Source: Thermodesulfobacteriota bacterium
Lineage (GTDB): Bacteria > Desulfobacterota > GWC2-55-46
DNA length: 64,000 nucleotides
Direction: 5' to 3'
Assembly: GCA_030583865.1 (NCBI GenBank)
Contig: CP129479.1
Span: 508,744-572,743, forward strand
How positions within the stretch are numbered: the first letter of the stretch is position 1; each line of letters opens with the position of its first letter. Below the pieces are notes generated by a model. That model had not been told where the DNA came from. It did not search any database and saw only the letters and a list, made by a program, of their open reading frames with translations. Positions 1-64,000 of the stretch are shown here, in pieces. The translations under genes and the position numbers were made by a program.

Positions 1-174
1 AATGCCCATCGCGAGCGTTATCTGCGCGCTGGGGCAGCCGGAGCAGGCGCCCTGGAGCTGTACCCGCACTATGCCCTGGGCCTCGTCCACGTCCACGAGC
101 TCTACGTTGCCGCCGTCAGCCTGAAGGGCCGGCCTTATGCCGTTAAGAGCCTCTTCGACCCGTTCCCTGATCAT
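1..174 (-). CDS. NifU C-terminal-domain (Nfu-type) Fe-S scaffold, partial
   Basis: The first 58 residues of a small protein running off the left edge. The translation has the Nfu/NifU C-terminal pattern: an N-terminal helix (MIRERVEEAL), an ADGGNVEL segment, then CSGC (Cys44 and Cys47). In this family the CxxC pair from two subunits holds a transient [4Fe-4S] or [2Fe-2S] cluster passed to target proteins. The ATG is chosen because GGAGGAG lies 6 bases upstream and a good sigma-70-like promoter sits further up. The protein may be a stand-alone ~75-residue Nfu; the C-terminus is outside the window. It is divergent from the oxidase gene. Confidence 0.88.
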   Translation of the reverse strand, partial: MIRERVEEALNGIRPALQADGGNVELVDVDEAQGIVRVQLQGACSGCPSAQITLAMGI

Positions 175-210
175 AATATACTCCTCCGTAAGTGGTTATT
201 GGAACAATAT

Positions 211-240
211 ATTATAGCCCATAGTATACGGCCCTTTCAA
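211..240 (-). promoter_or_regulatory. sigma-70-like promoter of the NifU-like gene
   Basis: On the minus strand TTGAAA (235-240) and TATAAT (211-216) are separated by 18 bases, about 37 bases before the ATG. Confidence 0.6.
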
Positions 241-412
241 GCCATAATAAATGATTTCCGTCATAATCGGGGGACTCCCTTTTACGCCCAGGGGGGCACA
301 TTTATGGCTGCCCGCTTGAATTGGGAGGCGTGTTCTGGTACTTTTGTATTGGCCCTTCCTGGGCTTAATGCGCTTAAGGGCCGTGGCGTACACCCGGACC
401 AGTGCGGAGAAG

Positions 413-1804
413 ATGAGAGAAGAGGCCACATACCATGCCAGGTCGGTGAAAGAAGAAAACCGCGCGCTCGCGCACGGCTGGCTCATCCTGGCGGTATTTT
501 CCCTCGTATTTGCCGGTATCTTCGCCCTGCTTGTTGCGCTCGCGAGGACCCCTGTCATAGAGGAGATGCTCCCGCTCGGGAGGGACTACATCTATGTGGC
601 GCTGGTCGGGCATGTCGTGCTTGCTGTAGTCATCTGGTTCCTTGCCTTCAAGGGCTTCCTATGGGTCTATTCGCTTCCCTCGGCAATATTCTCCCCTGCC
701 CTGGGAAGGGCTTCCCTCGCGCTCTCGGCCCTCGGCATGGCCCTTGTAGTCATATCCGCGGTATTCGGGCTCGGCGAGGCCGAGCTCGCCAACTATGTGC
801 CGGTCCTACTTACGCCGGTTTTTTACGCGGGGCTCTTGTCTTTCGGGGCCGGGGTGCTCCTTTCGCTCGTTAATTTCTTCCTTACCGTCTTCTTCGCAAA
901 GGAGAGGCTCGGGGTCTTCACCTTCGGCATGCTCGCAGCCGGGGCGGCGGTAACGGTGGCCTTCGCCTGCTTCGCCCTTTCCGGCTGGTTCCAGCACGCG
1001 GGAGGGAAGATGCACCTGGATTTCGAGCGGCTCTTCTGGGGCGGCGGCCACATACTCCAGTTCGCGAACACAATGGCCATGTCGGCCGTCTGGCTCCTTC
1101 TCGTGAAGCTCGTACTGGGCAGGGAGGCCATAGGCCCGAGGACGGCAAAGGCCCTGTATGCCCTTTTCATCGTTTCCGTGCTGCCAGCGCCGGCCATATA
1201 CTTCCTGCATGACATATCGAGCCAGGCCCATAAGGAGAGCTTCACCTGGCTCATGCAATGGGCAATCGGCCCCCTCGTAGCCGTATTCATCCTGGCCTCG
1301 ATAGCGGCAATCGCCAGGACAAGCCCGAGGCCCTGGAAGGACCCGGCCTTCTCGTCCCTGGTCCTTTCCATATCCATCTTTCTCCTCGGCGGGTTCATAG
1401 GATTGAGCATAGACGGCGTCAACACCATCATCCCCGCCCATTACCATTGCGTTATCGGGGCCGTGACTATAGCCTTCATGGGCCTTTTCTACGAGGTGCT
1501 TCCCGGTTTCGGGAAGTCCCTATGGGGGAGGAGGATGGCGGCTATCCAGCCCTGGCTCTATGGCGCCGGCATCGTCCTCTTCGCAATCGGGCTCTTCATG
1601 GCCGGTTCGCACGGGGTGGCAAGGAAGACCTATGGCGGGGAGCAGAACCTCAATACGATAGGTAAGCTCATCGGCATGTCGGTCATGGGCCTTGGGGGGC
1701 TCGTGGCCATAGCAGGGGGAGTTACTTTCGTCCTTAACGCGCTACTCTCCCTTTTCGGCAGGAAAGCCCGTTCCCCCGAGCCCGGCATCCAGCCCGCACC
1801 TTGA
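413..1804 (+). CDS. haem-copper oxidase subunit I-like membrane protein
   Basis: A 463-residue protein with about 12 hydrophobic helices. Candidate metal ligands are His67 (second helix, low-spin haem), His213 in WGGGHILQF (helix VI position) and the HxH pair His343/His345 (helix X) in PAHYHCVIG. The helix VII position, normally His-His, reads AHKES (His273-Lys274), and no helix-VI tyrosine follows His213. The family reduces O2 or NO with electrons from quinol or cytochrome c. No subunit II is adjacent, but haem O synthase and a small cytochrome c follow directly, supporting a respiratory role. Start: ATG at 413 with GCGGAGAAG just before it; an in-frame ATG at 344 would add 23 unlikely residues. 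Whether it is an oxidase, a NO reductase or inactive cannot be decided from sequence alone. Confidence 0.8.
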   Translation: MREEATYHARSVKEENRALAHGWLILAVFSLVFAGIFALLVALARTPVIEEMLPLGRDYIYVALVGHVVLAVVIWFLAFKGFLWVYSLPSAIFSPALGRASLALSALGMALVVISAVFGLGEAELANYVPVLLTPVFYAGLLSFGAGVLLSLVNFFLTVFFAKERLGVFTFGMLAAGAAVTVAFACFALSGWFQHAGGKMHLDFERLFWGGGHILQFANTMAMSAVWLLLVKLVLGREAIGPRTAKALYALFIVSVLPAPAIYFLHDISSQAHKESFTWLMQWAIGPLVAVFILASIAAIARTSPRPWKDPAFSSLVLSISIFLLGGFIGLSIDGVNTIIPAHYHCVIGAVTIAFMGLFYEVLPGFGKSLWGRRMAAIQPWLYGAGIVLFAIGLFMAGSHGVARKTYGGEQNLNTIGKLIGMSVMGLGGLVAIAGGVTFVLNALLSLFGRKARSPEPGIQPAP

Positions 1805-1882
1805 TAAGGGGCTCTCCCTGGCCAGGCCTGAATGGATTAGATGCAAGTTCAGGGCTTTATACATTAAAGGAGGGTTTTCTTT

Positions 1883-2749
1883 ATGGAAATAGGCAGGTAC
1901 CTTGAGCTCTTCAAGCTCAGGATATGCAGCCTCATAACCTTCAGCGCCATCGTGGGTCTCGTGGCCGCTTCATCGCCGGGAGCGACCCTCGGCACGGCCC
2001 TCTTTCTCGTAGCGGCCACGATGCTCGCCGCCGCCGCCGCGAGCGCCTTCAACCATTACTTCGACAGCGACATAGATTCCGTAATGAAAAGGACGAGGAA
2101 GAGGCCCTTCCCTTCAGGGGCCGTAGCCGGGTCAAAGGGCGTGCTCGTGGCGGCAGCCGGGCTTTTCCTGCTTTCAATCGCCATTTCAGTCGCCGCGCTC
2201 AACTATATGGTCGCCGTTCATCTCGCACTCGGCGCGTTCGTGTACGCGGTGGTATATACGGTCTGGCTCAAGAGAAGGAGCAGCCTTAATATCATAATAG
2301 GCGGGCTTGCCGGGAGCTTCGCCGTCCTTGCGGGCGGCGCATCGGCCAGCCCCGAGCTATGCGCGCCGCCCATGCTCCTGGCCGTCGTGATGTTCTTCTG
2401 GACGCCCTCGCATTTCTGGAGCTTCGCGATCTGCCACCGCGAGGAGTACGAGAGGGCGGGGGTGCCAATGCTGCCTGTGAGGGTGGGGGACTCGAGGACG
2501 GCCCTGTATATATTCATAAACACGGTCTTGCTTGTAATTTCCTCGCTGTCGCTATGGTTTTTCGGCAACAGCGGCCCGGTTTACCTCGCGGCGGCCCTGG
2601 CCCTCGGGGCTTATTTCATATACTGGAATATCAGGCTCCTCTTGAGCCCTGAAAAGGAGGTCGCGAGGAGCAATTTCCGGGCTTCCATGGTCTATCTGGG
2701 CGCGCTCTTTACGTCGGTTGTCGTTGACATGGCGATCAGGAACGTGTAA
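1883..2749 (+). CDS. ctaB: protohaem IX farnesyltransferase (haem O synthase)
   Basis: A 288-residue UbiA-superfamily prenyltransferase with about nine membrane helices. The diagnostic NxxxDxxxD motif is Asn57-Asp61-Asp65, followed by TRKRPFPSG. It attaches farnesyl diphosphate to haem b to make haem O, the precursor of oxidase haems. AGGAGG lies 8 bases before the ATG. It sits 78 bases downstream of the oxidase-like gene, in the same direction, as is common for terminal-oxidase operons. Length is normal for the family. Confidence 0.95.
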   Translation: MEIGRYLELFKLRICSLITFSAIVGLVAASSPGATLGTALFLVAATMLAAAAASAFNHYFDSDIDSVMKRTRKRPFPSGAVAGSKGVLVAAAGLFLLSIAISVAALNYMVAVHLALGAFVYAVVYTVWLKRRSSLNIIIGGLAGSFAVLAGGASASPELCAPPMLLAVVMFFWTPSHFWSFAICHREEYERAGVPMLPVRVGDSRTALYIFINTVLLVISSLSLWFFGNSGPVYLAAALALGAYFIYWNIRLLLSPEKEVARSNFRASMVYLGALFTSVVVDMAIRNV

Positions 2750-2810
2750 TAATCAGGCCAGAGCAGGCCCGCAGCCCCGTTTTTGCGCGGGGAAAATGCA
2801 TATAAAGTTC

Positions 2811-2839
2811 TTGACAACAAGGTGTTCCGGCGGTATTCT
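2811..2839 (+). promoter_or_regulatory. promoter of the cytochrome c gene
   Basis: TTGACA (2811-2816), 17 bases, TATTCT (2834-2839), followed 35 bases later by the AAGGAGG ribosome site of the cytochrome gene. The cytochrome can therefore be transcribed independently of ctaB. Confidence 0.65.
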
Positions 2840-2874
2840 TCTTTTCCAAATTCTTTATCCAAGGAGGATCCAAC

Positions 2875-3207
2875 ATGCGTAAGTTATTCGGTATAGGCGT
2901 GCTCGCTCTCGGCATGGCCGCTTTCACCGTGCCTGCAATCGCTGCAGACGGCGCGGCAGTCTACAAGGCGAAATGCGTTGCCTGCCACGGCGCGGACGGC
3001 CAGGGCACCGCGATGGCGCCCGGCTTCAAGGGCAACGAGTGGATAAAGACCACGGCTGACGCCGAGATCGCCTCCGTTGTGACCGATGGCCGCGAGGGTG
3101 CTGCCAAGAGGTACAAGAACTTCGCAATGGGCATGCCCAAGCAGAAGCTCTCCGATGACGAGGTAAAGGCCGTCGTCGAGCACATGAAGGCGCTCGCCGC
3201 GAAGTAA
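2875..3207 (+). CDS. periplasmic class I cytochrome c (monohaem)
   Basis: A 110-residue protein with a Sec signal peptide (residues 1-24, ending AIAAD). One CVACH haem-attachment motif is present (Cys34, Cys37, His38). A methionine in AMGMPKQ (Met85 or Met87) is the likely sixth ligand. This is a c5/c551-type small electron carrier. It follows the oxidase-like and haem O synthase genes and could feed electrons to that oxidase. The ribosome site AAGGAGG is strong and the gene has its own promoter and terminator, suggesting high expression. Confidence 0.93.
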   Translation: MRKLFGIGVLALGMAAFTVPAIAADGAAVYKAKCVACHGADGQGTAMAPGFKGNEWIKTTADAEIASVVTDGREGAAKRYKNFAMGMPKQKLSDDEVKAVVEHMKALAAK

Positions 3208-3228
3208 GATCTGCCGATGAAGCATCAG

Positions 3229-3260
3229 AAAGGGCCCGGTCTCCGGGCCCTTTCTTTTTT
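3229..3260 (+). terminator. intrinsic terminator after cytochrome c
   Basis: Perfect 11-bp stem AAAGGGCCCGG / CCGGGCCCTTT with a 3-base loop, then CTTTTTT. Confidence 0.9.
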
Positions 3261-3338
3261 CCGGTACCGGCAAAACAGCCCGCATCCGGCCCTCTGAATT
3301 CATAGAACGCTTCACTTCCATTCAGGGCAAAGCTCGTA

Positions 3339-3367
3339 TTGACATCGGTTTGGAAATCGCAGATAAT
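3339..3367 (+). promoter_or_regulatory. promoter of the activase-like gene
   Basis: TTGACA (3339-3344), 17-base spacer, GATAAT (3362-3367). The long leader to the TTG start at 3522 (about 145 bases) contains an ATTATTCC-rich stretch and no recognised riboswitch. The remainder of the 3261-3521 gap shows no gene. Confidence 0.6.
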
Positions 3368-3521
3368 AAAAAATCGGGTTTTCCCCAATGAAAACCCATT
3401 ATTCCACATTTTTTCTTTTCCGGAACTTAATACAGACTCATTCAAGCAAGCCGCGGCTCGTAGCTGAAAACGGAATACCGGACTATTCTTCTGCTGAACA
3501 TGCAAACCTCGGAGGTGTGAG

Positions 3522-6500
3522 TTGGCTGGGTCAAAGTCTGTATACGTGGGCATCGACATCGGCTCGGTAAGCGCAAACACGGTAGTCCTCGATGAGAACA
3601 GGAACATACTCGAAGAGCACTATACGCGGACGAAAGGCGAACCGCTCGAGGCGGCCCTCGCAATCCTTTCCGAACTGATCGAAAAATACGGAAAAAACAG
3701 CATAAGGCTCGTGGCCGCCACCGGCTCGGGCGGAAAGCTCATAGCCCCCCTCATAGGGGCCGGGTTCACTAACGAGGTCATAGCCCAGGCCAGGGCCACC
3801 GAGGCCTTCCACCCCGAGGCAAGGACGGTAATCGAGATGGGCGGCCAGGACGCGAAGCTCATCTTCCTTGCGCCCGAGGGGGCGGACGGCAAGCTCCGCA
3901 TAGCCGACTTCCAGATGAACTCGGTCTGCGCGGCAGGCACGGGCTCTTTTCTCGACCAGCAGGCCTACAGGCTCGGGCTCACCATCGAGGAGTTCGGAAG
4001 CCTCGCGCTCAAGAGCAAACACCCTCCGAGGGTCGCCGGAAGGTGCTCGGTCTTCGCCAAGAGCGACATGATACACCTCCAGCAGATAGCCACGCCCGAC
4101 TACGACATCGTGGCCGGGCTCTGCTATGCCGTCGCCAGGAACTTCAAGGCCACCATAGGGAAGGGCAAGGAATTCGTGACCCCCGTGGCCTTCCAGGGCG
4201 GCGTGGCCGCAAACCTGGGCGTAAGGAAGGCCTTCAAGGACGTACTCGAGCTCGAGGACAAGGACTACATAATACCGGCCCACTTCTGCTCGATGGGCGC
4301 TCTGGGCGCCGTCTACACCTGCCTCGACATGGGGAAGGCCCTGGACGGGTTCAAGGGCGTGGATGATCTCAAGACTTTCCTTGCGTCAGGAAGGACGAGG
4401 GAGAGGTCCCTTGAGAAGCTCTCGAAGCCGGAGGGGCACCCCTCTGAGAGGAGGAGCGCCACGGGCTACCCGCTCGAGACCGGGAAGAAGATCCCCGCCT
4501 ACCTCGGCATAGACGTCGGCTCGACCAGCACGAACGTCATACTCATTGATAAAGACTTCAAGCTCGTGACCAAGAGGTATCTCGCGACGGCCGGGCGCCC
4601 GCTGGACGCGATAAGGAAGGGCATCACCTCGGTAGCCGAAGAGTGCGCCGATTACGTGGACGTCGTGGGGGTCGGCACGACCGGCTCCGGTAGGTATCTC
4701 TCAGGCGACTTCCTCGGCGCGGACATCATAAGAAACGAGATAACCGCCCAGGCGACCGCGGCAGCCGCGATAGACCCCGAGGTCGATACCATATTCGAGA
4801 TAGGCGGCCAGGACTCGAAGTACATAGCCATGAAGGACGGTGTTGTCGTGGACTTCGAGATGAACAAGGTCTGCGCCGCCGGGACTGGCTCGTTCCTGGA
4901 GGAGCAGGCGGAAAGGCTCGGCATAAGCATAAAGGGCGAGTTCAGCGATTTGGCCCTCGGCTGCGGCGCGCCCCCGCCCATGGGCGAGAGGTGCACGGTC
5001 TTCATCGAGTCCGACATGGTGCACTACCAGCAGAGGGGGGTTGAGAAGGACGGCCTTGTGGCAGGGCTCTCGTATTCGATAGTCCAGAATTACCTCAACA
5101 GGGTCGTCGGCGACAGGCGAATAGGGAACAGGATATTTTTCCAGGGCGGCACGGCCGCGAACCTCGGGGTCGTGGCGGCGTTCGAGAAGGTCACCGGGAA
5201 AAAGATCGCCGTGCCCGAGAACCACGACGTAACGGGCGCCATAGGAGCGGCCATACTCGCGGCCAAGGAGATGGCGCCGGGCGCCAAAACCAGGTTCAAG
5301 GGTTGGGACCTGAGCAAAAAGAAGTTCGGGATAGAGTCCTTCGAGTGCAGGGACTGCTCGAACATCTGCGAGGTCCGGAAGGTCGTCATGGAAGGCGAGG
5401 ACCCGCTCTACTACGGCGGCCGGTGCGAGAAATACGACGTCAAGAGGGACACGAAATCGGGGAGCCACATCCCCGACCTCTATAAGGAAAGGGAGAAGCT
5501 CCTCTATTCCGCCTACGCCGGCAAGGCCGCGGGAAAAGACGCGCCGGTCATAGGCATCCCGAGGATGCTCTTCATGTACGAGATGTACCCGTTCTGGAAG
5601 GCCTTCTTCGACGTGCTGGGCTTCAGGATCCAGCTCTCTTCGCCGACCAACAAGGAGATAATAAGGAACGGCATAGAGCAGATAGTTACCGAGACCTGCT
5701 TCCCCATAAAAGTGGCCCACGGGCACGTGAACGAGCTCATGGAAAAGGGCGTGAAGAGGATATTCATGCCCTCGATAATAAACCTGAAGCCCGCGAAGGA
5801 GGGGCAGCTCTTCACGGCCCTCTGCCCTTACGTGCAGACCATACCCTATCTCTGCAAATCCGCCTACGACTTCAAGGAAAAGGGGGTCGAGGTGCTCGCC
5901 CCGGTATTCCACTTCAATGCGAAGGATTCCGATATAAGGAAGGAGTTCGTGGAATTCGGGAGGTCGCTCGGCAAGGACAGGGCAACGGTGGAGAAGGCCC
6001 TTGAGTCAGCCTGGGCTGCGCAGGACGAGTTCAAGAGAAAGCTCCTCGAACGCGGTAAGGAGGCCATAGCCGCCCTTAAGCCGGACGACACAGCCCTCGT
6101 CATAGTCGGAAGGGCTTATAATACGATGGACTCCGGCATAAACCTGGAGCTTCCGCAGAAGCTCCGCGATATGGGCACCATGGCCATACCCTTCGACATG
6201 CTCGACGCGGACAGCATCATCGACGGCGCGCTCGCCGAGGACATGTACTGGAGGAGCGGCCAGAGGATACTCGCCGCAGCCCAGCTCATAAAGGACGACC
6301 CGAGGCTCTTCTCGATATACATCACGAACTTCGGCTGCGGCCCGGATTCCATGATATCGCACTTCTACAAGGAGGCCTCGGCAGGGAAGCCCTTCCTCCA
6401 GCTCGAGATAGACGAGCACTCGGCGGACGCCGGCGCCATAACGAGGTGCGAGGCCTTCCTCGACAGCATAAGGAACACCAAGGGGAAGCTCAAGATAGAG

Positions 6501-7751
6501 TCGAAGGAAAAGCACGTCCTCAAGAGGACCAACATCAAGAAGAAGATATACCTCCCGAACATGTCGGACGGCGCGCACGCGCTTGCCGCCGCCTTCCAGG
6601 CCTGCGGCCTCGACGCTGAGGTCATGCCCGAGCCGGATGAGGAGTCTCTGAAGTGGGGCAGGCGCTATACCTCTGGAAGGGAGTGCTATCCCTGCATACT
6701 TACGACCGGCGACATGGTGAAGGTCGTGAGGCAGGAGGGCTTCTCGCCCGAGCGGAGCGCCTTCTTCATGCCATCGGGTAACGGACCGTGCAGGTTCGGC
6801 CAGTACAACCGCTATCACAGGATGATACTCGACGAGCTCGGCTTCAAGGACGTCCCGGTCTACGCGCCGGACCAGGACGGGAACTTCTACAAGGAGCTCA
6901 ACATGGTCGGCGGCAATTTCTCCAGGCTCGGCTGGTGGGGCATAGCCTCGGTCGACCTCCTGGAGAAGGTGCTCTTCGAGACCAGGCCCTACGAGAAGAA
7001 CAAGGGCGAGTCGGAGAAGGTCTACTGGGAATGCGTCCACAAGGTATGCGGGGCGATAAGGGAGAAGAGGTTCCCTGAACGGGAATTGAAGGAGGCCAAG
7101 GCGGCTTTCAGGAGGATACCCGTCCACGAGCCCGGCAGCAAGCCCGTCATAGGGATCGTCGGCGAGATATACGTCCGGAGCAACAGGTTCTCGAACGAGA
7201 ACCTCATAAAGAAGCTCGAGGCCCTCGGCGCGGAGGTGCGGATGCCTACCATAGGCGAGTGGATATACTACACCAACTTCTGCAACAAGCGTAAGACCTG
7301 GCAGAGGGGGCAGATGGGGGACTATATCCGGACCATAGCGAGCGAGTTCTTCCAGAAGAGGGACGAAAGGAAGATGGAGAACATCCTTAACGGCGACCTC
7401 CGGAGCGGGCACGAGGTCCCGACAAAGGACCTCCTCCGTAACGCGGCGCCGTACCTCGACGATTCCTTCGAGGGCGAGGCCGTGCTCTCGATAGGTAAGA
7501 CCATAGACTACATAGGCCGCGGCGCCCACGGCATAGTGAACGCCATGCCCTTCACATGCATGCCGGGCACTGTCGTGAATGCGATACTCAAGAGGCTCCG
7601 CGAGAATAACGACAACATACCCTACCTCCACATGGTCTACGAGGGCTCGGAAGACACGAACTCCATGACCAGGATGGAGGCCTTCGTCCACCAGGCGAGG
7701 GAGTTCAAGGAGAGGCGCTCCCCCGGGGTCCAGGCGGACGGAAGGGTCTGA
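3522..7751 (+). CDS. double-domain acyl-CoA dehydratase activase-like protein
   Basis: A 1409-residue fusion related to activators of 2-hydroxyacyl-CoA dehydratases and the BcrAD/BadFG ATPases. Two ASKHA ATPase units are visible. The first (residues 1-270) has GIDIGSVSANT, GGQDAK, VCAAGTGSF (Cys136) and AGRCSVF (Cys175). The second (about 325-595) has GIDVGSTSTN, GGQDSK, VCAAGTGSF and GERCTVF. In true activators the two cysteines of a subunit bind a [4Fe-4S] cluster shared across a homodimer; here one chain supplies both halves. A CxxCxxxC segment (about 607-615) and a long C-terminal half resembling DUF2229 and HgdB-like regions follow. Start is TTG, 5 bases after GGAGGTG; no ATG fits. The substrate is unknown; no dehydratase subunits are nearby. 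Confidence 0.9.
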   Translation: MAGSKSVYVGIDIGSVSANTVVLDENRNILEEHYTRTKGEPLEAALAILSELIEKYGKNSIRLVAATGSGGKLIAPLIGAGFTNEVIAQARATEAFHPEARTVIEMGGQDAKLIFLAPEGADGKLRIADFQMNSVCAAGTGSFLDQQAYRLGLTIEEFGSLALKSKHPPRVAGRCSVFAKSDMIHLQQIATPDYDIVAGLCYAVARNFKATIGKGKEFVTPVAFQGGVAANLGVRKAFKDVLELEDKDYIIPAHFCSMGALGAVYTCLDMGKALDGFKGVDDLKTFLASGRTRERSLEKLSKPEGHPSERRSATGYPLETGKKIPAYLGIDVGSTSTNVILIDKDFKLVTKRYLATAGRPLDAIRKGITSVAEECADYVDVVGVGTTGSGRYLSGDFLGADIIRNEITAQATAAAAIDPEVDTIFEIGGQDSKYIAMKDGVVVDFEMNKVCAAGTGSFLEEQAERLGISIKGEFSDLALGCGAPPPMGERCTVFIESDMVHYQQRGVEKDGLVAGLSYSIVQNYLNRVVGDRRIGNRIFFQGGTAANLGVVAAFEKVTGKKIAVPENHDVTGAIGAAILAAKEMAPGAKTRFKGWDLSKKKFGIESFECRDCSNICEVRKVVMEGEDPLYYGGRCEKYDVKRDTKSGSHIPDLYKEREKLLYSAYAGKAAGKDAPVIGIPRMLFMYEMYPFWKAFFDVLGFRIQLSSPTNKEIIRNGIEQIVTETCFPIKVAHGHVNELMEKGVKRIFMPSIINLKPAKEGQLFTALCPYVQTIPYLCKSAYDFKEKGVEVLAPVFHFNAKDSDIRKEFVEFGRSLGKDRATVEKALESAWAAQDEFKRKLLERGKEAIAALKPDDTALVIVGRAYNTMDSGINLELPQKLRDMGTMAIPFDMLDADSIIDGALAEDMYWRSGQRILAAAQLIKDDPRLFSIYITNFGCGPDSMISHFYKEASAGKPFLQLEIDEHSADAGAITRCEAFLDSIRNTKGKLKIESKEKHVLKRTNIKKKIYLPNMSDGAHALAAAFQACGLDAEVMPEPDEESLKWGRRYTSGRECYPCILTTGDMVKVVRQEGFSPERSAFFMPSGNGPCRFGQYNRYHRMILDELGFKDVPVYAPDQDGNFYKELNMVGGNFSRLGWWGIASVDLLEKVLFETRPYEKNKGESEKVYWECVHKVCGAIREKRFPERELKEAKAAFRRIPVHEPGSKPVIGIVGEIYVRSNRFSNENLIKKLEALGAEVRMPTIGEWIYYTNFCNKRKTWQRGQMGDYIRTIASEFFQKRDERKMENILNGDLRSGHEVPTKDLLRNAAPYLDDSFEGEAVLSIGKTIDYIGRGAHGIVNAMPFTCMPGTVVNAILKRLRENNDNIPYLHMVYEGSEDTNSMTRMEAFVHQAREFKERRSPGVQADGRV

Positions 7752-7755
7752 GCCC

Positions 7756-8838
7756 ATGCCCGAGGGCCCGCTAATGGTCGTTATCCTTGCGGCCCTCGGG
7801 CTCCTCGTCGCGCTTGCGGCTGCGTTCGCGGTAGTATCGGCTTCGCGGGCCAGGCGCGCCTACATCTCAGCCGAGATGTCTTCCATCAGGTCCGAACTCC
7901 AGGACTCGATATCCCAGAGCGTAAGGCACATAAACAGCCAGCTCATCATGCTTTCCGGGCAGGTGGCGGAGGAGCTCTCCGCCGTTACGGCCCAGATGAG
8001 CGCGTCTTCAGGCCAGATGAATTCCCGGATGGACAACTCGAACAGGACGGTAAGCGAGATAAAGCAGGCCCTAGGGGAGCTCTCGAAGGCGACCGAGCAG
8101 GTCTACGAGGTGGGAAGGAGCATATCCGGGCTTGAGAAGGTCCTCTCCGCACCCAAGGCAAGGGGAGGCCTCGGCGAGCTTTTTCTTTCCGAGCTCCTTT
8201 CCGAGTGCCTGCCCTCGAAGCGCTTCGAGCTCCAGTACGGGTTCAGGGACGGCGCCCGGGTGGACGCGGTCGTGAGGCTCAGGGAAGGGCTGGTGCCCAT
8301 AGACTCCAAATTTCCGCTCGATAATTTCAGGCGCATCGTCGAGGCCGGGACCGACGAGGAGAGGCGCGCGGCTTCAAGGAGGTTCTCCTCGGACTGCAGG
8401 AGGCACATCGATTCCATCGCCTCGGCCTATATCCGCCCCTCGGAAGGCACGCTGGATTTCGCCCTCATGTACGTCCCCTCGGAGAGCGTCTATTACGAGC
8501 TCATAACCGGCAGAGAAGAATGCGGGGCCGCGCTTTCCGAGTATGCAGTCTCAAAAAAGGTCGTGCCGGTCTCCCCGAACAGCTTCTATGCGTACCTCCA
8601 GACCATAGCGATGGGACTCAGGGGCATGGAGATAGAGGCGAGGGCAGGGGAGATGCTGGCCCACCTTTCGGGCCTGAGGGGCGAGTTCGAGAAGTTCTCG
8701 GCAGACCTCGAAACCCTCGGGCGGCACCTGTCATTTGCCCGGTCCAAATACGACGAGCTTGAGAGAAAGGCGGGGCTGCTGAGTGAAAGGCTCGATTGGT
8801 CGGGGCTTGGAAGGGACAGTGAGCTGCGACAGCCTTGA
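7756..8838 (+). CDS. rmuC: RmuC-family DNA recombination protein
   Basis: A 360-residue protein: one N-terminal transmembrane helix (about residues 5-28), a coiled coil (about 30-110), then the RmuC nuclease-like domain with LGELFLSELL, PIDSKFPLDNFRR and a LMYVPSE segment. RmuC proteins limit inversions at short inverted repeats, which is notable in a genome carrying many palindromic elements. It begins 4 bases after the activase gene stops, so the two are probably co-transcribed. It converges on the lipoprotein gene with a 3-base gap. Confidence 0.92.
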   Translation: MPEGPLMVVILAALGLLVALAAAFAVVSASRARRAYISAEMSSIRSELQDSISQSVRHINSQLIMLSGQVAEELSAVTAQMSASSGQMNSRMDNSNRTVSEIKQALGELSKATEQVYEVGRSISGLEKVLSAPKARGGLGELFLSELLSECLPSKRFELQYGFRDGARVDAVVRLREGLVPIDSKFPLDNFRRIVEAGTDEERRAASRRFSSDCRRHIDSIASAYIRPSEGTLDFALMYVPSESVYYELITGREECGAALSEYAVSKKVVPVSPNSFYAYLQTIAMGLRGMEIEARAGEMLAHLSGLRGEFEKFSADLETLGRHLSFARSKYDELERKAGLLSERLDWSGLGRDSELRQP

Positions 8839-8841
8839 GCC

Positions 8842-9318
8842 TTATTCCAACCGGGCAGGCTCAGGCCACCCTTCGGCGCTGCTCCCGAGAGGGACATCCG
8901 CTCCTGGCTCGGCGCTTTTTTCAAGGATGGCCTGGACACGCCGCTGCATCTCATTGAGCTTGAGTATCATCTCGTTCGCCTGCGAGCCCTTCAGGTTGGA
9001 ATACACTATGAGCTTCAGCTCTGACAGGTCGTTTTGCAGGGCATTGAGGTCGCCCTCGAGCCTGCCGAGCTTTTCCTGGGCCGTGTCGTTCTGAGCCTTG
9101 ATCTTCATGTACATCTCTGTGAGCCCGGAAAGGGTCCTGCCGCGCTCGCGGACCTTTGTCTCAAGGAGCTGTATCTCCGCGTTCTTTTCCATCCGCTCCC
9201 TGTGGAGTTGCTCAAGGAGGATGGTCACCCTGCCTTCGTGCGCCGTTTTGGATACGCAGCCTGTGAAAAGCCCAGCCGAGACGAGGACCAGTAACGTTGT
9301 AATGGTGCGTTTTTTCAT
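8842..9318 (-). CDS. coiled-coil lipoprotein of unknown function
   Basis: A 158-residue protein with a lipoprotein signal peptide: basic start (MKKR), hydrophobic stretch, lipobox LFTGC with Cys21 as the lipidated residue. Residues 30-145 are almost entirely helical and coiled-coil-like, rich in Glu, Lys, Leu and Gln. No enzymatic motif is recognised. It faces rmuC tail to tail. It could be a structural or scaffold lipoprotein. Confidence 0.82.
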   Translation of the reverse strand: MKKRTITTLLVLVSAGLFTGCVSKTAHEGRVTILLEQLHRERMEKNAEIQLLETKVRERGRTLSGLTEMYMKIKAQNDTAQEKLGRLEGDLNALQNDLSELKLIVYSNLKGSQANEMILKLNEMQRRVQAILEKSAEPGADVPLGSSAEGWPEPARLE

Positions 9319-9474
9319 TGTTTTTCCGTGATGCGCGTCGTGCTTCTAATGGTCGTTCGTTTCCGGGTCTGATTATACCAGACGAAGCGGCCGCTTTGAA
9401 GAGAATTGCACATGCAGGCCCGGCCCTTTCTGCTATAATCAAAAATGTGCCTTATGCCTGGAGGGTGAAAGTAT

Positions 9475-9502
9475 TTGACTTGTCTCAGCGTTCTGGTATA
9501 AT
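9475..9502 (+). promoter_or_regulatory. rpsU promoter
   Basis: TTGACT (9475-9480), 16-base spacer, TATAAT (9497-9502), about 85 bases before the rpsU start. A second TATAAT at 9434-9439 lacks a clear -35 partner. Confidence 0.75.
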
Positions 9503-9585
9503 TTCGTGTCTTTCTACAAACAGGGCCTTTTCATCCAAGCCCGCAAAACCCGAATTAATTTCCATTGTGGAGGGGGTGTTAACTT

Positions 9586-9792
9586 TTGTCAGAGGTCAAG
9601 GTATTTGACGACCAGCTTGAGAAGGCGCTCAAGATCCTCAAGCGCAAGCTCGCTCAGGACGGGACCTTCAAAGAGATAAAGAAGAGAAGGTTCTACGAGA
9701 AGCCGAGCGTCAAGAAGAAGAGAAAGCGCCAGGAAGCGGCAAAGCGCCGCGCCAAGGCGTCGAAAAAGAGCGCCAGAAGGGTCCAGGAGTAA
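9586..9792 (+). CDS. rpsU: 30S ribosomal protein S21
   Basis: A 68-residue very basic protein with the S21 pattern: VKVFDDQLEKALKILKRK, RRRFYEKPS-type segment, then a Lys/Arg-rich tail. S21 binds the 30S platform near the anti-Shine-Dalgarno region. The start is TTG at 9586, with GTGGAGGGGG about 10 bases upstream; no ATG or GTG is available at the family's N-terminus. It has its own promoter and terminator, so it is a single-gene unit. Confidence 0.95.
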   Translation: MSEVKVFDDQLEKALKILKRKLAQDGTFKEIKKRRFYEKPSVKKKRKRQEAAKRRAKASKKSARRVQE

Positions 9793-9821
9793 GCGGCTTT
9801 AGCCCCCTCTCGGAAACTTGG

Positions 9822-9853
9822 AACGGCCCCGGTTTACCGGGGCCGTTTTTTAT
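9822..9853 (+). terminator. rpsU terminator
   Basis: AACGGCCCCGG (9822-9832), loop TTTA, CCGGGGCCGTT (9837-9847), then a T-rich tail. Confidence 0.92.
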
Positions 9854-9856
9854 TGA

Positions 9857-10047
9857 GGCAACCTCTAGCGGGCTGCTGAAAAAGTCGTTCTCCGTCGAAG
9901 GCTATGTCGCTGGCTACGAAGGCGTACACTAAAAGTGCGCCTCATTCCTCGCTCGCCTATTCCAACGGGGCCTCGCATCTGGAGCTTTTTAAGCAGCCTG
10001 AATAAAAACGGAGTTTTTTCAGCAATCTCTAAAAATTAGAGGTTGCC
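9857..10047 (+). repeat. family A element bracketed by family B ends
   Basis: Fills most of the gap between rpsU and acsA. GGCAACCTCTA (9857-9867) and AAAAATTAGAGGTTGCC (10031-10047) are the two termini of a family B repeat. Between them lies a family A element (about 9869-10026) starting GGCTGCTGAAAAAG and ending TTTTTTCAGCA. A copies also occur at 43179 and 51345. The arrangement suggests that A inserted into, or replaced the inside of, a B copy. Confidence 0.8.
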
Positions 10048-10093
10048 TTTATAGCAGTTCTCCGGATTTGGACATGCATGGCGTCCAGGGTGC

Positions 10094-12088
10094 TCATTCC
10101 CCCTCGCGTTCCAGTCCCTTCGAGCTTTCGCGCACAAGCGTCTCGACAACGGTTGGGTCCGCAAGCGTGGAGGTGTCGCCGAGTTCTGTGGAGCCCTGGG
10201 CTATCTGCCTCAAGATCCTCCGCATTATCTTGCCGCTCCTGGTCTTGGGTAGCCCGGTTGCGAATAGTATGCGGTCAGGCTTGGCAATGGGGCTTATCTC
10301 CTGTTTCACGTGGTCTTCGACGTGCCTCGAAAGCTCGGGCGAGGGGCTTACCCCTTCCTTCAGGACCACGAAGGCGTATATGCCCTCCCCTTTCACGGCA
10401 TGGGGAAAGCCGACCACGGCCGCCTCTGCCACGGCCTCGTCGGAGACTATGGCGCTCTCTATCTCGGCTGTCCCCAGCCTGTGGCCGGATACGTTAAGTA
10501 CGTCGTCTATCCTCCCCATGAGCCAGAAATCCCCGTCCTCGTCCACCCTTGCGCCGTCGCCGCTCGTGTAATAGCCCGGAAAGCGGCTGAAGTAGACCTC
10601 TTTTATCCGCTTGTTCTCCGGGTCGCCGTAAGTGCCCCTGAGCATGCCGGGCCAGGGCTTTTCAATTACGAGATAGCCGCCCTCGTTTACACCTGCCGGG
10701 CTGCCGTCCTCGCGGAGCACCCTGGGCGCTATCCCGAAAAAAGGCCTCGTCGCGGAGCCGGGCTTGAGCGTCGTCGCGCCCGGGAGAGGCGAGATGAGTA
10801 TCCCGCCAGTCTCGGTCTGCCACCATGTGTCCACGATAGGGAGACGGCCCTTGCCAACGTGGAGGTGATACCACATCCATGCCTCGGGGTTTATGGGCTC
10901 CCCGACCGAGCCGAGGACGCGGAGGCTTGAAAGGTCGTATTTCCCTACCCATTCCGGCCCGCTCCGCATGAGCGCCCGTATGGCGGTAGGCGCGGTGTAG
11001 AATATATTGACCCTGTGCTTCTCGACTATCTCCCAGAACCTGCCGGGGTCGGGCCAGGTCGGGATGCCCTCGAACATGAGGGAGGTCGCGCCGCAGGCGA
11101 GCGGGCCGTAAAGTATGTAGCTGTGGCCGGTAACCCAGCCTATATCGGCGGTGCAGAAGTAGATGTCTTCTTCCCTGTAGTCGAATATCCATTTGAAGGT
11201 GAGGGCCGAGAATACGAGATAGCCGCCGGTAGTGTGTAGGACCCCCTTGGGCTTGCCCGTAGACCCGCTCGTATAGAGGATGAAGAGCGGGTCCTCGGAG
11301 TCCATGTCCTCGGGCTCGCAAACGCCCGTTATGCCAGGGGCTGCGGCCTCCTCGTGCCACCAGGCGTCCCGCCCGGCCTTCATGGGCACTGGAGCGCCGG
11401 TCCTTTTCGCGACAATTACCCTTCTTACGCCGGGGCATTCGGCAAGGGCCGCGTCGGCGTTCTCCTTCATGGGTATGTTCCTGCCGCCCCTTATGCCCTC
11501 GTCGGAAGTTACAAGGAGCCTGGAGTCGGAATCGAGGATCCTGTCCCTCAGGGACGCGGCGCTGAAGCCTCCGAAGACGACGCTGTGGATCGCGCCTATC
11601 CGGGCCGAGGCGAGCACCGCTATGGCGAGCTCCGGTATCATCGGGAGGTATATGGTTACCCGGTCGCCTTTTTTTACCCCGTTGGCCCGGAGCACGTTCG
11701 CGAAGCGGTTGACCTCATAGGAGAGCTGCTGGTAGGTGAAGGTCCGGTAGGAGCCGTCGTCGCCCTCCCATATGAGGGCGGCCTTGTTCCTCCTCGGGCC
11801 CTTCAGGTGGCGGTCGAGGCAGTTATGGGAGGCGTTGAGCCTGCCGTTCAGGTACCATTTGACGGAAGGTTTTTTAAAGTCCCATTCGGAGACCCTGTCC
11901 CAGGGCCTCGTCCAGTCGAGTATGCCGGCCATCCGGTGCCAGAAGCCGTCAGGGTCCTCGATAGACTCCCTGTAGAGCCTTTCGTACTCCTCCGGCCCCT
12001 TGACATGGGCCGATTCCATTATCTCCGGGGTCGGCGGAAAGAGCCTTTTTTCGTGAAGGAGCACTTCCAGGGACCTGTCGTTCTGCAT
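10094..12088 (-). CDS. acsA: acetyl-CoA synthetase (AMP-forming)
   Basis: A 664-residue adenylate-forming enzyme of full Acs length. It activates acetate to acetyl-AMP and then acetyl-CoA. Visible motifs: [12 protein letters not shown] (phosphate-binding loop, about residue 270), [14 protein letters not shown] (A7-A8 region) and TRSGKIMRR with the catalytic lysine at about residue 621, the usual site of regulatory acetylation. ATG at 12088 is preceded by GGAGGTG. It stands alone, flanked by repeat elements on both sides. Substrate preference could include propionate. Confidence 0.96.
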
Positions 12089-12137
12089 CGCTGCACCTCC
12101 GAAGGGTTAGGCCCGGTCAAGCCTTCAAAGAAGATAA

Positions 12138-12279
12138 GGCTGCCTCTAAAAATGATTATTTTTCCTGATCTCTGTGTCAGGGCGGAAATAAAAATGCTCA
12201 CATATTCCGATATATGCTGCGCTTTTTATTTCCGCCCTTCCTTGACCTCAGAAAAAATTCCTGATTTTTAGAGGCACCC
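12138..12279 (+). repeat. family B quasi-palindrome, copy B1
   Basis: About 142 bp; ends GGCTGCCTCTAAAAAT and ATTTTTAGAGGCACCC. Nested inner stem GGCGGAAATAAAAA / TTTTTATTTCCGCC around a conserved TGCTCACATATT...ATATATGCTGC loop. Belongs to the TTTCCTGA / TCAGAAA arm subtype. With B2 it fills the acsA-hisS gap. Confidence 0.9.
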
Positions 12280-12368
12280 ATAACTTAACTTAACGCCAAC
12301 CGGGTGTCAAGGGCGCGGGGTTTCACGGCCTTGCATAAAAACGGCGCATGTGTTAAGAAATCTTGATA

Positions 12369-12510
12369 GGCAACCTCTATAAATTGATCTTTTCCCCGGA
12401 CTCTGCGTCAGGGCGTGAATAAAAATGCTCACATATTGTCATATATGCTCCGCTTTTTATTCCCGCCCTTCCTTGATTGCGGGAAAAATCTCTAATTTTT
12501 AGAAGTTGCC
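12369..12510 (+). repeat. family B quasi-palindrome, copy B2
   Basis: 142 bp; ends GGCAACCTCTATAAATTG and AATTTTTAGAAGTTGCC. It has the TTTTCCCCGG / GCGGGAAAAA arm subtype and the same central TGCTCACATATT...ATATATGCTCCGC. It ends 58 bases before hisS. Confidence 0.9.
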
Positions 12511-12568
12511 GATATTCTTAACGCAATCCGGTCCCGTTTAAGCCCAGGGGACATGAAAGGCTTTTTTG

Positions 12569-13819
12569 ATGAGCATAGCCTCTGTCAGGGGTTTTAACGA
12601 CATACTGCCGCCCGAGTCCGGGCTCTGGAGGCACATAGAGGAGACCGCCTGGTCGGTCTTCCGGACCTACGGCTTCTCTGAGATAAAGCTCCCGATCGTC
12701 GAAAAGACCGAGCTCTTCCTCCGCTCCATAGGCGAGACGACCGACATAGTCGAGAAGGAGATGTACACTTTCACCGACCGCCACGGCGACTCCATCACCC
12801 TGAGGCCGGAGGGCACGGCCCCGGCGGTCAGGGCCTATATCGAGAGGAAGCTCTACACCGCCCCTGTTACGAGGCTTTACTATACCGGCCCAATGTTCCG
12901 CTACGAGCGGCCGCAAAAGGGCAGGTACCGCCAGTTCTACCAGCTCGGGGCAGAGGTTTTCGGCGATGAGAGCCCGAGGGCGGACGCCGAGACCATTTCC
13001 ATGCTCATGAGGTACTTCGGGAAGCTCGGGGTCGAGGGGGCCGCGCTCCAGATAAATTCCCTTGGGGACCGGAACTGCAGGCCCGCCTACAAGGAAAAGC
13101 TGTATAATTACCTGAAGGAGAGGACAGGGGACCTTTGCGAGAACTGCCTTAAGAGGATAGACGCGAACCCGCTACGGGCGCTCGACTGCAAGGTCCCGGG
13201 CTGCATAGAGGCCACGAAAAACGCCCCTTCGATACTCGAGTCGCTATGCGAGCCATGCGGAGGGCACTTCAGCGAGGTCAGGCGTTTCCTGTCGCTCTAC
13301 GGCGTAACGCCCGTATTGAACCCGAGGATGGTAAGGGGGCTCGACTACTACACCCGGACGACCTTCGAAATAACAGCCGATACGGGACTCGGCTCCCAGA
13401 ACGCGGTCGCGGCGGGCGGCAGGTACGATAATCTCGTATCCGAGCTCGGCGGCCCGGATACGCCCTGCTTCGGGTTTGCGGCCGGGATAGAGAGGCTCGC
13501 GCTCATAATGAAGGGCGGCGCGCCGGGAAAGCCCCTTACGGTATTCATCGCCCTGGGCGACGAGGCGGTCCGGAAGGGCATAGAGCTTATTTCCGCCTGG
13601 AGGGATGCCGGCATAAGGGTCGTCGAGGACTTCTCCGCAGGGGCGCTCAAGAACAGGATGAAGAAGGCCAACAGGCTCTCTGCCGACTTCGTGGTCATAC
13701 TCGGAGAGAACGAATTAAAGACCGGGACCGTCACGATTAAGGACATGAAAAAAGCCGAGCAGGCCGATGTCGAGTGGCACAGGGCGGCCCTTGTAATCTC
13801 CGGAGGGAATAGGGAATGA
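12569..13819 (+). CDS. hisS: histidyl-tRNA synthetase
   Basis: A 416-residue class II synthetase. It has RGFNDILPPE at the N-terminus, motif 2 (FRYERPQKGRYRQFYQLGAE), the histidine-specific RGLDYYTRT and AAGGRYDNL segments, and a C-terminal anticodon-binding domain (about 325-416). It charges tRNA-His. The ATG at 12569 directly follows a TTG and AAAGG lies about 9 bases upstream. The stop overlaps the ATG of the next small gene (ATGA). The enzyme looks complete. Confidence 0.97.
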   Translation: MSIASVRGFNDILPPESGLWRHIEETAWSVFRTYGFSEIKLPIVEKTELFLRSIGETTDIVEKEMYTFTDRHGDSITLRPEGTAPAVRAYIERKLYTAPVTRLYYTGPMFRYERPQKGRYRQFYQLGAEVFGDESPRADAETISMLMRYFGKLGVEGAALQINSLGDRNCRPAYKEKLYNYLKERTGDLCENCLKRIDANPLRALDCKVPGCIEATKNAPSILESLCEPCGGHFSEVRRFLSLYGVTPVLNPRMVRGLDYYTRTTFEITADTGLGSQNAVAAGGRYDNLVSELGGPDTPCFGFAAGIERLALIMKGGAPGKPLTVFIALGDEAVRKGIELISAWRDAGIRVVEDFSAGALKNRMKKANRLSADFVVILGENELKTGTVTIKDMKKAEQADVEWHRAALVISGGNRE

Positions 13820-14070
13820 CGGACCTGCCGTTCAGCGAAAGCCTCCTCGTCGTCTTCAGCGCCGCGGCCATATTCATCGCCGTCTCCATAGGCGTACTCC
13901 TTATACTCTGGATAGCCCTGCCGTTCGCGGTATTCGGCATTAAGGGCCTCATAAGGGACCTGATAGGTGAGCAGGAGAAGACGAACCGGCTCCTTGGCGA
14001 GCTTCTGGCGGCCTTAAGGGATAAAGAAAAACCGGGGCCTGCCGAAAAGAGCGAAGGGCCGGGTTTTTAG
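13816..14070 (+). CDS. small single-span membrane protein
   Basis: 84 residues: one or two closely spaced hydrophobic segments (about 9-47), then a short amphipathic helix (DLIGEQEKTNRLLGELLAAL) and a charged, Gly/Pro-containing tail. It overlaps hisS by 4 bases and is therefore translationally coupled to it. No family was recognised. The composition and reading-frame openness match the neighbours, so it is probably a real gene of unknown function. Confidence 0.65.
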   Translation: MTDLPFSESLLVVFSAAAIFIAVSIGVLLILWIALPFAVFGIKGLIRDLIGEQEKTNRLLGELLAALRDKEKPGPAEKSEGPGF

Positions 14071-14088
14071 GCCAGGCTAAAAGATCTT

Positions 14089-14175
14089 GGTCCCCTCTTT
14101 TCTAAAGAGGGGGTAGGGGAGATTATGAAGTCTTTTATAATCCCCCTTTGTCCCTCTTTAAAAAAGGGGGAAATT
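14089..14175 (+). repeat. family C palindromic repeat, copy C1
   Basis: TCCCCTCTTTTCTAAAGAGG-type hairpin, then GGGGAGATTATGAAG...TTTATAATCCCCC, then CCCTCTTTAAAAAAGGGGG. A near-identical copy in the same orientation lies at 33830, just upstream of rlmD; this one lies just upstream of the secretion ATPase. Confidence 0.85.
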
Positions 14176-14251
14176 CAGTCGGGCTCTCAGCCGACCAAAC
14201 AAAATGACCTGCTTCCAAGCCGCAGTGGGTTGGTTTTAAAATGGACTGTAA

Positions 14252-16045
14252 ATGAGCGATAAAAAGACGCTTACGCTGGATTTCGTAACCGGGCTCCTTG
14301 TAAAAAGGAAGCTCCTGAGCCCTGCGGAGGAGAGGGAGGTCGCGATAAAGGGCGAGGCCCAGAGGGCGCGCCTCAGGAAATCCCACGATTCCTTCTATTC
14401 CTCAAAGCGCCTGCAGACCATATCCGAGACGGTCTCCCCCGCCGAGGTAATAGCCTCTTTTGAGATCCGGATACCCGGCACCGAGAAATACCTGACCGAG
14501 GACGCCATAACCGAGGCCATAGCCGCCGAGGTGGGCTTGCCGTATCTCAAGATCGACCCCCTCAAGCTCAACCTCGACATCGTCACGTCCCACATCCCGA
14601 GGCCCTTTGCCCAGCGCTATCTTGTGGTGCCGGTAGAGGAAAAAGCGGGTGTCGTCACCCTCGCCGTCGCGGACCCCTTCAACCTCGAGGCGGTCGAGAG
14701 CCTCAAGGCCACGAGGAAGATGAAAGTAGAGCTCGTCCTGAGCTCCAAGAGCGACATCCTGAAGATAGTAAGGGAGTTCTACGGCTTCAGGTACTCGGTC
14801 GGGGCCGCCGAGAAGGAGTCCTCGGCGATAGGCGACCTGGGTAACCTCGAACAGTACGTGAGGCTCAAGGGCTCGGTCGAGCTAGAGGCTACCGACCAGC
14901 ACATAGTTAACGCGGTCGAGTACCTTCTCCACTACGCCTACGAGCAGAAGGCGAGCGACATACACATCGAGCCCAAGAGGGACAGGTCGGTCGTGAGGCT
15001 CAGGATCGACGGCGTCCTTCATTACATCCACACGGTGCCCAAGGCCGTCCACCCTTCAATCATATCTCGGATAAAGATGCTATCGAGGATGGACATAGCC
15101 GAGAAGAGGAGGCCGCAGGACGGGAGGATCAAGACCGAGTTCAAGGACAGGGAGATAGAGCTACGCGTATCAACCCTCCCCACGGCATTCGGCGAGAAGG
15201 TGGTCATAAGGATATTCGACCCGGAGCTCCTTTTCCAGGACATATCGTCGCTGGGCTTCACGCCGAGGGAGCTCGAGACCTTCAGCTCCTTTCTCAAGAA
15301 GACGAACGGCATAGTGCTCGTGACCGGCCCGACGGGCAGCGGAAAGACCACGACCCTCTATTCGGCCTTGAAGTCGCTCTCCTCCCCGGAGGTGAATATC
15401 GTCACCATAGAGGACCCCATAGAGATGATAGTCGAGGAGTTCAACCAGGTGGGCGTGCAGCAGCAGATCGGGGTGGACTTCGCCGGGAGCATCCGCACCA
15501 TCCTCCGGCAGGACCCGGACATCATCATGGTCGGAGAGATACGGGACAGGGAAACGGCCGATAACGCGGTCCAGGCCGCTCTCACAGGGCACCTGGTCTT
15601 TTCCACGCTCCACACGAACGACGCGCCCTCGACGGTTACGAGGCTTGCGGACCTCGGGGTGCCCAACTTCCTCATAAACTCGACGGTAGCCGGGATAATC
15701 GCCCAGAGGCTCGTAAGGAAGATATGCGTGCACTGCCGGAAGGAACGGGCGCTCGAACCCGAAGAGGTCCAGAACCTGAGGCTCAGGAACGACCGCGAAT
15801 ACAGGGTCTGGTACGGCGAGGGCTGCCCCGAGTGCAGGGGCACCGGCTACAAGGGCAGGACCGGTATATTCGAGGTGCTCGAGTTCACCGAGAGGGTGAA
15901 ATCAGTGGTCGCCAGGACGAGCGACACCAACGCGGTCTTCAAGGCCGCTAGGGAGGACGGCATGTCCACCCTCCGCGAGTCGGCAGTGAGGAAGATGCTG
16001 CAGGGCGGGACCACCTACGAGGAAATCGTGTCGGTCACCTCATGA
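14252..16045 (+). CDS. type II secretion / type IV pilus assembly ATPase (GspE/PilB-like)
   Basis: A 597-residue hexameric motor ATPase. Order of parts: N-terminal GspE/MshE-type domain (about 1-175, with the DPFNLEAVE segment typical of MshEN), N2 domain, RecA-like domain with Walker A GPTGSGKTTT (about 358-367), Asp box, Walker B IIMVGEIRD, His box, and a tetracysteine zinc motif CVHC...CPEC (about 492-530). It powers assembly of a pseudopilus or pilus from the cytoplasmic side of the inner membrane. No other secretion genes adjoin. The ribosome site is weak. It cannot be assigned to GspE or PilB from sequence alone. Confidence 0.93.
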   Translation: MSDKKTLTLDFVTGLLVKRKLLSPAEEREVAIKGEAQRARLRKSHDSFYSSKRLQTISETVSPAEVIASFEIRIPGTEKYLTEDAITEAIAAEVGLPYLKIDPLKLNLDIVTSHIPRPFAQRYLVVPVEEKAGVVTLAVADPFNLEAVESLKATRKMKVELVLSSKSDILKIVREFYGFRYSVGAAEKESSAIGDLGNLEQYVRLKGSVELEATDQHIVNAVEYLLHYAYEQKASDIHIEPKRDRSVVRLRIDGVLHYIHTVPKAVHPSIISRIKMLSRMDIAEKRRPQDGRIKTEFKDREIELRVSTLPTAFGEKVVIRIFDPELLFQDISSLGFTPRELETFSSFLKKTNGIVLVTGPTGSGKTTTLYSALKSLSSPEVNIVTIEDPIEMIVEEFNQVGVQQQIGVDFAGSIRTILRQDPDIIMVGEIRDRETADNAVQAALTGHLVFSTLHTNDAPSTVTRLADLGVPNFLINSTVAGIIAQRLVRKICVHCRKERALEPEEVQNLRLRNDREYRVWYGEGCPECRGTGYKGRTGIFEVLEFTERVKSVVARTSDTNAVFKAAREDGMSTLRESAVRKMLQGGTTYEEIVSVTS

Positions 16046-16632
16046 AAATCGCGAGCGCAGAGTATATAGCGAGCGCGGTGAATATCGAGCAGTGCCCGAA
16101 GACCGGCCTCCCGGAGATAGTCCTCATAGGCAGGAGCAACGTAGGCAAGTCCTCGCTCATAAACTCGTTCACGGGGAAAAAGGGCCTCGCAAAGACAAGC
16201 TCCCAGCCCGGGAAGACCCGCACCATGAACTTCTACCTCATAAACGGGCGCTTCTACATCGTCGACCTCCCGGGTTTCGGGTACGCGAAGGTCTCCCGCG
16301 AGGAGAGAAAGAGCTGGGAGGGCATGACCGAGGAATATTTCAGGAGGCGCGAAAGCATCATGGGCGCGCTCCTCATACTCGACCCGAGGCGGGACATGGG
16401 CGAGGAGGAGGCGAACGTGCTCGAATGGCTGACTGAGCGCGGCATAGGCTGCAAGGTGGTCTTTACCAAGACCGACAAGCTCTCCGCAAACCAGCTTTCA
16501 TCGAGGGCGGCCAGGCTGAAAAGAGAGTCGTCGATTGCCGGTCCGGTGCTCTTCTCTGCCGTGACCGGCGCTGGCAGGGACCTCCTGGGGAGGAATATAA
16601 AGGAGATGCTTGAGGGTGATTCGGGTCACTGA
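16042..16632 (+). CDS. engB: ribosome-biogenesis GTPase EngB/YsxC
   Basis: A 196-residue single-domain GTPase of normal EngB length. G1 is GRSNVGKSS (about 30-38), G3 DLPGFG, G4 TKTDK and G5 SAVTG. It acts in late assembly of the 50S subunit. The ATG overlaps the stop of the secretion ATPase gene by 4 bases, so translation is coupled. Confidence 0.96.
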   Translation: MKIASAEYIASAVNIEQCPKTGLPEIVLIGRSNVGKSSLINSFTGKKGLAKTSSQPGKTRTMNFYLINGRFYIVDLPGFGYAKVSREERKSWEGMTEEYFRRRESIMGALLILDPRRDMGEEEANVLEWLTERGIGCKVVFTKTDKLSANQLSSRAARLKRESSIAGPVLFSAVTGAGRDLLGRNIKEMLEGDSGH

Positions 16633-16797
16633 CGCAAAGGCCCCTGAAGCGTAAGAATAGTCGCGCGAAACAGGCCTCTTGCCATCAGGCCCGGCCCCGC
16701 CAGAAGAAGCGTTCTTATGCCGCTTGAAACATGGGCTTTTGGCGTGGCGCGATGTTTTTTGCTTGACAACCCGGGCCAAGGGGATTACTTTTCCGGC

Positions 16798-17520
16798 ATG
16801 AGGCTGAGTACGCTTATATTTGCAGTCGCGGTCTTTCCGCTCGCCGGGTGCGCCGGGGTCGGAGGCCAGCAGAAGTCCATGGACGAGCTTTCGAGGCAGG
16901 TCGCCGAGCTCAGGATTTCCATGTCAGAGGCAAACTCGAGGATAGACGACCTCGGCAACAAGATTGTGCTCCTGCAGGAGAAGATAGAGGAGACCAGGGC
17001 CGAGGTCGAGAACATGGGCACGGTCCCGGTCGCGCCTCCGGAGGGCCTCAAGGTGGTGCCGCTTTCGGAAGAAGGCGGAAAACGCGTCCCTGCCGTCAAG
17101 GAAAAGGGGCACGGCTGGGACAAGGGAGACGTTCTCCGCGACGCCTCGGCCTTGTACAACGAGGGGCAGGACCTCTTCATGGCCGGGAGATACGAGGAAG
17201 CGAGGAAGATCTTTTCGTCTTTCCTCGGCTCATATCCCAGGCATACCCTCTCTGACAACGCCCTCTACTGGATAGGCGAGACCTATTACTCGGCAAGGGA
17301 ATTTGAAAAAGCCCTTGAGAAATTCTCGGAAGTGGTCGATAAGTACCCGGAAGAGAACAAGGCGCCCGATGCGCTCCTCAAGGCCGGTTTCTCGTACCAG
17401 GAGATGAAACGCGACAACGAGGCAAGGGCCGCCCTTGAAAGGCTAGTGAAAAGATATCCGGGCTCCCATGCTGCCTCGATTGCAGCGAAGGCCCTCGGAG
17501 GCCTGAAAGGCGAAAGGTAG
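16798..17520 (+). CDS. CpoB/YbgF-like TPR lipoprotein
   Basis: 240 residues: lipoprotein signal with lipobox LAGC (Cys18), a coiled-coil trimerisation helix (about 27-80), a Pro/Gly-rich linker, and three TPR-type repeats beginning at about residue 115 (ALYNEGQDLFMAGRYEEA, then DNALYWIGETYYS). This is the CpoB architecture, which coordinates peptidoglycan synthesis with Tol-Pal function, except that it carries a lipid anchor. No tol or pal genes adjoin. The ATG at 16798 is chosen because an upstream in-frame ATG at 16717 would bury the signal peptide. TTGACA at 16763 with TTACTT at 16785 is a possible promoter very close to the start. Confidence 0.85.
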   Translation: MRLSTLIFAVAVFPLAGCAGVGGQQKSMDELSRQVAELRISMSEANSRIDDLGNKIVLLQEKIEETRAEVENMGTVPVAPPEGLKVVPLSEEGGKRVPAVKEKGHGWDKGDVLRDASALYNEGQDLFMAGRYEEARKIFSSFLGSYPRHTLSDNALYWIGETYYSAREFEKALEKFSEVVDKYPEENKAPDALLKAGFSYQEMKRDNEARAALERLVKRYPGSHAASIAAKALGGLKGER

Positions 17521-17527
17521 GTACGAA

Positions 17528-18679
17528 ATGTACTCCAAAAGGTTCGCGATCAAGCTCGGCTGTTCGGCCCTCGTCCTTTCCATCCCGCTTCTGTATGGCG
17601 GCGGGCTCATCGCCGGAGAGGCCGGAAAAACGGCCGGCGCTGAAGCCGGAGAGTCGGCGTATCACAAGATCGTCCCGAGGGACACGCTCTGGGACATCTC
17701 GGGGAAGTACCTTGAAGACCCGTTCAAATGGCCGGGCCTCTGGAAGATAAACCCCTACATCAAGAACCCGCATCTCATATACCCGGGCAACATCGTGAGG
17801 ATTACCCCCGAAGGCATTGAAGTGCTCAGCCCCGACCAGAGGGCAGAAGGCCTCTACAGGGTCGAACTGAGCGAGGACGGTGAGCAGGTAGTGGTGCTCG
17901 AGCCGGAAGAGGCCGACGCCCAGTCGGAAGCCCTGTCGGAAGCCCCGGCGGAAAAGGTGGATACGGCGGAGAAGGCCGCTGACCAGGGGCCCAGGGTAAA
18001 GGACAAGGCAATGGCCCGGGGCGGTTTTATCTCCGAAGCCGAGCTCAAGGGGAGCGGCGCCATCGTGAAGCAGGAGGAAGGCAAGCTCTTCATGAGCGAG
18101 GGCGACAAGGTGTACGTCTCGTTCGGGGACGCCAGCGACGTAAAGGCCGGCGACCGCTTCACGGTATTCATGGAAGGTAAGAAGATAAGGCACCCCGATA
18201 CCAGGAAAAAAATGGGGAGCGAGGTAGAGGTCATAGGGAGCCTCAGGATAACCAGGGCCGAGGCCCCGGCCGAGGGAGTGGTAGAGAGGTCGTTCAGGGA
18301 AATCCCCCTGAAGGCCAGGCTCAAGCCGTACACCCGGCCCGTGGTCGAGGTGGCGCTCACGGAGACCGACGCCGAAGTGAACGGCCATATAGTGACCGCC
18401 CTCGAAGCGAGGGAGAACCTCTCCGAGGGAGACATAGCCTATATAGACAAGGGCTCGGCCGACGGCATAAAGGCCGGGAACATAATGCGCATCTTCAGGC
18501 CGGTCCCGGAGGAGCTGGACCCAATGGCCCGTAAGAAGAAAAAGGTAAGCATTCCGCCTCTGGAGCTCGGCACACTCGTCATCCTGGAAGCGGGCCAGGC
18601 CACTTCCACCGGTGTCGTCCTGAAGAGCCAGAGACCCATAGTATGGGGAGACAAGGTCTCCACCGTCAGTACCCAGTAA
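17528..18679 (+). CDS. LysM-domain envelope protein
   Basis: 383 residues: an N-terminal signal or anchor (about 8-30), then one LysM domain (about 45-95: YHKIVPRDTLWDIS...IYPGNIVRI) that binds glycan chains of peptidoglycan. A Glu/Ala-rich linker and a C-terminal half with repeated beta-type segments such as GDKVYVSF, KAGDRFTVF and EGDIAYID follow. It starts 8 bases after the CpoB-like gene, so the two are probably an operon acting in the cell envelope. The exact role is unknown; proteins with this layout have been found near DNA-processing gene dprA in related genomes, as here. Confidence 0.85.
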   Translation: MYSKRFAIKLGCSALVLSIPLLYGGGLIAGEAGKTAGAEAGESAYHKIVPRDTLWDISGKYLEDPFKWPGLWKINPYIKNPHLIYPGNIVRITPEGIEVLSPDQRAEGLYRVELSEDGEQVVVLEPEEADAQSEALSEAPAEKVDTAEKAADQGPRVKDKAMARGGFISEAELKGSGAIVKQEEGKLFMSEGDKVYVSFGDASDVKAGDRFTVFMEGKKIRHPDTRKKMGSEVEVIGSLRITRAEAPAEGVVERSFREIPLKARLKPYTRPVVEVALTETDAEVNGHIVTALEARENLSEGDIAYIDKGSADGIKAGNIMRIFRPVPEELDPMARKKKKVSIPPLELGTLVILEAGQATSTGVVLKSQRPIVWGDKVSTVSTQ

Positions 18680-18692
18680 GTTTTTCAAGCGG

Positions 18693-18712
18693 GGCGGCAT
18701 CCGCCGCCCCGG
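18693..18712 (+). terminator. GC-rich hairpin after the LysM gene
   Basis: GGGGCGGC-ATCC-GCCGCCCC hairpin without a T-run; a weak or Rho-assisted terminator at best. Confidence 0.4.
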
Positions 18713-18763
18713 TCACAAGCTCCCTTCACAAGCCGGGCATCGGATACGCCTCAGGGGTAATGG

Positions 18764-19849
18764 TTGGGTAAAGATAGGCTCGTATACTGGCTTGCCCTGA
18801 GCCTCCTCAAGGGCATAGATCGGCTCAATATAGCCGATTTACTTGAAAGATTCGGCAGTCCGGAGGATGTCTTTTCATCCAAAAGGAGCTCTCTTGACGC
18901 ATATTCTCCGGAGCTCGCCCGGTCGGTAACGGAGTTCAATTCCTGGGACCGGGCCGAAGGGGAGCTTCTGCTGGCTTCGAAGCACGGCGCAAGGATAGTT
19001 CCATATGGCGGCCCGGGCTACCCTTCCGCCCTTATGAGGGTCTACGACCCACCCTGCCTTCTCTACATGAAAGGGCTTGAGTGGAGGGACGACCTTCCGT
19101 GCGTTGGCATAGTAGGCACGAGGCGCCCCACGCCCTACGGGCTCAGGATGGCCGAAACGCTCGCCTCCGGGCTTGCAGTGATGGGAGCTTCGGTCGTGAG
19201 CGGAATGGCAAGGGGCTGCGACTCTGCCGCGCACAAAGGCGCTCTCTCAGCCGGCGGGTTTACCGCGGCGGTCCTGGGCACGGGCGTTGACCTTGTATAC
19301 CCGGGCGAGTCGAGGAAGCTCTACGAGGAGATAGCATCCAAGGGGACCCTAATATCCGAGTACCCCATGTCCACCCCGCCCCTTAAGCAGAACTTCCCGA
19401 GGCGGAACAGGATCATAAGCGGGCTTTCAAGGGGGCTGGTAGTGGTTGAGGCGCCCGTAAGGAGCGGCTCCCTCATGACGGCGAGGCTCGCGCTCGAGTA
19501 CGGGAGGGAGGTCTTCGCCGTACCCGGCCAGGTGACATCCTTAAGGAGCAGCGGCACGAACAAGCTCATCAAGGACGGCGCCGGGCTTATCGAGAGCGCC
19601 GCGGACATAGCAGGGGCGCTTTCCATATGCCCCGCGAGAGTCGAAAGGGAATCGGAGGAGAGGCCGGTCCAGCTCGAAGGTGAAGAGATGCTGATCTTGA
19701 AGGCGCTTAAGGAAGGGCCGGAGCACATTGACAGCATACTCCATGCTACCGGGCTTACGGCGGCAAGGGCCTCTACGCTTCTGCTACAGATGGAGCTCAA
19801 GGGCTTCATCGAGCAGAAGCCGGGGAAATGTTTTCTCCGGAGGGTATAG
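18764..19849 (+). CDS. dprA: DNA-processing protein DprA
   Basis: 361 residues. SAM-like N-terminal region, then the Rossmann-like DprA core: GIVGTRRPTPYG (about 115-126), VVSGMARGCDSAAH, GTGVDLVYPGES, NFPRRNRIISGLS and EYGREVFAVPGQ. A C-terminal winged-helix domain (about 300-361) is present. It loads RecA onto incoming single-stranded DNA in natural transformation. Start is TTG at 18764 with AGGGG about 7 bases upstream; the ATG at 18760 is out of frame. A ComEA-like protein lies at 58.7 kb, supporting a DNA-uptake capacity. Confidence 0.94.
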   Translation: MGKDRLVYWLALSLLKGIDRLNIADLLERFGSPEDVFSSKRSSLDAYSPELARSVTEFNSWDRAEGELLLASKHGARIVPYGGPGYPSALMRVYDPPCLLYMKGLEWRDDLPCVGIVGTRRPTPYGLRMAETLASGLAVMGASVVSGMARGCDSAAHKGALSAGGFTAAVLGTGVDLVYPGESRKLYEEIASKGTLISEYPMSTPPLKQNFPRRNRIISGLSRGLVVVEAPVRSGSLMTARLALEYGREVFAVPGQVTSLRSSGTNKLIKDGAGLIESAADIAGALSICPARVERESEERPVQLEGEEMLILKALKEGPEHIDSILHATGLTAARASTLLLQMELKGFIEQKPGKCFLRRV

Positions 19850-19977
19850 CCGGGTTTTTGCGATTGCCCATGCATCGGCCCTGAATTATGTTATAATAAA
19901 CTCGGCCTTCAGGCCGCTTGAAACCCGCAGGCGCGAAGCCAAGGCAGACCGCGCCACACTCCCCTGAAAGGATTTAT

Positions 19978-20120
19978 GGCTACCTCTAAAAATAGTTATT
20001 TTTCCTGATCTCTGTGTCAGGGCTGAAATAAAAAAGCTCACATATTATCATATATGCTGCGCTTTTTATTTCCGCTCTTCGCTTGACCTCAGAAAAAATT
20101 CCTGTTTTTTAGAGGCACCC
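19978..20120 (+). repeat. family B quasi-palindrome, copy B3
   Basis: About 143 bp between dprA and topA; ends GGCTACCTCTAAAAAT and TTTTTTAGAGGCACCC. Same arm subtype as B1 (TTTCCTGA / TCAGAAA). The rest of the 19850-20196 gap has a TATAAT at 19891-19896 but no clear -35. Confidence 0.9.
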
Positions 20121-20196
20121 TTATTTTGAAAGTCATGCAGCCGGAAGGGCTGTGTCGTGAAACCTTGAGAAGGGAAATCGAAGGACAGATAGAGAG

Positions 20197-22332
20197 ATGG
20201 GAAAATCGCTTGTCATAGTAGAATCGCCCGCAAAGGCAAAGACCATAAACAAGTTCCTCGGCAAGGACTTCAACGTGCTAGCCTCCGTGGGCCACATAAA
20301 GGACCTCCCCAAGAGCAAGCTCGGCATCGAGGTGGACAACGGCTTCGAGCCCCATTACGAGCTCATAAAGGGAAAGACCGCGACCGTCCGGGAATTGAAG
20401 AAGGCCGGGAAGGCGGCCGAGAGGATATTCCTCGCGCCCGACCCCGACCGGGAGGGCGAGGCCATAGCTTGGCACATAGCCGAGGAGATAGACAAGAAGA
20501 AGGAGAAGACCTTCCGGGTCCTCTTTAACGAGATCACGGAAAAGGCCGTAAAGGAGGCAATAGGCCATCCGACGGGCCTCGACCAGCACAAGTACGAGGC
20601 GCAGCAGGCCAGGCGCGTCCTCGACAGGCTGGTGGGCTACCAGGTGAGCCCCATACTCTGGGACAAGGTCCGCAGGGGCCTTTCAGCCGGGAGGGTCCAG
20701 TCCGTCGCGGTCCGCATAATCTGCGACAGGGAGCGCGAGATCCAGGCGTTCGTGCCGAGGGAGTACTGGTCGGTATCGGCGAGGCTCGAAACGCTCGGAG
20801 GGGCCGCTTTTACGGCGAAGCTCGCCAAAATGGACGGCCGGAAGATAGAGCTCAATAACGAATCCGAGACGAAGGCCGCGCTCGCGGACCTCGACGGGGC
20901 CTCGTACAGGGTGTCCGAGGTAGAGACCAAGGAGACGAAAAGGAACCCCGCGGCCCCGTTCACCACAAGCAAGCTCCAGCAGGAGGCGGCCCGGAAGCTC
21001 GGCTACACCGCGAAGAAGACCATGATGCTCGCGCAGCAGCTCTACGAGGGCGTCGAGCTCGGAAACGAGGGGCCGGTCGGGCTCATCTCCTACATGAGGA
21101 CCGACTCGACCCGGATATCGGGAGAGGCGGTCGCGGCGGCGCGCGCTTTCATCCAGGAGAAATACGGGGCCGAATACCTCCCCAAGTCCCCGAACGTTTA
21201 CAAGTCCAAGAAGAAATCACAGGACGCGCACGAGGCCATAAGGCCGACCTATTTCCAGTACCCGCCCGAGGCCGTCAAGGCCCACCTCTCAAGGGACCAG
21301 TGGAGGCTCTACCAGCTCATATGGAACAGGTTCATCGCCTGCCAGATGACGCACGCGGTAATGGACCAGACAAGGGCCCAGATAGAGGCGAAAGGCTATA
21401 TCTTCTCCGCCTCCGGCTCTACCGTGAAGTTCCCCGGGTTCATGGCAGTCTACATAGAGGGGCAGGACGTGGAGGAGGAGAAGGAGGAGAGGCTGCCTGC
21501 CCTCAAGAAGGGGGAGGATTTGAAGCTCCTCGGGCTCGACCCGGCGCAGCACTTCACGCAGCCGCCACCGAGGTTCACCGAGGCCTCGCTCGTAAAGGAG
21601 CTTGAGGAGAAGGGCATAGGCCGCCCCTCGACCTACGCCGCCATACTTTCGACCATCCAGGACAGGGAATACGTCGTCAAGGACAACAAGCAATTGAAGC
21701 CCACGGAACTGGGCTTTACGGTAACGGACATGCTCATACAGAGCTTCCCCGGCATCCTCGATGTCGAGTTCACGGCCCACATGGAGGAGGAGCTCGACAT
21801 GATCGAGGAGGGGCGCGCCGAGTGGCGCGAGACCATGAAGGAGTTCTACGGCCCCTTCAGGGAGAGCCTCGAGCGCGCGAAGAAGGAGATGAAGAACATA
21901 AAGGCCGAGGAGGTCCCGACCGACATAGCCTGCGAGAAGTGCGGGAGCATGATGGTCATAAAATGGGGCCGGAAAGGCAAGTTCCTGGCCTGCTCCGCGT
22001 ATCCCGAATGCAAGAACACCAAGGACTTCACCATAGGCGAGGACGGCAAGGTCAAGGCGGTCGAGAAGACAGCCGAGGCGACCGACACGCCCTGCCCGAC
22101 CTGCGGGAAGAACATGGTCGTCAAGAGCGGCCGATTCGGAAGGTTCCTGGCCTGCCCGGATTACCCGAGCTGCAAGACAACGATGTCGGTCTCAACGGGA
22201 ATACCCTGCCCCAACCAGGACGGCGGCATGCTCGTCGAGAGGCGGACCAAGAGGGGCAGGGTCTTTTTCAGCTGCTCGAAGTACCCCTCCTGCACCTATG
22301 CCACATGGGAGCTTCCCAAGCAGGAGGAGTGA
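20197..22332 (+). CDS. topA: DNA topoisomerase I
   Basis: A 711-residue type IA topoisomerase. Toprim domain at the N-terminus (VIVESPAKAKTI, DPDREGEAIAWH), catalytic Tyr299 in ISYMRTDSTR, the RPSTYAAI segment, and three C-terminal Topo_C zinc units (CEKCG...CKNT, CPTCG...CKTT, and CPNQ...CTY in which the first pair is degenerate). It relaxes negative supercoils by single-strand passage. It sits directly downstream of dprA, a common arrangement. Length and motifs are complete. Confidence 0.97.
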   Translation: MGKSLVIVESPAKAKTINKFLGKDFNVLASVGHIKDLPKSKLGIEVDNGFEPHYELIKGKTATVRELKKAGKAAERIFLAPDPDREGEAIAWHIAEEIDKKKEKTFRVLFNEITEKAVKEAIGHPTGLDQHKYEAQQARRVLDRLVGYQVSPILWDKVRRGLSAGRVQSVAVRIICDREREIQAFVPREYWSVSARLETLGGAAFTAKLAKMDGRKIELNNESETKAALADLDGASYRVSEVETKETKRNPAAPFTTSKLQQEAARKLGYTAKKTMMLAQQLYEGVELGNEGPVGLISYMRTDSTRISGEAVAAARAFIQEKYGAEYLPKSPNVYKSKKKSQDAHEAIRPTYFQYPPEAVKAHLSRDQWRLYQLIWNRFIACQMTHAVMDQTRAQIEAKGYIFSASGSTVKFPGFMAVYIEGQDVEEEKEERLPALKKGEDLKLLGLDPAQHFTQPPPRFTEASLVKELEEKGIGRPSTYAAILSTIQDREYVVKDNKQLKPTELGFTVTDMLIQSFPGILDVEFTAHMEEELDMIEEGRAEWRETMKEFYGPFRESLERAKKEMKNIKAEEVPTDIACEKCGSMMVIKWGRKGKFLACSAYPECKNTKDFTIGEDGKVKAVEKTAEATDTPCPTCGKNMVVKSGRFGRFLACPDYPSCKTTMSVSTGIPCPNQDGGMLVERRTKRGRVFFSCSKYPSCTYATWELPKQEE

Positions 22333-22339
22333 CCCCGGA

Positions 22340-22369
22340 TTGACCTATTGCCGGCTTTTCAGGTATAAT
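22340..22369 (+). promoter_or_regulatory. promoter of the REC-PilZ gene
   Basis: TTGACC (22340-22345), 18-base spacer, TATAAT (22364-22369). The predicted transcript has a leader of about 150 bases before the ATG at 22529. Confidence 0.65.
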
Positions 22370-22528
22370 ATCCTGAAAGGCCGGTCAGTTTCCTCAGCAA
22401 GCCGATTCCATCCAGTTCCTCACCAAGAGATTACCCCGCGTAAACGCATCATAATAGCCCGGCTACCCAGTTTTGCGGGCGGCCCATAGCGAGCCCCTGC
22501 CGGCCTCTCGCAGAAAGGAAGGAGAGGG

Positions 22529-23272
22529 ATGATAACCAGGGACTCCAGGACCGTCCTCGTGGCGGACGACTCCGTTTTTTTCAGGACCAAGCTGAGCGAC
22601 ATACTCGTCGAAGCCGGTCACAAGGTGAGGCTCGTGAAGGATGGAAGGGAGCTTATCGGGGAACTCAAGATAGACGCCTCGGGCATAGACCTCCTGATGC
22701 TGGACCTCCAGATGCCTGACATGGACGGCTTCAGCGTCCTCGACTGGATAAGCCTAAACGGCTTGAAGGGCAGGTTCCCGGTGCTCGTCATAACCGGCGC
22801 ATACGAGCCGGGAGAGGTGATGGAGAAGCTGAAAAACCTGGGCGCGGACGGGCTCATGACCAAGGGGCTTACGCCGGAGCAGATCGTCTTCAGGGTCAAC
22901 AGGCTGCTGTTCCCTGAAAAGGCTTCGGGGAAGCCGCGGCTAAGGGTCCCGGTCTCCATCCCCGCGGACTTTTCGGTCGGCGAAATGGTGAAGACCGGAT
23001 ATCTCTTGAACCTGAGCGAGACGGGCGCCTTCCTCAACGCCAGGGCCGAGCTTCTGGCCGGGGCGGTCTTGAGGCTCCGGTTCTCGGTGCCCGGCTCTTC
23101 GCGGGTGCTCGAGACCAGGGCTACGGTCAAGTGGTCCACCTCGGACGTCTCGACCAAGACCCTTTTCGGAGGCTATGGCGTGATGTTCACGTCCATTTCC
23201 GATGAGGACCTGAACGTCCTCAGGGAGTTCATCTCAGGGGAGTCGGAAAGGCTTGGGCTGGAGAAAGACTGA
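22529..23272 (+). CDS. response regulator with PilZ output domain
   Basis: 247 residues. A receiver domain (8-130) has the acidic pair Asp13/Asp14, phospho-acceptor Asp59 in MLDLQMPDMDG, Thr89 and Lys112. A PilZ domain follows (about 135-240) with basic residues Arg137 and Arg139 and an NLSETG box (161-166) in place of the usual DxSxxG. PilZ domains typically bind cyclic di-GMP; the Asn for Asp swap is tolerated in several members, so binding is plausible but unproven. No histidine kinase is adjacent. AAGGAAGGAGAGGG precedes the ATG. It may act by protein contact, since there is no DNA-binding domain. Confidence 0.88.
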   Translation: MITRDSRTVLVADDSVFFRTKLSDILVEAGHKVRLVKDGRELIGELKIDASGIDLLMLDLQMPDMDGFSVLDWISLNGLKGRFPVLVITGAYEPGEVMEKLKNLGADGLMTKGLTPEQIVFRVNRLLFPEKASGKPRLRVPVSIPADFSVGEMVKTGYLLNLSETGAFLNARAELLAGAVLRLRFSVPGSSRVLETRATVKWSTSDVSTKTLFGGYGVMFTSISDEDLNVLREFISGESERLGLEKD

Positions 23273-23292
23273 CCCGGCCGCCGGGCCGGGTC
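23271..23292. terminator. GC-rich hairpin between convergent genes
   Basis: GACCCGGCC / GGCCGGGTC stem overlapping the stop of the REC-PilZ gene. No T-run. Confidence 0.4.
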
Positions 23293-23336
23293 AGGTAGTC
23301 GAAAGGCATCTCTTCGTGAAACCGCTGAGCGTCCGC

Positions 23337-24839
23337 TCAGAACTTCCCTGATTTCATAAGCTCCCTGTCGACTGAGGAAAGCTGGTACTCGTGCGCGAAC
23401 GCGCCCTTGGGCTCCTTCAGGAAAAAGAGGCAGAAGATGAAAGTAGACAGGGCGGTCCCGCCTATGAAGAAGAAAAAAGCGCTGTCGCTCATGAAGGTAT
23501 AGGCCGTGAGGTAAAGTGTCGCCCCGACGCTCCCGTAAGCGCCGACATACCCGGTCACCTGCCCTGTGATGCGCCTTTTTACGAGGGGCACTAGCGCGTA
23601 GGTCGTCCCGCAGCCGCCCGTAACGAAGATGGCGCAGAGTACTGTCACGAGCACGGCAGTCCAGAGCGGCCATTCCGGGCTTATGAGGCCCATGAGGCCG
23701 AAGGTTATGGTGATGCCCGCAAGGTACACGAGCATGACGCCCCGGCGCGAGGAGGACCTGTCCGAGATATACCCGCCGAGCGACCTCGAAAAGAAGTTCA
23801 TGAACGCGAAGAGCGATCCTATGAGGCCCGCGTACTGCGGCGTAAGGCCGAAGGTGTTCTGGAAAAAAGCGGGGAGCATCGATATTACCCCGAGCTCCGC
23901 GCCGAAGGAGGCCATGTAGCAGGTGCAGAGGCAGGCGACGTCCGTGAACCTGTACCTGTCGTCAGCCGGGACACCCTTTTTAAGGATAGGCAGGTTTACG
24001 CGTAAAATCTGTATCGTCTGGTAGAGGACGACCGCCCCGATTACCGCGAGCGAGATTATCAGGGCATTCATGCCCATGAAGCCCATGTCGTAGATGCGCC
24101 ATGCGAGAAGGGCCAGGATGCCTATTATGGGCACGGTCCAGATGATGGCGTTGATCATGCTGCCCCAGGTGCTCACCTCTATGGCCGCGGCCTTCCTTGT
24201 CCTGTGGCGGGTCGTGCCGGGCGGGCCGTCGGTGGTGGAAAAATAGTAGTAGAGGCCGAAGGCCATCATCACCACGCCGCTTGCGGCTATGGAGTAGCGC
24301 CAGCCCCACGCGCCGTGAAAGATATTGATGGCCAGGACCGGGAGGATTATGGCCGCTATGGAGGAGCCCCAGTTGCCGAGCCCGGCCTCCACGCCCTGGG
24401 CGAACCCTATGTCCCTCGGCTTGAACCAGAGAGAGGTCATGTGTATGCCGACTACGAAACCGGTGCCGACCACCGAAAGGAGAAGCCTTGAGACGAGCAT
24501 CTGGGTGTAGGAGCTGCCGAATGCGAACGCGAAGCAGGGGATGGCCAGTACGAGCATTATGCCCGTGAAGGTCTTTCTCGGCCCGAACCTGTCCGAGAGC
24601 ATGCCTATGATGACCCTGCCGGGCATGGTAAGGGCCACGTTGCAGATGGCCAGGAGCTTCATCTGCTGCATGGTGAGGCCGGTTTCCTCCGCTATTACCG
24701 TCGCGAGCGGGGCCATGTTGAACCAGACGAAGAAGGTAAGGAAAAAAGCGAACCAGGTCTTGTGGAGGACGCGTATGTCCATCCGCTTGAGGTCCAGCAG
24801 GTCTCCCCAGCCCAGCATCTTTTCATTCGACTTATTCAT
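23337..24839 (-). CDS. MFS transporter, nitrate/nitrite (NarK/NasA-like) type
   Basis: 500 residues and about 12-14 membrane helices. The first helix has TWFAFFLTFFVWFNMAP, the MFS loop motif GMLSDRFGPRK is present, and the glycine-rich GVEAGLGNWGSS resembles the nitrate signature of NNP-family carriers. An extra-long central loop separates the halves. It probably moves nitrate or nitrite, or exchanges them. The ATG at 24839 is preferred to the adjacent GTG because GGAGG is then 5 bases upstream. No nitrate reductase genes are in the window. Confidence 0.85.
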   Translation of the reverse strand: MNKSNEKMLGWGDLLDLKRMDIRVLHKTWFAFFLTFFVWFNMAPLATVIAEETGLTMQQMKLLAICNVALTMPGRVIIGMLSDRFGPRKTFTGIMLVLAIPCFAFAFGSSYTQMLVSRLLLSVVGTGFVVGIHMTSLWFKPRDIGFAQGVEAGLGNWGSSIAAIILPVLAINIFHGAWGWRYSIAASGVVMMAFGLYYYFSTTDGPPGTTRHRTRKAAAIEVSTWGSMINAIIWTVPIIGILALLAWRIYDMGFMGMNALIISLAVIGAVVLYQTIQILRVNLPILKKGVPADDRYRFTDVACLCTCYMASFGAELGVISMLPAFFQNTFGLTPQYAGLIGSLFAFMNFFSRSLGGYISDRSSSRRGVMLVYLAGITITFGLMGLISPEWPLWTAVLVTVLCAIFVTGGCGTTYALVPLVKRRITGQVTGYVGAYGSVGATLYLTAYTFMSDSAFFFFIGGTALSTFIFCLFFLKEPKGAFAHEYQLSSVDRELMKSGKF

Positions 24840-25249
24840 CACGACCTCCGGTACGTGTTTGTTCCGCGGTTGAATTGAGGAAAAACGACCTCGGGGGTCT
24901 TGTTTACTTGATTGCCTGGCCGGTTTGCGCCGTTAAGTAGCAGTGCATGGGAATTTCGCGCTTTTTTTGTTAAGTATAGCCTTAACCTGTGCTGCTTCAA
25001 CTCAAGTGCCTCCGGCCTGCACGGTGCCGGCACTGGAGCTTTTTCCTGCTGAGGGCATTAACGCCTGGTTTTTTTAATTTTTTACAAGGAGGCCGGCAGA
25101 TTCGAGTCAATGGGCGGACGGGAACGAACGGCCCGGGAGCTTCATTGCTCGACTTGCCAATCCATTCTAAAAGGAGTGCTGATTGTGCCACTTTTCAGGC
25201 CTGTTTTCAATAGTAAATCGGACAGGATAGGTCTTTAATGCGGGGAGAT
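24840..25249. other. gene-free gap between narK-like gene and lspA
   Basis: No supported gene. It contains the upstream region of the minus-strand carrier and a small inverted repeat GTTAAG-TATAGC-CTTAAC (24969-24986) that could be an operator. A T-rich stretch near 25070 is also present. None of the repeat families A-D occurs here. Confidence 0.5.
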
Positions 25250-25747
25250 TTATTCGTGCCTTGAAAAGAAGTAGCTGAAGATGACGAGCCCCACCCCGAC
25301 GGTAATGGCGGAGTCGGCCACATTAAAGGCGGGCCAGTGCCAGGAGGCGACATGGAAGTCCAGGAAGTCCACGACCGAGCCGAACCGTATCCTGTCGACG
25401 AGGTTGCCGATGGCGCCGCCAGCGACAAGCGAGAAGGCCAGGAGAGAAAGCCTGTCTTTGGACTGCCTTACAAGGACCGCAAGGAGCACGAGCGCGGCAA
25501 GGGAGACGCCTATGAGGAAGAGCTTTCTCAGGCTGCCCCCCTGGTTAAGTATGCCGAAGGCGGCGCCCTTGTTGAGATAATATACGATATTGAAAAAGCC
25601 GGGCACCACCTCGACGGCCTCGTAAGGATGGAGGCTCCGCATGACGGCGAGCTTAGTCAATTGGTCGAGCACGGCTATTCCAGCCGAGACCGAGGCGAAT
25701 ATTTTGTAGTTTGCCCTTATTTCAACGCCTCCACGCATCTTTCGCAT
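25250..25747 (-). CDS. lspA: lipoprotein signal peptidase (signal peptidase II)
   Basis: 165 residues and four membrane helices. The catalytic aspartates are Asp118 in GNLVDRI and Asp145 in NVADSAI, followed by VVDFLDF between them. It cleaves prolipoprotein signal peptides at the lipobox. Its 5' end overlaps the end of ileS by about 30 bases, the classic ileS-lspA operon. The exact start is uncertain: ATG at 25747 or 25738; the best Shine-Dalgarno (GGAGGC) lies downstream of both, just before non-standard codons. Confidence 0.93.
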
Positions 25748-28554
25748 ATGGCCGGGTGCTCATGGTCCTTGCCTACATAGGTGCTGTAGTGCCAGCACCT
25801 CTCGCATTTCCCGCCGTCAGCCCTGCCCACAACGATATTGAGCCCGGGTATCTCCTCGGACGAGAACATGACGGATTTTCCGTCCCCTCCGATGGCGTCT
25901 CCGACCAAAGGCTGGTCGGAGACGATGAGCCTCGAGATGATGAGGACCTCTTCGAGCGCCTTCTCCTCGCTCCGGAGGAGGTCGAGGTCCTTCTCCGGCG
26001 GGTATACGACGGCCTGAGCGTCGAGCGGGTGGCCTATTATCTTTGCCTGCTGCCGCGCGGCCTCCAGCGCCCTGGATAGCTCGCCCTTGTACTGCATGAG
26101 CCTGTCCCATTTCTCCTCGAGCGACGGGTCGAGCCACTCTTTTTGAGGCTCGGGCAGGGAAGAAAGGTGCACGCTCTCGGCCTTTTCCCCGGGCATGAAG
26201 GCCCACGCCTCGTCGGTCGTGAATACCAGGACAGGCGCAGTAAGGCGGATCAGATGGTCGAGCACATGGTATATCGTGGTCTGTGCGGCCCTCCTTCCCC
26301 TTGAGTCGGCCCTGGCCGTGTAAAGCCGGTCTTTCACGACATCGAGATAAAAGGCCGAGAGGTCGACGGTGCAGAAGTTGTGCACGGTGTGGTATACGAC
26401 ATGGAACTCGAAATCGTCATAAGCGGCCCGTATCCGCTCGGTGAGCCGGGTGAGCTTGTGAAGCGTCAGCCTGTCCAGCTCCTCCAGCTCCTCGTAGCGG
26501 ACCTGGTCTTTTTCAGGCTCGAAGTCGTAGAGGTTGCCGAGTATGAACCTGAAGGTGTTCCGTATCCTCCTGTAGGCCTCGGAAAGCCTCTTGAGTATCT
26601 CCTCCGATATCCTTACGTCCTCGCGGTAGTCCTCTCCGGCGACCCAGAGGCGCAGTACCTCCGCGCCATATTTGGAGATGACCTCCTGCGGCGCGACAAC
26701 GTTCCCCGTGGACTTGCTCATCTTCCTTCCTGAGCCGTCTACCACGAAACCGTGGGTAAGTACCGCCGAATAGGGCGGGACCGAGCGCGTGGCCTCTGAG
26801 GCAAGGAGCGAGGAATGGAACCAGCCCCTGTGCTGGTCGCTCCCTTCGAGGTAGAGGTCCGCCGGGAACTTGAGGTTATCCCTCTTTTCGAGCACCGCCG
26901 CGAAGCTGACGCCCGAATCGAACCAGACGTCCAGGATGTCCTCTTCCTTCCGGAAATCTTTTTTGCCGCAATCAGGGCAGGAGATGCCCTCGGGCGCGAA
27001 TTCTTTCAAGTCCCTTCCGAACCAGGCGTCAGCGCCTTCCTTCTCGACGACAGAGGCGAGCCTCTCGACAAGGCCGGCGTCGAGTACGGATTTGCCGCAG
27101 CTTACGCACTTGAGGGCCGGTATGGGCACGCCCCAGGCGCGTTGCCTTGAGAGGCACCAGTCCGGCCTGTTCTGCACCATATTATAGATGCGGTCCTTGC
27201 CCCAGGCGGGTATCCACCTGACCTTCCCGGCGATGGCCTCCAGGGATTTTTTCCTCAGGCCGCCTGCCTCCCCCGCCTCCCACGCTTCCATCGAAGCGAA
27301 CCACTGCTCCGTTGCCCTGAATATAATGGGGGATTTGCATCTCCAGCAGTGCGGGTACGAGTGCCTTATATCTTCTTTCAAAAGGAGGGAGCCGTTATTC
27401 CGGAGAAGCTCCACTATGGCGTCGTTGGCCTTGAAGACGTGCTGCCCCGCGAACTCGGGCACGACCTGCATGAACTTTCCCGCGTCGTCAACGGGGTTGT
27501 ATATGTCGAGGCCGTACTTAAGGCCGAGCTCGTAGTCGTCCTGGCCGTGTCCCGGGGCTATGTGCACCGCGCCCGTGCCCGCTTCGAGAGTGACATGCTC
27601 GCCGGGAAGGATGACGGAGTCCCTGTCTATGAACGGATGGCGGGCCTGCATGCCCTCGATTTGAGAGGCGCGGAACTTCTTCAATACATCAGGGGAGGTC
27701 CAGCCGAGCTTCTTCGAGACCTCCTCAAGGAGGCCTTCTGCCACTATGTACGATGCGCCCCCGGCGGATACCAACGCGTAGTCGAGCTCCGGGTGGAGGG
27801 CGATGGCGAGGTTCGCCGGAAGGGTCCAGGGCGTGGTCGTCCAGATTATGACATACGCCTTCTCGTCAGGTATGGCCATGCCCAGCTTTCTCTCAAGCCC
27901 GGCCTTGTCCATTTCGAACCGGACATACACCGAAGGCGAGGTCTTGTCAGCGTACTCGACCTCCGCCTCGGCAAGGGCGGTCATGCAGGAAGGGCACCAG
28001 TGGACCGGCTTCTTGCCCTTGTAAACGATCCCGTTCTCGGCGAACCTCTTGAGCTCCCGGAGAATCGAGGCCTGGTAGCCGTAGTCCATGGTGAGATAGG
28101 GCCTATCCCATTCGCCGAAGACGCCGAGGCGCTTGAAGTCCTCGCGCTGGACCTCCACGAATTTTTCCGCGTAGGCCCTGCACCTCTTCCGCAATTCCAG
28201 CTTGGATACGCCGTGTTTTTCCTTGCCCAGCTCCTTTTCGACCTGAAGCTCTATGGGGAGGCCGTGGCAGTCCCAGCCCGGCACATAGTCTGTCGAGAAG
28301 CCCGACATGAACCTGCTCTTTACCACGAAGTCCTTGAGGATCTTATTAAGGGCGTGGCCTATGTGTATCCTGCCGTTCGCGTAGGGCGGGCCGTCATGCA
28401 GCGTGTATTTGGGCCTTTCCTTCCCCGCTTCCATTATCTTTTTGTAAAGGCCCGAGTCCTCCCAGGCCTTGAGCGTTTCCGGCTCCTTTTTGGGTAGCTC
28501 GGCCCGCATCTGGAAGTCGGTCCTGGGGAGGTTAAGGGTCTCCTTGTAGTCCAT
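25717..28554 (-). CDS. ileS: isoleucyl-tRNA synthetase
   Basis: 945 residues, a complete class I enzyme. HIGH motif in [17 protein letters not shown]1 editing domain in the first half, KMSKS motif in [11 protein letters not shown], an anticodon-binding helical region and a C-terminal zinc ribbon CERCWHYS...CERC. It charges tRNA-Ile and edits mischarged valine. The ATG at 28554 has an AGGAG about 10 bases upstream. It is transcribed with lspA and diverges from uvrB. The presence of the C-terminal zinc ribbon indicates the bacterial form of the enzyme. Confidence 0.97.
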
Positions 28555-28769
28555 CTGATGTTGCTCCTGTCATTTCCGCGTTTTTGCCAGAAATATTAAA
28601 AATAGCACAAGGAGGCGGGAAATAAAAATATATTTTGCCCTGCAGAGGCGAACCAAACCCCGGGAAGCCCCAAGACGCTGCCCGGGCCAGCCTGTTTACT
28701 CCATGAGGTTTTCGTGGTATCTTAGAGGGTAAACTTTTTAAGGAAATTCGAGTAATTATAAGGCGTTAG

Positions 28770-30776
28770 ATGAGAAAAAAGGAATCTATCTTCAGGATAA
28801 AATCGGAGTTCACGCCCAAAGGCGACCAGCCTCGGGCCATAGAGGCCCTTGTAGATGGACTGAGGGGCGGCGAGCAATACCAGGTGCTCCTTGGTGTCAC
28901 AGGCTCGGGCAAGACCTTCACCTCAGCCAAGGTAATAGAGGAGCTCGGCAGGCCGGCGCTCGTCATCGCCCCGAATAAGACCCTCGCGGCCCAGCTCTAT
29001 GCGGAGTTCAGGGACCTCTTTCCGGATAACGCGGTAGAGTATTTCGTCTCGTACTACGATTATTACCAGCCAGAGGCCTATGTGCCGACGACCGACACCT
29101 TCATCGAGAAGGACGCCTCCATAAACGATGAGATAGACAAATTAAGGCACTCGGCGACCCACTCGCTCCTTACGAGGAGGGACGTCATCATAGTCGCATC
29201 GGTCTCCTGCATCTATGGGATAGGCTCGCCTGACGACTACGGCTCCATGCACGTCTACGCTGAAAGAGGCATGGAGACCGACAGGGCGGCGTTCCTTAAA
29301 AAGCTCGTGGACATGCAGTATTCGAGGAACGACGTGGACTTCCACAGGGGGACATTCAGGGTGAGGGGGGACGTGGTGGACGTCTTCCCGGCTTACGAGG
29401 CGGAGACGGCCCTCCGGTTCGAGTTCTTCGGCGATACCATCGAATCCATAACAGAAATAGACCCGCTCCGGGGCAAGCCCCTCCGGAAGGCCGAAAAGGC
29501 GCTCATACATCCCGCGAGCCACTTCGTCACGACCCGAGACAACCTGACGAGGGCCATCGAGGGCATAAGGGTGGAGCTACGCGAAAGGCTTAAGGAGCTT
29601 AAGGCCGCAGGGAAGCTCCTGGAGGCGCAGAGAATAGAGCAGAGGACGCTATTCGACATAGAGATGCTGCAGGAGATGGGCTACTGCCCGGGCATAGAGA
29701 ACTATTCGAGGCACATCTCGGGGCGGCTCCCCGGCGAGCCGCCATATACGCTCATAGACTACTTCCCCGAGGACTATATCCTCTTCCTCGACGAGAGCCA
29801 TATAACGGTGCCGCAGCTTAACGGCATGTACCACGGCGACCGCTCGAGAAAGGAAACGCTCGTCGAGTACGGCTTCAGGCTACCTTCGGCCCTGGACAAC
29901 AGGCCCCTCAAGTTCGAGGAGTTCGGAAGGAAGATAACCCAGGCCGTCTATGTATCGGCCACCCCGGGAGAGTACGAGTACCGCATGGCCCGGGGGAGCG
30001 TCGTAGAGCAGATAATAAGGCCGACCGGCCTCATGGACCCGGAAATAGAGGTCAGGAGCGCGGCTGCCCAGGTTGACGACCTCCTATCGGAAGTAAAAAA
30101 GAGGGTAAAGGCCGGCGAGAGGGTGCTCGTTACCACCCTCACCAAGAGGATGGCCGAGGACCTGACGCAGTATTATTCGGAGCTTGGGATAAAGGTCAAG
30201 TACCTGCATTCGGACATCGAGACGCTCGAGAGGGTGGAGATAATCCGTGATTTGAGAATGGGGAAGTTCGACGTGCTCATCGGTATAAACCTTTTAAGGG
30301 AGGGGCTCGACATACCCGAGGTCTCGCTCGTCGCCGTATTCGACGCGGACAAGGAAGGGTTTCTCCGCTCCGAGAGGTCGCTTATACAGACTTCGGGCAG
30401 GGCCGCGCGTAACGTGAACGGGAAGGTCATTTTATACGCGGATACCGTCACTAAATCCATGCAGGCCGCGATAAACGAGACCGCCCGGAGGCGCGAGAAG
30501 CAATCCGAGTTCAACAGGGCTAACAACATCACTCCCGAGACCATAAAGAGCAGGATAAAGGACGTCCTGAGCTCCATATACGAAAGCGACTACGATACCG
30601 TGCCGGTAGCGGCGGAAAAGGCCGGGGAATACGTGCCGCCTCACGAGCTGCCGCGACTCATAAAGTCGCTTAAGAAAGAGATGGAGAGGGCGGCTAAGAA
30701 GATGGATTTCGAGAAGGCGGCGGAACTCCGGGACAGGATAAAGGAGCTCGAGGCGGCGGAGATACGGGTCGGCTGA
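28770..30776 (+). CDS. uvrB: UvrABC system protein B
   Basis: 668 residues, full length. Walker A GVTGSGKT (42-49), the DNA-wedging beta-hairpin region [16 protein letters not shown]-type box LFLDESH, helicase motifs V-VI ([19 protein letters not shown]) and a C-terminal UVR domain (about 625-662) that contacts UvrC. It verifies damage in nucleotide excision repair. It diverges from ileS. No clear LexA site was recognised in its upstream region. Confidence 0.97.
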
Positions 30777-30780
30777 CGAT

Positions 30781-31005
30781 TCAGCCGCGCCTGCTGTATA
30801 TATAGGGGTGTATGAGCCTCTCCCATAACCGGGATAGCATGAGGGCCCTGGCCTTGCTCATCCCGAGGGAACGCATCCTGCAGAAGACGTGCAGGCTATT
30901 GAGGTAATGCTGTAAGAGGCGCATGCTCTCCACCCGCTTCAGAAGACCAGGATACCTACAGTTTGCTTTTCGGCAGTACTGTCCCGGAGCTTTAGAAGTT
31001 TTCAG
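30781..31005 (-). CDS. candidate small conserved-looking protein
   Basis: An open frame on the minus strand, tail to tail with uvrB (5-base gap), too short for ordinary ORF listing. It encodes a basic, codon-typical product with segments QYCRKANCRYPGLLKRVES, QHYLNSLHVFCRMRSLGM and WERLIHPYIYSRRG. Three cysteines and regular hydrophobic spacing look protein-like rather than random. The start is unclear: an ATG at 30924 gives 47 residues, a GTG at 30933 gives 50, and a CTG at 31005 preceded by GAGGAA gives 74. The frame remains open upstream into repeat B4, so the original 5' end may have been disrupted. Function unknown. Confidence 0.5.
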   Translation of the reverse strand: MKTSKAPGQYCRKANCRYPGLLKRVESMRLLQHYLNSLHVFCRMRSLGMSKARALMLSRLWERLIHPYIYSRRG

Positions 31006-31064
31006 GACTGAACTTCCTCTGCATAAAGCCTTGCGGATATCGGCATAAACTATTACAATTGCAT

Positions 31065-31208
31065 GGGCAGCCTCTAAAAATTGATCTTTTCCCCGGACTC
31101 TGCGTAGTTACGGGAATAAAAGTGCTCACATATTATCATATATGCTCCGCTTTTTATTCCCGGCCTTCCTTGATTGCGGGAAAAATTTCTAATTTTTAGA
31201 GGCTGCCC
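31065..31208 (+). repeat. family B quasi-palindrome, copy B4
   Basis: 144 bp with near-perfect ends GGGCAGCCTCTAAAAATT and AATTTTTAGAGGCTGCCC and inner stem CGGGAATAAAAG / CTTTTTATTCCCGG. It ends 28 bases before metH. It lies at the 5' end of the small minus-strand frame. Confidence 0.92.
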
Positions 31209-31236
31209 ATAGTCTGATTACATTCGGGAGAGTATG

Positions 31237-33663
31237 ATGCGCGATTTTCTTTCAGAAATGGCGAAAAGGCCGCTCGTTTTCGACGGCGCAACCGGGACAA
31301 TGCTCCAGAGGCTGGGGCTTAAGCCCGGCGGCTGCCCGGACGAGCTTTGCCTTAAGGAGCCGGGACTCGTCAAGAAGGTGCATTCGTTATATATCGAAGC
31401 CGGCTCGGACATAGCGACCACGAACACATTCGGCGCGAACAGGGTTAAGCTCGACGAGTACGGCCTTGCCCCGAAGCTCAGGGAGATAAACGTCGCGGCT
31501 GCAAGATGCGCGAGGGAGGCCGTCGGCCCGGAAAGGTTCGTGGCCGGAGGGCTCGGCCCGACCGGAAAGTTCGTCGAGCCGGTCGGCGACCTGCCCTATG
31601 ACGAGGCAGAGGAGATTTTCAGGGAGCAGGCGATGGCCCTCAAGGAGGGCGGAGCGGACCTCGTAATAATCGAGACCATGATGGATCTCCGCGAGATGAA
31701 GGCCGCTATAAAGGGCGCGAAGTCCTCGGGGCTTCCGGTCGTCGCCACCATGACCTTTGACGAGACCATGAGGACGGTCCTCGGCACTCCCCCGGAGTCC
31801 TTCGCCATCGCCGCCGCATCCCTCGGCGCGGACTGCGTGGGCGCGAACTGCTCTTTGGGCATAGAAGGCATATACAAGGCGATACTCGCAATGTCGAAGG
31901 TCGTCTCCATTCCCCTTATAGCCCAGGCCAACGCCGGCATCCCGGTCCTCAAGGGCACCGAGACAGTCTTCCCTGCCTCTCCCGAGGAGATGGCAGGTTT
32001 TGTTCCCAGGCTCGCCGAGGCCGGGGTGAGGGTGCTCGGCGGCTGCTGCGGCACCACCCCCGAGCACATAAGGAAGATGGGCGACGCCTTCAGGAACTCG
32101 AAACCCGCGCCCGCGAGGAAAGCCGGTTTCACCGCGCTTTCGTCCCGGACCTCTTTCGTATCGTTCGGGGGCGGGTTCTCACCCATTATCATAGGCGAGA
32201 GGATAAACCCCACGGGCAGGAAGCTCCTTGCAGCGGAGATAAAAGAGGGGAAGACAGCCGGCATAAGGAACGAGGCCAGAGGGCAGGAGGCTGCGGGAGC
32301 CGACGCGCTCGACGTGAACGTCGGAGTGCCGGGCATTGACGAGCCTTCGGCAATGGCGAGGGCCGTCTTCGCGGTGAACGAGAATTCGATGCTTCCGATA
32401 GTCATCGACTCTTCCGACCCTAATGCCGTCCTTGCAGGCCTTAAGGCAGTTGACGGCAAGCCGCTCATAAATTCCATAAGCGGCGAGGAGAAGAAACTAA
32501 CATCCATACTCCCCCTTGCCAGGGAGTACGGGGCTGCGCTCCTGGGCCTTGCACTTGACGACGACGGCATACCGGATACCGCCGAAGGCAGGCTGAGGGT
32601 GGCCGAGAAGATGCTTGACGCTGTAATAAGGGCGGGCATGAGAAAAGAGGACCTCGTAATAGACTGCCTGGCCATGACGGTGAGCGCCATGCCCGAGAGC
32701 GCGAAAGAGACATTGAGGTCCATAAGGCTCGTAAAGGAGCGGCTCGGCCTCTCGACCGTATTGGGCGTAAGCAACATATCCTTCGGCCTCCCGGCAAGGG
32801 AGGTCATAAACGCGAACTTCCTTACGATGGCGCTTGAGGCGGGCCTGGACGCGGCCATCATAAACCCGAACAACAAGGCCATGATGGACGCCTTCCACGC
32901 CTCTCTCGTACTCATGAACAAGGACGTCCGGGCAGAGAGGTATATAAGGAGGCACCAGGCGCTTACGGAGGCCCAGGCGGTAAAGGCGGAGGGCGCTCCT
33001 GTAATTGCCGCTCCCAATTCGGCGGACCAGTCAATCGGCGGCAGGCTCAAGCGCGCCATAATCGAAGGGGACGAGGAGAACATAACCGCGCTCGTCGAGG
33101 AGGCCCTCAAGGAGGGCTGGGAGCCGATAAAAATATCCAACGAGGCGCTCGTGCCGGGCCTCGAAGAGGTGGGGAAGCTTTTTGCCTCGAACAGGTATTA
33201 TTTGCCGCAGGTAATGCTCTCTGCCGACACCATGAAGAAGGCATTCGCGAGGCTAAAGCAGGAGATGCAGGGACGGAAAGGACCTTCGCTCGGTAAGGTT
33301 CTCCTTGCTACCGTCGAGGGAGACATCCACGACATCGGAAAAAATATCGTGGCGACACTGCTTGAAAACCACGGCTTCGAGGTCATAGACCTCGGGAAAA
33401 ACGTGAGCGCAGACCGTATCGTCGAGGAAGCCGAGAAGAACAAGGTGGACATAGTCGGCCTCTCGGCCCTCATGACCACGACGGTGCTTGAAATGGACAA
33501 TGTCATAAAGCGGCTCAAGGCAAAGGGCATAAAGGCCCTTACCATAGTCGGCGGCGCGGTCGTGACAAAGGAGTTTTCCGACAAGATAGGCGCCGACGAG
33601 TACGGCGGGGACGCGCTAGGGGCCATAGAGAAGATAAAGAAACTTATAGGGCAGCACGCATGA
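31237..33663 (+). CDS. metH: cobalamin-dependent methionine synthase, short form
   Basis: About 808 residues. Homocysteine-binding barrel (1-295) with zinc cysteines in GANCSLG and GGCCGTTP; methyltetrahydrofolate-binding barrel (about 310-570, starting ERINPTG); B12 cap helices (about 590-680); B12-binding domain with DIHDIG carrying the cobalt-ligand His698. The C-terminal AdoMet reactivation domain of E. coli MetH is absent, as in Thermotoga-type enzymes, so reductive reactivation must come from another protein. Start is ATG at 31237 (GGGAG 6 bases upstream); an ATG at 31234 is also possible. No cobalamin or SAM riboswitch precedes it; repeat B4 does. Confidence 0.95.
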   Translation: MRDFLSEMAKRPLVFDGATGTMLQRLGLKPGGCPDELCLKEPGLVKKVHSLYIEAGSDIATTNTFGANRVKLDEYGLAPKLREINVAAARCAREAVGPERFVAGGLGPTGKFVEPVGDLPYDEAEEIFREQAMALKEGGADLVIIETMMDLREMKAAIKGAKSSGLPVVATMTFDETMRTVLGTPPESFAIAAASLGADCVGANCSLGIEGIYKAILAMSKVVSIPLIAQANAGIPVLKGTETVFPASPEEMAGFVPRLAEAGVRVLGGCCGTTPEHIRKMGDAFRNSKPAPARKAGFTALSSRTSFVSFGGGFSPIIIGERINPTGRKLLAAEIKEGKTAGIRNEARGQEAAGADALDVNVGVPGIDEPSAMARAVFAVNENSMLPIVIDSSDPNAVLAGLKAVDGKPLINSISGEEKKLTSILPLAREYGAALLGLALDDDGIPDTAEGRLRVAEKMLDAVIRAGMRKEDLVIDCLAMTVSAMPESAKETLRSIRLVKERLGLSTVLGVSNISFGLPAREVINANFLTMALEAGLDAAIINPNNKAMMDAFHASLVLMNKDVRAERYIRRHQALTEAQAVKAEGAPVIAAPNSADQSIGGRLKRAIIEGDEENITALVEEALKEGWEPIKISNEALVPGLEEVGKLFASNRYYLPQVMLSADTMKKAFARLKQEMQGRKGPSLGKVLLATVEGDIHDIGKNIVATLLENHGFEVIDLGKNVSADRIVEEAEKNKVDIVGLSALMTTTVLEMDNVIKRLKAKGIKALTIVGGAVVTKEFSDKIGADEYGGDALGAIEKIKKLIGQHA

Positions 33664-33731
33664 CCTTGGGGAAGGCCTGATCAATGACGAACAACGAAAT
33701 AATCAGACCTTTCTAGTAATATGATATGTTC

Positions 33732-33767
33732 AATAGCGGGCCCGGTCTGCGGGCCCGCTATTATTTT
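33732..33767 (+). terminator. metH terminator
   Basis: AATAGCGGGCCC / GGGCCCGCTATT stem with a short loop and a T-rich tail. Confidence 0.88.
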
Positions 33768-33829
33768 GGGGCTGACATGTCGTTCGTCAATCGTAGCGGC
33801 TGATAACGAGACCCATTGGGAAAGTTTTC

Positions 33830-33917
33830 GGTCCCCCTCTTTCCTAAAGAGGGGGCATGGGAGATTATGAATACATTTATAATCCCCCTAATCCCCCTTT
33901 AGAAAAGGGGGATATTC
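33830..33917 (+). repeat. family C palindromic repeat, copy C2
   Basis: GTCCCCCTCTTTCCTAAAGA hairpin arm, GGGAGATTATGAATAC, TTTATAATCCCCC, AGAAAAGGGGGATATTC. Same orientation and layout as C1 and, like it, placed just upstream of a gene (rlmD). Confidence 0.85.
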
Positions 33918-33941
33918 AAGCAAACTTTCTTTAAGGTGCAA

Positions 33942-35270
33942 ATGGCCGAAGTAGTCGAGATAACCTCCCTGGCTTACGGGGGCAAGGGCGTGGGCCGCAT
34001 AGGCGGCAAGGTCGTCTTCGTGCCCTGTTCGGCGCCTGGCGACGTCGTCGAGGTGGAGCTCGTATCCGAGAAGAAGGGCTATTCGGAAGGCGAGATACTG
34101 CGGATCGAAAGGCCTTCGCCGCTCCGCGTCAAGCCTTTGTGCCCCGTTTACGGCGAGTGCGGGGGCTGCAGCCTCCAGCACATGAGTTACGCCGCGGAGC
34201 TCGAATGGAAGCAGAGGATACTCGAAGAGACGCTCAGGAGGGTGGGGAAGCTTGAGGTGAAAAGCCTCTACGGGGACGGCCTCCCTGCCGGTCCGCATGC
34301 CGTGCGGTTCGAGGAGCCGATAGCCTCGCCGAGGGAGTTCAACTACCGGTCGCGGGCGAAATTCCATTTCGACGGCAGGAGAGCGGGCTTCTTTGCGACA
34401 GCCTCGCACAGGGTCGTGGAAATGAATGAGTGTCCGCTCCTTGACCCGCTCATTAACGAAAGCTATCTCGACATAAAGGACGTACTCAAGTCGATCGACA
34501 GGCCGGGCATATCCTCTTTCGAGCTTGTTTTGAGCGAGCGTGACTCGAAAACCGTAGCCATTTTCAACGCGCATGAGGCCAGGCCCCTTTCATGGGCAGG
34601 GGCCCTTGCCGGGGCAAGGCATCTTAAGGGGTTCGAGGTCAGGGCTTCGGCGGACAGGAGCAGGAAGGGGAAGAGGGTCGCGATCGAGGGCGATATCACG
34701 GTTTCCTATTCGGCTAACGGGGTCGATTTTTCCGCCCCTGCCGGGATCTTCTCTCAGGTCAACAGGCTCCAGAACAGGAACCTTGCAGCCAAGGCCATAG
34801 AGTTTGCGGCGCTTTCCGGGAAGGAGACGGTCATAGACCTCTTCTCAGGGGCGGGGAACCTGACATTGCCGCTTGCGCGGAAGGCAAAAGAGGCCATAGG
34901 GGTCGAGGCGGACCGGGAGGCCGCAAGGCAAGGGATTGGCAACGCCGCCAGAAACTCGATAGAAAACGCGCGGTTCCATGCCGAGGACTCTGTCTTCTGG
35001 CTTAAACGCAACCTGAATATCCTTGAAGGTGAAGGGAACTCTGTGTTAGTATTGGACCCACCGAGAGGCGGAGAACCGAATATCGCGCGGTCCCTTTCAG
35101 GGGCAAGGCCCGGGAGCATCGTTTATATCTCATGCAGCCCGCCGACCCTCGCAAGGGATCTATCCTTTCTGGCGGGGCTCGGATACAGGGTATCCAGGGC
35201 CGTCCTGATCGACATGTTCCCCCGGACATACCATATCGAGAGCGTCACGGGCTTGAGGCTGGCTGAATAA
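33942..35270 (+). CDS. 23S rRNA (uracil-C5)-methyltransferase, RlmD/TrmA family
   Basis: 442 residues. N-terminal TRAM domain (about 1-55), an Fe-S binding Cys pattern C-x5-C-x2-C in CPVYGECGGC, SAM-binding fold with DLFSGAGNLTLPLA, and the catalytic motif ISCSPPTLARDL with Cys398 as the likely nucleophile. The family methylates U1939 or U747 of 23S rRNA, or U54 of tRNA; the Fe-S motif favours an RlmD/RlmC role. ATG at 33942 is chosen because AAGGTG lies 4-5 bases upstream; an in-frame GTG at 33936 is part of that ribosome site. Confidence 0.92.
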   Translation: MAEVVEITSLAYGGKGVGRIGGKVVFVPCSAPGDVVEVELVSEKKGYSEGEILRIERPSPLRVKPLCPVYGECGGCSLQHMSYAAELEWKQRILEETLRRVGKLEVKSLYGDGLPAGPHAVRFEEPIASPREFNYRSRAKFHFDGRRAGFFATASHRVVEMNECPLLDPLINESYLDIKDVLKSIDRPGISSFELVLSERDSKTVAIFNAHEARPLSWAGALAGARHLKGFEVRASADRSRKGKRVAIEGDITVSYSANGVDFSAPAGIFSQVNRLQNRNLAAKAIEFAALSGKETVIDLFSGAGNLTLPLARKAKEAIGVEADREAARQGIGNAARNSIENARFHAEDSVFWLKRNLNILEGEGNSVLVLDPPRGGEPNIARSLSGARPGSIVYISCSPPTLARDLSFLAGLGYRVSRAVLIDMFPRTYHIESVTGLRLAE

Positions 35271-35301
35271 CGTTTTTCTTTTCAAGATTACGGAGAGGAC
35301 A

Positions 35302-35793
35302 ATGCACGAGCTTCCCATAATAAAACAGCTCCAGGAGGAGCTTCAGAAGGTCGAGAAAGAGCTCAGGGTCGACGTGCCCAAGGAGCTCCAGAAGGCGGCA
35401 GCGCACGGCGACCTCCGCGAGAACGCCGAGTACGAGGCCGCCAAGCACAGGCAGTCTTTCCTGCAGGCCCGCGCCGCGCACCTCTCCGCCAGGATAAACA
35501 CGCTGAGCTCGCTTAAGCTCGACGACATACCCAAGGGCTCCGCGGGTTTCGGCTCGAGGATACATCTCGAGGACCTCTCCAGCGGAGAGGAATCCATCTT
35601 CGAGCTCGTCACCCCCGAGGAGGTGGACCCCAGGAACGGGAAGATATCCGTGAGCTCCCCAATCGGGAGGGCCCTTCTGAACAAGAAAACAGGGGACGAG
35701 GTGGTGGTGGACCTGCCTACCGGCAGGAAGGAATACGAAGTGACCGAGCTGTATACTCTCCACGACCTCCTTTTCAGGAAGCCGGACAGGTAG
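35302..35793 (+). CDS. greA: transcription elongation factor GreA
   Basis: 163 residues. N-terminal antiparallel coiled coil with the acidic tip motif GDLRENAEYEAAKHRQ, which enters the RNA polymerase secondary channel and stimulates cleavage of backtracked RNA. An FKBP-like C-terminal domain (about 85-160) contains SPIGRALLNKKTGDEV. GAGAGGACA precedes the ATG. It follows rlmD by 31 bases and is probably co-transcribed. Confidence 0.95.
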   Translation: MHELPIIKQLQEELQKVEKELRVDVPKELQKAAAHGDLRENAEYEAAKHRQSFLQARAAHLSARINTLSSLKLDDIPKGSAGFGSRIHLEDLSSGEESIFELVTPEEVDPRNGKISVSSPIGRALLNKKTGDEVVVDLPTGRKEYEVTELYTLHDLLFRKPDR

Positions 35794-35874
35794 GCGGCGC
35801 TGCTCGCGCCGGTTATTTCGCCAAACGAGATCCTGGCCGTATAATCCCGTTCAAAACACATGAAAGGAGCGTCT

Positions 35875-36642
35875 ATGATGGTCTCTGCAGGGAAGTTTTT
35901 GATTTCCGCGGTCGTCGCGCTCGGGTTGGGCTTCACGCCTGCCTGCCTCATGGCGGCGGACAAGCACGGCCCGCACTGGGCTTACGAGGGGGAGCATGGT
36001 CCCGAGCACTGGGGGCATGTCTCAAAGGAGTTCAAGGCCTGCTCCGATGGGAAGGCTCAGTCGCCGATAGACCTCTCGAACGCAGCGCCCGAGGCGCTTT
36101 CTGGAATAGAGTTCAAGTACGGCCCCTCAAGGCTCAATATCGTGAATAACGGGCACACCGTGCAGGTGAATTACGACGGGGGCAGCTCGATAACGGTGGA
36201 CGGCTCCGAATACAAACTGGTGCAGTTCCATTTCCACACGCCGAGCGAGCACACGGTAGACGGGAAATCCTACGGGAACGAGATGCACCTCGTGCACAAG
36301 AACGACAAGGGCCAGCTCGCGGTCGTGGGCGTCCTTATAGAGGAAGGCGAGGAGAACGCCGCATACGGCGCGATTTGGTCGAACCTCCCGGCAAAGGCAG
36401 GAGAGGAGAGGTCGGTCGAGGTGGACATAAACGCAGGCGAGTTCATCCCTTCGGAGAGCGCCTATTTCACCTACGCCGGTTCGCTTACCACACCTCCGTG
36501 CAGCGAGAGCGTCAAGTGGATAGTGCTAAAGAGCCCCGTACAGATGTCCGCCGCCCAGATAAAAGGGATACGGGATATAATGAACAAGAACAACAGGCCG
36601 GTGCAGCCCTTGAACGAGAGGGCCCTTAAGGTCAGCCAGTAA
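35875..36642 (+). CDS. periplasmic alpha-type carbonic anhydrase
   Basis: About 255 residues: Sec signal peptide (to about residue 25), then an alpha-class fold. Zinc ligands are the two His of QFHFHTPSEH and the His of EMHLVH. AQSPIDL and the substrate-pocket LTTPPCSE are present. It interconverts CO2 and bicarbonate in the periplasm. Start: GGAG lies 5 bases before ATG 35875; an ATG at 35860 would overlap its own ribosome site. TATAAT at 35840 is a probable -10. A clear terminator follows, so this is a single-gene unit. Confidence 0.95.
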   Translation: MMVSAGKFLISAVVALGLGFTPACLMAADKHGPHWAYEGEHGPEHWGHVSKEFKACSDGKAQSPIDLSNAAPEALSGIEFKYGPSRLNIVNNGHTVQVNYDGGSSITVDGSEYKLVQFHFHTPSEHTVDGKSYGNEMHLVHKNDKGQLAVVGVLIEEGEENAAYGAIWSNLPAKAGEERSVEVDINAGEFIPSESAYFTYAGSLTTPPCSESVKWIVLKSPVQMSAAQIKGIRDIMNKNNRPVQPLNERALKVSQ

Positions 36643-36672
36643 AGGCTTTAGGAACCGGTTCAAATCTGCCTG

Positions 36673-36707
36673 ACCCTGCCGCCCCCTGCGGCAGGGTTTC
36701 TTATTTT
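36673..36707 (+). terminator. carbonic anhydrase terminator
   Basis: ACCCTGCCGC / GCGGCAGGGT stem with TTCTTATTTT tail. Confidence 0.88.
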
Positions 36708-36777
36708 CCGCCTTTATAAGCGGCGTTGCGATGCGGTAGAATATGGGCTTATAGACAGGTTTTGAGGAGGGGTTTTA

Positions 36778-37200
36778 ATGGACAAGTCTTTTATCTTCGC
36801 CATTCTGGCGGCCCTTGTGTGGGGCCTTGCGCCGGCATTCGAGAAGGTGGGCCTCAAGGGGCCCATAGACCCGTTCCTGGGCGTATTCATAAGGACGATA
36901 CCCATAGCGGCCATAGCCGTCGCAGGCGTCTTTTTCATGGGGAGGATGGGCGAGGTCGCGAATGTCGACTTGAGGAGCGCCCTTTTCCTGGCAGCGGGCG
37001 GAGTGCTTGCGGGCCTTCTCGGCCAGTTCGCATTCTACTCCGCCTTGAAGGCCGGCGAGGCGTCGGTCGTGGTGCCGGTTGCCGCCACGTATCCCCTCGT
37101 GGCCCTCTTCGTCTCGGTACTTTTCCTGGGCGAGGCGTTCACCTTGCAGAAGCTCGCGGGCATAGCCCTCGTAGTCGGGGGAGTGGTGCTCCTCAAGTAG
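36778..37200 (+). CDS. EamA-type small drug/metabolite transporter
   Basis: 140 residues and five hydrophobic helices, a half-size EamA unit: start LAALVWGLAPAFEKVGLKG, middle GQFAFYSALKAGEASVVVPVAATYPLVALFVS and end LGEAFTLQKLAGIALVVGGV. Five-helix DMT proteins work as homo- or heterodimers; the substrate cannot be inferred. GAGGAGGGG lies before the ATG. It converges tail to tail with the M50 protease gene (2-base gap). Confidence 0.88.
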   Translation: MDKSFIFAILAALVWGLAPAFEKVGLKGPIDPFLGVFIRTIPIAAIAVAGVFFMGRMGEVANVDLRSALFLAAGGVLAGLLGQFAFYSALKAGEASVVVPVAATYPLVALFVSVLFLGEAFTLQKLAGIALVVGGVVLLK

Positions 37201-37202
37201 CG

Positions 37203-38330
37203 TCACTTTTCGAGGCCGGTCTTGAACTCGAGCATCTTCATTATGTCCCGCCTCGATATGATTCCCACGAGCTCGCCTTTCTTCAGGACCGGGAAGCGCC
37301 CGATGTGGTTATTGCCCATCATCCTGGTGAGGGCGTCCAGGGCGTTGTCGTCGGGGCTGAGCGAGTCCTCGGGGCCGAGCCGCTCCATTACCTCGCCGAC
37401 CCTTGTCCCGCTCCATCTTTCCTTTTCGACCGACCGGACGTTGTTGAGTGTCAGGAGCCCCGATATATGGCCGTTGGAGGTCACCGGGTAGCTCGCGTGG
37501 TGGTGCTTGAAGAAATAGTTCTCCACCGCGTCCGAGACGGTCTTTTCCTCGCTCACGGTAATCACGGGCGAGGACATGAGGTCCCTGACCTTAAGCCCCT
37601 CGAGCGCCCTCTTGATGACTACCTGTTGGTAGCCGCTTTCCGCGGCCTGCCTTACGAAGACGCCGATGAGCACGAACCAGAGCCCTCCGATGAAGTTACC
37701 CACGAATATCTGCATGAAGCCCGCGACTATGAGGAAGAGGGCGAACCCCTTGCCGATGTCGCTCGCCACCCTCGTGGCCCTGTTGACGTCTCCGGTCTTG
37801 AGCCACCAGAGGGCCCTGAAGACCCTGCCGCCGTCGAGCGGGAAGCCGGGTATCATGTTGAAGACCAGGAGCACGAGGTTGATGAGGGCGAGATAGGCCA
37901 GTATGGAATTGAGGACCGGGTAGGCTTCGCCGCTCACGACCCGGGCGCTTATCCAGAAGAGCGCCGCGAGCACAAGGCTTGCAGCCGGGCCTGCTATGGC
38001 GATCTTCAGCTCGGTCCTGGCGTCCTCCGGCTCCTTTGTGAGCTGCGCGACCCCGCCGAATATGAAAAGGGTAATCTCCCTTATGTCCAGGCCAAGCCTG
38101 TTGGCAGTGTAGGAATGCGAAATCTCGTGTATAAGGACGCATACGAAAAGCAGCAGGGCCGAGACAATGCCCATTACAACGTAAGTGCCGGGGCCCAGGC
38201 CGGGCAGCGTGAAAGGGAAGTAGCCGTAGGCGAGGGACCAGGCGAAGATGGCGAATATTATGAACCAGGTATAGTCTATCGAAACCTGGATACCGAGCAC
38301 CTTGAGGAGCTTTATTCCCCTGCCGTTCAT
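37203..38330 (-). CDS. M50 (site-2-protease-type) membrane protease with two CBS domains
   Basis: 375 residues. Six or so membrane helices carry the zinc site: HEISH (His68, Glu69, His72) and [11 protein letters not shown] (Asp166). Two CBS domains (about 250-305 and 315-372, the second ending [13 protein letters not shown]) form a probable nucleotide-sensing module. Such Rip-type intramembrane proteases cut transmembrane segments, often anti-sigma factors; CBS-linked forms are common in anaerobes and archaea. It is the first gene on the left side of a divergent pair with the ABC exporter. Confidence 0.92.
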
Positions 38331-38518
38331 TTCATTGCCCCCGGTTTCATTGCGTTACCGCCCGGCTTTATTAGAGTCTATCAGACGGGCAGTGGCGCCG
38401 CAAGACGAGGCTTCCTTTGAGCCGGCGCATTGTTTTGCGGTAGAATGCGGTAGAATAGGTTATACAACGCGCCTGACCGCAGCTCTGAAATAGCCGGTCC
38501 GGGCCGAGGGTTTATCGG

Positions 38519-39250
38519 ATGAGCGCTATAGTCGAGGTAAAAGGGCTAACAAAGGTATTCAACAGGCGGAAGAAGGCCGTGGACGGCATCTCCTTCGAGA
38601 TGCGCGAGGGCGAGATACTCGGACTTATCGGCCCGAACGGCGCCGGGAAGACCACCACCCTTCAGATGCTCCTCGGCCTCACTACACCCACCTCCGGCGA
38701 GATACGGATATTCGGCCTCGACATAAACACCCGGAGAGAGGAGATACTCCGGCAGGTCAACTTCTCGTCCTCCTACATATCCCTGCCGTATTCTCTCACG
38801 GTCGAGGAAAACCTGACGGTCTTCTCCCGACTCTACGGCGTGAGCGACAGGAAGGAGAGGATACGGGAGCTATTAACCGTCTTCGAGATAATCGAAATAA
38901 AGGACATGCCGACCCGCAGGCTCTCTTCCGGCCAGATAACGAGGGTGTGCCTCTGCAAGGCGCTCCTCAACAGGCCCAGGGTGCTATTCCTTGACGAGCC
39001 CACCGCGAGCCTCGACCCCGACATGGCCGACAAGACGAGGAGCCTCCTCAAGAAGATCAAGAAAGAGGAGGGGCTCTCGATACTCTATACATCCCACAAC
39101 ATGAAGGAGATGGAAGAGATGTGCGACAGGGTCATATTCATGGACAAGGGGAGGATAATCGCCGTCGGAGACCCGGAGAGCATACTCCGGGAGTTCGGGG
39201 GCAGGACCCTTGAGGAGGTGTTCATAAAGATAGCGAGGCCGGGGAAGTGA
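38519..39250 (+). CDS. ABC-2 exporter ATP-binding protein
   Basis: 243 residues. Walker A GPNGAGKTT (38-46), signature LSSGQITRVCL (variant of LSGGQ), Walker B VLFLDEPTASLD, and H-loop TSHN. It powers a two-gene exporter with the following permease, overlapping it by 4 bases. The signature second glycine is replaced by serine, seen in other ABC-2 exporters. Substrate unknown; antibiotic or polysaccharide export are usual for this type. Confidence 0.94.
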   Translation: MSAIVEVKGLTKVFNRRKKAVDGISFEMREGEILGLIGPNGAGKTTTLQMLLGLTTPTSGEIRIFGLDINTRREEILRQVNFSSSYISLPYSLTVEENLTVFSRLYGVSDRKERIRELLTVFEIIEIKDMPTRRLSSGQITRVCLCKALLNRPRVLFLDEPTASLDPDMADKTRSLLKKIKKEEGLSILYTSHNMKEMEEMCDRVIFMDKGRIIAVGDPESILREFGGRTLEEVFIKIARPGK

Positions 39251-40044
39251 GCCGCAGGCGACAGAGGATACTGGCCTACACCATGCGCCATCTTTATCTC
39301 TACAAGAGGAGCCTCCCGAGGCTCATGGAGATACTCTACTGGCCGGTACTGGACCTCCTCGTGTGGGGTTTCGTGACAGTATATCTATCGCGGCAGGAGG
39401 GGTCGGTGCCGGGGTTCGTCACCTTCTTCATAGGCGCGCTGATACTATGGGACCTCCTCTTCAGGAGCCAGCAGGGCATATCCGTGTCGTTTCTCGAGGA
39501 CGTATGGTCGAGGAACCTCCTCAACATATTCGTAAGCCCGCTGAGCGCGACGGAATACATACTGTCGCTCCTTTTCCTCAGCACCATAAAGCTCGTCCTT
39601 ACCGCGACGGTAATGGTAACGCTAGCATGGCTCCTCTATGCCTTCAATATATTCGCTCTGGGGCTTACGCTCGTGCCGCTCGTCCTTAACCTGATCGTGA
39701 TGGGATGGGCCGTGGGCATACTGACGACCTCCCTTATACTCAGGTTCGGGCAAGAGGCCGAGGTGCTCGCCTGGGGTGTCGCGCTCCTCTTCCAGCCGGT
39801 ATCGGCCGTTTTTTATCCGGTCGAGGTCCTGCCGTGGTTCCTCCGCGCCGTGGCCAACTACATACCCGCGGCGCACGTCTTCGAGGGCATGCGGTTCGTC
39901 CTCAACACGGGCCAGTTCCCGGCCAGGGAGGTGGCGGCCGCAGCCGCGCTGAACATCGTCTACATCGCGCTTTCAGTCCTTTTCTTCTACTGGAACTTCA
40001 GTGTTGTGAGGAGGAAGGGGCTTCTTGCGAAGGTCGGCGAATAA
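39247..40044 (+). CDS. ABC-2 type permease
   Basis: 265 residues and six hydrophobic helices. N-terminal amphipathic stretch with LPRLMEILYWPVLDLLVWGF, typical of ABC-2 permeases, and a late FQPVSAVFYPVEVLPWFLR segment. The GTG start sits within the stop of the ATPase gene, so the two subunits are made in step. It is the membrane part of the exporter. Confidence 0.92.
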   Translation: MSRRRQRILAYTMRHLYLYKRSLPRLMEILYWPVLDLLVWGFVTVYLSRQEGSVPGFVTFFIGALILWDLLFRSQQGISVSFLEDVWSRNLLNIFVSPLSATEYILSLLFLSTIKLVLTATVMVTLAWLLYAFNIFALGLTLVPLVLNLIVMGWAVGILTTSLILRFGQEAEVLAWGVALLFQPVSAVFYPVEVLPWFLRAVANYIPAAHVFEGMRFVLNTGQFPAREVAAAAALNIVYIALSVLFFYWNFSVVRRKGLLAKVGE

Positions 40045-40094
40045 ACGTGCGCTAAGGCTTGAACCACGGGTTAGTTGCGGAAAAAGCCCGAAAG

Positions 40095-40530
40095 TGTCAT
40101 TCTGAGGAGCCGAACGGCGACAATTCTTGCAGGACGGCAAAAATTGAATGCGAGCCTCCTGGCGAGGCAGCCCGATAGGTCAAGCTCCGGGACGGGGCGA
40201 GAAAGAATCGATTAACCTTGTGCAAAAAAACCTTTTAGCGCGCTGCCGCGCTTTCGGGCATTAAGGCTCCGCGCACTTTACGCATCCATCCTCCGGGCTC
40301 GGCCCCTTTTGGCCCCTCGCTCCTGCTGCCCCGCCTTATATGCCCCCGGGGTTGTTTTGAAAGGCAAGACAAAACAGAGCGGGGTGCGCTCCACGCACCT
40401 TTGTTTTGCATTCAACAAATCCCGGAGGGTAAGGCGTGCGTAGAAATAAGGGAGAGGAACGTGAACGGGCCTGCCTAGATTCTTCTCGTCGCTTCACTCA
40501 GGGCTTCGGCTCACACGCTCAGAATGACAG
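40095..40530. repeat. nested inverted-repeat element (E arms enclosing family D copy D1)
   Basis: Gap of 570 bases between the exporter and the rhodanese gene. Outer arms are TGTCATTCTGAG (40095-40106) and CTCAGAATGACAG (40518-40530). Inside, about 40213-40445, lies a D-type element: CGCGCTGCCGCGC, GGGCATTAAGGCTCCGCGCAC, CTCGCTCCTGCTGCCCCGCC and CCCCCGGGGTTGTTTTG. These segments match in reverse complement the right half of the 48.7-kb element. No gene is supported. Confidence 0.75.
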
Positions 40531-40615
40531 CTAAGACACTCTTTCAGCACCCTTAAAAGGCCGTCCCGGCAGGCCGCGTTTTCTTCGAGACCAGCCGGAA
40601 CGGCCCGGGAAGGGG

Positions 40616-40963
40616 CTATGCCGCCTTCCCTTTGTATGCCTGCCCCTCGATGCAGTACCCTGCTTCCTTCCACTCCTTTATCCCGCCCTCGTACCTCCAG
40701 ATGTCGCTGAAGCCGAGGGAGTCGAGCTTGTCGGCGGCTATGGCGCTCGCGACGCACCGCGGGCCGGAACAGTAGAGGACCACGGTGTCGTCCTTGTTCA
40801 GGATATTGAGCGCGTCCCTGCCTATCGTCGGGGCTGGGATGTTTATGGAGCCGCATATGTGCTCGTATTCGAAGTCCTCCGGGTCGAGCACATTTACGAG
40901 GACGAAGCTCTCGCCGCTGTCCATCATCTCCTTGAGCTCTTCCCTTGTCAGGTCCCTTACCAT
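40616..40963 (-). CDS. single-domain rhodanese-like protein
   Basis: 115 residues: one rhodanese domain with the active-site loop YCSGPRC (Cys65 as the persulfide carrier) and the structural GSINIPAP and DIWRYEGGIKEWKEAG segments. Such proteins relay sulfane sulfur; the absence of a signal peptide puts it in the cytoplasm. GGAGG precedes the ATG. It stands alone after a repeat-rich gap. Confidence 0.93.
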   Translation of the reverse strand: MVRDLTREELKEMMDSGESFVLVNVLDPEDFEYEHICGSINIPAPTIGRDALNILNKDDTVVLYCSGPRCVASAIAADKLDSLGFSDIWRYEGGIKEWKEAGYCIEGQAYKGKAA

Positions 40964-41137
40964 GGACGGTTACCTCCTGCGCGCCGTTTGAAACCCTTCG
41001 ATTGCCCGGAAGGGAATGCAGCGCAAGACAAGCCTCCCGGAGCGGAAATTCAGTTCAGCAGGGTGTTGAAGAACATCCCGCTAATTGACTATAGCCGCTT
41101 CCGGAGGGTATTTCAACGCAGGCCATGTATTTGGGGG

Positions 41138-41674
41138 CTATTCCGTAAGCGAGAGGAGGGTCCGGCTGTATACGTCGTAGTCGGAATCGGAAAAGAGGAC
41201 GAAACGGACGAGGTCCGGCCTGTTCTTGTTATCCATTGTGAAATCCAGCACAGTTGAAAGGGCGGTCTTTGAGGCAGCTTCCACGGGGTATCCGTATGCG
41301 CCGGTGCTTATGGAGGGGAACGCTACGGACTTGAGGCCATTTTGAACGGCGAGCTTCAGGCTTTCCCGGTAGGCGCTCTCAAGGAGCATGGGCTCGTTAT
41401 GGAGGCCGTCCTTGTATATCGGGCCGACGGCGTGTATCACGAATTTTGCTCGGAGTTTTCCGCCCGTGGTGATGACGGCGCTCCCGGTCGGGCAGCCGCC
41501 TATCTTCCTGCACTCTTCCATTATGGCGGGGCCGCCAGCCCTGTGAATAGCGCCGTCAACGCCGCCGCCGCCCGCGAGCCGTGAGTTCGCCGCGTTCACG
41601 ATCGCGTCTGTATCCTGCAGGGTGATGTCCCCCTTCACGAGAGAGAGCCTGGCGCCTTCGACGATTATCTCCAA
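41138..41674 (-). CDS. macrodomain protein (ADP-ribose hydrolase type)
   Basis: 178 residues: a MacroD-type macrodomain. GDIT, AIVNAANSRLAGGGGVDGAIHRAGG (the loop binding the distal ribose), FVIHAVGP and SISTGAYGYP are the diagnostic segments. Members remove ADP-ribose from proteins, deacetylate O-acetyl-ADP-ribose, or process ADP-ribosylated DNA and RNA. The start is TTG at 41674 with GGAGG 8-9 bases upstream. It is followed at 33 bases (upstream on this strand) by a methyltransferase and a CopD-like gene, likely one transcript. Confidence 0.93.
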   Translation of the reverse strand: MEIIVEGARLSLVKGDITLQDTDAIVNAANSRLAGGGGVDGAIHRAGGPAIMEECRKIGGCPTGSAVITTGGKLRAKFVIHAVGPIYKDGLHNEPMLLESAYRESLKLAVQNGLKSVAFPSISTGAYGYPVEAASKTALSTVLDFTMDNKNRPDLVRFVLFSDSDYDVYSRTLLSLTE

Positions 41675-41706
41675 TACGGTCCTCCGGCGGTCTTTACTTC
41701 ATTATA

Positions 41707-42276
41707 TCAAACAGGCCGTCTCGCAAGGATACGGTAATGAGAGGGGTTGAGCTTTGAGGATTGGACCACGTCGAAGCCCGACTCTTCGACAAAAGACCTG
41801 GCATCCCCTGCCGATACGCGCTCTTCGAGAGGCGGGCCCTTGTCCTCGGCCTTTTTCTCCCAGTCAAGGAGAAGCAGCGTGCCTCCGGGCTTCATTATCC
41901 TTCTTGTCTCGCGAAGGAGGCGGCTCTTGTCCACGGTCTCGTGGAGCACGAACGCCATCAGCGCGAAATCAGCGGTAAAGTCGGCCAGCGGGATCTCGTA
42001 CTCCTCGGATTTCATGAGGATTACGTTGTCAGGAGGGTTCTTCCTGTCCCTGAGGTATATGAGCATGTCCGCCTGTGTGTCTACCGCAAAGGCCATGCCG
42101 GTCGGGCCGATGATCCTCGCGGCGGGTATCGTGAAGAAGCCCGGGCCCGAGCCTATATCGGCAAAGGCCTGGCCTGTCCGCAGGCCTGATTCGCGCAAGA
42201 GCCGCTCGGGAGACAGGTCCTTTTCCCTTTCCGCGCTCATGAGCCTTTCGAGGTGCTCCGGGCTGAATTTGTGCAT
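41707..42276 (-). CDS. class I SAM-dependent methyltransferase
   Basis: 189 residues with the SAM-binding DIGSGPGFFTIPAA and the acidic FAVDTQADML loop, ending LNPSHYRILARRPV. Related to UbiE-like small methyltransferases of many environmental bacteria; substrate unknown. Its ATG overlaps the TGA of the CopD-like gene (TGATG), so translation is coupled to a membrane protein. Confidence 0.88.
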   Translation of the reverse strand: MHKFSPEHLERLMSAEREKDLSPERLLRESGLRTGQAFADIGSGPGFFTIPAARIIGPTGMAFAVDTQADMLIYLRDRKNPPDNVILMKSEEYEIPLADFTADFALMAFVLHETVDKSRLLRETRRIMKPGGTLLLLDWEKKAEDKGPPLEERVSAGDARSFVEESGFDVVQSSKLNPSHYRILARRPV

Positions 42277-42749
42277 CAGAAGCCTCCGGTCCTGAGATAG
42301 GTGGCGAACAGGACTATAAGCAGGGCTATTATGAGGTTGGTCCTCCCGAATATCTTTGCGAGCCTCGAATAACCCGGCGAGCTCCGCGCCCTGGGGCCGA
42401 GCCAGAAGTCGTGGACGAGGCTCGATATTACTATGAGCGCGACCAGCGCGAGCTTTGCGGCAAGCGCCTGGCCGAAGCCCGTTGAGTGGAGGGCCGGGTC
42501 GATAATTCCGGAAGGCGGGATTGCCCAGAGGTAGTAAAGCATCACGGGGCCGGTCACGAGGAGCGTGACTATGGCCACCCAGCCCCAGAACCTGTACTTC
42601 TTGCCCACGACCTGGTATATCTGCGACTTGGCCTTGGGGTCAGGCACGCTCTTCAGATACGGTGCAATGACGATCACGAGGAAGAGCATGCCGCCTACCC
42701 AGAATATCGCGGCCAGAATATGGAGGAGAAGAGCTGCCTGAAGGATCAT
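42276..42749 (-). CDS. CopD-like four-helix membrane protein
   Basis: 157 residues with four membrane helices. LLLHILAAIFWVGGML places His10 in the first helix and SLVHDFWLGPR puts another in a later one, as in CopD/YozB-type proteins that have been linked to copper or haem handling. AGGAGG lies 9 bases before the ATG. First gene of a three-gene minus-strand unit with the methyltransferase and macrodomain genes. Confidence 0.8.
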   Translation of the reverse strand: MILQAALLLHILAAIFWVGGMLFLVIVIAPYLKSVPDPKAKSQIYQVVGKKYRFWGWVAIVTLLVTGPVMLYYLWAIPPSGIIDPALHSTGFGQALAAKLALVALIVISSLVHDFWLGPRARSSPGYSRLAKIFGRTNLIIALLIVLFATYLRTGGF

Positions 42750-42930
42750 TCCAAAATGCCTCCTTTAATAAGTGTGTGTATAATATATCTTATTCCCGAG
42801 CGCCTTTCCATGACGTTAATCATCTGCTGACGGCCAAACCAGGGCCGCATTGACCGGCCCATACTTCCGGGACGGCAGGGCAGGCGCGGAACACAGGGTC
42901 TTGATATAATTAAATCAGGAGGTGAGGGAA

Positions 42931-43107
42931 ATGCTCGGCTGGGCTTTGACTTTCCTGATAATAGCCATAATAGCGGGGCTTTTGGGTTTCACCGGCATAG
43001 CCGGCGCGGCAGCCTGGATAGCACAGGTTCTTTTCGTCATGGCGCTCGTCATCTTTCTGGTTTTCCTGTTCCTCGGGTATTCCGGGTACAAAAAGATAAC
43101 GAAATGA
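42931..43107 (+). CDS. DUF1328/YtjA-family small membrane protein
   Basis: 58 residues: [20 protein letters not shown], then [22 protein letters not shown], two transmembrane helices with the glycine/alanine-rich hinge of DUF1328. Homologues are often stress-induced; the function is unknown. Start at the ATG (42931) eight bases after AGGAGG; an upstream GTG at 42922 is part of the ribosome site. TATAAT at 42905-42910 is a likely -10. Confidence 0.92.
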
Positions 43108-43128
43108 CCTGAAACCTCCGCCTGAAAC

Positions 43129-43167
43129 AAAAAGGCCTTGCATGCCTAAGGCATGCAGGGCCTTTTT
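43129..43167. terminator. strong hairpin after DUF1328 gene
   Basis: AAAAAGGCC-TTGCATGCC / GGCATGCA-GGGCCTTTTT stem with A- and T-runs on both sides; can act in either direction. Confidence 0.85.
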
Positions 43168-43178
43168 GAATTCCCTGA

Positions 43179-43338
43179 CAGGCTGCTGAAAGTCCATATG
43201 CGTCGAAGGCTACGCCGCTGGCTACGAAGGCGGCGTACACGAAAAGTACGCCTCATTCCTCGCTCCCCTATTCCAACTGGGGCCTCGCATCTGGAGCTGT
43301 TGAGCAGCCTGAATAAAAACGGAGTTTTTCAGCAAGCT
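43179..43338 (+). repeat. family A repeat, copy A2
   Basis: About 160 bp from CAGGCTGCTGAAAGTC to GTTTTTCAGCAAG, containing GTCGAAGGCTACG, CTCATTCCTCGCTCCCCTAT and GAGCAGCCTGAATAAAAACG, all shared with A1. Its right end abuts the stop codon of the next minus-strand gene. Confidence 0.88.
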
Positions 43339-43339
43339 C

Positions 43340-43726
43340 CTAAAATCTTATACGCACAAGGTCGATACTTTCTATCTTCTCGACCATGTCAAGCTTCTCA
43401 TCGTAGAGCTTCTGCGCCTTGACCACAGGGACCCCGATTTTTATTGTGCCGTCCTTTTCCACCTCGGCGAAGGACGAGTCATGCACGCTCCGGCCGATGC
43501 CGTAGGCGGCGCCGACAAGGACGCCTATGGCCGCGCCTGTCGGTATATACTCGATGTGGTCGCCGGGGTCGTCGGTAAGGAACATCACGGCAGTGCCCAG
43601 GAGGCCGCCTATGAGGCCGCCGTAGATGGAGTCCCTGAGGGTCCTCTGCATGGTGTCTTCTGCGAAAGCAGAGGTCGCGGAGGCGAAAAAGGCGACTGCC
43701 ATGAAAAGAGCTACGATCTTTCTCAT
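43340..43726 (-). CDS. secreted glycine-zipper-type protein of unknown function
   Basis: 128 residues: Sec signal peptide (to AFAED), then a Gly/Ala-rich hydrophobic stretch GGLIGGLLGTAVMF...GAAIGVLVGAAYGIG like a glycine zipper, and a charged C-terminal half ending ESIDLVRIRF. The start at 43726 is chosen because the upstream in-frame codons would bury the signal peptide. Glycine-zipper proteins often oligomerise in or near membranes. The stop codon touches family A repeat A2. Confidence 0.72.
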   Translation of the reverse strand: MRKIVALFMAVAFFASATSAFAEDTMQRTLRDSIYGGLIGGLLGTAVMFLTDDPGDHIEYIPTGAAIGVLVGAAYGIGRSVHDSSFAEVEKDGTIKIGVPVVKAQKLYDEKLDMVEKIESIDLVRIRF

Positions 43727-43888
43727 TATTATTACCCTTATGCGCCCGAGCGCTTTGAAACGGTGCCTTGGAGAGAAACGGATGACTGCCGCTCTCAAAT
43801 ATGATACAGTACGGAAACGAATTCTGTCAAGCGGTTAATCCCGTCTTAAACTGAGGGGACCAGCCGCACCCTTCCACATCCGGTTAAG

Positions 43889-43909
43889 GGCCGTCCGCGA
43901 GCGGACGGC
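43889..43909. other. perfect GC-rich hairpin between divergent genes
   Basis: GCCGTCCGC-GA-GCGGACGGC, a perfect 9-bp stem followed by TTCCTATC. It lies between divergently transcribed genes where a terminator is not expected; could insulate or act as an operator. Confidence 0.5.
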
Positions 43910-43971
43910 TTCCTATCAAAAATTATAATAATTTTGAATAGTTACGAGCCAGGCGCGCGTCCCTGGAAGAC

Positions 43972-43999
43972 TTGACATAAGTTTAATCATAGATATACT
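43972..43999 (+). promoter_or_regulatory. promoter of the DUF948-YtxH pair
   Basis: TTGACA (43972-43977), 16-base spacer, TATACT (43994-43999), 16 bases before the ATG. A good match to a housekeeping promoter; the leader would be very short but contains AGGAGGGGAG. Confidence 0.7.
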
Positions 44000-44015
44000 G
44001 AGAACAGGAGGGGAG

Positions 44016-44408
44016 ATGACGATAAGTGCCGATATTTTCGACCTCGCTATCTTTTTAATCGGTTTAGGTTTTTTCATCATCGCAATAGCATTGATCCCCG
44101 CCGTTCTGCAGCTTAAAAGGACCTTCAAGGCGGTAGAGGACCTTACGCTCGAGGCGAGGAAGTCCGTCGAGATAATGAACTTCATAGGTGAAAAGGCCAA
44201 GGACCAGGCCGCTGACATAGAGGAGCTTCTGGCAAGGTTAAAGGAGTTAGGCATCAAGGTCACCGGCCTTGGCGAGCTCCTGGTCGACAACGTCAAGCTT
44301 CCGCTCATAAGTTTCCTCAGTTTCCTTTTCGGGGCCGAGGAAGGCCTGAGGAGGTTTTTCCGCAGGGACGCAGAAAAAAAAGGAGGGGAAAAAGATGAAC
44401 AACTCTAA
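44016..44408 (+). CDS. DUF948-like membrane protein
   Basis: 130 residues: one N-terminal transmembrane helix (about 8-30), then a long helical, coiled-coil-like region, a second hydrophobic patch (LPLISFLSFLFG) and a basic tail. This is the DUF948 layout of general-stress envelope proteins. It overlaps the YtxH-like gene by 14 bases, a pairing seen in many bacteria. Function unknown. Confidence 0.8.
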   Translation: MTISADIFDLAIFLIGLGFFIIAIALIPAVLQLKRTFKAVEDLTLEARKSVEIMNFIGEKAKDQAADIEELLARLKELGIKVTGLGELLVDNVKLPLISFLSFLFGAEEGLRRFFRRDAEKKGGEKDEQL

Positions 44409-44694
44409 GGGCGTGGCCATGGCTTTCCTCATAGGCGGGGTTATAGGCGCGGGGCTTGCCCTGCTTTTCGCCCCGTCCTCCGGTTACGAGACCAGGAGGA
44501 GGATAAAGGACAGCGTTGAGGACGCAGGCGACTGGACCGTGGACAGGTACCAGGACGCGCGCTATAAGATGGCCGAGTCGTCGGGCAAGGTAAAGCAGTT
44601 CATAGGGGAGAAGAAAGAGGACCTCCAGTCAGCCTTCGAAGCCGGCAAAGACGCCTTTCAGAAGGGCAAAGAGCGACTTACGAGGGAATCGTAA
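44395..44694 (+). CDS. YtxH-domain protein
   Basis: 99 residues: FLIGGVIGAGLALLFAPSSG (membrane segment followed by the YtxH motif), ETRRRIKDS, then an amphipathic helical tail. YtxH proteins are small stress-related membrane proteins in bacteria. Its start lies inside the end of the DUF948-like gene (14-base overlap), so both come from one promoter. Confidence 0.87.
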   Translation: MNNSKGVAMAFLIGGVIGAGLALLFAPSSGYETRRRIKDSVEDAGDWTVDRYQDARYKMAESSGKVKQFIGEKKEDLQSAFEAGKDAFQKGKERLTRES

Positions 44695-44852
44695 GCAAAA
44701 GGCCCTGATATACAGGCACTCAAGAGCGCGGACCTGGGCAGGGCCCCGTTCCTCACGCTTATGCATCGCCCCACATCTTCGCCAGAGCGGAACCTGGTCC
44801 GGTTTTGAGAGCCGGCCTGCCTTGAGGTGCGCCTAAATGAGGAGCGGGGCTG

Positions 44853-45953
44853 ATGGCTGACGAGCTGGTCACATTGAGCGTTTTCACCGCGGACGTCGGA
44901 GGGTTCGTCGGGCACGCGAGCAGCCACCCCGACGTGCTCGACACCGCAAGGGAAAGGCTCCAGGCGGCCCGTGGAAAAGGCAGGATAAAGGACTTCCACA
45001 TCCTCCGGTGCGGCGACGACCTGAGCCTCATTATTTCCCACGCTGGCGGGCTCAATGACAGGGCTGTGCACGGGCTTGTCTGGGATACCTTCACGGCATG
45101 CAGGGAGACTGCCGAGGAACTCAAGCTATACGCGCCCCGCAGGGGCATGCTCGAGGACTTCGCGGGGAACGTGCGGTACATGGGCCCCGGCGTCGCCGAG
45201 ATGGAGTTTGCCGAGCGCACAAGCGAGCCAGTCCTCGTCTTCATAGCGAACAAGATAGTGTCGGGCTCGTGGAACCTGCCCCTTTTCAGGGTCTTCGGCG
45301 ACCCGTTCAATACCTCCGGACTCGTATCAGACCCGGCCATGCTGAACGGGTTCACCTTCAGGGTTCTTGACTTGAGGGAAAGGCATGCGATAGACCTCAA
45401 GACCCCCGAAGACCTGCACCTCCTCCTTGCGCTCATAGGCTCCACCTCGAGATACATCATTGCATCCGTAACAAGGAACACCGACGGCGAGATAGCGGCC
45501 GTCATATCCTCCGAGAAGTATGACGTCCTCGCCGGGACCGTATGCGCGGGGTGCGAGCCGGCTATGGTCGTAAGGTGCCAGGCGGGCCTGCCCGCGGTCG
45601 GTGAGGCGGTCGAGGCGTTCGCTTTCCCATATCTCGTGGCGGGCTGGATGCGTTATTCCCACATAGGCCCGCTCATGCCGGTGCCTTTTTACGAGGCCCA
45701 CGCGACGCGGTTCGACGGCCCGCCCAGGGTCATCGCGGCCGGATTCCAGCTCTCGGGAGGCCGCCTCATAGGGCCCCTCGATATGTTCGACGACCCTGGT
45801 TTCGACCGGGCCAGGAAGGTCGCGAACGAGACGGCCGACTACCTCCGGAGGCACGGCCCATTCAGGCCGCACAGGCTTCCGCAGGAGGAGCTCGAGTTCT
45901 CCTCCATGCCCATAGTCCTCGAAAAGGTCAAGGAAAGATTCAGGAAGATATGA
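44853..45953 (+). CDS. archaeal-type fructose-1,6-bisphosphate aldolase/phosphatase homologue
   Basis: 366 residues aligning end to end with the archaeal bifunctional FBP aldolase/phosphatase: FTADVGGFVGH (Asp14, His21), CGDDLSLI (Asp55, Asp56), GPGVAEMEF, DPFNTSGL, FAFPYLVAGWMR, ATRFDGPPR and RRHGPFRPHRLP are shared. By memory of the Sulfolobus enzyme, the Schiff-base lysine and its tyrosine partner (KYVGKDD region) fall where this protein has TVCAGCE (229-235), and a metal-binding Asp is Asn133. The fold is clear but aldolase activity is doubtful. It heads an operon with a PurM-like gene (4-base overlap). GGAG precedes the ATG by 11 bases. Confidence 0.88.
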   Translation: MADELVTLSVFTADVGGFVGHASSHPDVLDTARERLQAARGKGRIKDFHILRCGDDLSLIISHAGGLNDRAVHGLVWDTFTACRETAEELKLYAPRRGMLEDFAGNVRYMGPGVAEMEFAERTSEPVLVFIANKIVSGSWNLPLFRVFGDPFNTSGLVSDPAMLNGFTFRVLDLRERHAIDLKTPEDLHLLLALIGSTSRYIIASVTRNTDGEIAAVISSEKYDVLAGTVCAGCEPAMVVRCQAGLPAVGEAVEAFAFPYLVAGWMRYSHIGPLMPVPFYEAHATRFDGPPRVIAAGFQLSGGRLIGPLDMFDDPGFDRARKVANETADYLRRHGPFRPHRLPQEELEFSSMPIVLEKVKERFRKI

Positions 45954-47047
45954 GGGTGAGGCGTCCCCGTCTTCCCCGCACGCCTGGGACGATGGCGCGA
46001 AGGCCGGCCCGGAAAGGCGGCGTCCCGGGAAGGAAGGGCGGACACCTGCCTGCGGGCAAGCTGCCGACCGCGCTCCTGGATAGGCTCCTTAAGAAGTATT
46101 CCGTTACCGACCCGAGCGTCGTCGTAGGCCCGGCAATAGGCATCGACGCCGCGATAATAGATTTCCCGGGAGAGTTCCTTGCGGCAAAGTCCGACCCCAT
46201 AACTTTCGTTGCCGAGGACATCGGGTATTACGCCGTTCATGTAAACGCGAACGATATCGCCGTGATGGGCGGCACACCGAGGTGGTTCCTGGCTACGGTG
46301 CTCCTTCCCGAGGGGAAGGCTACGGCCAGGATGGCTGAGAGCGTATTCTCCCAGCTTAAGAAGGCCTGCAAGGACGCGGGCCTTTCGCTATCCGGGGGCC
46401 ATACCGAGATTACCGGAGGAATAGACAGGCCCATGCTCGTCGGCCATGCCCTGGGCACGGTGCCCCGGGAGCGCGTCATAACCGCCGGAGGGGCAAGGCC
46501 CGAGGACGATGTAATACTCACGAAGGGGGTAGCCATCGAGGCCGCGAGCATAATCGCAAGGACCCTCGGGGAGGACCTCAGGAAGGCCTTCTCTCCTTCC
46601 TTCATAAAGAGGTGCAGGGACTACATACGAAGGCCCGGGCTCAGCGTCGTAAAGGACGCGAGGGCGGCCCTTTCGGCAGGCAGGGTGAACGCGATGCACG
46701 ACCCTACCGAGGGAGGGCTCGTGGCGGGCCTCCATGAGCTCTCCATAGCCTCAGGCGTCCGGATCGCCGTGGAGCGGGACCTTATACCGATACTGCCGGA
46801 ATCCAGGGCGCTTTCGGAATACTTCCGCATAGACCCGCTCGGGTCCATCTCTTCCGGAGCGCTCCTCCTCGCCGCCCCTCAGGAGGATTCCATTAGCATA
46901 AAGAAGGCCCTGGCTTTCGAAGGCATAGCCTCCGCAATAATAGGGCGCGTGGAGGGCAGGGGCAGGGGCGTAAGGATCATCGAAAACGGGAAATCAAGAA
47001 CCCTTCGGCCTTTCGATAGAGACGAGATCGCCAAAATATTGCTATAA
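45950..47047 (+). CDS. PurM/HypE-like AIR-synthase-related protein
   Basis: 365 residues: an Arg/Pro-rich, disordered-looking N-terminus (1-40), then the AIR-synthase N-terminal fold (GPAIGIDAAII, NANDIAVMGGTPRWF, SGGHTEIT) and C-terminal fold (DPTEGGLVAGLHELS, ISSGALLLA). HypE proteins end in a cysteine used for thiocyanate formation; this protein ends in KILL and has none, so it is not a hydrogenase maturation factor. Similar stand-alone proteins are frequent in archaea. ATP-dependent chemistry is likely; the substrate is unknown. Its ATG is within the stop of the upstream gene (ATGA); a second ATG at 45992 is possible. Confidence 0.87.
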   Translation: MRVRRPRLPRTPGTMARRPARKGGVPGRKGGHLPAGKLPTALLDRLLKKYSVTDPSVVVGPAIGIDAAIIDFPGEFLAAKSDPITFVAEDIGYYAVHVNANDIAVMGGTPRWFLATVLLPEGKATARMAESVFSQLKKACKDAGLSLSGGHTEITGGIDRPMLVGHALGTVPRERVITAGGARPEDDVILTKGVAIEAASIIARTLGEDLRKAFSPSFIKRCRDYIRRPGLSVVKDARAALSAGRVNAMHDPTEGGLVAGLHELSIASGVRIAVERDLIPILPESRALSEYFRIDPLGSISSGALLLAAPQEDSISIKKALAFEGIASAIIGRVEGRGRGVRIIENGKSRTLRPFDRDEIAKILL

Positions 47048-47066
47048 TCAAACAGGAGCCTATATC

Positions 47067-47603
47067 ATGCCAAAAAAGGCTGGCAAGGGCCTGATGCAGA
47101 AGGCAGCGCACATGATAAGGAGGAAGGCCATAGACCCTGGAGGGGACCCGTATCTCAATAAGGAGGCCCCGAAGGACATGGCCCTCTGCAAAAGGTGCGG
47201 GGCCGTATACCACGAGAAGAGGTGGTATGGGAGGGAGGGTCTTCCGGAGAAGCTTCAAAATAAGCCTAATACCGACCTGGTCTTTTGCCCCGGCTGCCAG
47301 AAGTACCGGGACAAGTACCCCGGCGGCTATCTGACGATCGAGGGCAGCTTCGTCGAGGAGCACGGGGACGAGATAGTGCGCCTCATAGAAAACAAGGAAG
47401 ACAGGCAGATATATATAAACCCGCTCGAAAAGGTCATGGATATAAGGCGGCGGGACGGCCGTATAGAGGTCGAGACAACGACTGACAAGCTCGCCCAGAG
47501 GATAGGCCTTATCATCCAGAAGGCGTTTAACGGCGAGATAGCTTACAAGTGGAGCACTGACAACAGGATCGCAAGAGTCGTGTGGAGGAGGGACGATTCT
47601 TAG
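47067..47603 (+). CDS. NMD3/BCAM0308-like zinc-ribbon protein
   Basis: 178 residues. Two CxxC knuckles, CKRC (Cys41, Cys44) and CPGC (Cys74, Cys77), form a likely zinc ribbon, followed by QKYRDKYPGGYLTIEGSF and a C-terminal alpha/beta region with TTTDKLAQRIG. The pattern matches a bacterial family resembling the N-terminal zinc region of the archaeal/eukaryal 60S export adaptor NMD3. Function in bacteria is unknown. CAGGAG precedes the ATG. It lies between the PurM-like gene and the AmrS-like gene, 24 bases before the latter. Confidence 0.8.
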   Translation: MPKKAGKGLMQKAAHMIRRKAIDPGGDPYLNKEAPKDMALCKRCGAVYHEKRWYGREGLPEKLQNKPNTDLVFCPGCQKYRDKYPGGYLTIEGSFVEEHGDEIVRLIENKEDRQIYINPLEKVMDIRRRDGRIEVETTTDKLAQRIGLIIQKAFNGEIAYKWSTDNRIARVVWRRDDS

Positions 47604-47627
47604 CTTTCCGGAGAAGGGCTTTCGAAG

Positions 47628-48641
47628 ATGACGATGGAAGCAAGGCTTTACAGGAAGGTCGAGGGAGGCCGCGTACTCTGCGGCCTTTGCGCTTTCCGGT
47701 GCCGGATAGAGGACGGCAGGCACGGGGTTTGCGGGGTGCGGGAGAATATCGGGGGCGTCCTTTACACGCGGACATGGGGAAAGGTCGTTGCAGGGAACAT
47801 CGACCCGGTGGAGAAAAAGCCGCTGTACCATTTCCAGCCCGGATCGCTCTCCTATTCGATAGCGACAGTCGGCTGCAATTTCAGGTGCCTTCACTGCCAG
47901 AATTCCGAGATATCACAGGCGCCCAGGGAGAGGAAGGTCTCCTCGGGCGAGGAGACCTCGCCCGAGGAGATAGCGTCGGAGGCTTACGAGACGGGCTGTT
48001 CGAGCGTTTCCTACACTTATACCGAGCCGACGATATTTTTCGAGTTCGCGGAGGACGCAGGCGCGCTGGCCAAGGGAAAGGGCCTCAAGAACATCTTCGT
48101 GACGAACGGTTACATGACCCGCGAATGCCTTGACGAGCTCGAAGGCCTGCTGGACGCGGCGAACGTGGACCTCAAGTCCTTCAGCGATTCGACTTACAGG
48201 AAGGTGTGCGGCGCAAGGCTCGCCCCTGTGCTGGAATCTATCGAGCGGATGCGCGAGCTGGGGATCTGGGTCGAGGTTACGACCCTCGTAATCCCCGGCA
48301 TAAACGACAGCGAGGAAGAGTTGCGCGAAATCGCCAGATGGATCCACCGGACGGACAAGAGGACGCCCTGGCACATAAGCGCGTTCCATCCGGCTTACAA
48401 GATGGCGGACGTCCCGCCGACGCCCGTGGAGAAGCTCGAAAGGGCCCGGGACATAGGTCTCGAAGAGGGGCTCAGGTACGTCTATACCGGGAACATACCC
48501 GGCCACAAGGGCGAGTCGACCTATTGCTATAATTGCGGCGCGCTCCTCATCGAGCGGCTCGGCTTCAGGGTCAAAAATAATTTCATAGCCGAGTCGAAAT
48601 GCCCGAAGTGCGGCGTTGTGATTGACGGGGTAGAGCTTTAA
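47628..48641 (+). CDS. amrS: AmmeMemoRadiSam-system radical SAM enzyme
   Basis: 337 residues. N-terminal cysteines (Cys18, Cys21, Cys25, Cys35) resemble the activase-type insert; the radical SAM CxxxCxxC is Cys83-Cys87-Cys90 in GCNFRCLHCQN. The family's TYTEPTIFFE and YVYTGNIPG segments are present, and a rubredoxin-like C-terminal knuckle (CYNCG...CPKCG) closes it. AmrS normally sits with an AMMECR1-domain and a Memo-domain gene; neither is adjacent here. The substrate of this system is unknown. It may start at 47628 or 47634. Confidence 0.93.
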   Translation: MTMEARLYRKVEGGRVLCGLCAFRCRIEDGRHGVCGVRENIGGVLYTRTWGKVVAGNIDPVEKKPLYHFQPGSLSYSIATVGCNFRCLHCQNSEISQAPRERKVSSGEETSPEEIASEAYETGCSSVSYTYTEPTIFFEFAEDAGALAKGKGLKNIFVTNGYMTRECLDELEGLLDAANVDLKSFSDSTYRKVCGARLAPVLESIERMRELGIWVEVTTLVIPGINDSEEELREIARWIHRTDKRTPWHISAFHPAYKMADVPPTPVEKLERARDIGLEEGLRYVYTGNIPGHKGESTYCYNCGALLIERLGFRVKNNFIAESKCPKCGVVIDGVEL

Positions 48642-48666
48642 ATCCGATTTGACTTAGAGCTCTTTA

Positions 48667-49146
48667 TGGAATCCTTTTCCGCGCTGCCGCGCGGTTTTCG
48701 AGGGTAAGGCTCACTTGCTATCATCCTCCCCCACCCCGTGAAATGAGCCCTTTATTCGCTTCGCTCATCCAGCCCCGGCTCATTCACGCTCTTCCACCCT
48801 TATGCTGCGCTCCCTTACCCTCAGGGGTTTGTTTAAGACAAAAAACTCTGCTACGAGTAGCGCGATTGCGTTTCTTGTTCATCTCTTAAAACAACCCGGG
48901 GGGCATAAGGCGGAGCGAACATAGGGATGGGGGAGGGGCGGGCGAGGCGGGGCAGCAGGAGCGAGGCCAAAGGCCGAGCGACATAAGGGCCGGGCCCGGA
49001 GGAAGGAGGCGGATAGTGCGCGGAGCCTTATGCCCAAAAAGAGCGCGGCAGCGCGATAAAGGTCTTTTGCGACATGTTTGAATAAGAGAGGATAGCAAGC
49101 GAGTTTTCCCCTCAAAAAACTGCACGGCAGCGCGGAAAAGGCCTTT
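48667..49146. repeat. family D large inverted-arm element, copy D2
   Basis: About 480 bp filling most of the 677-base gap between amrS and the MTH1187-type gene. Its ends are inverted copies for about 60 bases (CCTTTTCCGCGCTGCCGCGC... and ...CACGGCAGCGCGGAAAAGG). Inside, the right half shares GGGGGGCATAAGGCGGAGCG and GGGGCAGCAGGAGCGAGGCC with the inverse of D1. There is a palindromic centre near 48850 (TCTGCTACGAGTAGCGCGA). No gene is seen; the following 49147-49319 has only a TATAAT-like box at 49218. Confidence 0.78.
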
Positions 49147-49319
49147 TACCATGCACGCCATTCAAGAGAATAAAAACCGCAAATCCTTCCAAAAAGCCGC
49201 GTTCTCAATCCACCTGCTATAATTGAATAAACGGCTTCGCATGGATTGCTGGAGGGGGTGGCGCTCTGCCCCCGACTAAACCAATAGCCTGTGCCCTGCG
49301 GGGCGGAAGGAGGGGCGAG

Positions 49320-49628
49320 ATGCTTGCTGAGTTCAGCATAATGCCGATAGGCAAGGGCGAGAGCATGGGCGACTCGATCGCGAGCGTCTTGAAGATCGTA
49401 GACGAGAGCGGCCTTCCCTACAAGGCGAACGCGATGGGAACGGTCGTCGAGGGCGGATGGGACGAGGTAATGGGGCTCATAAAGAAATGCCACGAGGAAG
49501 TGCTTAAGACCGCGCCCAGGGCCACGAGCACAATAAGCCTCGACATAAGGCCCGCAAAGCCCGACGACCGCCTTGTCGAACGGCTAAGGAGCGTCGAGAG
49601 GCGACTCGGCAGGGAGGTCAAGAAATAA
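49320..49628 (+). CDS. MTH1187/YkoF-type thiamine-binding-like protein
   Basis: 102 residues: EFSIMPIGKGESMG at the start, YKANAMGTVVEGGWDEVMGL in the middle and TSTISLDIRPAK near the end are the features of the MTH1187/UPF0045 family, a ferredoxin-like fold. Some members bind thiamine-related molecules. Its TAA stop overlaps the proposed ATA start of rtcA, so the two are coupled. Family homologues are especially common in archaea. Confidence 0.88.
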   Translation: MLAEFSIMPIGKGESMGDSIASVLKIVDESGLPYKANAMGTVVEGGWDEVMGLIKKCHEEVLKTAPRATSTISLDIRPAKPDDRLVERLRSVERRLGREVKK

Positions 49629-50584
49629 TAGAGATAGACGGGAGCTACGGCGAGGGCGGGGGGCAGATGGTCCGCTCCGCCCTCGCCCTCGCTTCCCTTA
49701 CAGGCCTTGCCGTGAAGGTTTATGACATCCGGGCGGGCAGGGAGTCGCCCGGGCTCAAGCCGCAGCACCTCCTGAGCGCCAGGGCCGCGGCAAATGTAAC
49801 AGGCGGGGTCCTCAAGGGGGCCGAGCCGGGGTCAATGACTCTCGAATACCTGCCGGGCAGGCTTAAGCCCGGCAGGTATTCTTTTGACGTCGGCACGGCA
49901 GGGTCGACCGGGCTCGTCTTTCAGGCTGTACTGCCGGCGCTCCTCTTCGCGGGCGGCCCGTCGTCAGTCAGCATAGGGGGCGGCACGCACGTGCCCTGGA
50001 GCCCGGTTCCCGAATACATCGAAGAGGTATTCCTCGGGGCGGTCCGGCCAATGGGGCTTGAGGTCTCGTTGGGGATGCGCCTGCGCGGATATTACCCTGC
50101 CGGGGGCGGCTTGATCGAGGCGGATATCAGCCCGGTCGAGAAGCCCCTCTCCCGCATATCCATAAGAGAGCGCGGCAGGCTCAAGGGGCTTAAGATATTT
50201 TCAGCCGTCTCCAACCTGCCGTTAACGATCGCGGAAAGACAGCTCAAGGAGGCCCTTTCCGCCCTTCAAGACTTCTCAGGCCTTATCGAAGCCAGAGCAT
50301 TGGATGTGTCGTCAGGGGGAAGGGGCACTTACGTCTTCGTCCTCGCTGAATTCGAAAACGTAAACGCAGGCTTCACCTCGCTCGGGGGCAGGGGCAAGAG
50401 GGCCGAGACCGTCGGAAGCGACGCGGCTGAAAGTTTCCTTCACTATGTGAAGAGGAGAGGCGCGCTCGACAGGCACCTTCCGGACCAGTTGATCCTCTTC
50501 GCTGCGCTGGCAGGCGGCACGTCTTTCTTTACAGCTTCCGAGATAACCAGCCACCTCCTTACCAACATACATGTCATTGAGTAG
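49625..50584 (+). CDS. rtcA: RNA 3'-terminal phosphate cyclase with non-canonical start and C-terminal nonsense codon
   Basis: The protein converts RNA 3'-phosphate to a 2',3'-cyclic phosphate through an AMP intermediate. The conserved family N-terminus IEIDGSYGEGGGQMVRSALA is encoded from codon 49628 on, but no ATG, GTG or TTG lies in frame near it. AGGGAGG (49611-49617) sits 7 bases before ATA at 49625, so an ATA start is likely; the first ATG (49667) would delete the motif. The catalytic region has HVPWSPVPEY and the adenylate site LLTNIHVIE near its end. A TAG then falls at 50582, but the frame goes on for 28 codons (FLPARFHVEG...) to a TGA at 50669. A normal RtcA has Gln at that spot, so CAG to TAG is likely. 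No rtcB or rtcR is near. Confidence 0.85.
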   Translation: MIEIDGSYGEGGGQMVRSALALASLTGLAVKVYDIRAGRESPGLKPQHLLSARAAANVTGGVLKGAEPGSMTLEYLPGRLKPGRYSFDVGTAGSTGLVFQAVLPALLFAGGPSSVSIGGGTHVPWSPVPEYIEEVFLGAVRPMGLEVSLGMRLRGYYPAGGGLIEADISPVEKPLSRISIRERGRLKGLKIFSAVSNLPLTIAERQLKEALSALQDFSGLIEARALDVSSGGRGTYVFVLAEFENVNAGFTSLGGRGKRAETVGSDAAESFLHYVKRRGALDRHLPDQLILFAALAGGTSFFTASEITSHLLTNIHVIE

Positions 50585-50744
50585 TTCCTGCCTGCCCGCT
50601 TCCATGTGGAAGGGGCCCTCGGGGGCGAGGGCTCGGTCAGGGTGGAAGGGGTCTCGTTTAAAAAGCCATGAAAGTTGGTGAAATCATCCCAGGCACTCTG
50701 GTATCCTTTGAAGGAATCCAAAAGAAACGGAGATTTTCATTCCG

Positions 50745-51344
50745 ATGGAACCTGCCGCGTCGTTCATGCATGATTTTTTCCTTGTCCTCATCCCGCTCTT
50801 TGTCGCGATGGAGCCCGTGGGTTTGATACCCATCTATCTCTCGATGACGAGGGCCATGGACGAGGGGCAGAAGAGGAACGTCCTCTTCTATTCGGTCGTG
50901 ACCGCCGCGGCCATTACCATAGCCTTCCTTCTGGTGGGGAGGGCGGTCTTCCTTGCCCTCGGCATAACGATATCCGATTTCCAGATAGCCGGCGGCCTCA
51001 TCCTCCTTTCAATAGCCATCGTCGACATAGTCCATACCGCAAGGATGGTGCCGGGCGTGCCGGTAACCATCGGCGTCGGGATAGTGCCCATAGGCACCCC
51101 CCTCATAGCAGGGCCAGCGGCGCTTACAACACTTCTGATGCTGAGCGACCTCTACGGCTTTACCGTAACGCTCTCGGCGCTGCTCGTGAACCTCGTCATC
51201 GTCTGGCTCGTATTCTTCTTTGCCGAAAGGATAGTGGGCTACATAGGGGAGAACGGCGCGCTTGGGGTCTCGAAGGTGATATCCCTTCTCCTTGCGGCGA
51301 TCGCCGTCATGATGATACGGAGGGGTTTGGAGACGCTCTTCTGA
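50745..51344 (+). CDS. MarC/UPF0056 membrane protein
   Basis: 199 residues and six membrane helices. FVAMEPVGLIPIYLSMT, FQIAGGLILL and GIVPIGTPLIAGPAALTTLL are typical of MarC proteins, once linked to multiple antibiotic resistance but of unknown function. No strong ribosome site precedes the ATG (GGAG lies about 13 bases upstream). It is followed by family A and B repeats. Confidence 0.92.
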   Translation: MEPAASFMHDFFLVLIPLFVAMEPVGLIPIYLSMTRAMDEGQKRNVLFYSVVTAAAITIAFLLVGRAVFLALGITISDFQIAGGLILLSIAIVDIVHTARMVPGVPVTIGVGIVPIGTPLIAGPAALTTLLMLSDLYGFTVTLSALLVNLVIVWLVFFFAERIVGYIGENGALGVSKVISLLLAAIAVMMIRRGLETLF

Positions 51345-51499
51345 CAGGCTGCTGAAAAAAACCAATCTGCTGCGTCGTCTTCAAAGTTCGTCATTGCGGC
51401 GTACCGAAAAAGTGCGCCTCATTCCTCACTTTTCGACTCCTTGCATCTAGAGAGCTTTTTGAGCAGCCTTCATGTGATTTTGAGTTTTTCAGCAACCCT
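51345..51499 (+). repeat. family A repeat, copy A3
   Basis: CAGGCTGCTGAAAAAAACC to GAGTTTTTCAGCAACC with internal GTGCGCCTCATTCCTCAC and GAGCAGCCTTCATG. More diverged than A1 and A2, and followed at once by family B copy B5. Confidence 0.85.
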
Positions 51500-51504
51500 G
51501 TTAA

Positions 51505-51634
51505 GGCAACCACTAAAAAAATGATCTTTTCCCCAGACTCCTGTGTCAGGCCGGGACAAAAATGCTCACGTATTATCATATATGCTTATTCACGGCCTTC
51601 CTTGACTGGAAAAATCTCCAATTTTAGAGAAACG
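51505..51634 (+). repeat. family B quasi-palindrome, copy B5
   Basis: GGCAACCACTAAAAAAATG to AATTTTAGAGAAACGG, with CCCCAGACTC and the central TGCTCACGTATTATCATATA. The right end is degenerate and the inner stem is shortened, so this copy appears decayed. It lies 5 bases after A3. Confidence 0.8.
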
Positions 51635-51640
51635 GTCAGA

Positions 51641-51770
51641 AACCCCCGGCCTTTCAAGGCCGGGGATGAATGGCCGCCCGTAGCGAAGCCAGCGTAAGCT
51701 GGCGTAGCGGAGGCAATATCGCCTCACGGGTTCCCGATACCCCGGCCTTCAGGCCGGGGAGCGGTTCATA
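51641..51770 (+). mobile_element. orphan IS200/IS605-like end with omega-RNA-like scaffold, no transposase
   Basis: Hairpin CCCCGGCC-TTTCAA-GGCCGGGG (about 51644-51666) is followed by GGATGAATGG. The region 51670-51735 has GCGAAGCCAGCGTAAGCTGG, GTAGCGGAGGC and CACGGGTTCCCGATA. A second hairpin CCCCGGCCTTCAGGCCGGGG (51740-51759) leads into AGCGGTTCAT. These are the features of the 3' end and guide-RNA scaffold downstream of tnpB in IS200/IS605 elements. No tnpA or tnpB frame is present, so it looks like a remnant or a non-autonomous copy. Confidence 0.6.
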
Positions 51771-51791
51771 GGTTGCCTTGGAGCCGGAGGA

Positions 51792-51826
51792 GATAAACAA
51801 GGCCGGGGTCAAAAGCCCCCGGCCTT
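51792..51826 (-). terminator. argC terminator
   Basis: On the minus strand AAGGCCGGGG / CCCCGGCCTT stem overlapping the argC stop codon, with a short T-rich tail (GTTTATC). Confidence 0.8.
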
Positions 51827-52851
51827 TAAATGGAAAGCGGCGGCGTAAGGAGGGCCTTTTCCTCGGGGAAGCCGAACATCAGGTTCATGTTCTGCACGGC
51901 CTGCCCTGAAGCGCCCTTGACGAGGTTGTCGATGGCGGAAACTACGATGACCCTTTTCCGGTCGGCATAGAGGCCGATGTCGCAGAAGTTGGACCCGCGC
52001 ACCTGGCTTATGTCCGGGAAGGAGCCTTCCGGCAGTAGCCTTACGAACCTCTCGCCAGAGTAGAAATCCCCGTAGAGCGAAAAGAGGGCGGATGAGGTCA
52101 GTTCTTCCTTGAGCCCCGCGTAGGCGGTAGTGAGTATGCCTCTCGATGCCGGTATGAGGTGAGGCGTAAAGCGCACCCCGAGCGGGCCTCCTGCCGCGGT
52201 TGAAAGTTCCTGCTCAATTTCAGGCGTGTGCCTGTGGCAGCCGACCTTGTAGGCCTTGAAGCCCGAGGCGACCTCTACGAAAGAGGTCTCGACGGCAGCG
52301 TTCCTTCCGGCCCCGGACACCCCGCTTTTGGAATCAACTATGACCGTGCCTTCGGCGAGGAGGCCCTTTTTCGCAAGGGGCGCAAGTGCCAGCACCGCGC
52401 TCGTCGGGTAGCACCCGGGGTTTGCCACGAGGCGCGCCCCTTTTATCTCTTCCCTCTTAAGCTCGGGAAGCCCGTAGACCGCCTGCGAAAGAAGATTGAC
52501 GGACTTGTGCTCCCCGTACCACGCATTGTACACGCCGGGGTCGCGGAGGCGGAAATCCGCGCTCAAGTCGATGACCCTCGAGCCCTTCATTAGCTCCGGC
52601 ACGACCTCCTGGGATGCGCCGTGAGGCATGGCGCTGAAGGCAAGGTCGGCCTTCACTGCCTTCACGTTACCGGGGTCGCTGAAGACAAGTTTGTCGTAAA
52701 AACCCCTGAGGGCCGGGAAGACCTCGGGCACTGCCTTGCCTTTATATTGCCTGGACGTGGCCTCAACCACCTCTGCCCCGTCGTGCCGGGCAAGTATCCT
52801 CAGAAGCTCAAGCCCGGTATATCCGCTCGCACCGAAGATGGCGACCTTCAT
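51826..52851 (-). CDS. argC: N-acetyl-gamma-glutamyl-phosphate reductase
   Basis: 341 residues. N-terminal Rossmann motif [12 protein letters not shown], then [26 protein letters not shown] (the catalytic cysteine) and [11 protein letters not shown], all of the ArgC type. It reduces N-acetyl-glutamyl phosphate in arginine synthesis. ATG at 52851 with GGAGGG five bases upstream is preferred to an upstream in-frame start at 52881. It follows rplM-rpsI in the same direction, an order seen in Geobacter and relatives. Confidence 0.95.
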
Positions 52852-52880
52852 CAGAACCCTCCGAAATAAATGCGACTCCA

Positions 52881-52916
52881 AAATAAAAAAGGGGAAGGCC
52901 GGACCGGCCTTCCCCT
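52881..52916 (-). terminator. rpsI terminator
   Basis: On the minus strand AGGGGAAGGCCGG / CCGGCCTTCCCCT stem, then TTTTTTATTTT. argC would need read-through or its own promoter. Confidence 0.9.
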
Positions 52917-52935
52917 AAAGGACGAATACAGGTAA

Positions 52936-53325
52936 TTACCTCTTGGAGAACTGGAACCGTTTCCTTGCGCCCTTCTGTCCGTACTTCTTCCGTTCCTTCA
53001 TCCTCGGGTCCCTGGTGATGAGGCCCGCCTTCTTCAAAACACCCCTGAAGGACTCGTCGGCAAGGCAGAGGGCCCTTGCTATGCCGTGCCTTACGGCGCC
53101 CGCCTGGCCGCTCTCGCCGCCGCCGTTCACGTTGGCGATGACGCTGAACTTCCCGGAGGTCTCTGTAAGGTTAAGGGGCTGCCTTACGATGCTCCTCAGG
53201 GTGTCGCGGCTGAAGAAGTCGTTCACGCTCTTCCTGTTTACGGTTATATCGCCGGCCCCGGCAAGGAGCCTTACCCTTGCGACCGAGGTCTTGCGTCTGC
53301 CGACTGCGCTGAATATGTCTGCCAT
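52936..53325 (-). CDS. rpsI: 30S ribosomal protein S9
   Basis: 129 residues with [14 protein letters not shown] at the N-terminus and the basic tail RKRFQFSKR, whose last arginine reaches the P-site tRNA in the ribosome. GGAGAAGG precedes the ATG. It is 28 bases from rplM, the universal pair. Confidence 0.97.
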
Positions 53326-53353
53326 TTACCTTCTCCAGAAATAAATTGAATTC

Positions 53354-53782
53354 TTATTTGGCCAGGGCGACGGGGCCCTGTGCCTGATGGGGGTGCTTGT
53401 CCCCGGTGTATACCTTGAGCTTCTTGAACATGTCCCTGCCGAGCGGCCCCTTGGGGAGCATGCCCCATACCGCTTTCTTTATGACCTCTTCCGGCTTCCC
53501 GGACGAGAGCTTCTCGAGCGGGACGGACTTCAACCCGCCGGGGTACATGCTGTGGTGGTAATAGACCTTGCCGGTCATCTTCTGGCCGGTAACGGTTATC
53601 TTCTCGGCGTTTACTACGACGACGAAGTCCCCGGTGTCGAGGTAAGGGGTGTAAGTGGGCCTGTGCTTGCCCCGGAGCACCGTGGCTATGCGGGTCGCGA
53701 GCCTGCCGAGGTTCTCCCCCTTGGCGTCTACAAGGTACCACTTCTTCGCGTTTGCGTCTACTTTCGGAATGAATGTCTTCAT
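53354..53782 (-). CDS. rplM: 50S ribosomal protein L13
   Basis: 142 residues with [38 protein letters not shown] and [10 protein letters not shown], the L13 landmarks. It is the first gene of rplM-rpsI-argC and has a strong promoter just upstream. Confidence 0.97.
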
Positions 53783-53813
53783 CTTAGTCCCCGAGTATCA
53801 ATTTGAATTCTAA

Positions 53814-53842
53814 AATTTAAAGTATTCGGAGGACTTTGTCAA
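53814..53842 (-). promoter_or_regulatory. rplM-rpsI promoter
   Basis: On the minus strand TTGACA (53837-53842), 17-base spacer, TAAATT (53814-53819), 32 bases before the rplM ATG. Confidence 0.75.
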
Positions 53843-53925
53843 GGGTTAATTTCCGGGCCGCCGGGAGGAGGTCCGATACGGGCCCGGTCCGGCCAGCCCC
53901 CGGACACCCGCCAAACCCAGATTGA

Positions 53926-55968
<2,043 letters not shown>

Positions 55969-56035
55969 GCGGGGCAGCCATAAAAGCCCCTTGTACGCCG
56001 CCCCATCCATCCCGGCTCGTCTTTCGCCCCCGGGC

Positions 56036-56491
56036 CTATTCCTGTATGACCGTTATTATCCTTGCCGGGTCCTCGGGCGAGCCGAGCGCGATTATCCGCG
56101 AGCCCTGGAGGTCTTCGGCGGGAAGGGACGCAAGGCTTTCCCAGCCCTCTTCGCCTACCCTCCTGCATTCCCCCTGGCTGCAGAAGTCCACTGCCGCCCG
56201 GTTGCCGATGCTTAAGGGCACGGAAACGCCCTCGGGCCCAAGAAAGCCCGGGACCTCGGATTGGAGCACCATCGTCCGGTTTTCAGGGTCCATTTCCCCG
56301 AGGTTACCGGCGTACATCGTCTCGTAGAATATCTCCCCCCCGAACTGCTCAAGGAAAGATGGCTTCTGGACCTGCGATGGCACGCCCGCCACATAGTCTT
56401 CGAGCCCGCCGAAATAATAGGCGCCGCCCTCCGAAGGCGCGAATACGATTAAAAGAGGGAAGATAAGCAAGGCCTTGAGCTTTTTCATCAT
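56036..56491 (-). CDS. secreted protein of unknown function
   Basis: 151 residues: signal peptide (basic KKLK, hydrophobic LLIFPLLIVF, probable cleavage after EGGA), then a beta-rich mature part with two cysteines in FCSQGEC that could form a disulfide. No family recognised. AGGAGG lies six bases before the ATG. It starts just downstream of ligA on the opposite strand. It is likely periplasmic and its length is short for an enzyme. Confidence 0.75.
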   Translation of the reverse strand: MMKKLKALLIFPLLIVFAPSEGGAYYFGGLEDYVAGVPSQVQKPSFLEQFGGEIFYETMYAGNLGEMDPENRTMVLQSEVPGFLGPEGVSVPLSIGNRAAVDFCSQGECRRVGEEGWESLASLPAEDLQGSRIIALGSPEDPARIITVIQE

Positions 56492-56621
56492 CCCGGACCT
56501 CCTTTGTTGTAGCAGATACCCGGATGGCGCGGCGATGCGCCTCGCATATGCTATTCCCTAATTGTAGCAAAGATTTCAGGCCAGGGCGGGGAGGGTTGCC
56601 GGTCGTGCGGGATATGCGGGC

Positions 56622-57101
56622 TTATTTGAAAAAATTCTCCCTCTCGTAGATGAGCGGCTTCGCCCCTTGCCTCCTCACGCCGGCTTCCAATACCTCGCCG
56701 ATGAAGAGGGTATGGTCTCCGGCATCATGGGACGAGGCGACCCTGCAGTCGAGCCATGCGGCGCATTCGACGAGGACCGGAGCGCCGGTTGCCTTTATTT
56801 CGTACTCTATCCCGGCAAATTTGTCTGTCTTCCTCCCGGTCTTGAGGCCGAAGTGCTTCCCGATGCTTACGTCCTCCGGGCCGAGTATGTTGACCGCGAA
56901 TATTCCCGCATCCCTTATGAGGTCATGCGAGAACCGGGCCTTGCCGACCGAGACGGTCACGAGGGGCGGGACGAACGAGGCCCTCGCGACCCAGGCTGCC
57001 GTGAGCGCGTTGGCCCTGCCCTCATGCACGGTGCTTATTACATATACACCGTGGCTTATGAGGCCCTGGGCCTTTGATATCTCCTCCTTAACGCTTGACA
57101 T
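56622..57101 (-). CDS. flavin reductase domain protein
   Basis: 159 residues of the flavin-reductase (FMN-binding split barrel) fold: ISHGVYVISTVHEGRANALT, WVARASFVPPLVTVSVGK, FAVNILGPED and FIGEVLEAGV are the typical segments. It probably binds FMN and reduces it or a flavin-dependent partner. It overlaps the DUF3047 gene by 14 bases, so the two are co-translated, but a functional link is unclear. Confidence 0.9.
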   Translation of the reverse strand: MSSVKEEISKAQGLISHGVYVISTVHEGRANALTAAWVARASFVPPLVTVSVGKARFSHDLIRDAGIFAVNILGPEDVSIGKHFGLKTGRKTDKFAGIEYEIKATGAPVLVECAAWLDCRVASSHDAGDHTLFIGEVLEAGVRRQGAKPLIYERENFFK

Positions 57102-57870
57102 CCGCGCCTCCGTCCGGTTTCCCGAGCGTTATGTCTCCATAGTACGCCACTGCCCTGCTCTTCGTGTTGTCGGTGTCCGTCATCAGCGCTATCCCTGCAA
57201 TGGCCGGGGGCTCCTCCCCGAAGAGGCTCCTGTAGTCCTCGAGTACGTTCCTTTGCTCATGCACCCAGCTGCCTGAAAGCTCGGGGCCGCTCTCGACGGC
57301 CACCATCATCATGCTCTCGCTGAAGGGGCTTCTGATGGCCTCGCCCTTACCGAGCCCGCCAGCCCAGACATAGGCTATGGTATTACCGGTCGCCTCAAGG
57401 CCCAGGACCGTCTTTGCGAGCGCCTGCTTGAGTTTATCATAAGAGCTGGCCTTATCGGGCTCGTACTCGAATATCACGCAGAGTCTTGCCGCGTAATCGT
57501 CGCCGTCCCTCGTCCTTTCGTCCCCGGAAAGCACGTTCTCGACCTTCCATCTCCATGAGAGGAGGGGGAACTCCCCGGGGTCGGCGCTGAATTTCATATA
57601 GAGGGCGGAAGCCCCGTGCTCGCTCTCCGCCATAAGGGCCTGGTTCCCGCTATTCTCGACTATCCTGTACGTTGTGCCTTTCTTCTGCGGGAAGTCGAAA
57701 GGGACCCAGTCCCTGGGCAGCCCGGTCGCCGGGTCAGGGTTTGAGAACGTCTCCTGAAAGGCGTATCTCATGGCTCCGGCATGGATGGAGACGGCTGACG
57801 CGAGTATTGAGAAGAGGAGCGACGCGAAAAGGAAAAACGAAAAGGGACGCTGTGAGGGCCTGGATCGCAT
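57088..57870 (-). CDS. DUF3047 secreted protein
   Basis: 260 residues: signal peptide (about 1-32), then ETFSNPDPATGLPRDWVPF, LLSWRWKVENVL and DDYAARLCVIFEYEP, the hallmarks of DUF3047, a jelly-roll-like exported family of unknown function. IALMTDTDNTKSRAVAYYGDI near the end is also typical. Homologues occur across proteobacteria and related phyla. It is upstream of and overlaps the flavin reductase gene. Confidence 0.87.
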   Translation of the reverse strand: MRSRPSQRPFSFFLFASLLFSILASAVSIHAGAMRYAFQETFSNPDPATGLPRDWVPFDFPQKKGTTYRIVENSGNQALMAESEHGASALYMKFSADPGEFPLLSWRWKVENVLSGDERTRDGDDYAARLCVIFEYEPDKASSYDKLKQALAKTVLGLEATGNTIAYVWAGGLGKGEAIRSPFSESMMMVAVESGPELSGSWVHEQRNVLEDYRSLFGEEPPAIAGIALMTDTDNTKSRAVAYYGDITLGKPDGGADVKR

Positions 57871-57943
57871 GAGTTTTCCCTGTCGGATTTCAGTTTTTTC
57901 GGGTATTGCCGTCGGGTCTGAAGAGATGTTTTTGAAGCCGGTC

Positions 57944-57980
57944 GTAAACCACCCCGGCCTTTCAGCCCAGGGATGAAATA
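57944..57980 (+). repeat. isolated IS200/IS605-like hairpin end
   Basis: ACCACCCCGGCC-TTTCAGCC-CAGGGATGAAATAAC resembles the left hairpin of the 51.65-kb remnant (CCCGGCCTTT...GGGATGAA). No transposase frame nearby. Could be a solo end or chance. Confidence 0.4.
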
Positions 57981-58035
57981 ACCGCTCGTGCTTGAAACTC
58001 GGTTCTCCGGTTATTCTGTATTTTAGTCCAGGTGG

Positions 58036-58533
58036 TCATTTCGAGTGCCTGTCTGCTACCTTGCTTGCCCCGAAAGAGTCGGGCTTGGTCCTTGCGGCGT
58101 AACCTGAGCCTGTCACCATGCCGACCACTTCCCTTATTATCTCCCTGGTCTCGCCGTTCTCGCCGATGTCGAGGTGTATCTCGAGCGGCAGGTCCTTGAG
58201 CCCCTTTTCGTTCAGCATCTTCCGTAGCACTGACGCAAGCTCTATGCTCATCGTGGCCTCGTAGAAGATGCGCTGCTTGAGGCTCTCCATCTTTCGTCGC
58301 TGCGACTTCTTGTAGAAGTACCTGCCGCCGTGCCCGACCCGGTGGACGACCACGGCGCTTACGAACAGGGTCTCGCTGTTGAGGAAGGAATCGGTTCCGA
58401 TTATTACGTTGTAGGTCTGGTCCGGGCTATCGCTGACGTACTCTATGACCTTCTCGAACATTTCATCTATGCCAAGACGGCCGAAGGTGGGACTTGTGAA
58501 ATCCTGGAAGCTCCTGTGGCAAGTAGATTCCAT
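58036..58533 (-). CDS. YkuK/DUF458-type RNase H-like protein
   Basis: About 165 residues: VIIGTDSFLNSETLFVSAVVVH opens an RNase H-like fold (the acidic Asp in GTDS), then FYEATMSIELASVLRKML and LEIHLDIGENGETREII. This matches the DUF458/YkuK family, predicted nucleases of unknown substrate; in firmicutes a homologue is sporulation-linked. The exact start is uncertain (58536 TTG or 58533 ATG). It is a single gene. Confidence 0.85.
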   Translation of the reverse strand: MESTCHRSFQDFTSPTFGRLGIDEMFEKVIEYVSDSPDQTYNVIIGTDSFLNSETLFVSAVVVHRVGHGGRYFYKKSQRRKMESLKQRIFYEATMSIELASVLRKMLNEKGLKDLPLEIHLDIGENGETREIIREVVGMVTGSGYAARTKPDSFGASKVADRHSK

Positions 58534-58641
58534 CAATAAATCTTACAATAAAACTCCTTTAAAAACAACGGGTTTTTAATAGGGTTCAGTCTCCGAAATT
58601 GTAAGCCTCTTCCGGGCGATGTTGAACATCCTCAGGGACCT

Positions 58642-58660
58642 GCCTATAGTTATTATAGGC
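58642..58660. promoter_or_regulatory. 19-base palindrome, possible operator
   Basis: GCCTATA-GTTAT-TATAGGC, a perfect 7-bp inverted repeat just upstream of the ComEA-like gene. Could be a repressor site or a small hairpin. Confidence 0.4.
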
Positions 58661-58685
58661 GTTGGAATTAAAGAATGAAAGGCAT

Positions 58686-58931
58686 ATGGATTACAAGGAA
58701 CCCGAGCAACTGGAGGGGCGGATGGCTTTGAACCTTAACACTGCCAGCATGGAAGACCTTGCGAATATCGGCGGTATAAGCAGGGAGAGGGCCCAGCTGC
58801 TCCTTGACTACAGGGAAGAGTACGGGGAGTTCAGGACCTGGGACGACGTAAGGAATGTGCCGGGCTTTTCCCAGCAGGTTGTCGAGCAGCTTAAGAGGCA
58901 GGGAGCTGCCTTCAAAGGGAGGAAGAGATAA
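58686..58931 (+). CDS. ComEA-like helix-hairpin-helix protein
   Basis: 81 residues: NLNTASMEDLANIGGISRERAQLLLDYRE and a second hairpin DDVRNVPGFSQQVVEQL form a tandem helix-hairpin-helix, the ComEA DNA-binding unit. Unlike ComEA it has no membrane anchor and could be cytoplasmic or a truncated form. The ATG at 58686 is preceded by AAAGG; a TTG at 58662 would extend it by eight residues. It is a DNA-binding candidate; dprA at 18.8 kb hints at a competence system. Confidence 0.83.
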   Translation: MDYKEPEQLEGRMALNLNTASMEDLANIGGISRERAQLLLDYREEYGEFRTWDDVRNVPGFSQQVVEQLKRQGAAFKGRKR

Positions 58932-58950
58932 GGAAAGGCGGGAGGGCATT

Positions 58951-59205
58951 ATGCCCAGGTTTAGAAAAAATACGGTAAAGGGGCAATTCGACGAAACCGG
59001 GACCGTTCCGAAGGTAGAGTCTCCCGGGCAGTACAGGGGCGCTCCTGAAGAGAAGGTCCCGGCACCTGAGACATACATGGACATCGAGCACGGGCACGGG
59101 CCAATGGGCTTGAGGAGGCTCGGCAAGAAGTTCCTGCATATAAAAAGGAACCTCAGGAAGAAATACGACCGCAACAAGGCCCTGTTCGGGGGCTGGCGCT
59201 TTTAG
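58951..59205 (+). CDS. small basic protein of unknown function
   Basis: 84 residues beginning MPRFRKNTVKGQFDETG and ending KKYDRNKALFGGWRF, with a charge-rich, low-complexity middle. GGAGGGC precedes the ATG by six bases. It follows the ComEA-like gene by 19 bases and is probably co-transcribed. No family recognised. Confidence 0.6.
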   Translation: MPRFRKNTVKGQFDETGTVPKVESPGQYRGAPEEKVPAPETYMDIEHGHGPMGLRRLGKKFLHIKRNLRKKYDRNKALFGGWRF

Positions 59206-59215
59206 CGGAATTAAT

Positions 59216-59662
59216 CTAGAACCTTACGAGGAACGCAAGGAAGTTCCATCCCATGTTGTGGTCATCATGCGCGTTGGAAAAGTGCGTAAATTGTACGCGG
59301 AACCGCTCTCCAAGGTTTACTCCGGCCCCGAGCGAAAAATTGAAATGCGTCCCGTTTACCTCGCTTATTTTCGATATGTAGGCGCCCCCGAGGTTCAAGT
59401 CCCATTTCCCGCCCGGCAGGACGTCATAGTCCACAGCCAATGAGGTGTTCGAGCCGAACGGGCCGTCCCAGTACATGGCCTGCGCGCCGAGCCGCGTTTC
59501 CCTGTGGTCGTACCTGAGCACCACGGCGTTTGTCCAGGACGCCTTTATGAAGTCGGCGGCATAACCCGCGGAGACCTCGGCTCCCGCGCTATCATGGGTT
59601 GATATCAAGGCAAGCAGGGACGCGAAAAGACAGAAGGCGATCCTTCGTATCCTCTGGCTCAT
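59216..59662 (-). CDS. PagL-like outer-membrane lipid A deacylase-type beta barrel
   Basis: 148 residues: a signal peptide (to AGAEV), then a small beta-barrel with amphipathic strands and a C-terminal phenylalanine typical of outer-membrane proteins. QFTHFSNA (His127, Ser129) resembles the catalytic His-Ser of PagL, which removes a fatty acid from lipid A. The catalytic Glu of PagL, about 12 residues after the serine, appears replaced by Asn (around 140), so activity is uncertain. Could instead be a structural barrel. Convergent with the preceding small gene. Confidence 0.65.
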   Translation of the reverse strand: MSQRIRRIAFCLFASLLALISTHDSAGAEVSAGYAADFIKASWTNAVVLRYDHRETRLGAQAMYWDGPFGSNTSLAVDYDVLPGGKWDLNLGGAYISKISEVNGTHFNFSLGAGVNLGERFRVQFTHFSNAHDDHNMGWNFLAFLVRF

Positions 59663-59698
59663 CCTCGGGCAATGGTTCCTTTCGCGATTTGGGCATAA

Positions 59699-59838
59699 GG
59701 CAACATCTGAAAATTGATCTTTTCCCCGGACTCTGTGTAGGTCACGCTAATTAAATGCTCACATATTTACATTTATGCTCCGCTTTTTATTTCCCCCCTT
59801 CCGGGAAAGGCGGGGATAATTTCTGATTTAGAGGTTGC
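59699..59838 (+). repeat. family B quasi-palindrome, copy B6
   Basis: 140 bp, GGCAACATCTGAAAATTG to TAGAGGTTGC. Arms TTTTCCCCGGACTC / GGGAAAGGCGGGG and centre TGCTCACATATTTACATTTA. The gap from here to the phage-like cassette (59839-60009) holds no supported gene. Confidence 0.87.
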
Positions 59839-60009
59839 ATAGCTTATTATAGCCGATTTCAATAGTTTGTATTCAAGCCTTCCTGCATTTCCGTCCATCC
59901 CCCTTAATAAAAATCCGGGCAAGGCCATGAAATACGGACGGTCTTTCGGGGCAAGGCGGAATTTATGCACCAGGCTTATATCCAAGCTGCAAAGAAGGAC
60001 GCATACCCG

Positions 60010-60429
60010 ATGCCTGAGCCGGTCGTCGCCAGCATAGTCCAGGGCACCCTCGGAAGGGTCATAGACAAGCTTGCGGACAAGTACCTGCCTTCCTCGTTAA
60101 GCGAGAAGGAGAGGGAGGAGTTCCGCATAAGGGCCCTGGAGCTTGCACTGAAGGAGGCCGAGACCGAAGCAAGGGCCCTCGAATCGGTCAACGCCACTAT
60201 CAGGGAAGAGGGCAGGAGCGAGCACTGGATGAGGTGGTCCTGGCGCCCGCTTATCGGGTTCACGTTCGCTGGTGTCATCGTCAATAACTACATATTTCTG
60301 CCTTACTTCAGAAGCCTGGGCCTGCAGCCAATCGACATACCCTCCGGCATATGGGAATCGATGCTGGTGATACTGGGCGTTGCCGCCGGCACCAGGGGGC
60401 TCGAGAAGTGGGCCCGGGAAAGGAAGTGA
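60010..60429 (+). CDS. phage/GTA-type holin (3TM family)
   Basis: About 139 residues: N-terminal helix GTLGRVIDKLADKYLP, a charged coiled-coil-like region EKEREEFRIRALELALKEA, then two to three membrane segments beginning WRPLIGFTFAGVIV and ending GVAAGTRGLEKW. The WRPLIG and late G-x-R-x-x-EK features match the 'holin of 3TMs' family first described for gene-transfer-agent release. Holins form inner-membrane holes in timed lysis. An upstream start at 59965 is possible; the 60010 ATG has AAGGA upstream. First gene of the cassette. Confidence 0.7.
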   Translation: MPEPVVASIVQGTLGRVIDKLADKYLPSSLSEKEREEFRIRALELALKEAETEARALESVNATIREEGRSEHWMRWSWRPLIGFTFAGVIVNNYIFLPYFRSLGLQPIDIPSGIWESMLVILGVAAGTRGLEKWARERK

Positions 60430-60433
60430 ACGG

Positions 60434-61774
60434 ATGGCGCTCTCAACCCCGTCAAGAGGAATGACCTCCGGGTCGTCCCCTGGACAATCGCTCGAATGGA
60501 ACGGCTTCATCTGGGTGCCCCGGATGTCGGCCGGCCAGTCATGGCCTGAGGTCGCCTATGCGGGAAAAACGCATTACCGTACCGACAGGGACATAGCATA
60601 CACCCGGAACTCATCGGGGGCATGGGTGCCTGTCGGGTCCTTCTCCGGAATGAGCATCTTCGTCGACCTCGAGAACGGGACCGACGACGCGGACCACGGC
60701 TTCGGGGCGGGCAGCGGCGCATTCGCATCCATCCAGTATGCGGTCGATTCCATTCCAGGCTTCCTGAGCGGAGACGTCCTCGTAAATTTGAGCAACGCTA
60801 CATTTGCCGAAGACGTGGCCCTCGGAGGAAAGTATTTTACCGGCCCGTATACGCTGACCGTAAGGGGCGAGCAGGCGATAGAACTTTCCGAGACGGTTGC
60901 AACCGGCGGAACGAGCGGGAACGCCGACAACCAGGGCACTCTCGTGAAAACCGGGGCAGGATGGGCGATTGACCGATTCAAGAACATGTGGGTGCGCTTC
61001 ACGGATGATACGCCCACGACAGCGCTCCGCGGGCAGGAATATCTGATAGACACGAACACTTCGGACACCCTCAGCATCTGCAATACCTTCCAGATAGGGA
61101 TAAGGGGCTCGACAGCTGCGGCACCGGTGAATGGCGAGAAGTTTTCCATATACAAGGAAGGCACGAAATGGGGCATGGGCGGGAGCGGGCAGGCCTACCC
61201 GATATGGGTCAAGCCCTATCAGGCCAATGTCGTTTTCCACAGGATAGGATTCCGTGAAACTGTCCTCACTCCGCCGTCATACTTCATAGCCTGCGACGTG
61301 GGCTCAAACGTCGTCATGCAGGCCTGCTCGGACGTGTTGACCACCAGGATACTCAATATCTACGCATACACCGCCACCTTGATGCTCAAGGACTGTTACG
61401 TATTTACGGATATATCAGGAGGCAGGGGCGTATCAGTCCTTGTCGGGAGCACCGTCGATATCGAAGGGACCAGGGTCAGGGGGAACGGGACGGCAGGCAG
61501 CAGCTGGGCCGTATTCTGCCAGCAGAACGCGACCGTAAGGGTCTTAAGCGGCATTTTCGAGAACTGCAACAGGGCTTTCAACATGCGCTTCGGCGGCATA
61601 GGGAGTTTCGTCGGCAGCCCGGCCATACAGGGGAAGGCCCGCGTGAGAAACAGCACTACGGGGATATTCGCCGACACGGGCGCGGCCTTCGGGGTGACCT
61701 CGCAGTTCATCTTCTCCGGCAATACTACGGACAAGAACCCGTCAGGCGCATCCGACCCGGCGTACATAGATTAG
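60434..61774 (+). CDS. phage-like tail/beta-helix protein
   Basis: 446 residues with a Gly/Ser-rich N-terminus, then segments of a right-handed parallel beta-helix: repeated short strands with Asn, Gly and Thr (GTLVKTGAGWAIDRF, STVDIEGTRVRGNG, QNATVRVLSG). FASIQYAVDSIPGFLSG is the typical 'Pectate-lyase-3-like' entry of tail-spike proteins. No catalytic motif is clear. It follows the holin by 4 bases and so belongs to the same transcript. Probably a tail fibre or tail-spike that recognises a host surface. Confidence 0.7.
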   Translation: MALSTPSRGMTSGSSPGQSLEWNGFIWVPRMSAGQSWPEVAYAGKTHYRTDRDIAYTRNSSGAWVPVGSFSGMSIFVDLENGTDDADHGFGAGSGAFASIQYAVDSIPGFLSGDVLVNLSNATFAEDVALGGKYFTGPYTLTVRGEQAIELSETVATGGTSGNADNQGTLVKTGAGWAIDRFKNMWVRFTDDTPTTALRGQEYLIDTNTSDTLSICNTFQIGIRGSTAAAPVNGEKFSIYKEGTKWGMGGSGQAYPIWVKPYQANVVFHRIGFRETVLTPPSYFIACDVGSNVVMQACSDVLTTRILNIYAYTATLMLKDCYVFTDISGGRGVSVLVGSTVDIEGTRVRGNGTAGSSWAVFCQQNATVRVLSGIFENCNRAFNMRFGGIGSFVGSPAIQGKARVRNSTTGIFADTGAAFGVTSQFIFSGNTTDKNPSGASDPAYID

Positions 61775-61783
61775 GGGGTGGTG

Positions 61784-62047
61784 ATGAGGCTTCTTTTCAA
61801 TGCGGATGACGGAGAGATTTATTACGCCGTGCCGGAAAGGGATTGGTTCTGGTTCGCCCACACGACCAACATCCTCCTGTCCGAATTAGACATAGACGAG
61901 GTCGCGCCGGAGAACAAGGACATCTGCATGGACTTGAGGCGCGTTGCCGGGAAAGCCGATTCGGAAGGCAGGGGCAAGTACTACGTGGGATCGGGACAGC
62001 TGTATGAAAGGGAAGGGTGGGTTGAAGAAATGGTGGAGGTATACTGA
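61784..62047 (+). CDS. small phage-cassette protein
   Basis: 87 residues, acidic, with FNADDGEIYYAVPERDWFWFAHTTNILLSELDID and YVGSGQLYEREGWVEEMVEV. GGGGG lies before the ATG. Its TGA overlaps the ATG of the next gene (TGATG). No family recognised; the context suggests a tail-associated or chaperone role, but this is a guess. Confidence 0.62.
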   Translation: MRLLFNADDGEIYYAVPERDWFWFAHTTNILLSELDIDEVAPENKDICMDLRRVAGKADSEGRGKYYVGSGQLYEREGWVEEMVEVY

Positions 62048-62172
62048 TGGCTGAAAGGCCGGTAATTATCGTCAGGGACGAGGACAAGGCCAGGCTTCAG
62101 GCGCCGGTCTGGACGCCCCAGGAAAGAGACGAAGCTCTGAGGATGCTGTTGAAAAAAGCGGTGGCCGGATAA
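62047..62172 (+). CDS. 41-residue phage-cassette protein
   Basis: A very small frame, MAERPVIIVRDEDKARLQAP then a basic-acidic helix ending KKAVAG. It is linked to both neighbours by one-base overlaps (TGATG at its start, TAATG at its end), so translation of three frames is coupled. Such chained overlaps are typical of phage operons and argue that this short frame is real. Confidence 0.62.
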   Translation: MAERPVIIVRDEDKARLQAPVWTPQERDEALRMLLKKAVAG

Positions 62173-62726
62173 TGGCGAACGTTAAGCTCATCGAGCATTA
62201 CGGAGATACGGGGCTCTCCCTGCATCTGAGATTGTTGCGCCTTTCGGATTTCTGGCTCCTCGACCCAGGCGACGGCGTTTTCAAGGCCGCGCCGGAGATG
62301 CCCTTCTCTCCCATGCCCGAGGACGGCACAAGAAAAGGGGAGTATGCGCTTTCGGAGAGCAGAGAGGAGTGGGAGGACGGGGAATACACCTTCGCGGTAC
62401 GGAGGCAGGCCGGAGAGGCCCCGGCCTACATCGACCCGGTAGTCGGCTGCGGGAAGTTTTCCATCAAGGACGATAGGGAAGTCGTGCTGGACGTGAACCC
62501 TTCGACTAGGCTTGCCTCTATGGAATATGAGCCCCCGGATAACTTGGGCATAAGCGTCGTCCGCGAGGCCGTAACGACCCTCCGCAAGCACGCTACAAAC
62601 AGGATGACCGAGGCCGACAACGGCGACGGCACAAGGACCTTCACCTACTTCGACGACGACGGCACTACCCCCGTCCTTACCTATTCCTACAGGACCGCCG
62701 AGAAGACGAGGGAAAAGGCGACATGA
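62172..62726 (+). CDS. phage-cassette protein of unknown function
   Basis: 184 residues, acidic, with repeated strand-rich segments such as YTFAVRRQAG, VLDVNPSTRL and FTYFDDDGTTPVLTYSYR. No motif recognised; it could be a minor tail or baseplate protein. Starts on the last base of the previous stop codon and ends overlapping the next ATG. Confidence 0.6.
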   Translation: MANVKLIEHYGDTGLSLHLRLLRLSDFWLLDPGDGVFKAAPEMPFSPMPEDGTRKGEYALSESREEWEDGEYTFAVRRQAGEAPAYIDPVVGCGKFSIKDDREVVLDVNPSTRLASMEYEPPDNLGISVVREAVTTLRKHATNRMTEADNGDGTRTFTYFDDDGTTPVLTYSYRTAEKTREKAT

Positions 62727-63160
62727 GCATCTCACCGGCTTTCCACGGGTGGTCGTCCGGGTATCTGAAGCCCGCCTTTTTGGGCTGGGAGCGGCATGAA
62801 GCTATTGCGTCAAATACGGCGGCGGGGAGGCTCGTCCACCATGGGCGCCTCATTTCAACATGCGCCCACGCAGGGTCAATTGCCCGCCTTGCGCACCAAT
62901 CCCGCCATGTCTCTGGGATAAGCCCTATGGCGGCAAGCCATCAGATCGCGACCCATGCCGGGTGCCCGAAGGCGGTTTCGTCCGGGGACAATCCCGTGAA
63001 GGCCGTGCGCGGCAAAATGGCGCTTAAGATCTCCGCGCCGCTTGATACAGCCGCAATATCGATAAAGGAGGGAAGGGTCCCGCTGGTCTGCAACGGAGTC
63101 GATTCAACCTCAAAGGCGGTAAGGGACTCCGGGGACGCGCACCCGGCAGTAACCAGGTGA
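62723..63160 (+). CDS. phage-cassette protein of unknown function, last gene
   Basis: 145 residues, rich in His, Ala and Ser (WERHEAIASNTAAGRLVHHG, AAGSHQ-type runs) with a basic tail ending DAHPAVTR. No family recognised. It overlaps the previous gene by 4 bases (ATGA) and ends about 57 bases before tmRNA. The composition is somewhat unusual compared with the window's housekeeping genes. Confidence 0.55.
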   Translation: MSISPAFHGWSSGYLKPAFLGWERHEAIASNTAAGRLVHHGRLISTCAHAGSIARLAHQSRHVSGISPMAASHQIATHAGCPKAVSSGDNPVKAVRGKMALKISAPLDTAAISIKEGRVPLVCNGVDSTSKAVRDSGDAHPAVTR

Positions 63161-63167
63161 AAGCCCG

Positions 63168-63212
63168 AAATAAAGAAGGGGCAGCCTGTAATGGGCTACC
63201 CCTTCTTTATTT
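63168..63212. terminator. bidirectional terminator between phage cassette and tmRNA
   Basis: AAATAAAGAAGGGG-CAGCC / GGGCT-ACCCCTTCTTTATTT stem with A- and T-runs on both sides; it can end the cassette and the tmRNA transcript. Confidence 0.88.
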
Positions 63213-63216
63213 AAAT

Positions 63217-63570
63217 TGGTGGAGGCGGCGGGAATCGAACCCGCGTCCGGCAACGCTTACCCGGTTCTTCTACATGCTTATCCTGTCAGGGTAAAATCTC
63301 GCTCTCCGGCCCCCTGAAGGCGTACGATCCGGAAAGCCAGCCCGGTTGAGTCTCGCTCCCAGGTCCTTCGGACAGAGCCCCGGAAGCCATCCTGCTAAGT
63401 GTCGTCCCTCAGGCCCCGCAGGAGAAAGCCTGAAAGACGCTGGCCGGCTTAAGCGGCCAGGGCGTAATCGTAGTCGTTGCCGACTGTTTTTGTCTATCTG
63501 ATTTACGAGGAGATAGAGCTCGGCATGCTTCACCCGGATTCAGACCGTCCCGTCGAAGCCAGTCGCCCCC
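63217..63570 (-). ncRNA. ssrA: transfer-messenger RNA
   Basis: On the minus strand: 5' GGGGGCGACTGG..., 3' ...GGGTTCGATTCCCGCCGC-CTCC-ACCA with a 7-bp acceptor (one G-U), T-loop GTTCGATT and encoded CCA. The reading frame GGC-AAC-GAC-TAC-GAT-TAC-GCC-CTG-GCC-GCT-TAA gives the tag (A)GNDYDYALAA. It rescues stalled ribosomes and adds this degradation tag. About 354 bases, standard size, next to smpB. Confidence 0.95.
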
Positions 63571-63646
63571 ATTTTTCAAAGAACAAGATGCCTTTCCTGC
63601 ATTCCTATTAATTATACCATACAGGCTGGAGGCTTAAAAGAGGTTT

Positions 63647-64000
63647 TCAGTTCTTCCCGCGCTTGCTGAGGGCCTTCTCCATCTCCCTCTTCACGTCCCG
63701 CTTCTTTATGCTCTCACGTTTGTCGTAGAAGGTCTTTCCCTTCGCGAGCCCCAGCTCCACCTTGGCCTTGCCGTCCTTGAAGTATATCTTGGTAGGAATG
63801 AGGGTGTAGCCCTTCTCGCGGGTCTTGCCGAGAAGCCTCCTTATCTCCTTCTTGTGCAGGAGGAGCTTCCGGGTCCTGTCCGGCTCGTGCTGCCGGAAGC
63901 CGTCAGCCTTCGAGTAGGGGCTTATGTGGGCGTTCAGCAGGAACGCCTCTTCGCCCATTATCTTGGCGTAGCCGTCCTTCAGGTTGGCCTTTCCCGCCCT
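63647..64000 (-). CDS. smpB: SsrA-binding protein SmpB, 5' end cut by window edge
   Basis: 117 residues visible, continuing past the right edge: RAGKANLKDGYAKIMGEEAFLLNAHISPYSKADGF, HDPTR-like EPDRTRKLLLHKKE and the basic tail RDVKREMEKALSKRGKN. SmpB binds tmRNA and the ribosomal A site. The ATG at 63958 is internal; the frame is open beyond it to the edge. It is adjacent to ssrA. Confidence 0.95.
   Translation of the reverse strand, partial: RAGKANLKDGYAKIMGEEAFLLNAHISPYSKADGFRQHEPDRTRKLLLHKKEIRRLLGKTREKGYTLIPTKIYFKDGKAKVELGLAKGKTFYDKRESIKKRDVKREMEKALSKRGKN

Follow-up and report, generated by a model that had tools for sequence, protein, structure and literature searches.

A previously undescribed MITE family with fork-linked orientation and a core conserved in place

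Copies of a 142-bp repeat in the window

The window is the whole stretch of 64 000 nucleotides analysed here; positions within it are counted from its first letter, and all others are genome positions or locus (L) coordinates. We compared the genome of the window (G000) with those of two sister species (G005 and G001), whose flanking DNA is ~90% identical. The features of the window needed below are:

9857..10047, plus strand: remnant of the 142-bp repeat, end repeats only with a family A repeat between them; the G005 ortholog is a full copy
12138..12279, plus strand: full copy of subtype 1, with the target sequence ATAA duplicated (12134-12137 and 12280-12283) and the core at ~12188-12229
12369..12510, plus strand: full copy of subtype 2, with the target sequence GATA duplicated (12365-12368 and 12511-12514) and the core at ~12419-12460
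19978..20120, plus strand: full copy of subtype 1, with TTAT as its target duplication; the site is empty in G005
31065..31208, plus strand: full copy of subtype 2, whose target duplication is inexact (CATG/CATA); missing at the orthologous place in G005
51505..51633, plus strand: decayed copy, gapped by 8 bp to the right of its core; right end fused to a family C repeat
59699..59838, plus strand: decayed full copy, subtype 2; missing at the orthologous place in G001
9872-10026, ~43182-43337 and 51348-51497: family A repeats

The six copies named in a preliminary description of this DNA, those starting at 12138, 12369, 19978, 31065, 51505 and 59699, all lie where it had placed them. What it called a 'split copy' at 9857 is no 142-bp element cut in two: of the element it retains just the end repeats GGCAACCTCTA...CTCTAAAAATTAGAGGTTGCC, with a family A repeat between them. 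As G005 has the complete element at the orthologous site, 9857 is a remnant. At genome site 1832910 the situation is reversed, with a full copy in G000 and just a short end-to-end palindrome in G005, and from these two sites together internal hairpin loss seems to recur. Further end-to-end palindromes that have the ends of the element and lack its core were seen at L115:3576-3602 (27 bp), L117:2917-2962 (46 bp) and L127:2871-2953 (83 bp); these very short palindromes are probably deletion remnants. The window also holds a tmRNA gene (63217-63570, minus strand), its sole Rfam match at gathering score, and, close to gene ends, a CCCCTCTTT...AAAGAGGGG repeat that occurs twice with 81% identity (14092-14169 and 33834-33911).

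In the 2.75-Mb chromosome the core pattern GCTCACATATTNNNATATATGCT gave 118 matches and the reversed control pattern gave none. A profile HMM, applied to stretches fetched around the core matches, recognized at least 113 full-length copies; the copy set thus consists of stretches around core matches, most of them found via the core pattern allowing 2-3 mismatches. The two arm subtypes distinguished previously are real across this set, with 17 copies like those at 12138 and 19978, 89 like those at 12369 and 31065, and 7 mixed. There were 80 and 51 core matches in the two sister species. Most genomes in the family to which the window belongs carry the element, which is sparse across the order; the core was present in only 4 of 297 sampled genomes of the phylum, all four from that same order. 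Public records name Deltaproteobacteria MAGs as relatives, H5_GWC and UBA5799 among them, and collections of phages, plasmids and viral contigs contained no copy.

Terminal repeats, target duplications and empty sites

At ~142 bp, with no gene and many dispersed copies, the element is short, non-coding and dispersed in the manner of a MITE. It also has the terminal inverted repeats of one, 17 bp long (GGCAACCTCTAAAAATT / AATTTTTAGAGGTTGCC), enclosing an interior that is a nested quasi-palindrome. A 4-bp direct repeat flanks 35 of the 113 copies with their ends aligned, compared with 3.0 expected from re-paired flanks, and direct repeats of 2, 3 or ≥5 bp showed no clear excess in the same set. 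The site at 597851 reads ...gatAGTA-element-AGTAgatatt where filled and ...gatAGTAgatatt where empty in a sister species. The same filled and empty pattern was found at 2399678 and 1095161, and clean empty sites occur in two sister species. The preliminary description had named mobility as one option and had proposed a search for target-site duplications; the fixed 4-bp duplication and the empty sites support mobility. By anatomy and behaviour, the element is a MITE-type non-autonomous transposable element.

The accompanying proposal, a transposase whose ends match those of the element, found no counterpart: scans with PF01609, with PF05598 and for paired ends returned none in the genome stretches and loci searched, and no autonomous parent transposon was found in these stretches and loci. 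The longer end-to-end spans, of 216-368 bp, were considered as a parent and rejected, since a transposase gene would not fit into them; a different repeat has inserted into at least one of these spans (L116).

Orientation with the replication fork

Of the 113 copies in the chromosome, 102 read with the replication fork: they are on the plus strand from 28.7 kb to 1.429 Mb and on the minus strand over the rest, with 11 exceptions. As both switch points were picked by a scan, the control was the same two-switch scan on shuffled orientations, which reached a maximum net of 69 in 5000 shuffles against the 91 observed. dnaA lies at 26.7 kb, by the first switch; the other is half a chromosome away, giving arcs of 1.40 and 1.35 Mb. 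GC skew is mostly positive where copies are plus and mostly negative where they are minus. From the switches, dnaA and the skew it follows that the strand of the element as it stands in the window reads in the fork direction.

About two-thirds of the nearby genes (315/474) are on the leading strand, as would suit an orientation that just tracks gene direction, with the element acting in transcripts; ERIC acts in mRNA. However, 17 of the 19 copies between two lagging-strand genes still read with the fork, which refutes gene direction as the source of the orientation. The direction of the element agrees with the left gene in 71/113 cases and with the right gene in 69/113, against 102/113 for the fork, and we regard the transcript explanation as next to negligible. 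Copies also followed the fork between divergent genes (16/17) and between convergent genes (19/21).

The same was seen in the sister species. On G005 contigs the fork-following copies number 17/17 (C20), 11/12 (C17), 5/5 (C8), 4/4 (C19) and 4/5 (C31), C6 being the sole mixed contig (3 and 2), and the GC skew of G005 agrees with the pattern. Mapped onto G000, copies read with the fork in 25/26 cases for G005 and in 27/33 for G001. Three species of a single genus thus show ~80-95% orientation with the fork, whichever way the genes run. In two other genera (G016 and G014) orientation looks mixed, where the GC skew of short stretches is too noisy to assign the leading strand firmly, and these were set aside as additional replicates. 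Fold stability was likewise rejected as a cause of orientation: it is the opposite strand that has the better fold, by ~3 kcal/mol, in almost every copy regardless of its direction, and this advantage is therefore a property of the element and not of its orientation.

The bias could in principle be made by selection, with insertions occurring both ways and anti-fork copies being harmful and lost; the conservation of the core in place (see below) fits this, since resident copies may then matter to the host. However, the bias is already there in copies missing from a relative: 17/20 such copies follow the fork in G000 and, among copies unshared with G000, 15/15 do so in G005 and 18/23 in G001. 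Nor are shared copies more biased than unshared ones, and the wrong-way copies at 447943 and 2290258 are shared and thus old. A bias in recent independent insertions together with old wrong-way copies favours a bias at the time of insertion over later purging, which we consider unlikely.

Paired changes between the arms

The preliminary description had reported compensatory changes in the two arms, had suggested that the fold itself is kept, and had named arm differences without covariation as the finding that would count against this. The excess of compensatory changes is real: among the 113 aligned copies, two-sided changes fill 168 cells (shuffles, 57 ± 6), and the larger subtype taken by itself has 48 such cells (shuffles, 17 ± 4). 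They are nevertheless a minority, there being 754 cells with one-sided changes, so that compensation does not dominate as it would in an RNA family; most two-sided cells sit in ~5 pairs that mainly separate the two subtypes. Among orthologous copies, 80 pairs changed: in 56 of them a change on one side made or broke the pairing, and just 3 showed compensation. The coupling between the arms is therefore real, whilst the stems are not kept after insertion and decay about as fast as the flanking DNA. The fold is thus mostly not maintained: for stems after insertion, arm differences without covariation are largely what was found, with the two-sided excess remaining.

A structured RNA with its fold under selection would account for that excess and for the strong predicted fold, single-strand RNA folds of two copies beating dinucleotide shuffles with z = -6.7 and -8.9. 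Against it stand the predominance of one-sided changes (754 vs 168), the one-sided changes between orthologs and an orientation that ignores transcription. Rfam, searched at gathering and relaxed thresholds, gave no meaningful match to the element, just weak ones at chance level. We judge a selected RNA to be very improbable. Template switching in hairpins creates and mends paired arms (PMC8794818, PMC8604942). The simplest reading is that arm coupling reflects template switching plus inheritance from the founders of the subtypes.

A slowly diverging core

The central 42 bp, AATAAAAATGCTCACATATTNNNATATATGCTCCGCTTTTTA (the NNN was omitted from the comparison), behave differently from the arms. 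Between orthologs, differences were found at 32/773 core positions (4.1%), 261/1930 arm positions (13.5%) and 175/1738 flank positions (~10%); an earlier, overlapping ortholog set gave 2.6%, 10.6% and 9.8%, respectively. An A+T-rich composition was discarded as the cause because the contrast persists at A/T sites only, with 2.7% for the core and 13.3% for the arms over all shared sites. Once inserted, the element changes two to four times more slowly in its core than in its stems. Within it TCA and CTCC, which face each other unpaired, are nearly invariant, and they help to give the palindrome polarity.

Six of the 20 shared sites (186815, 753469, 808105, 612966, 2673835 and 1429269) show far greater differences in the arms than in the flanks, and at several of these the flanks are nearly identical. 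This suggests re-insertion at the same place or conversion between copies, which could also touch the core. Uniformity of the core might accordingly come from gene conversion among >100 copies, the arms differing and the flanks matching at those six sites, or from the way in which copies were found, largely by the core pattern. With the six replaced-looking sites removed, however, the core still differs at 3.5% of positions compared with 8.5% for the arms and 9.9% for the flanks (p = 9e-5 and 2e-6), and at 2.3% compared with 7.8% for the arms when only A/T sites are counted. Conversion should, moreover, take the adjacent arms along too. Core-based finding does inflate core conservation somewhat, but the pattern tolerated 2-3 mismatches in ~20 bases where the neutral expectation is ~1 change per lineage. 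We hold conversion or copy finding to be a possible, if doubtful, source of the uniformity. Candidate readings of the slow core are a binding site for a host factor, a binding site for the transposase, or an effect of conversion.

Comparison with known systems and a proposed mechanism

The 142-bp repeat is a previously undescribed MITE family, ordinary in type and with two unusual features, its fork-linked orientation and a core conserved in place. Like the bacterial MITEs Correia/NEMIS, ERIC and RUP (PMC2229807), it is <200 bp, non-coding and dispersed, with terminal inverted repeats, a target duplication and a long stem-loop. It differs in that most of those have a TA motif at their ends, whereas the element here has a variable, A+T-rich 4-bp duplication and the ends GGCAACCTCT, and in the two features just named. 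YPAL/RU-2 of Yersinia is also a palindromic mobile element (~168 bp), intergenic and with filled and empty sites, but it has internal inverted repeats and duplications that vary between 3 and 26 bp, whereas the element here has terminal repeats and a 4-bp duplication (PMC2229807).

Replication-linked orientation is itself known for other transposable elements (PMC5371812): Tn7 through TnsE and the beta clamp, IS200/IS605 through the lagging-strand template, and several IS families, including some with clamp-binding transposases. Tn7 and the clamp-binding IS carry their own genes, unlike the small non-coding element here (PMC5371812). IS200/IS605 and palindrome-associated elements share with it hairpins and an orientation that follows replication (102/113 copies here; PMC5371812). 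IS200/IS605, however, lack terminal inverted repeats and do not duplicate their target (PMC3119063); the element has both features, and IS200/IS605-type identity is unlikely. REP/REPIN sequences with a RAYT are dispersed intergenic hairpin repeats at ~100 per genome, as is the element, but it differs from them in having a 4-bp duplication and terminal repeats. A RAYT is not supported as the mobilizer: the RAYT-like gene of this genome is flanked by its own GTAGGGTGCG repeats and not by the element.

We think it probable, on the whole, that a MITE is inserted at forks in a preferred orientation by a trans-acting transposase and that its core is kept by selection. A putative transposase supplied in trans would insert the element at or behind replication forks, making a 4-bp staggered cut. 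Fork polarity would determine the end that goes in first; such an effect is reported for other elements, acting through the beta clamp or through the lagging-strand template. Arm coupling would arise when copies are made, or by hairpin template switching, and not by selection for RNA. Less certainly, the core may bind something, resident copies with an intact core being kept by selection. A bolder reading, which we consider decidedly unlikely, treats the core as a polar landmark of the chromosome: a host protein travelling with the fork or encountering it would read the core, which the MITE would have spread to ~100 directional sites and selection would keep. If this were true, a transposable element would supply the chromosome with those sites.

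Replication-linked orientation was already known for some IS and transposons that carry their own enzymes; here the bias is very strong on a non-coding, nearly symmetrical element of 142 bp with >100 copies. Together with the empty sites and target duplications, this provides a clean set of natural insertions from which to learn how the polarity of the fork determines insertion direction. That the core is conserved in place while the remainder of each copy decays neutrally suggests that resident copies may be of use to the host or to a partner element. The paired changes also carry a warning, as covariation among copies of a palindromic mobile element is, alone, no evidence for a functional RNA.

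Neighbouring repeats

Other repeats accompany the element. Family A, an unrelated quasi-palindromic repeat of ~150 bp (GGCTGCTGAAAAAGTC...TTTTTCAGCAAGC), was found at 34 places in the stretches around copies, often inside or beside the 142-bp element, and has the leading orientation in 27 of the 34. A single RAYT-like Y1 transposase gene at genome positions 1702622-1702987 (L221) is flanked by GTAGGGTGCGC...GCGCACC repeats. This gene and its repeats are a probable REP system of their own, and similar proteins occur in several relatives. Family C (CGGTCAGAAACCCCCGGCCTTTCAAGGCCGGGGATGAATGGCCGCCCG), which we take to resemble IS200/IS605 ends, lies at 51628-51707 of the window and at genome positions 344523, 602083, 672063, 907777 and 1025218; at several places it is fused exactly to the right end of the element, and its seven matches (7/7) all have the same orientation with respect to the fork.
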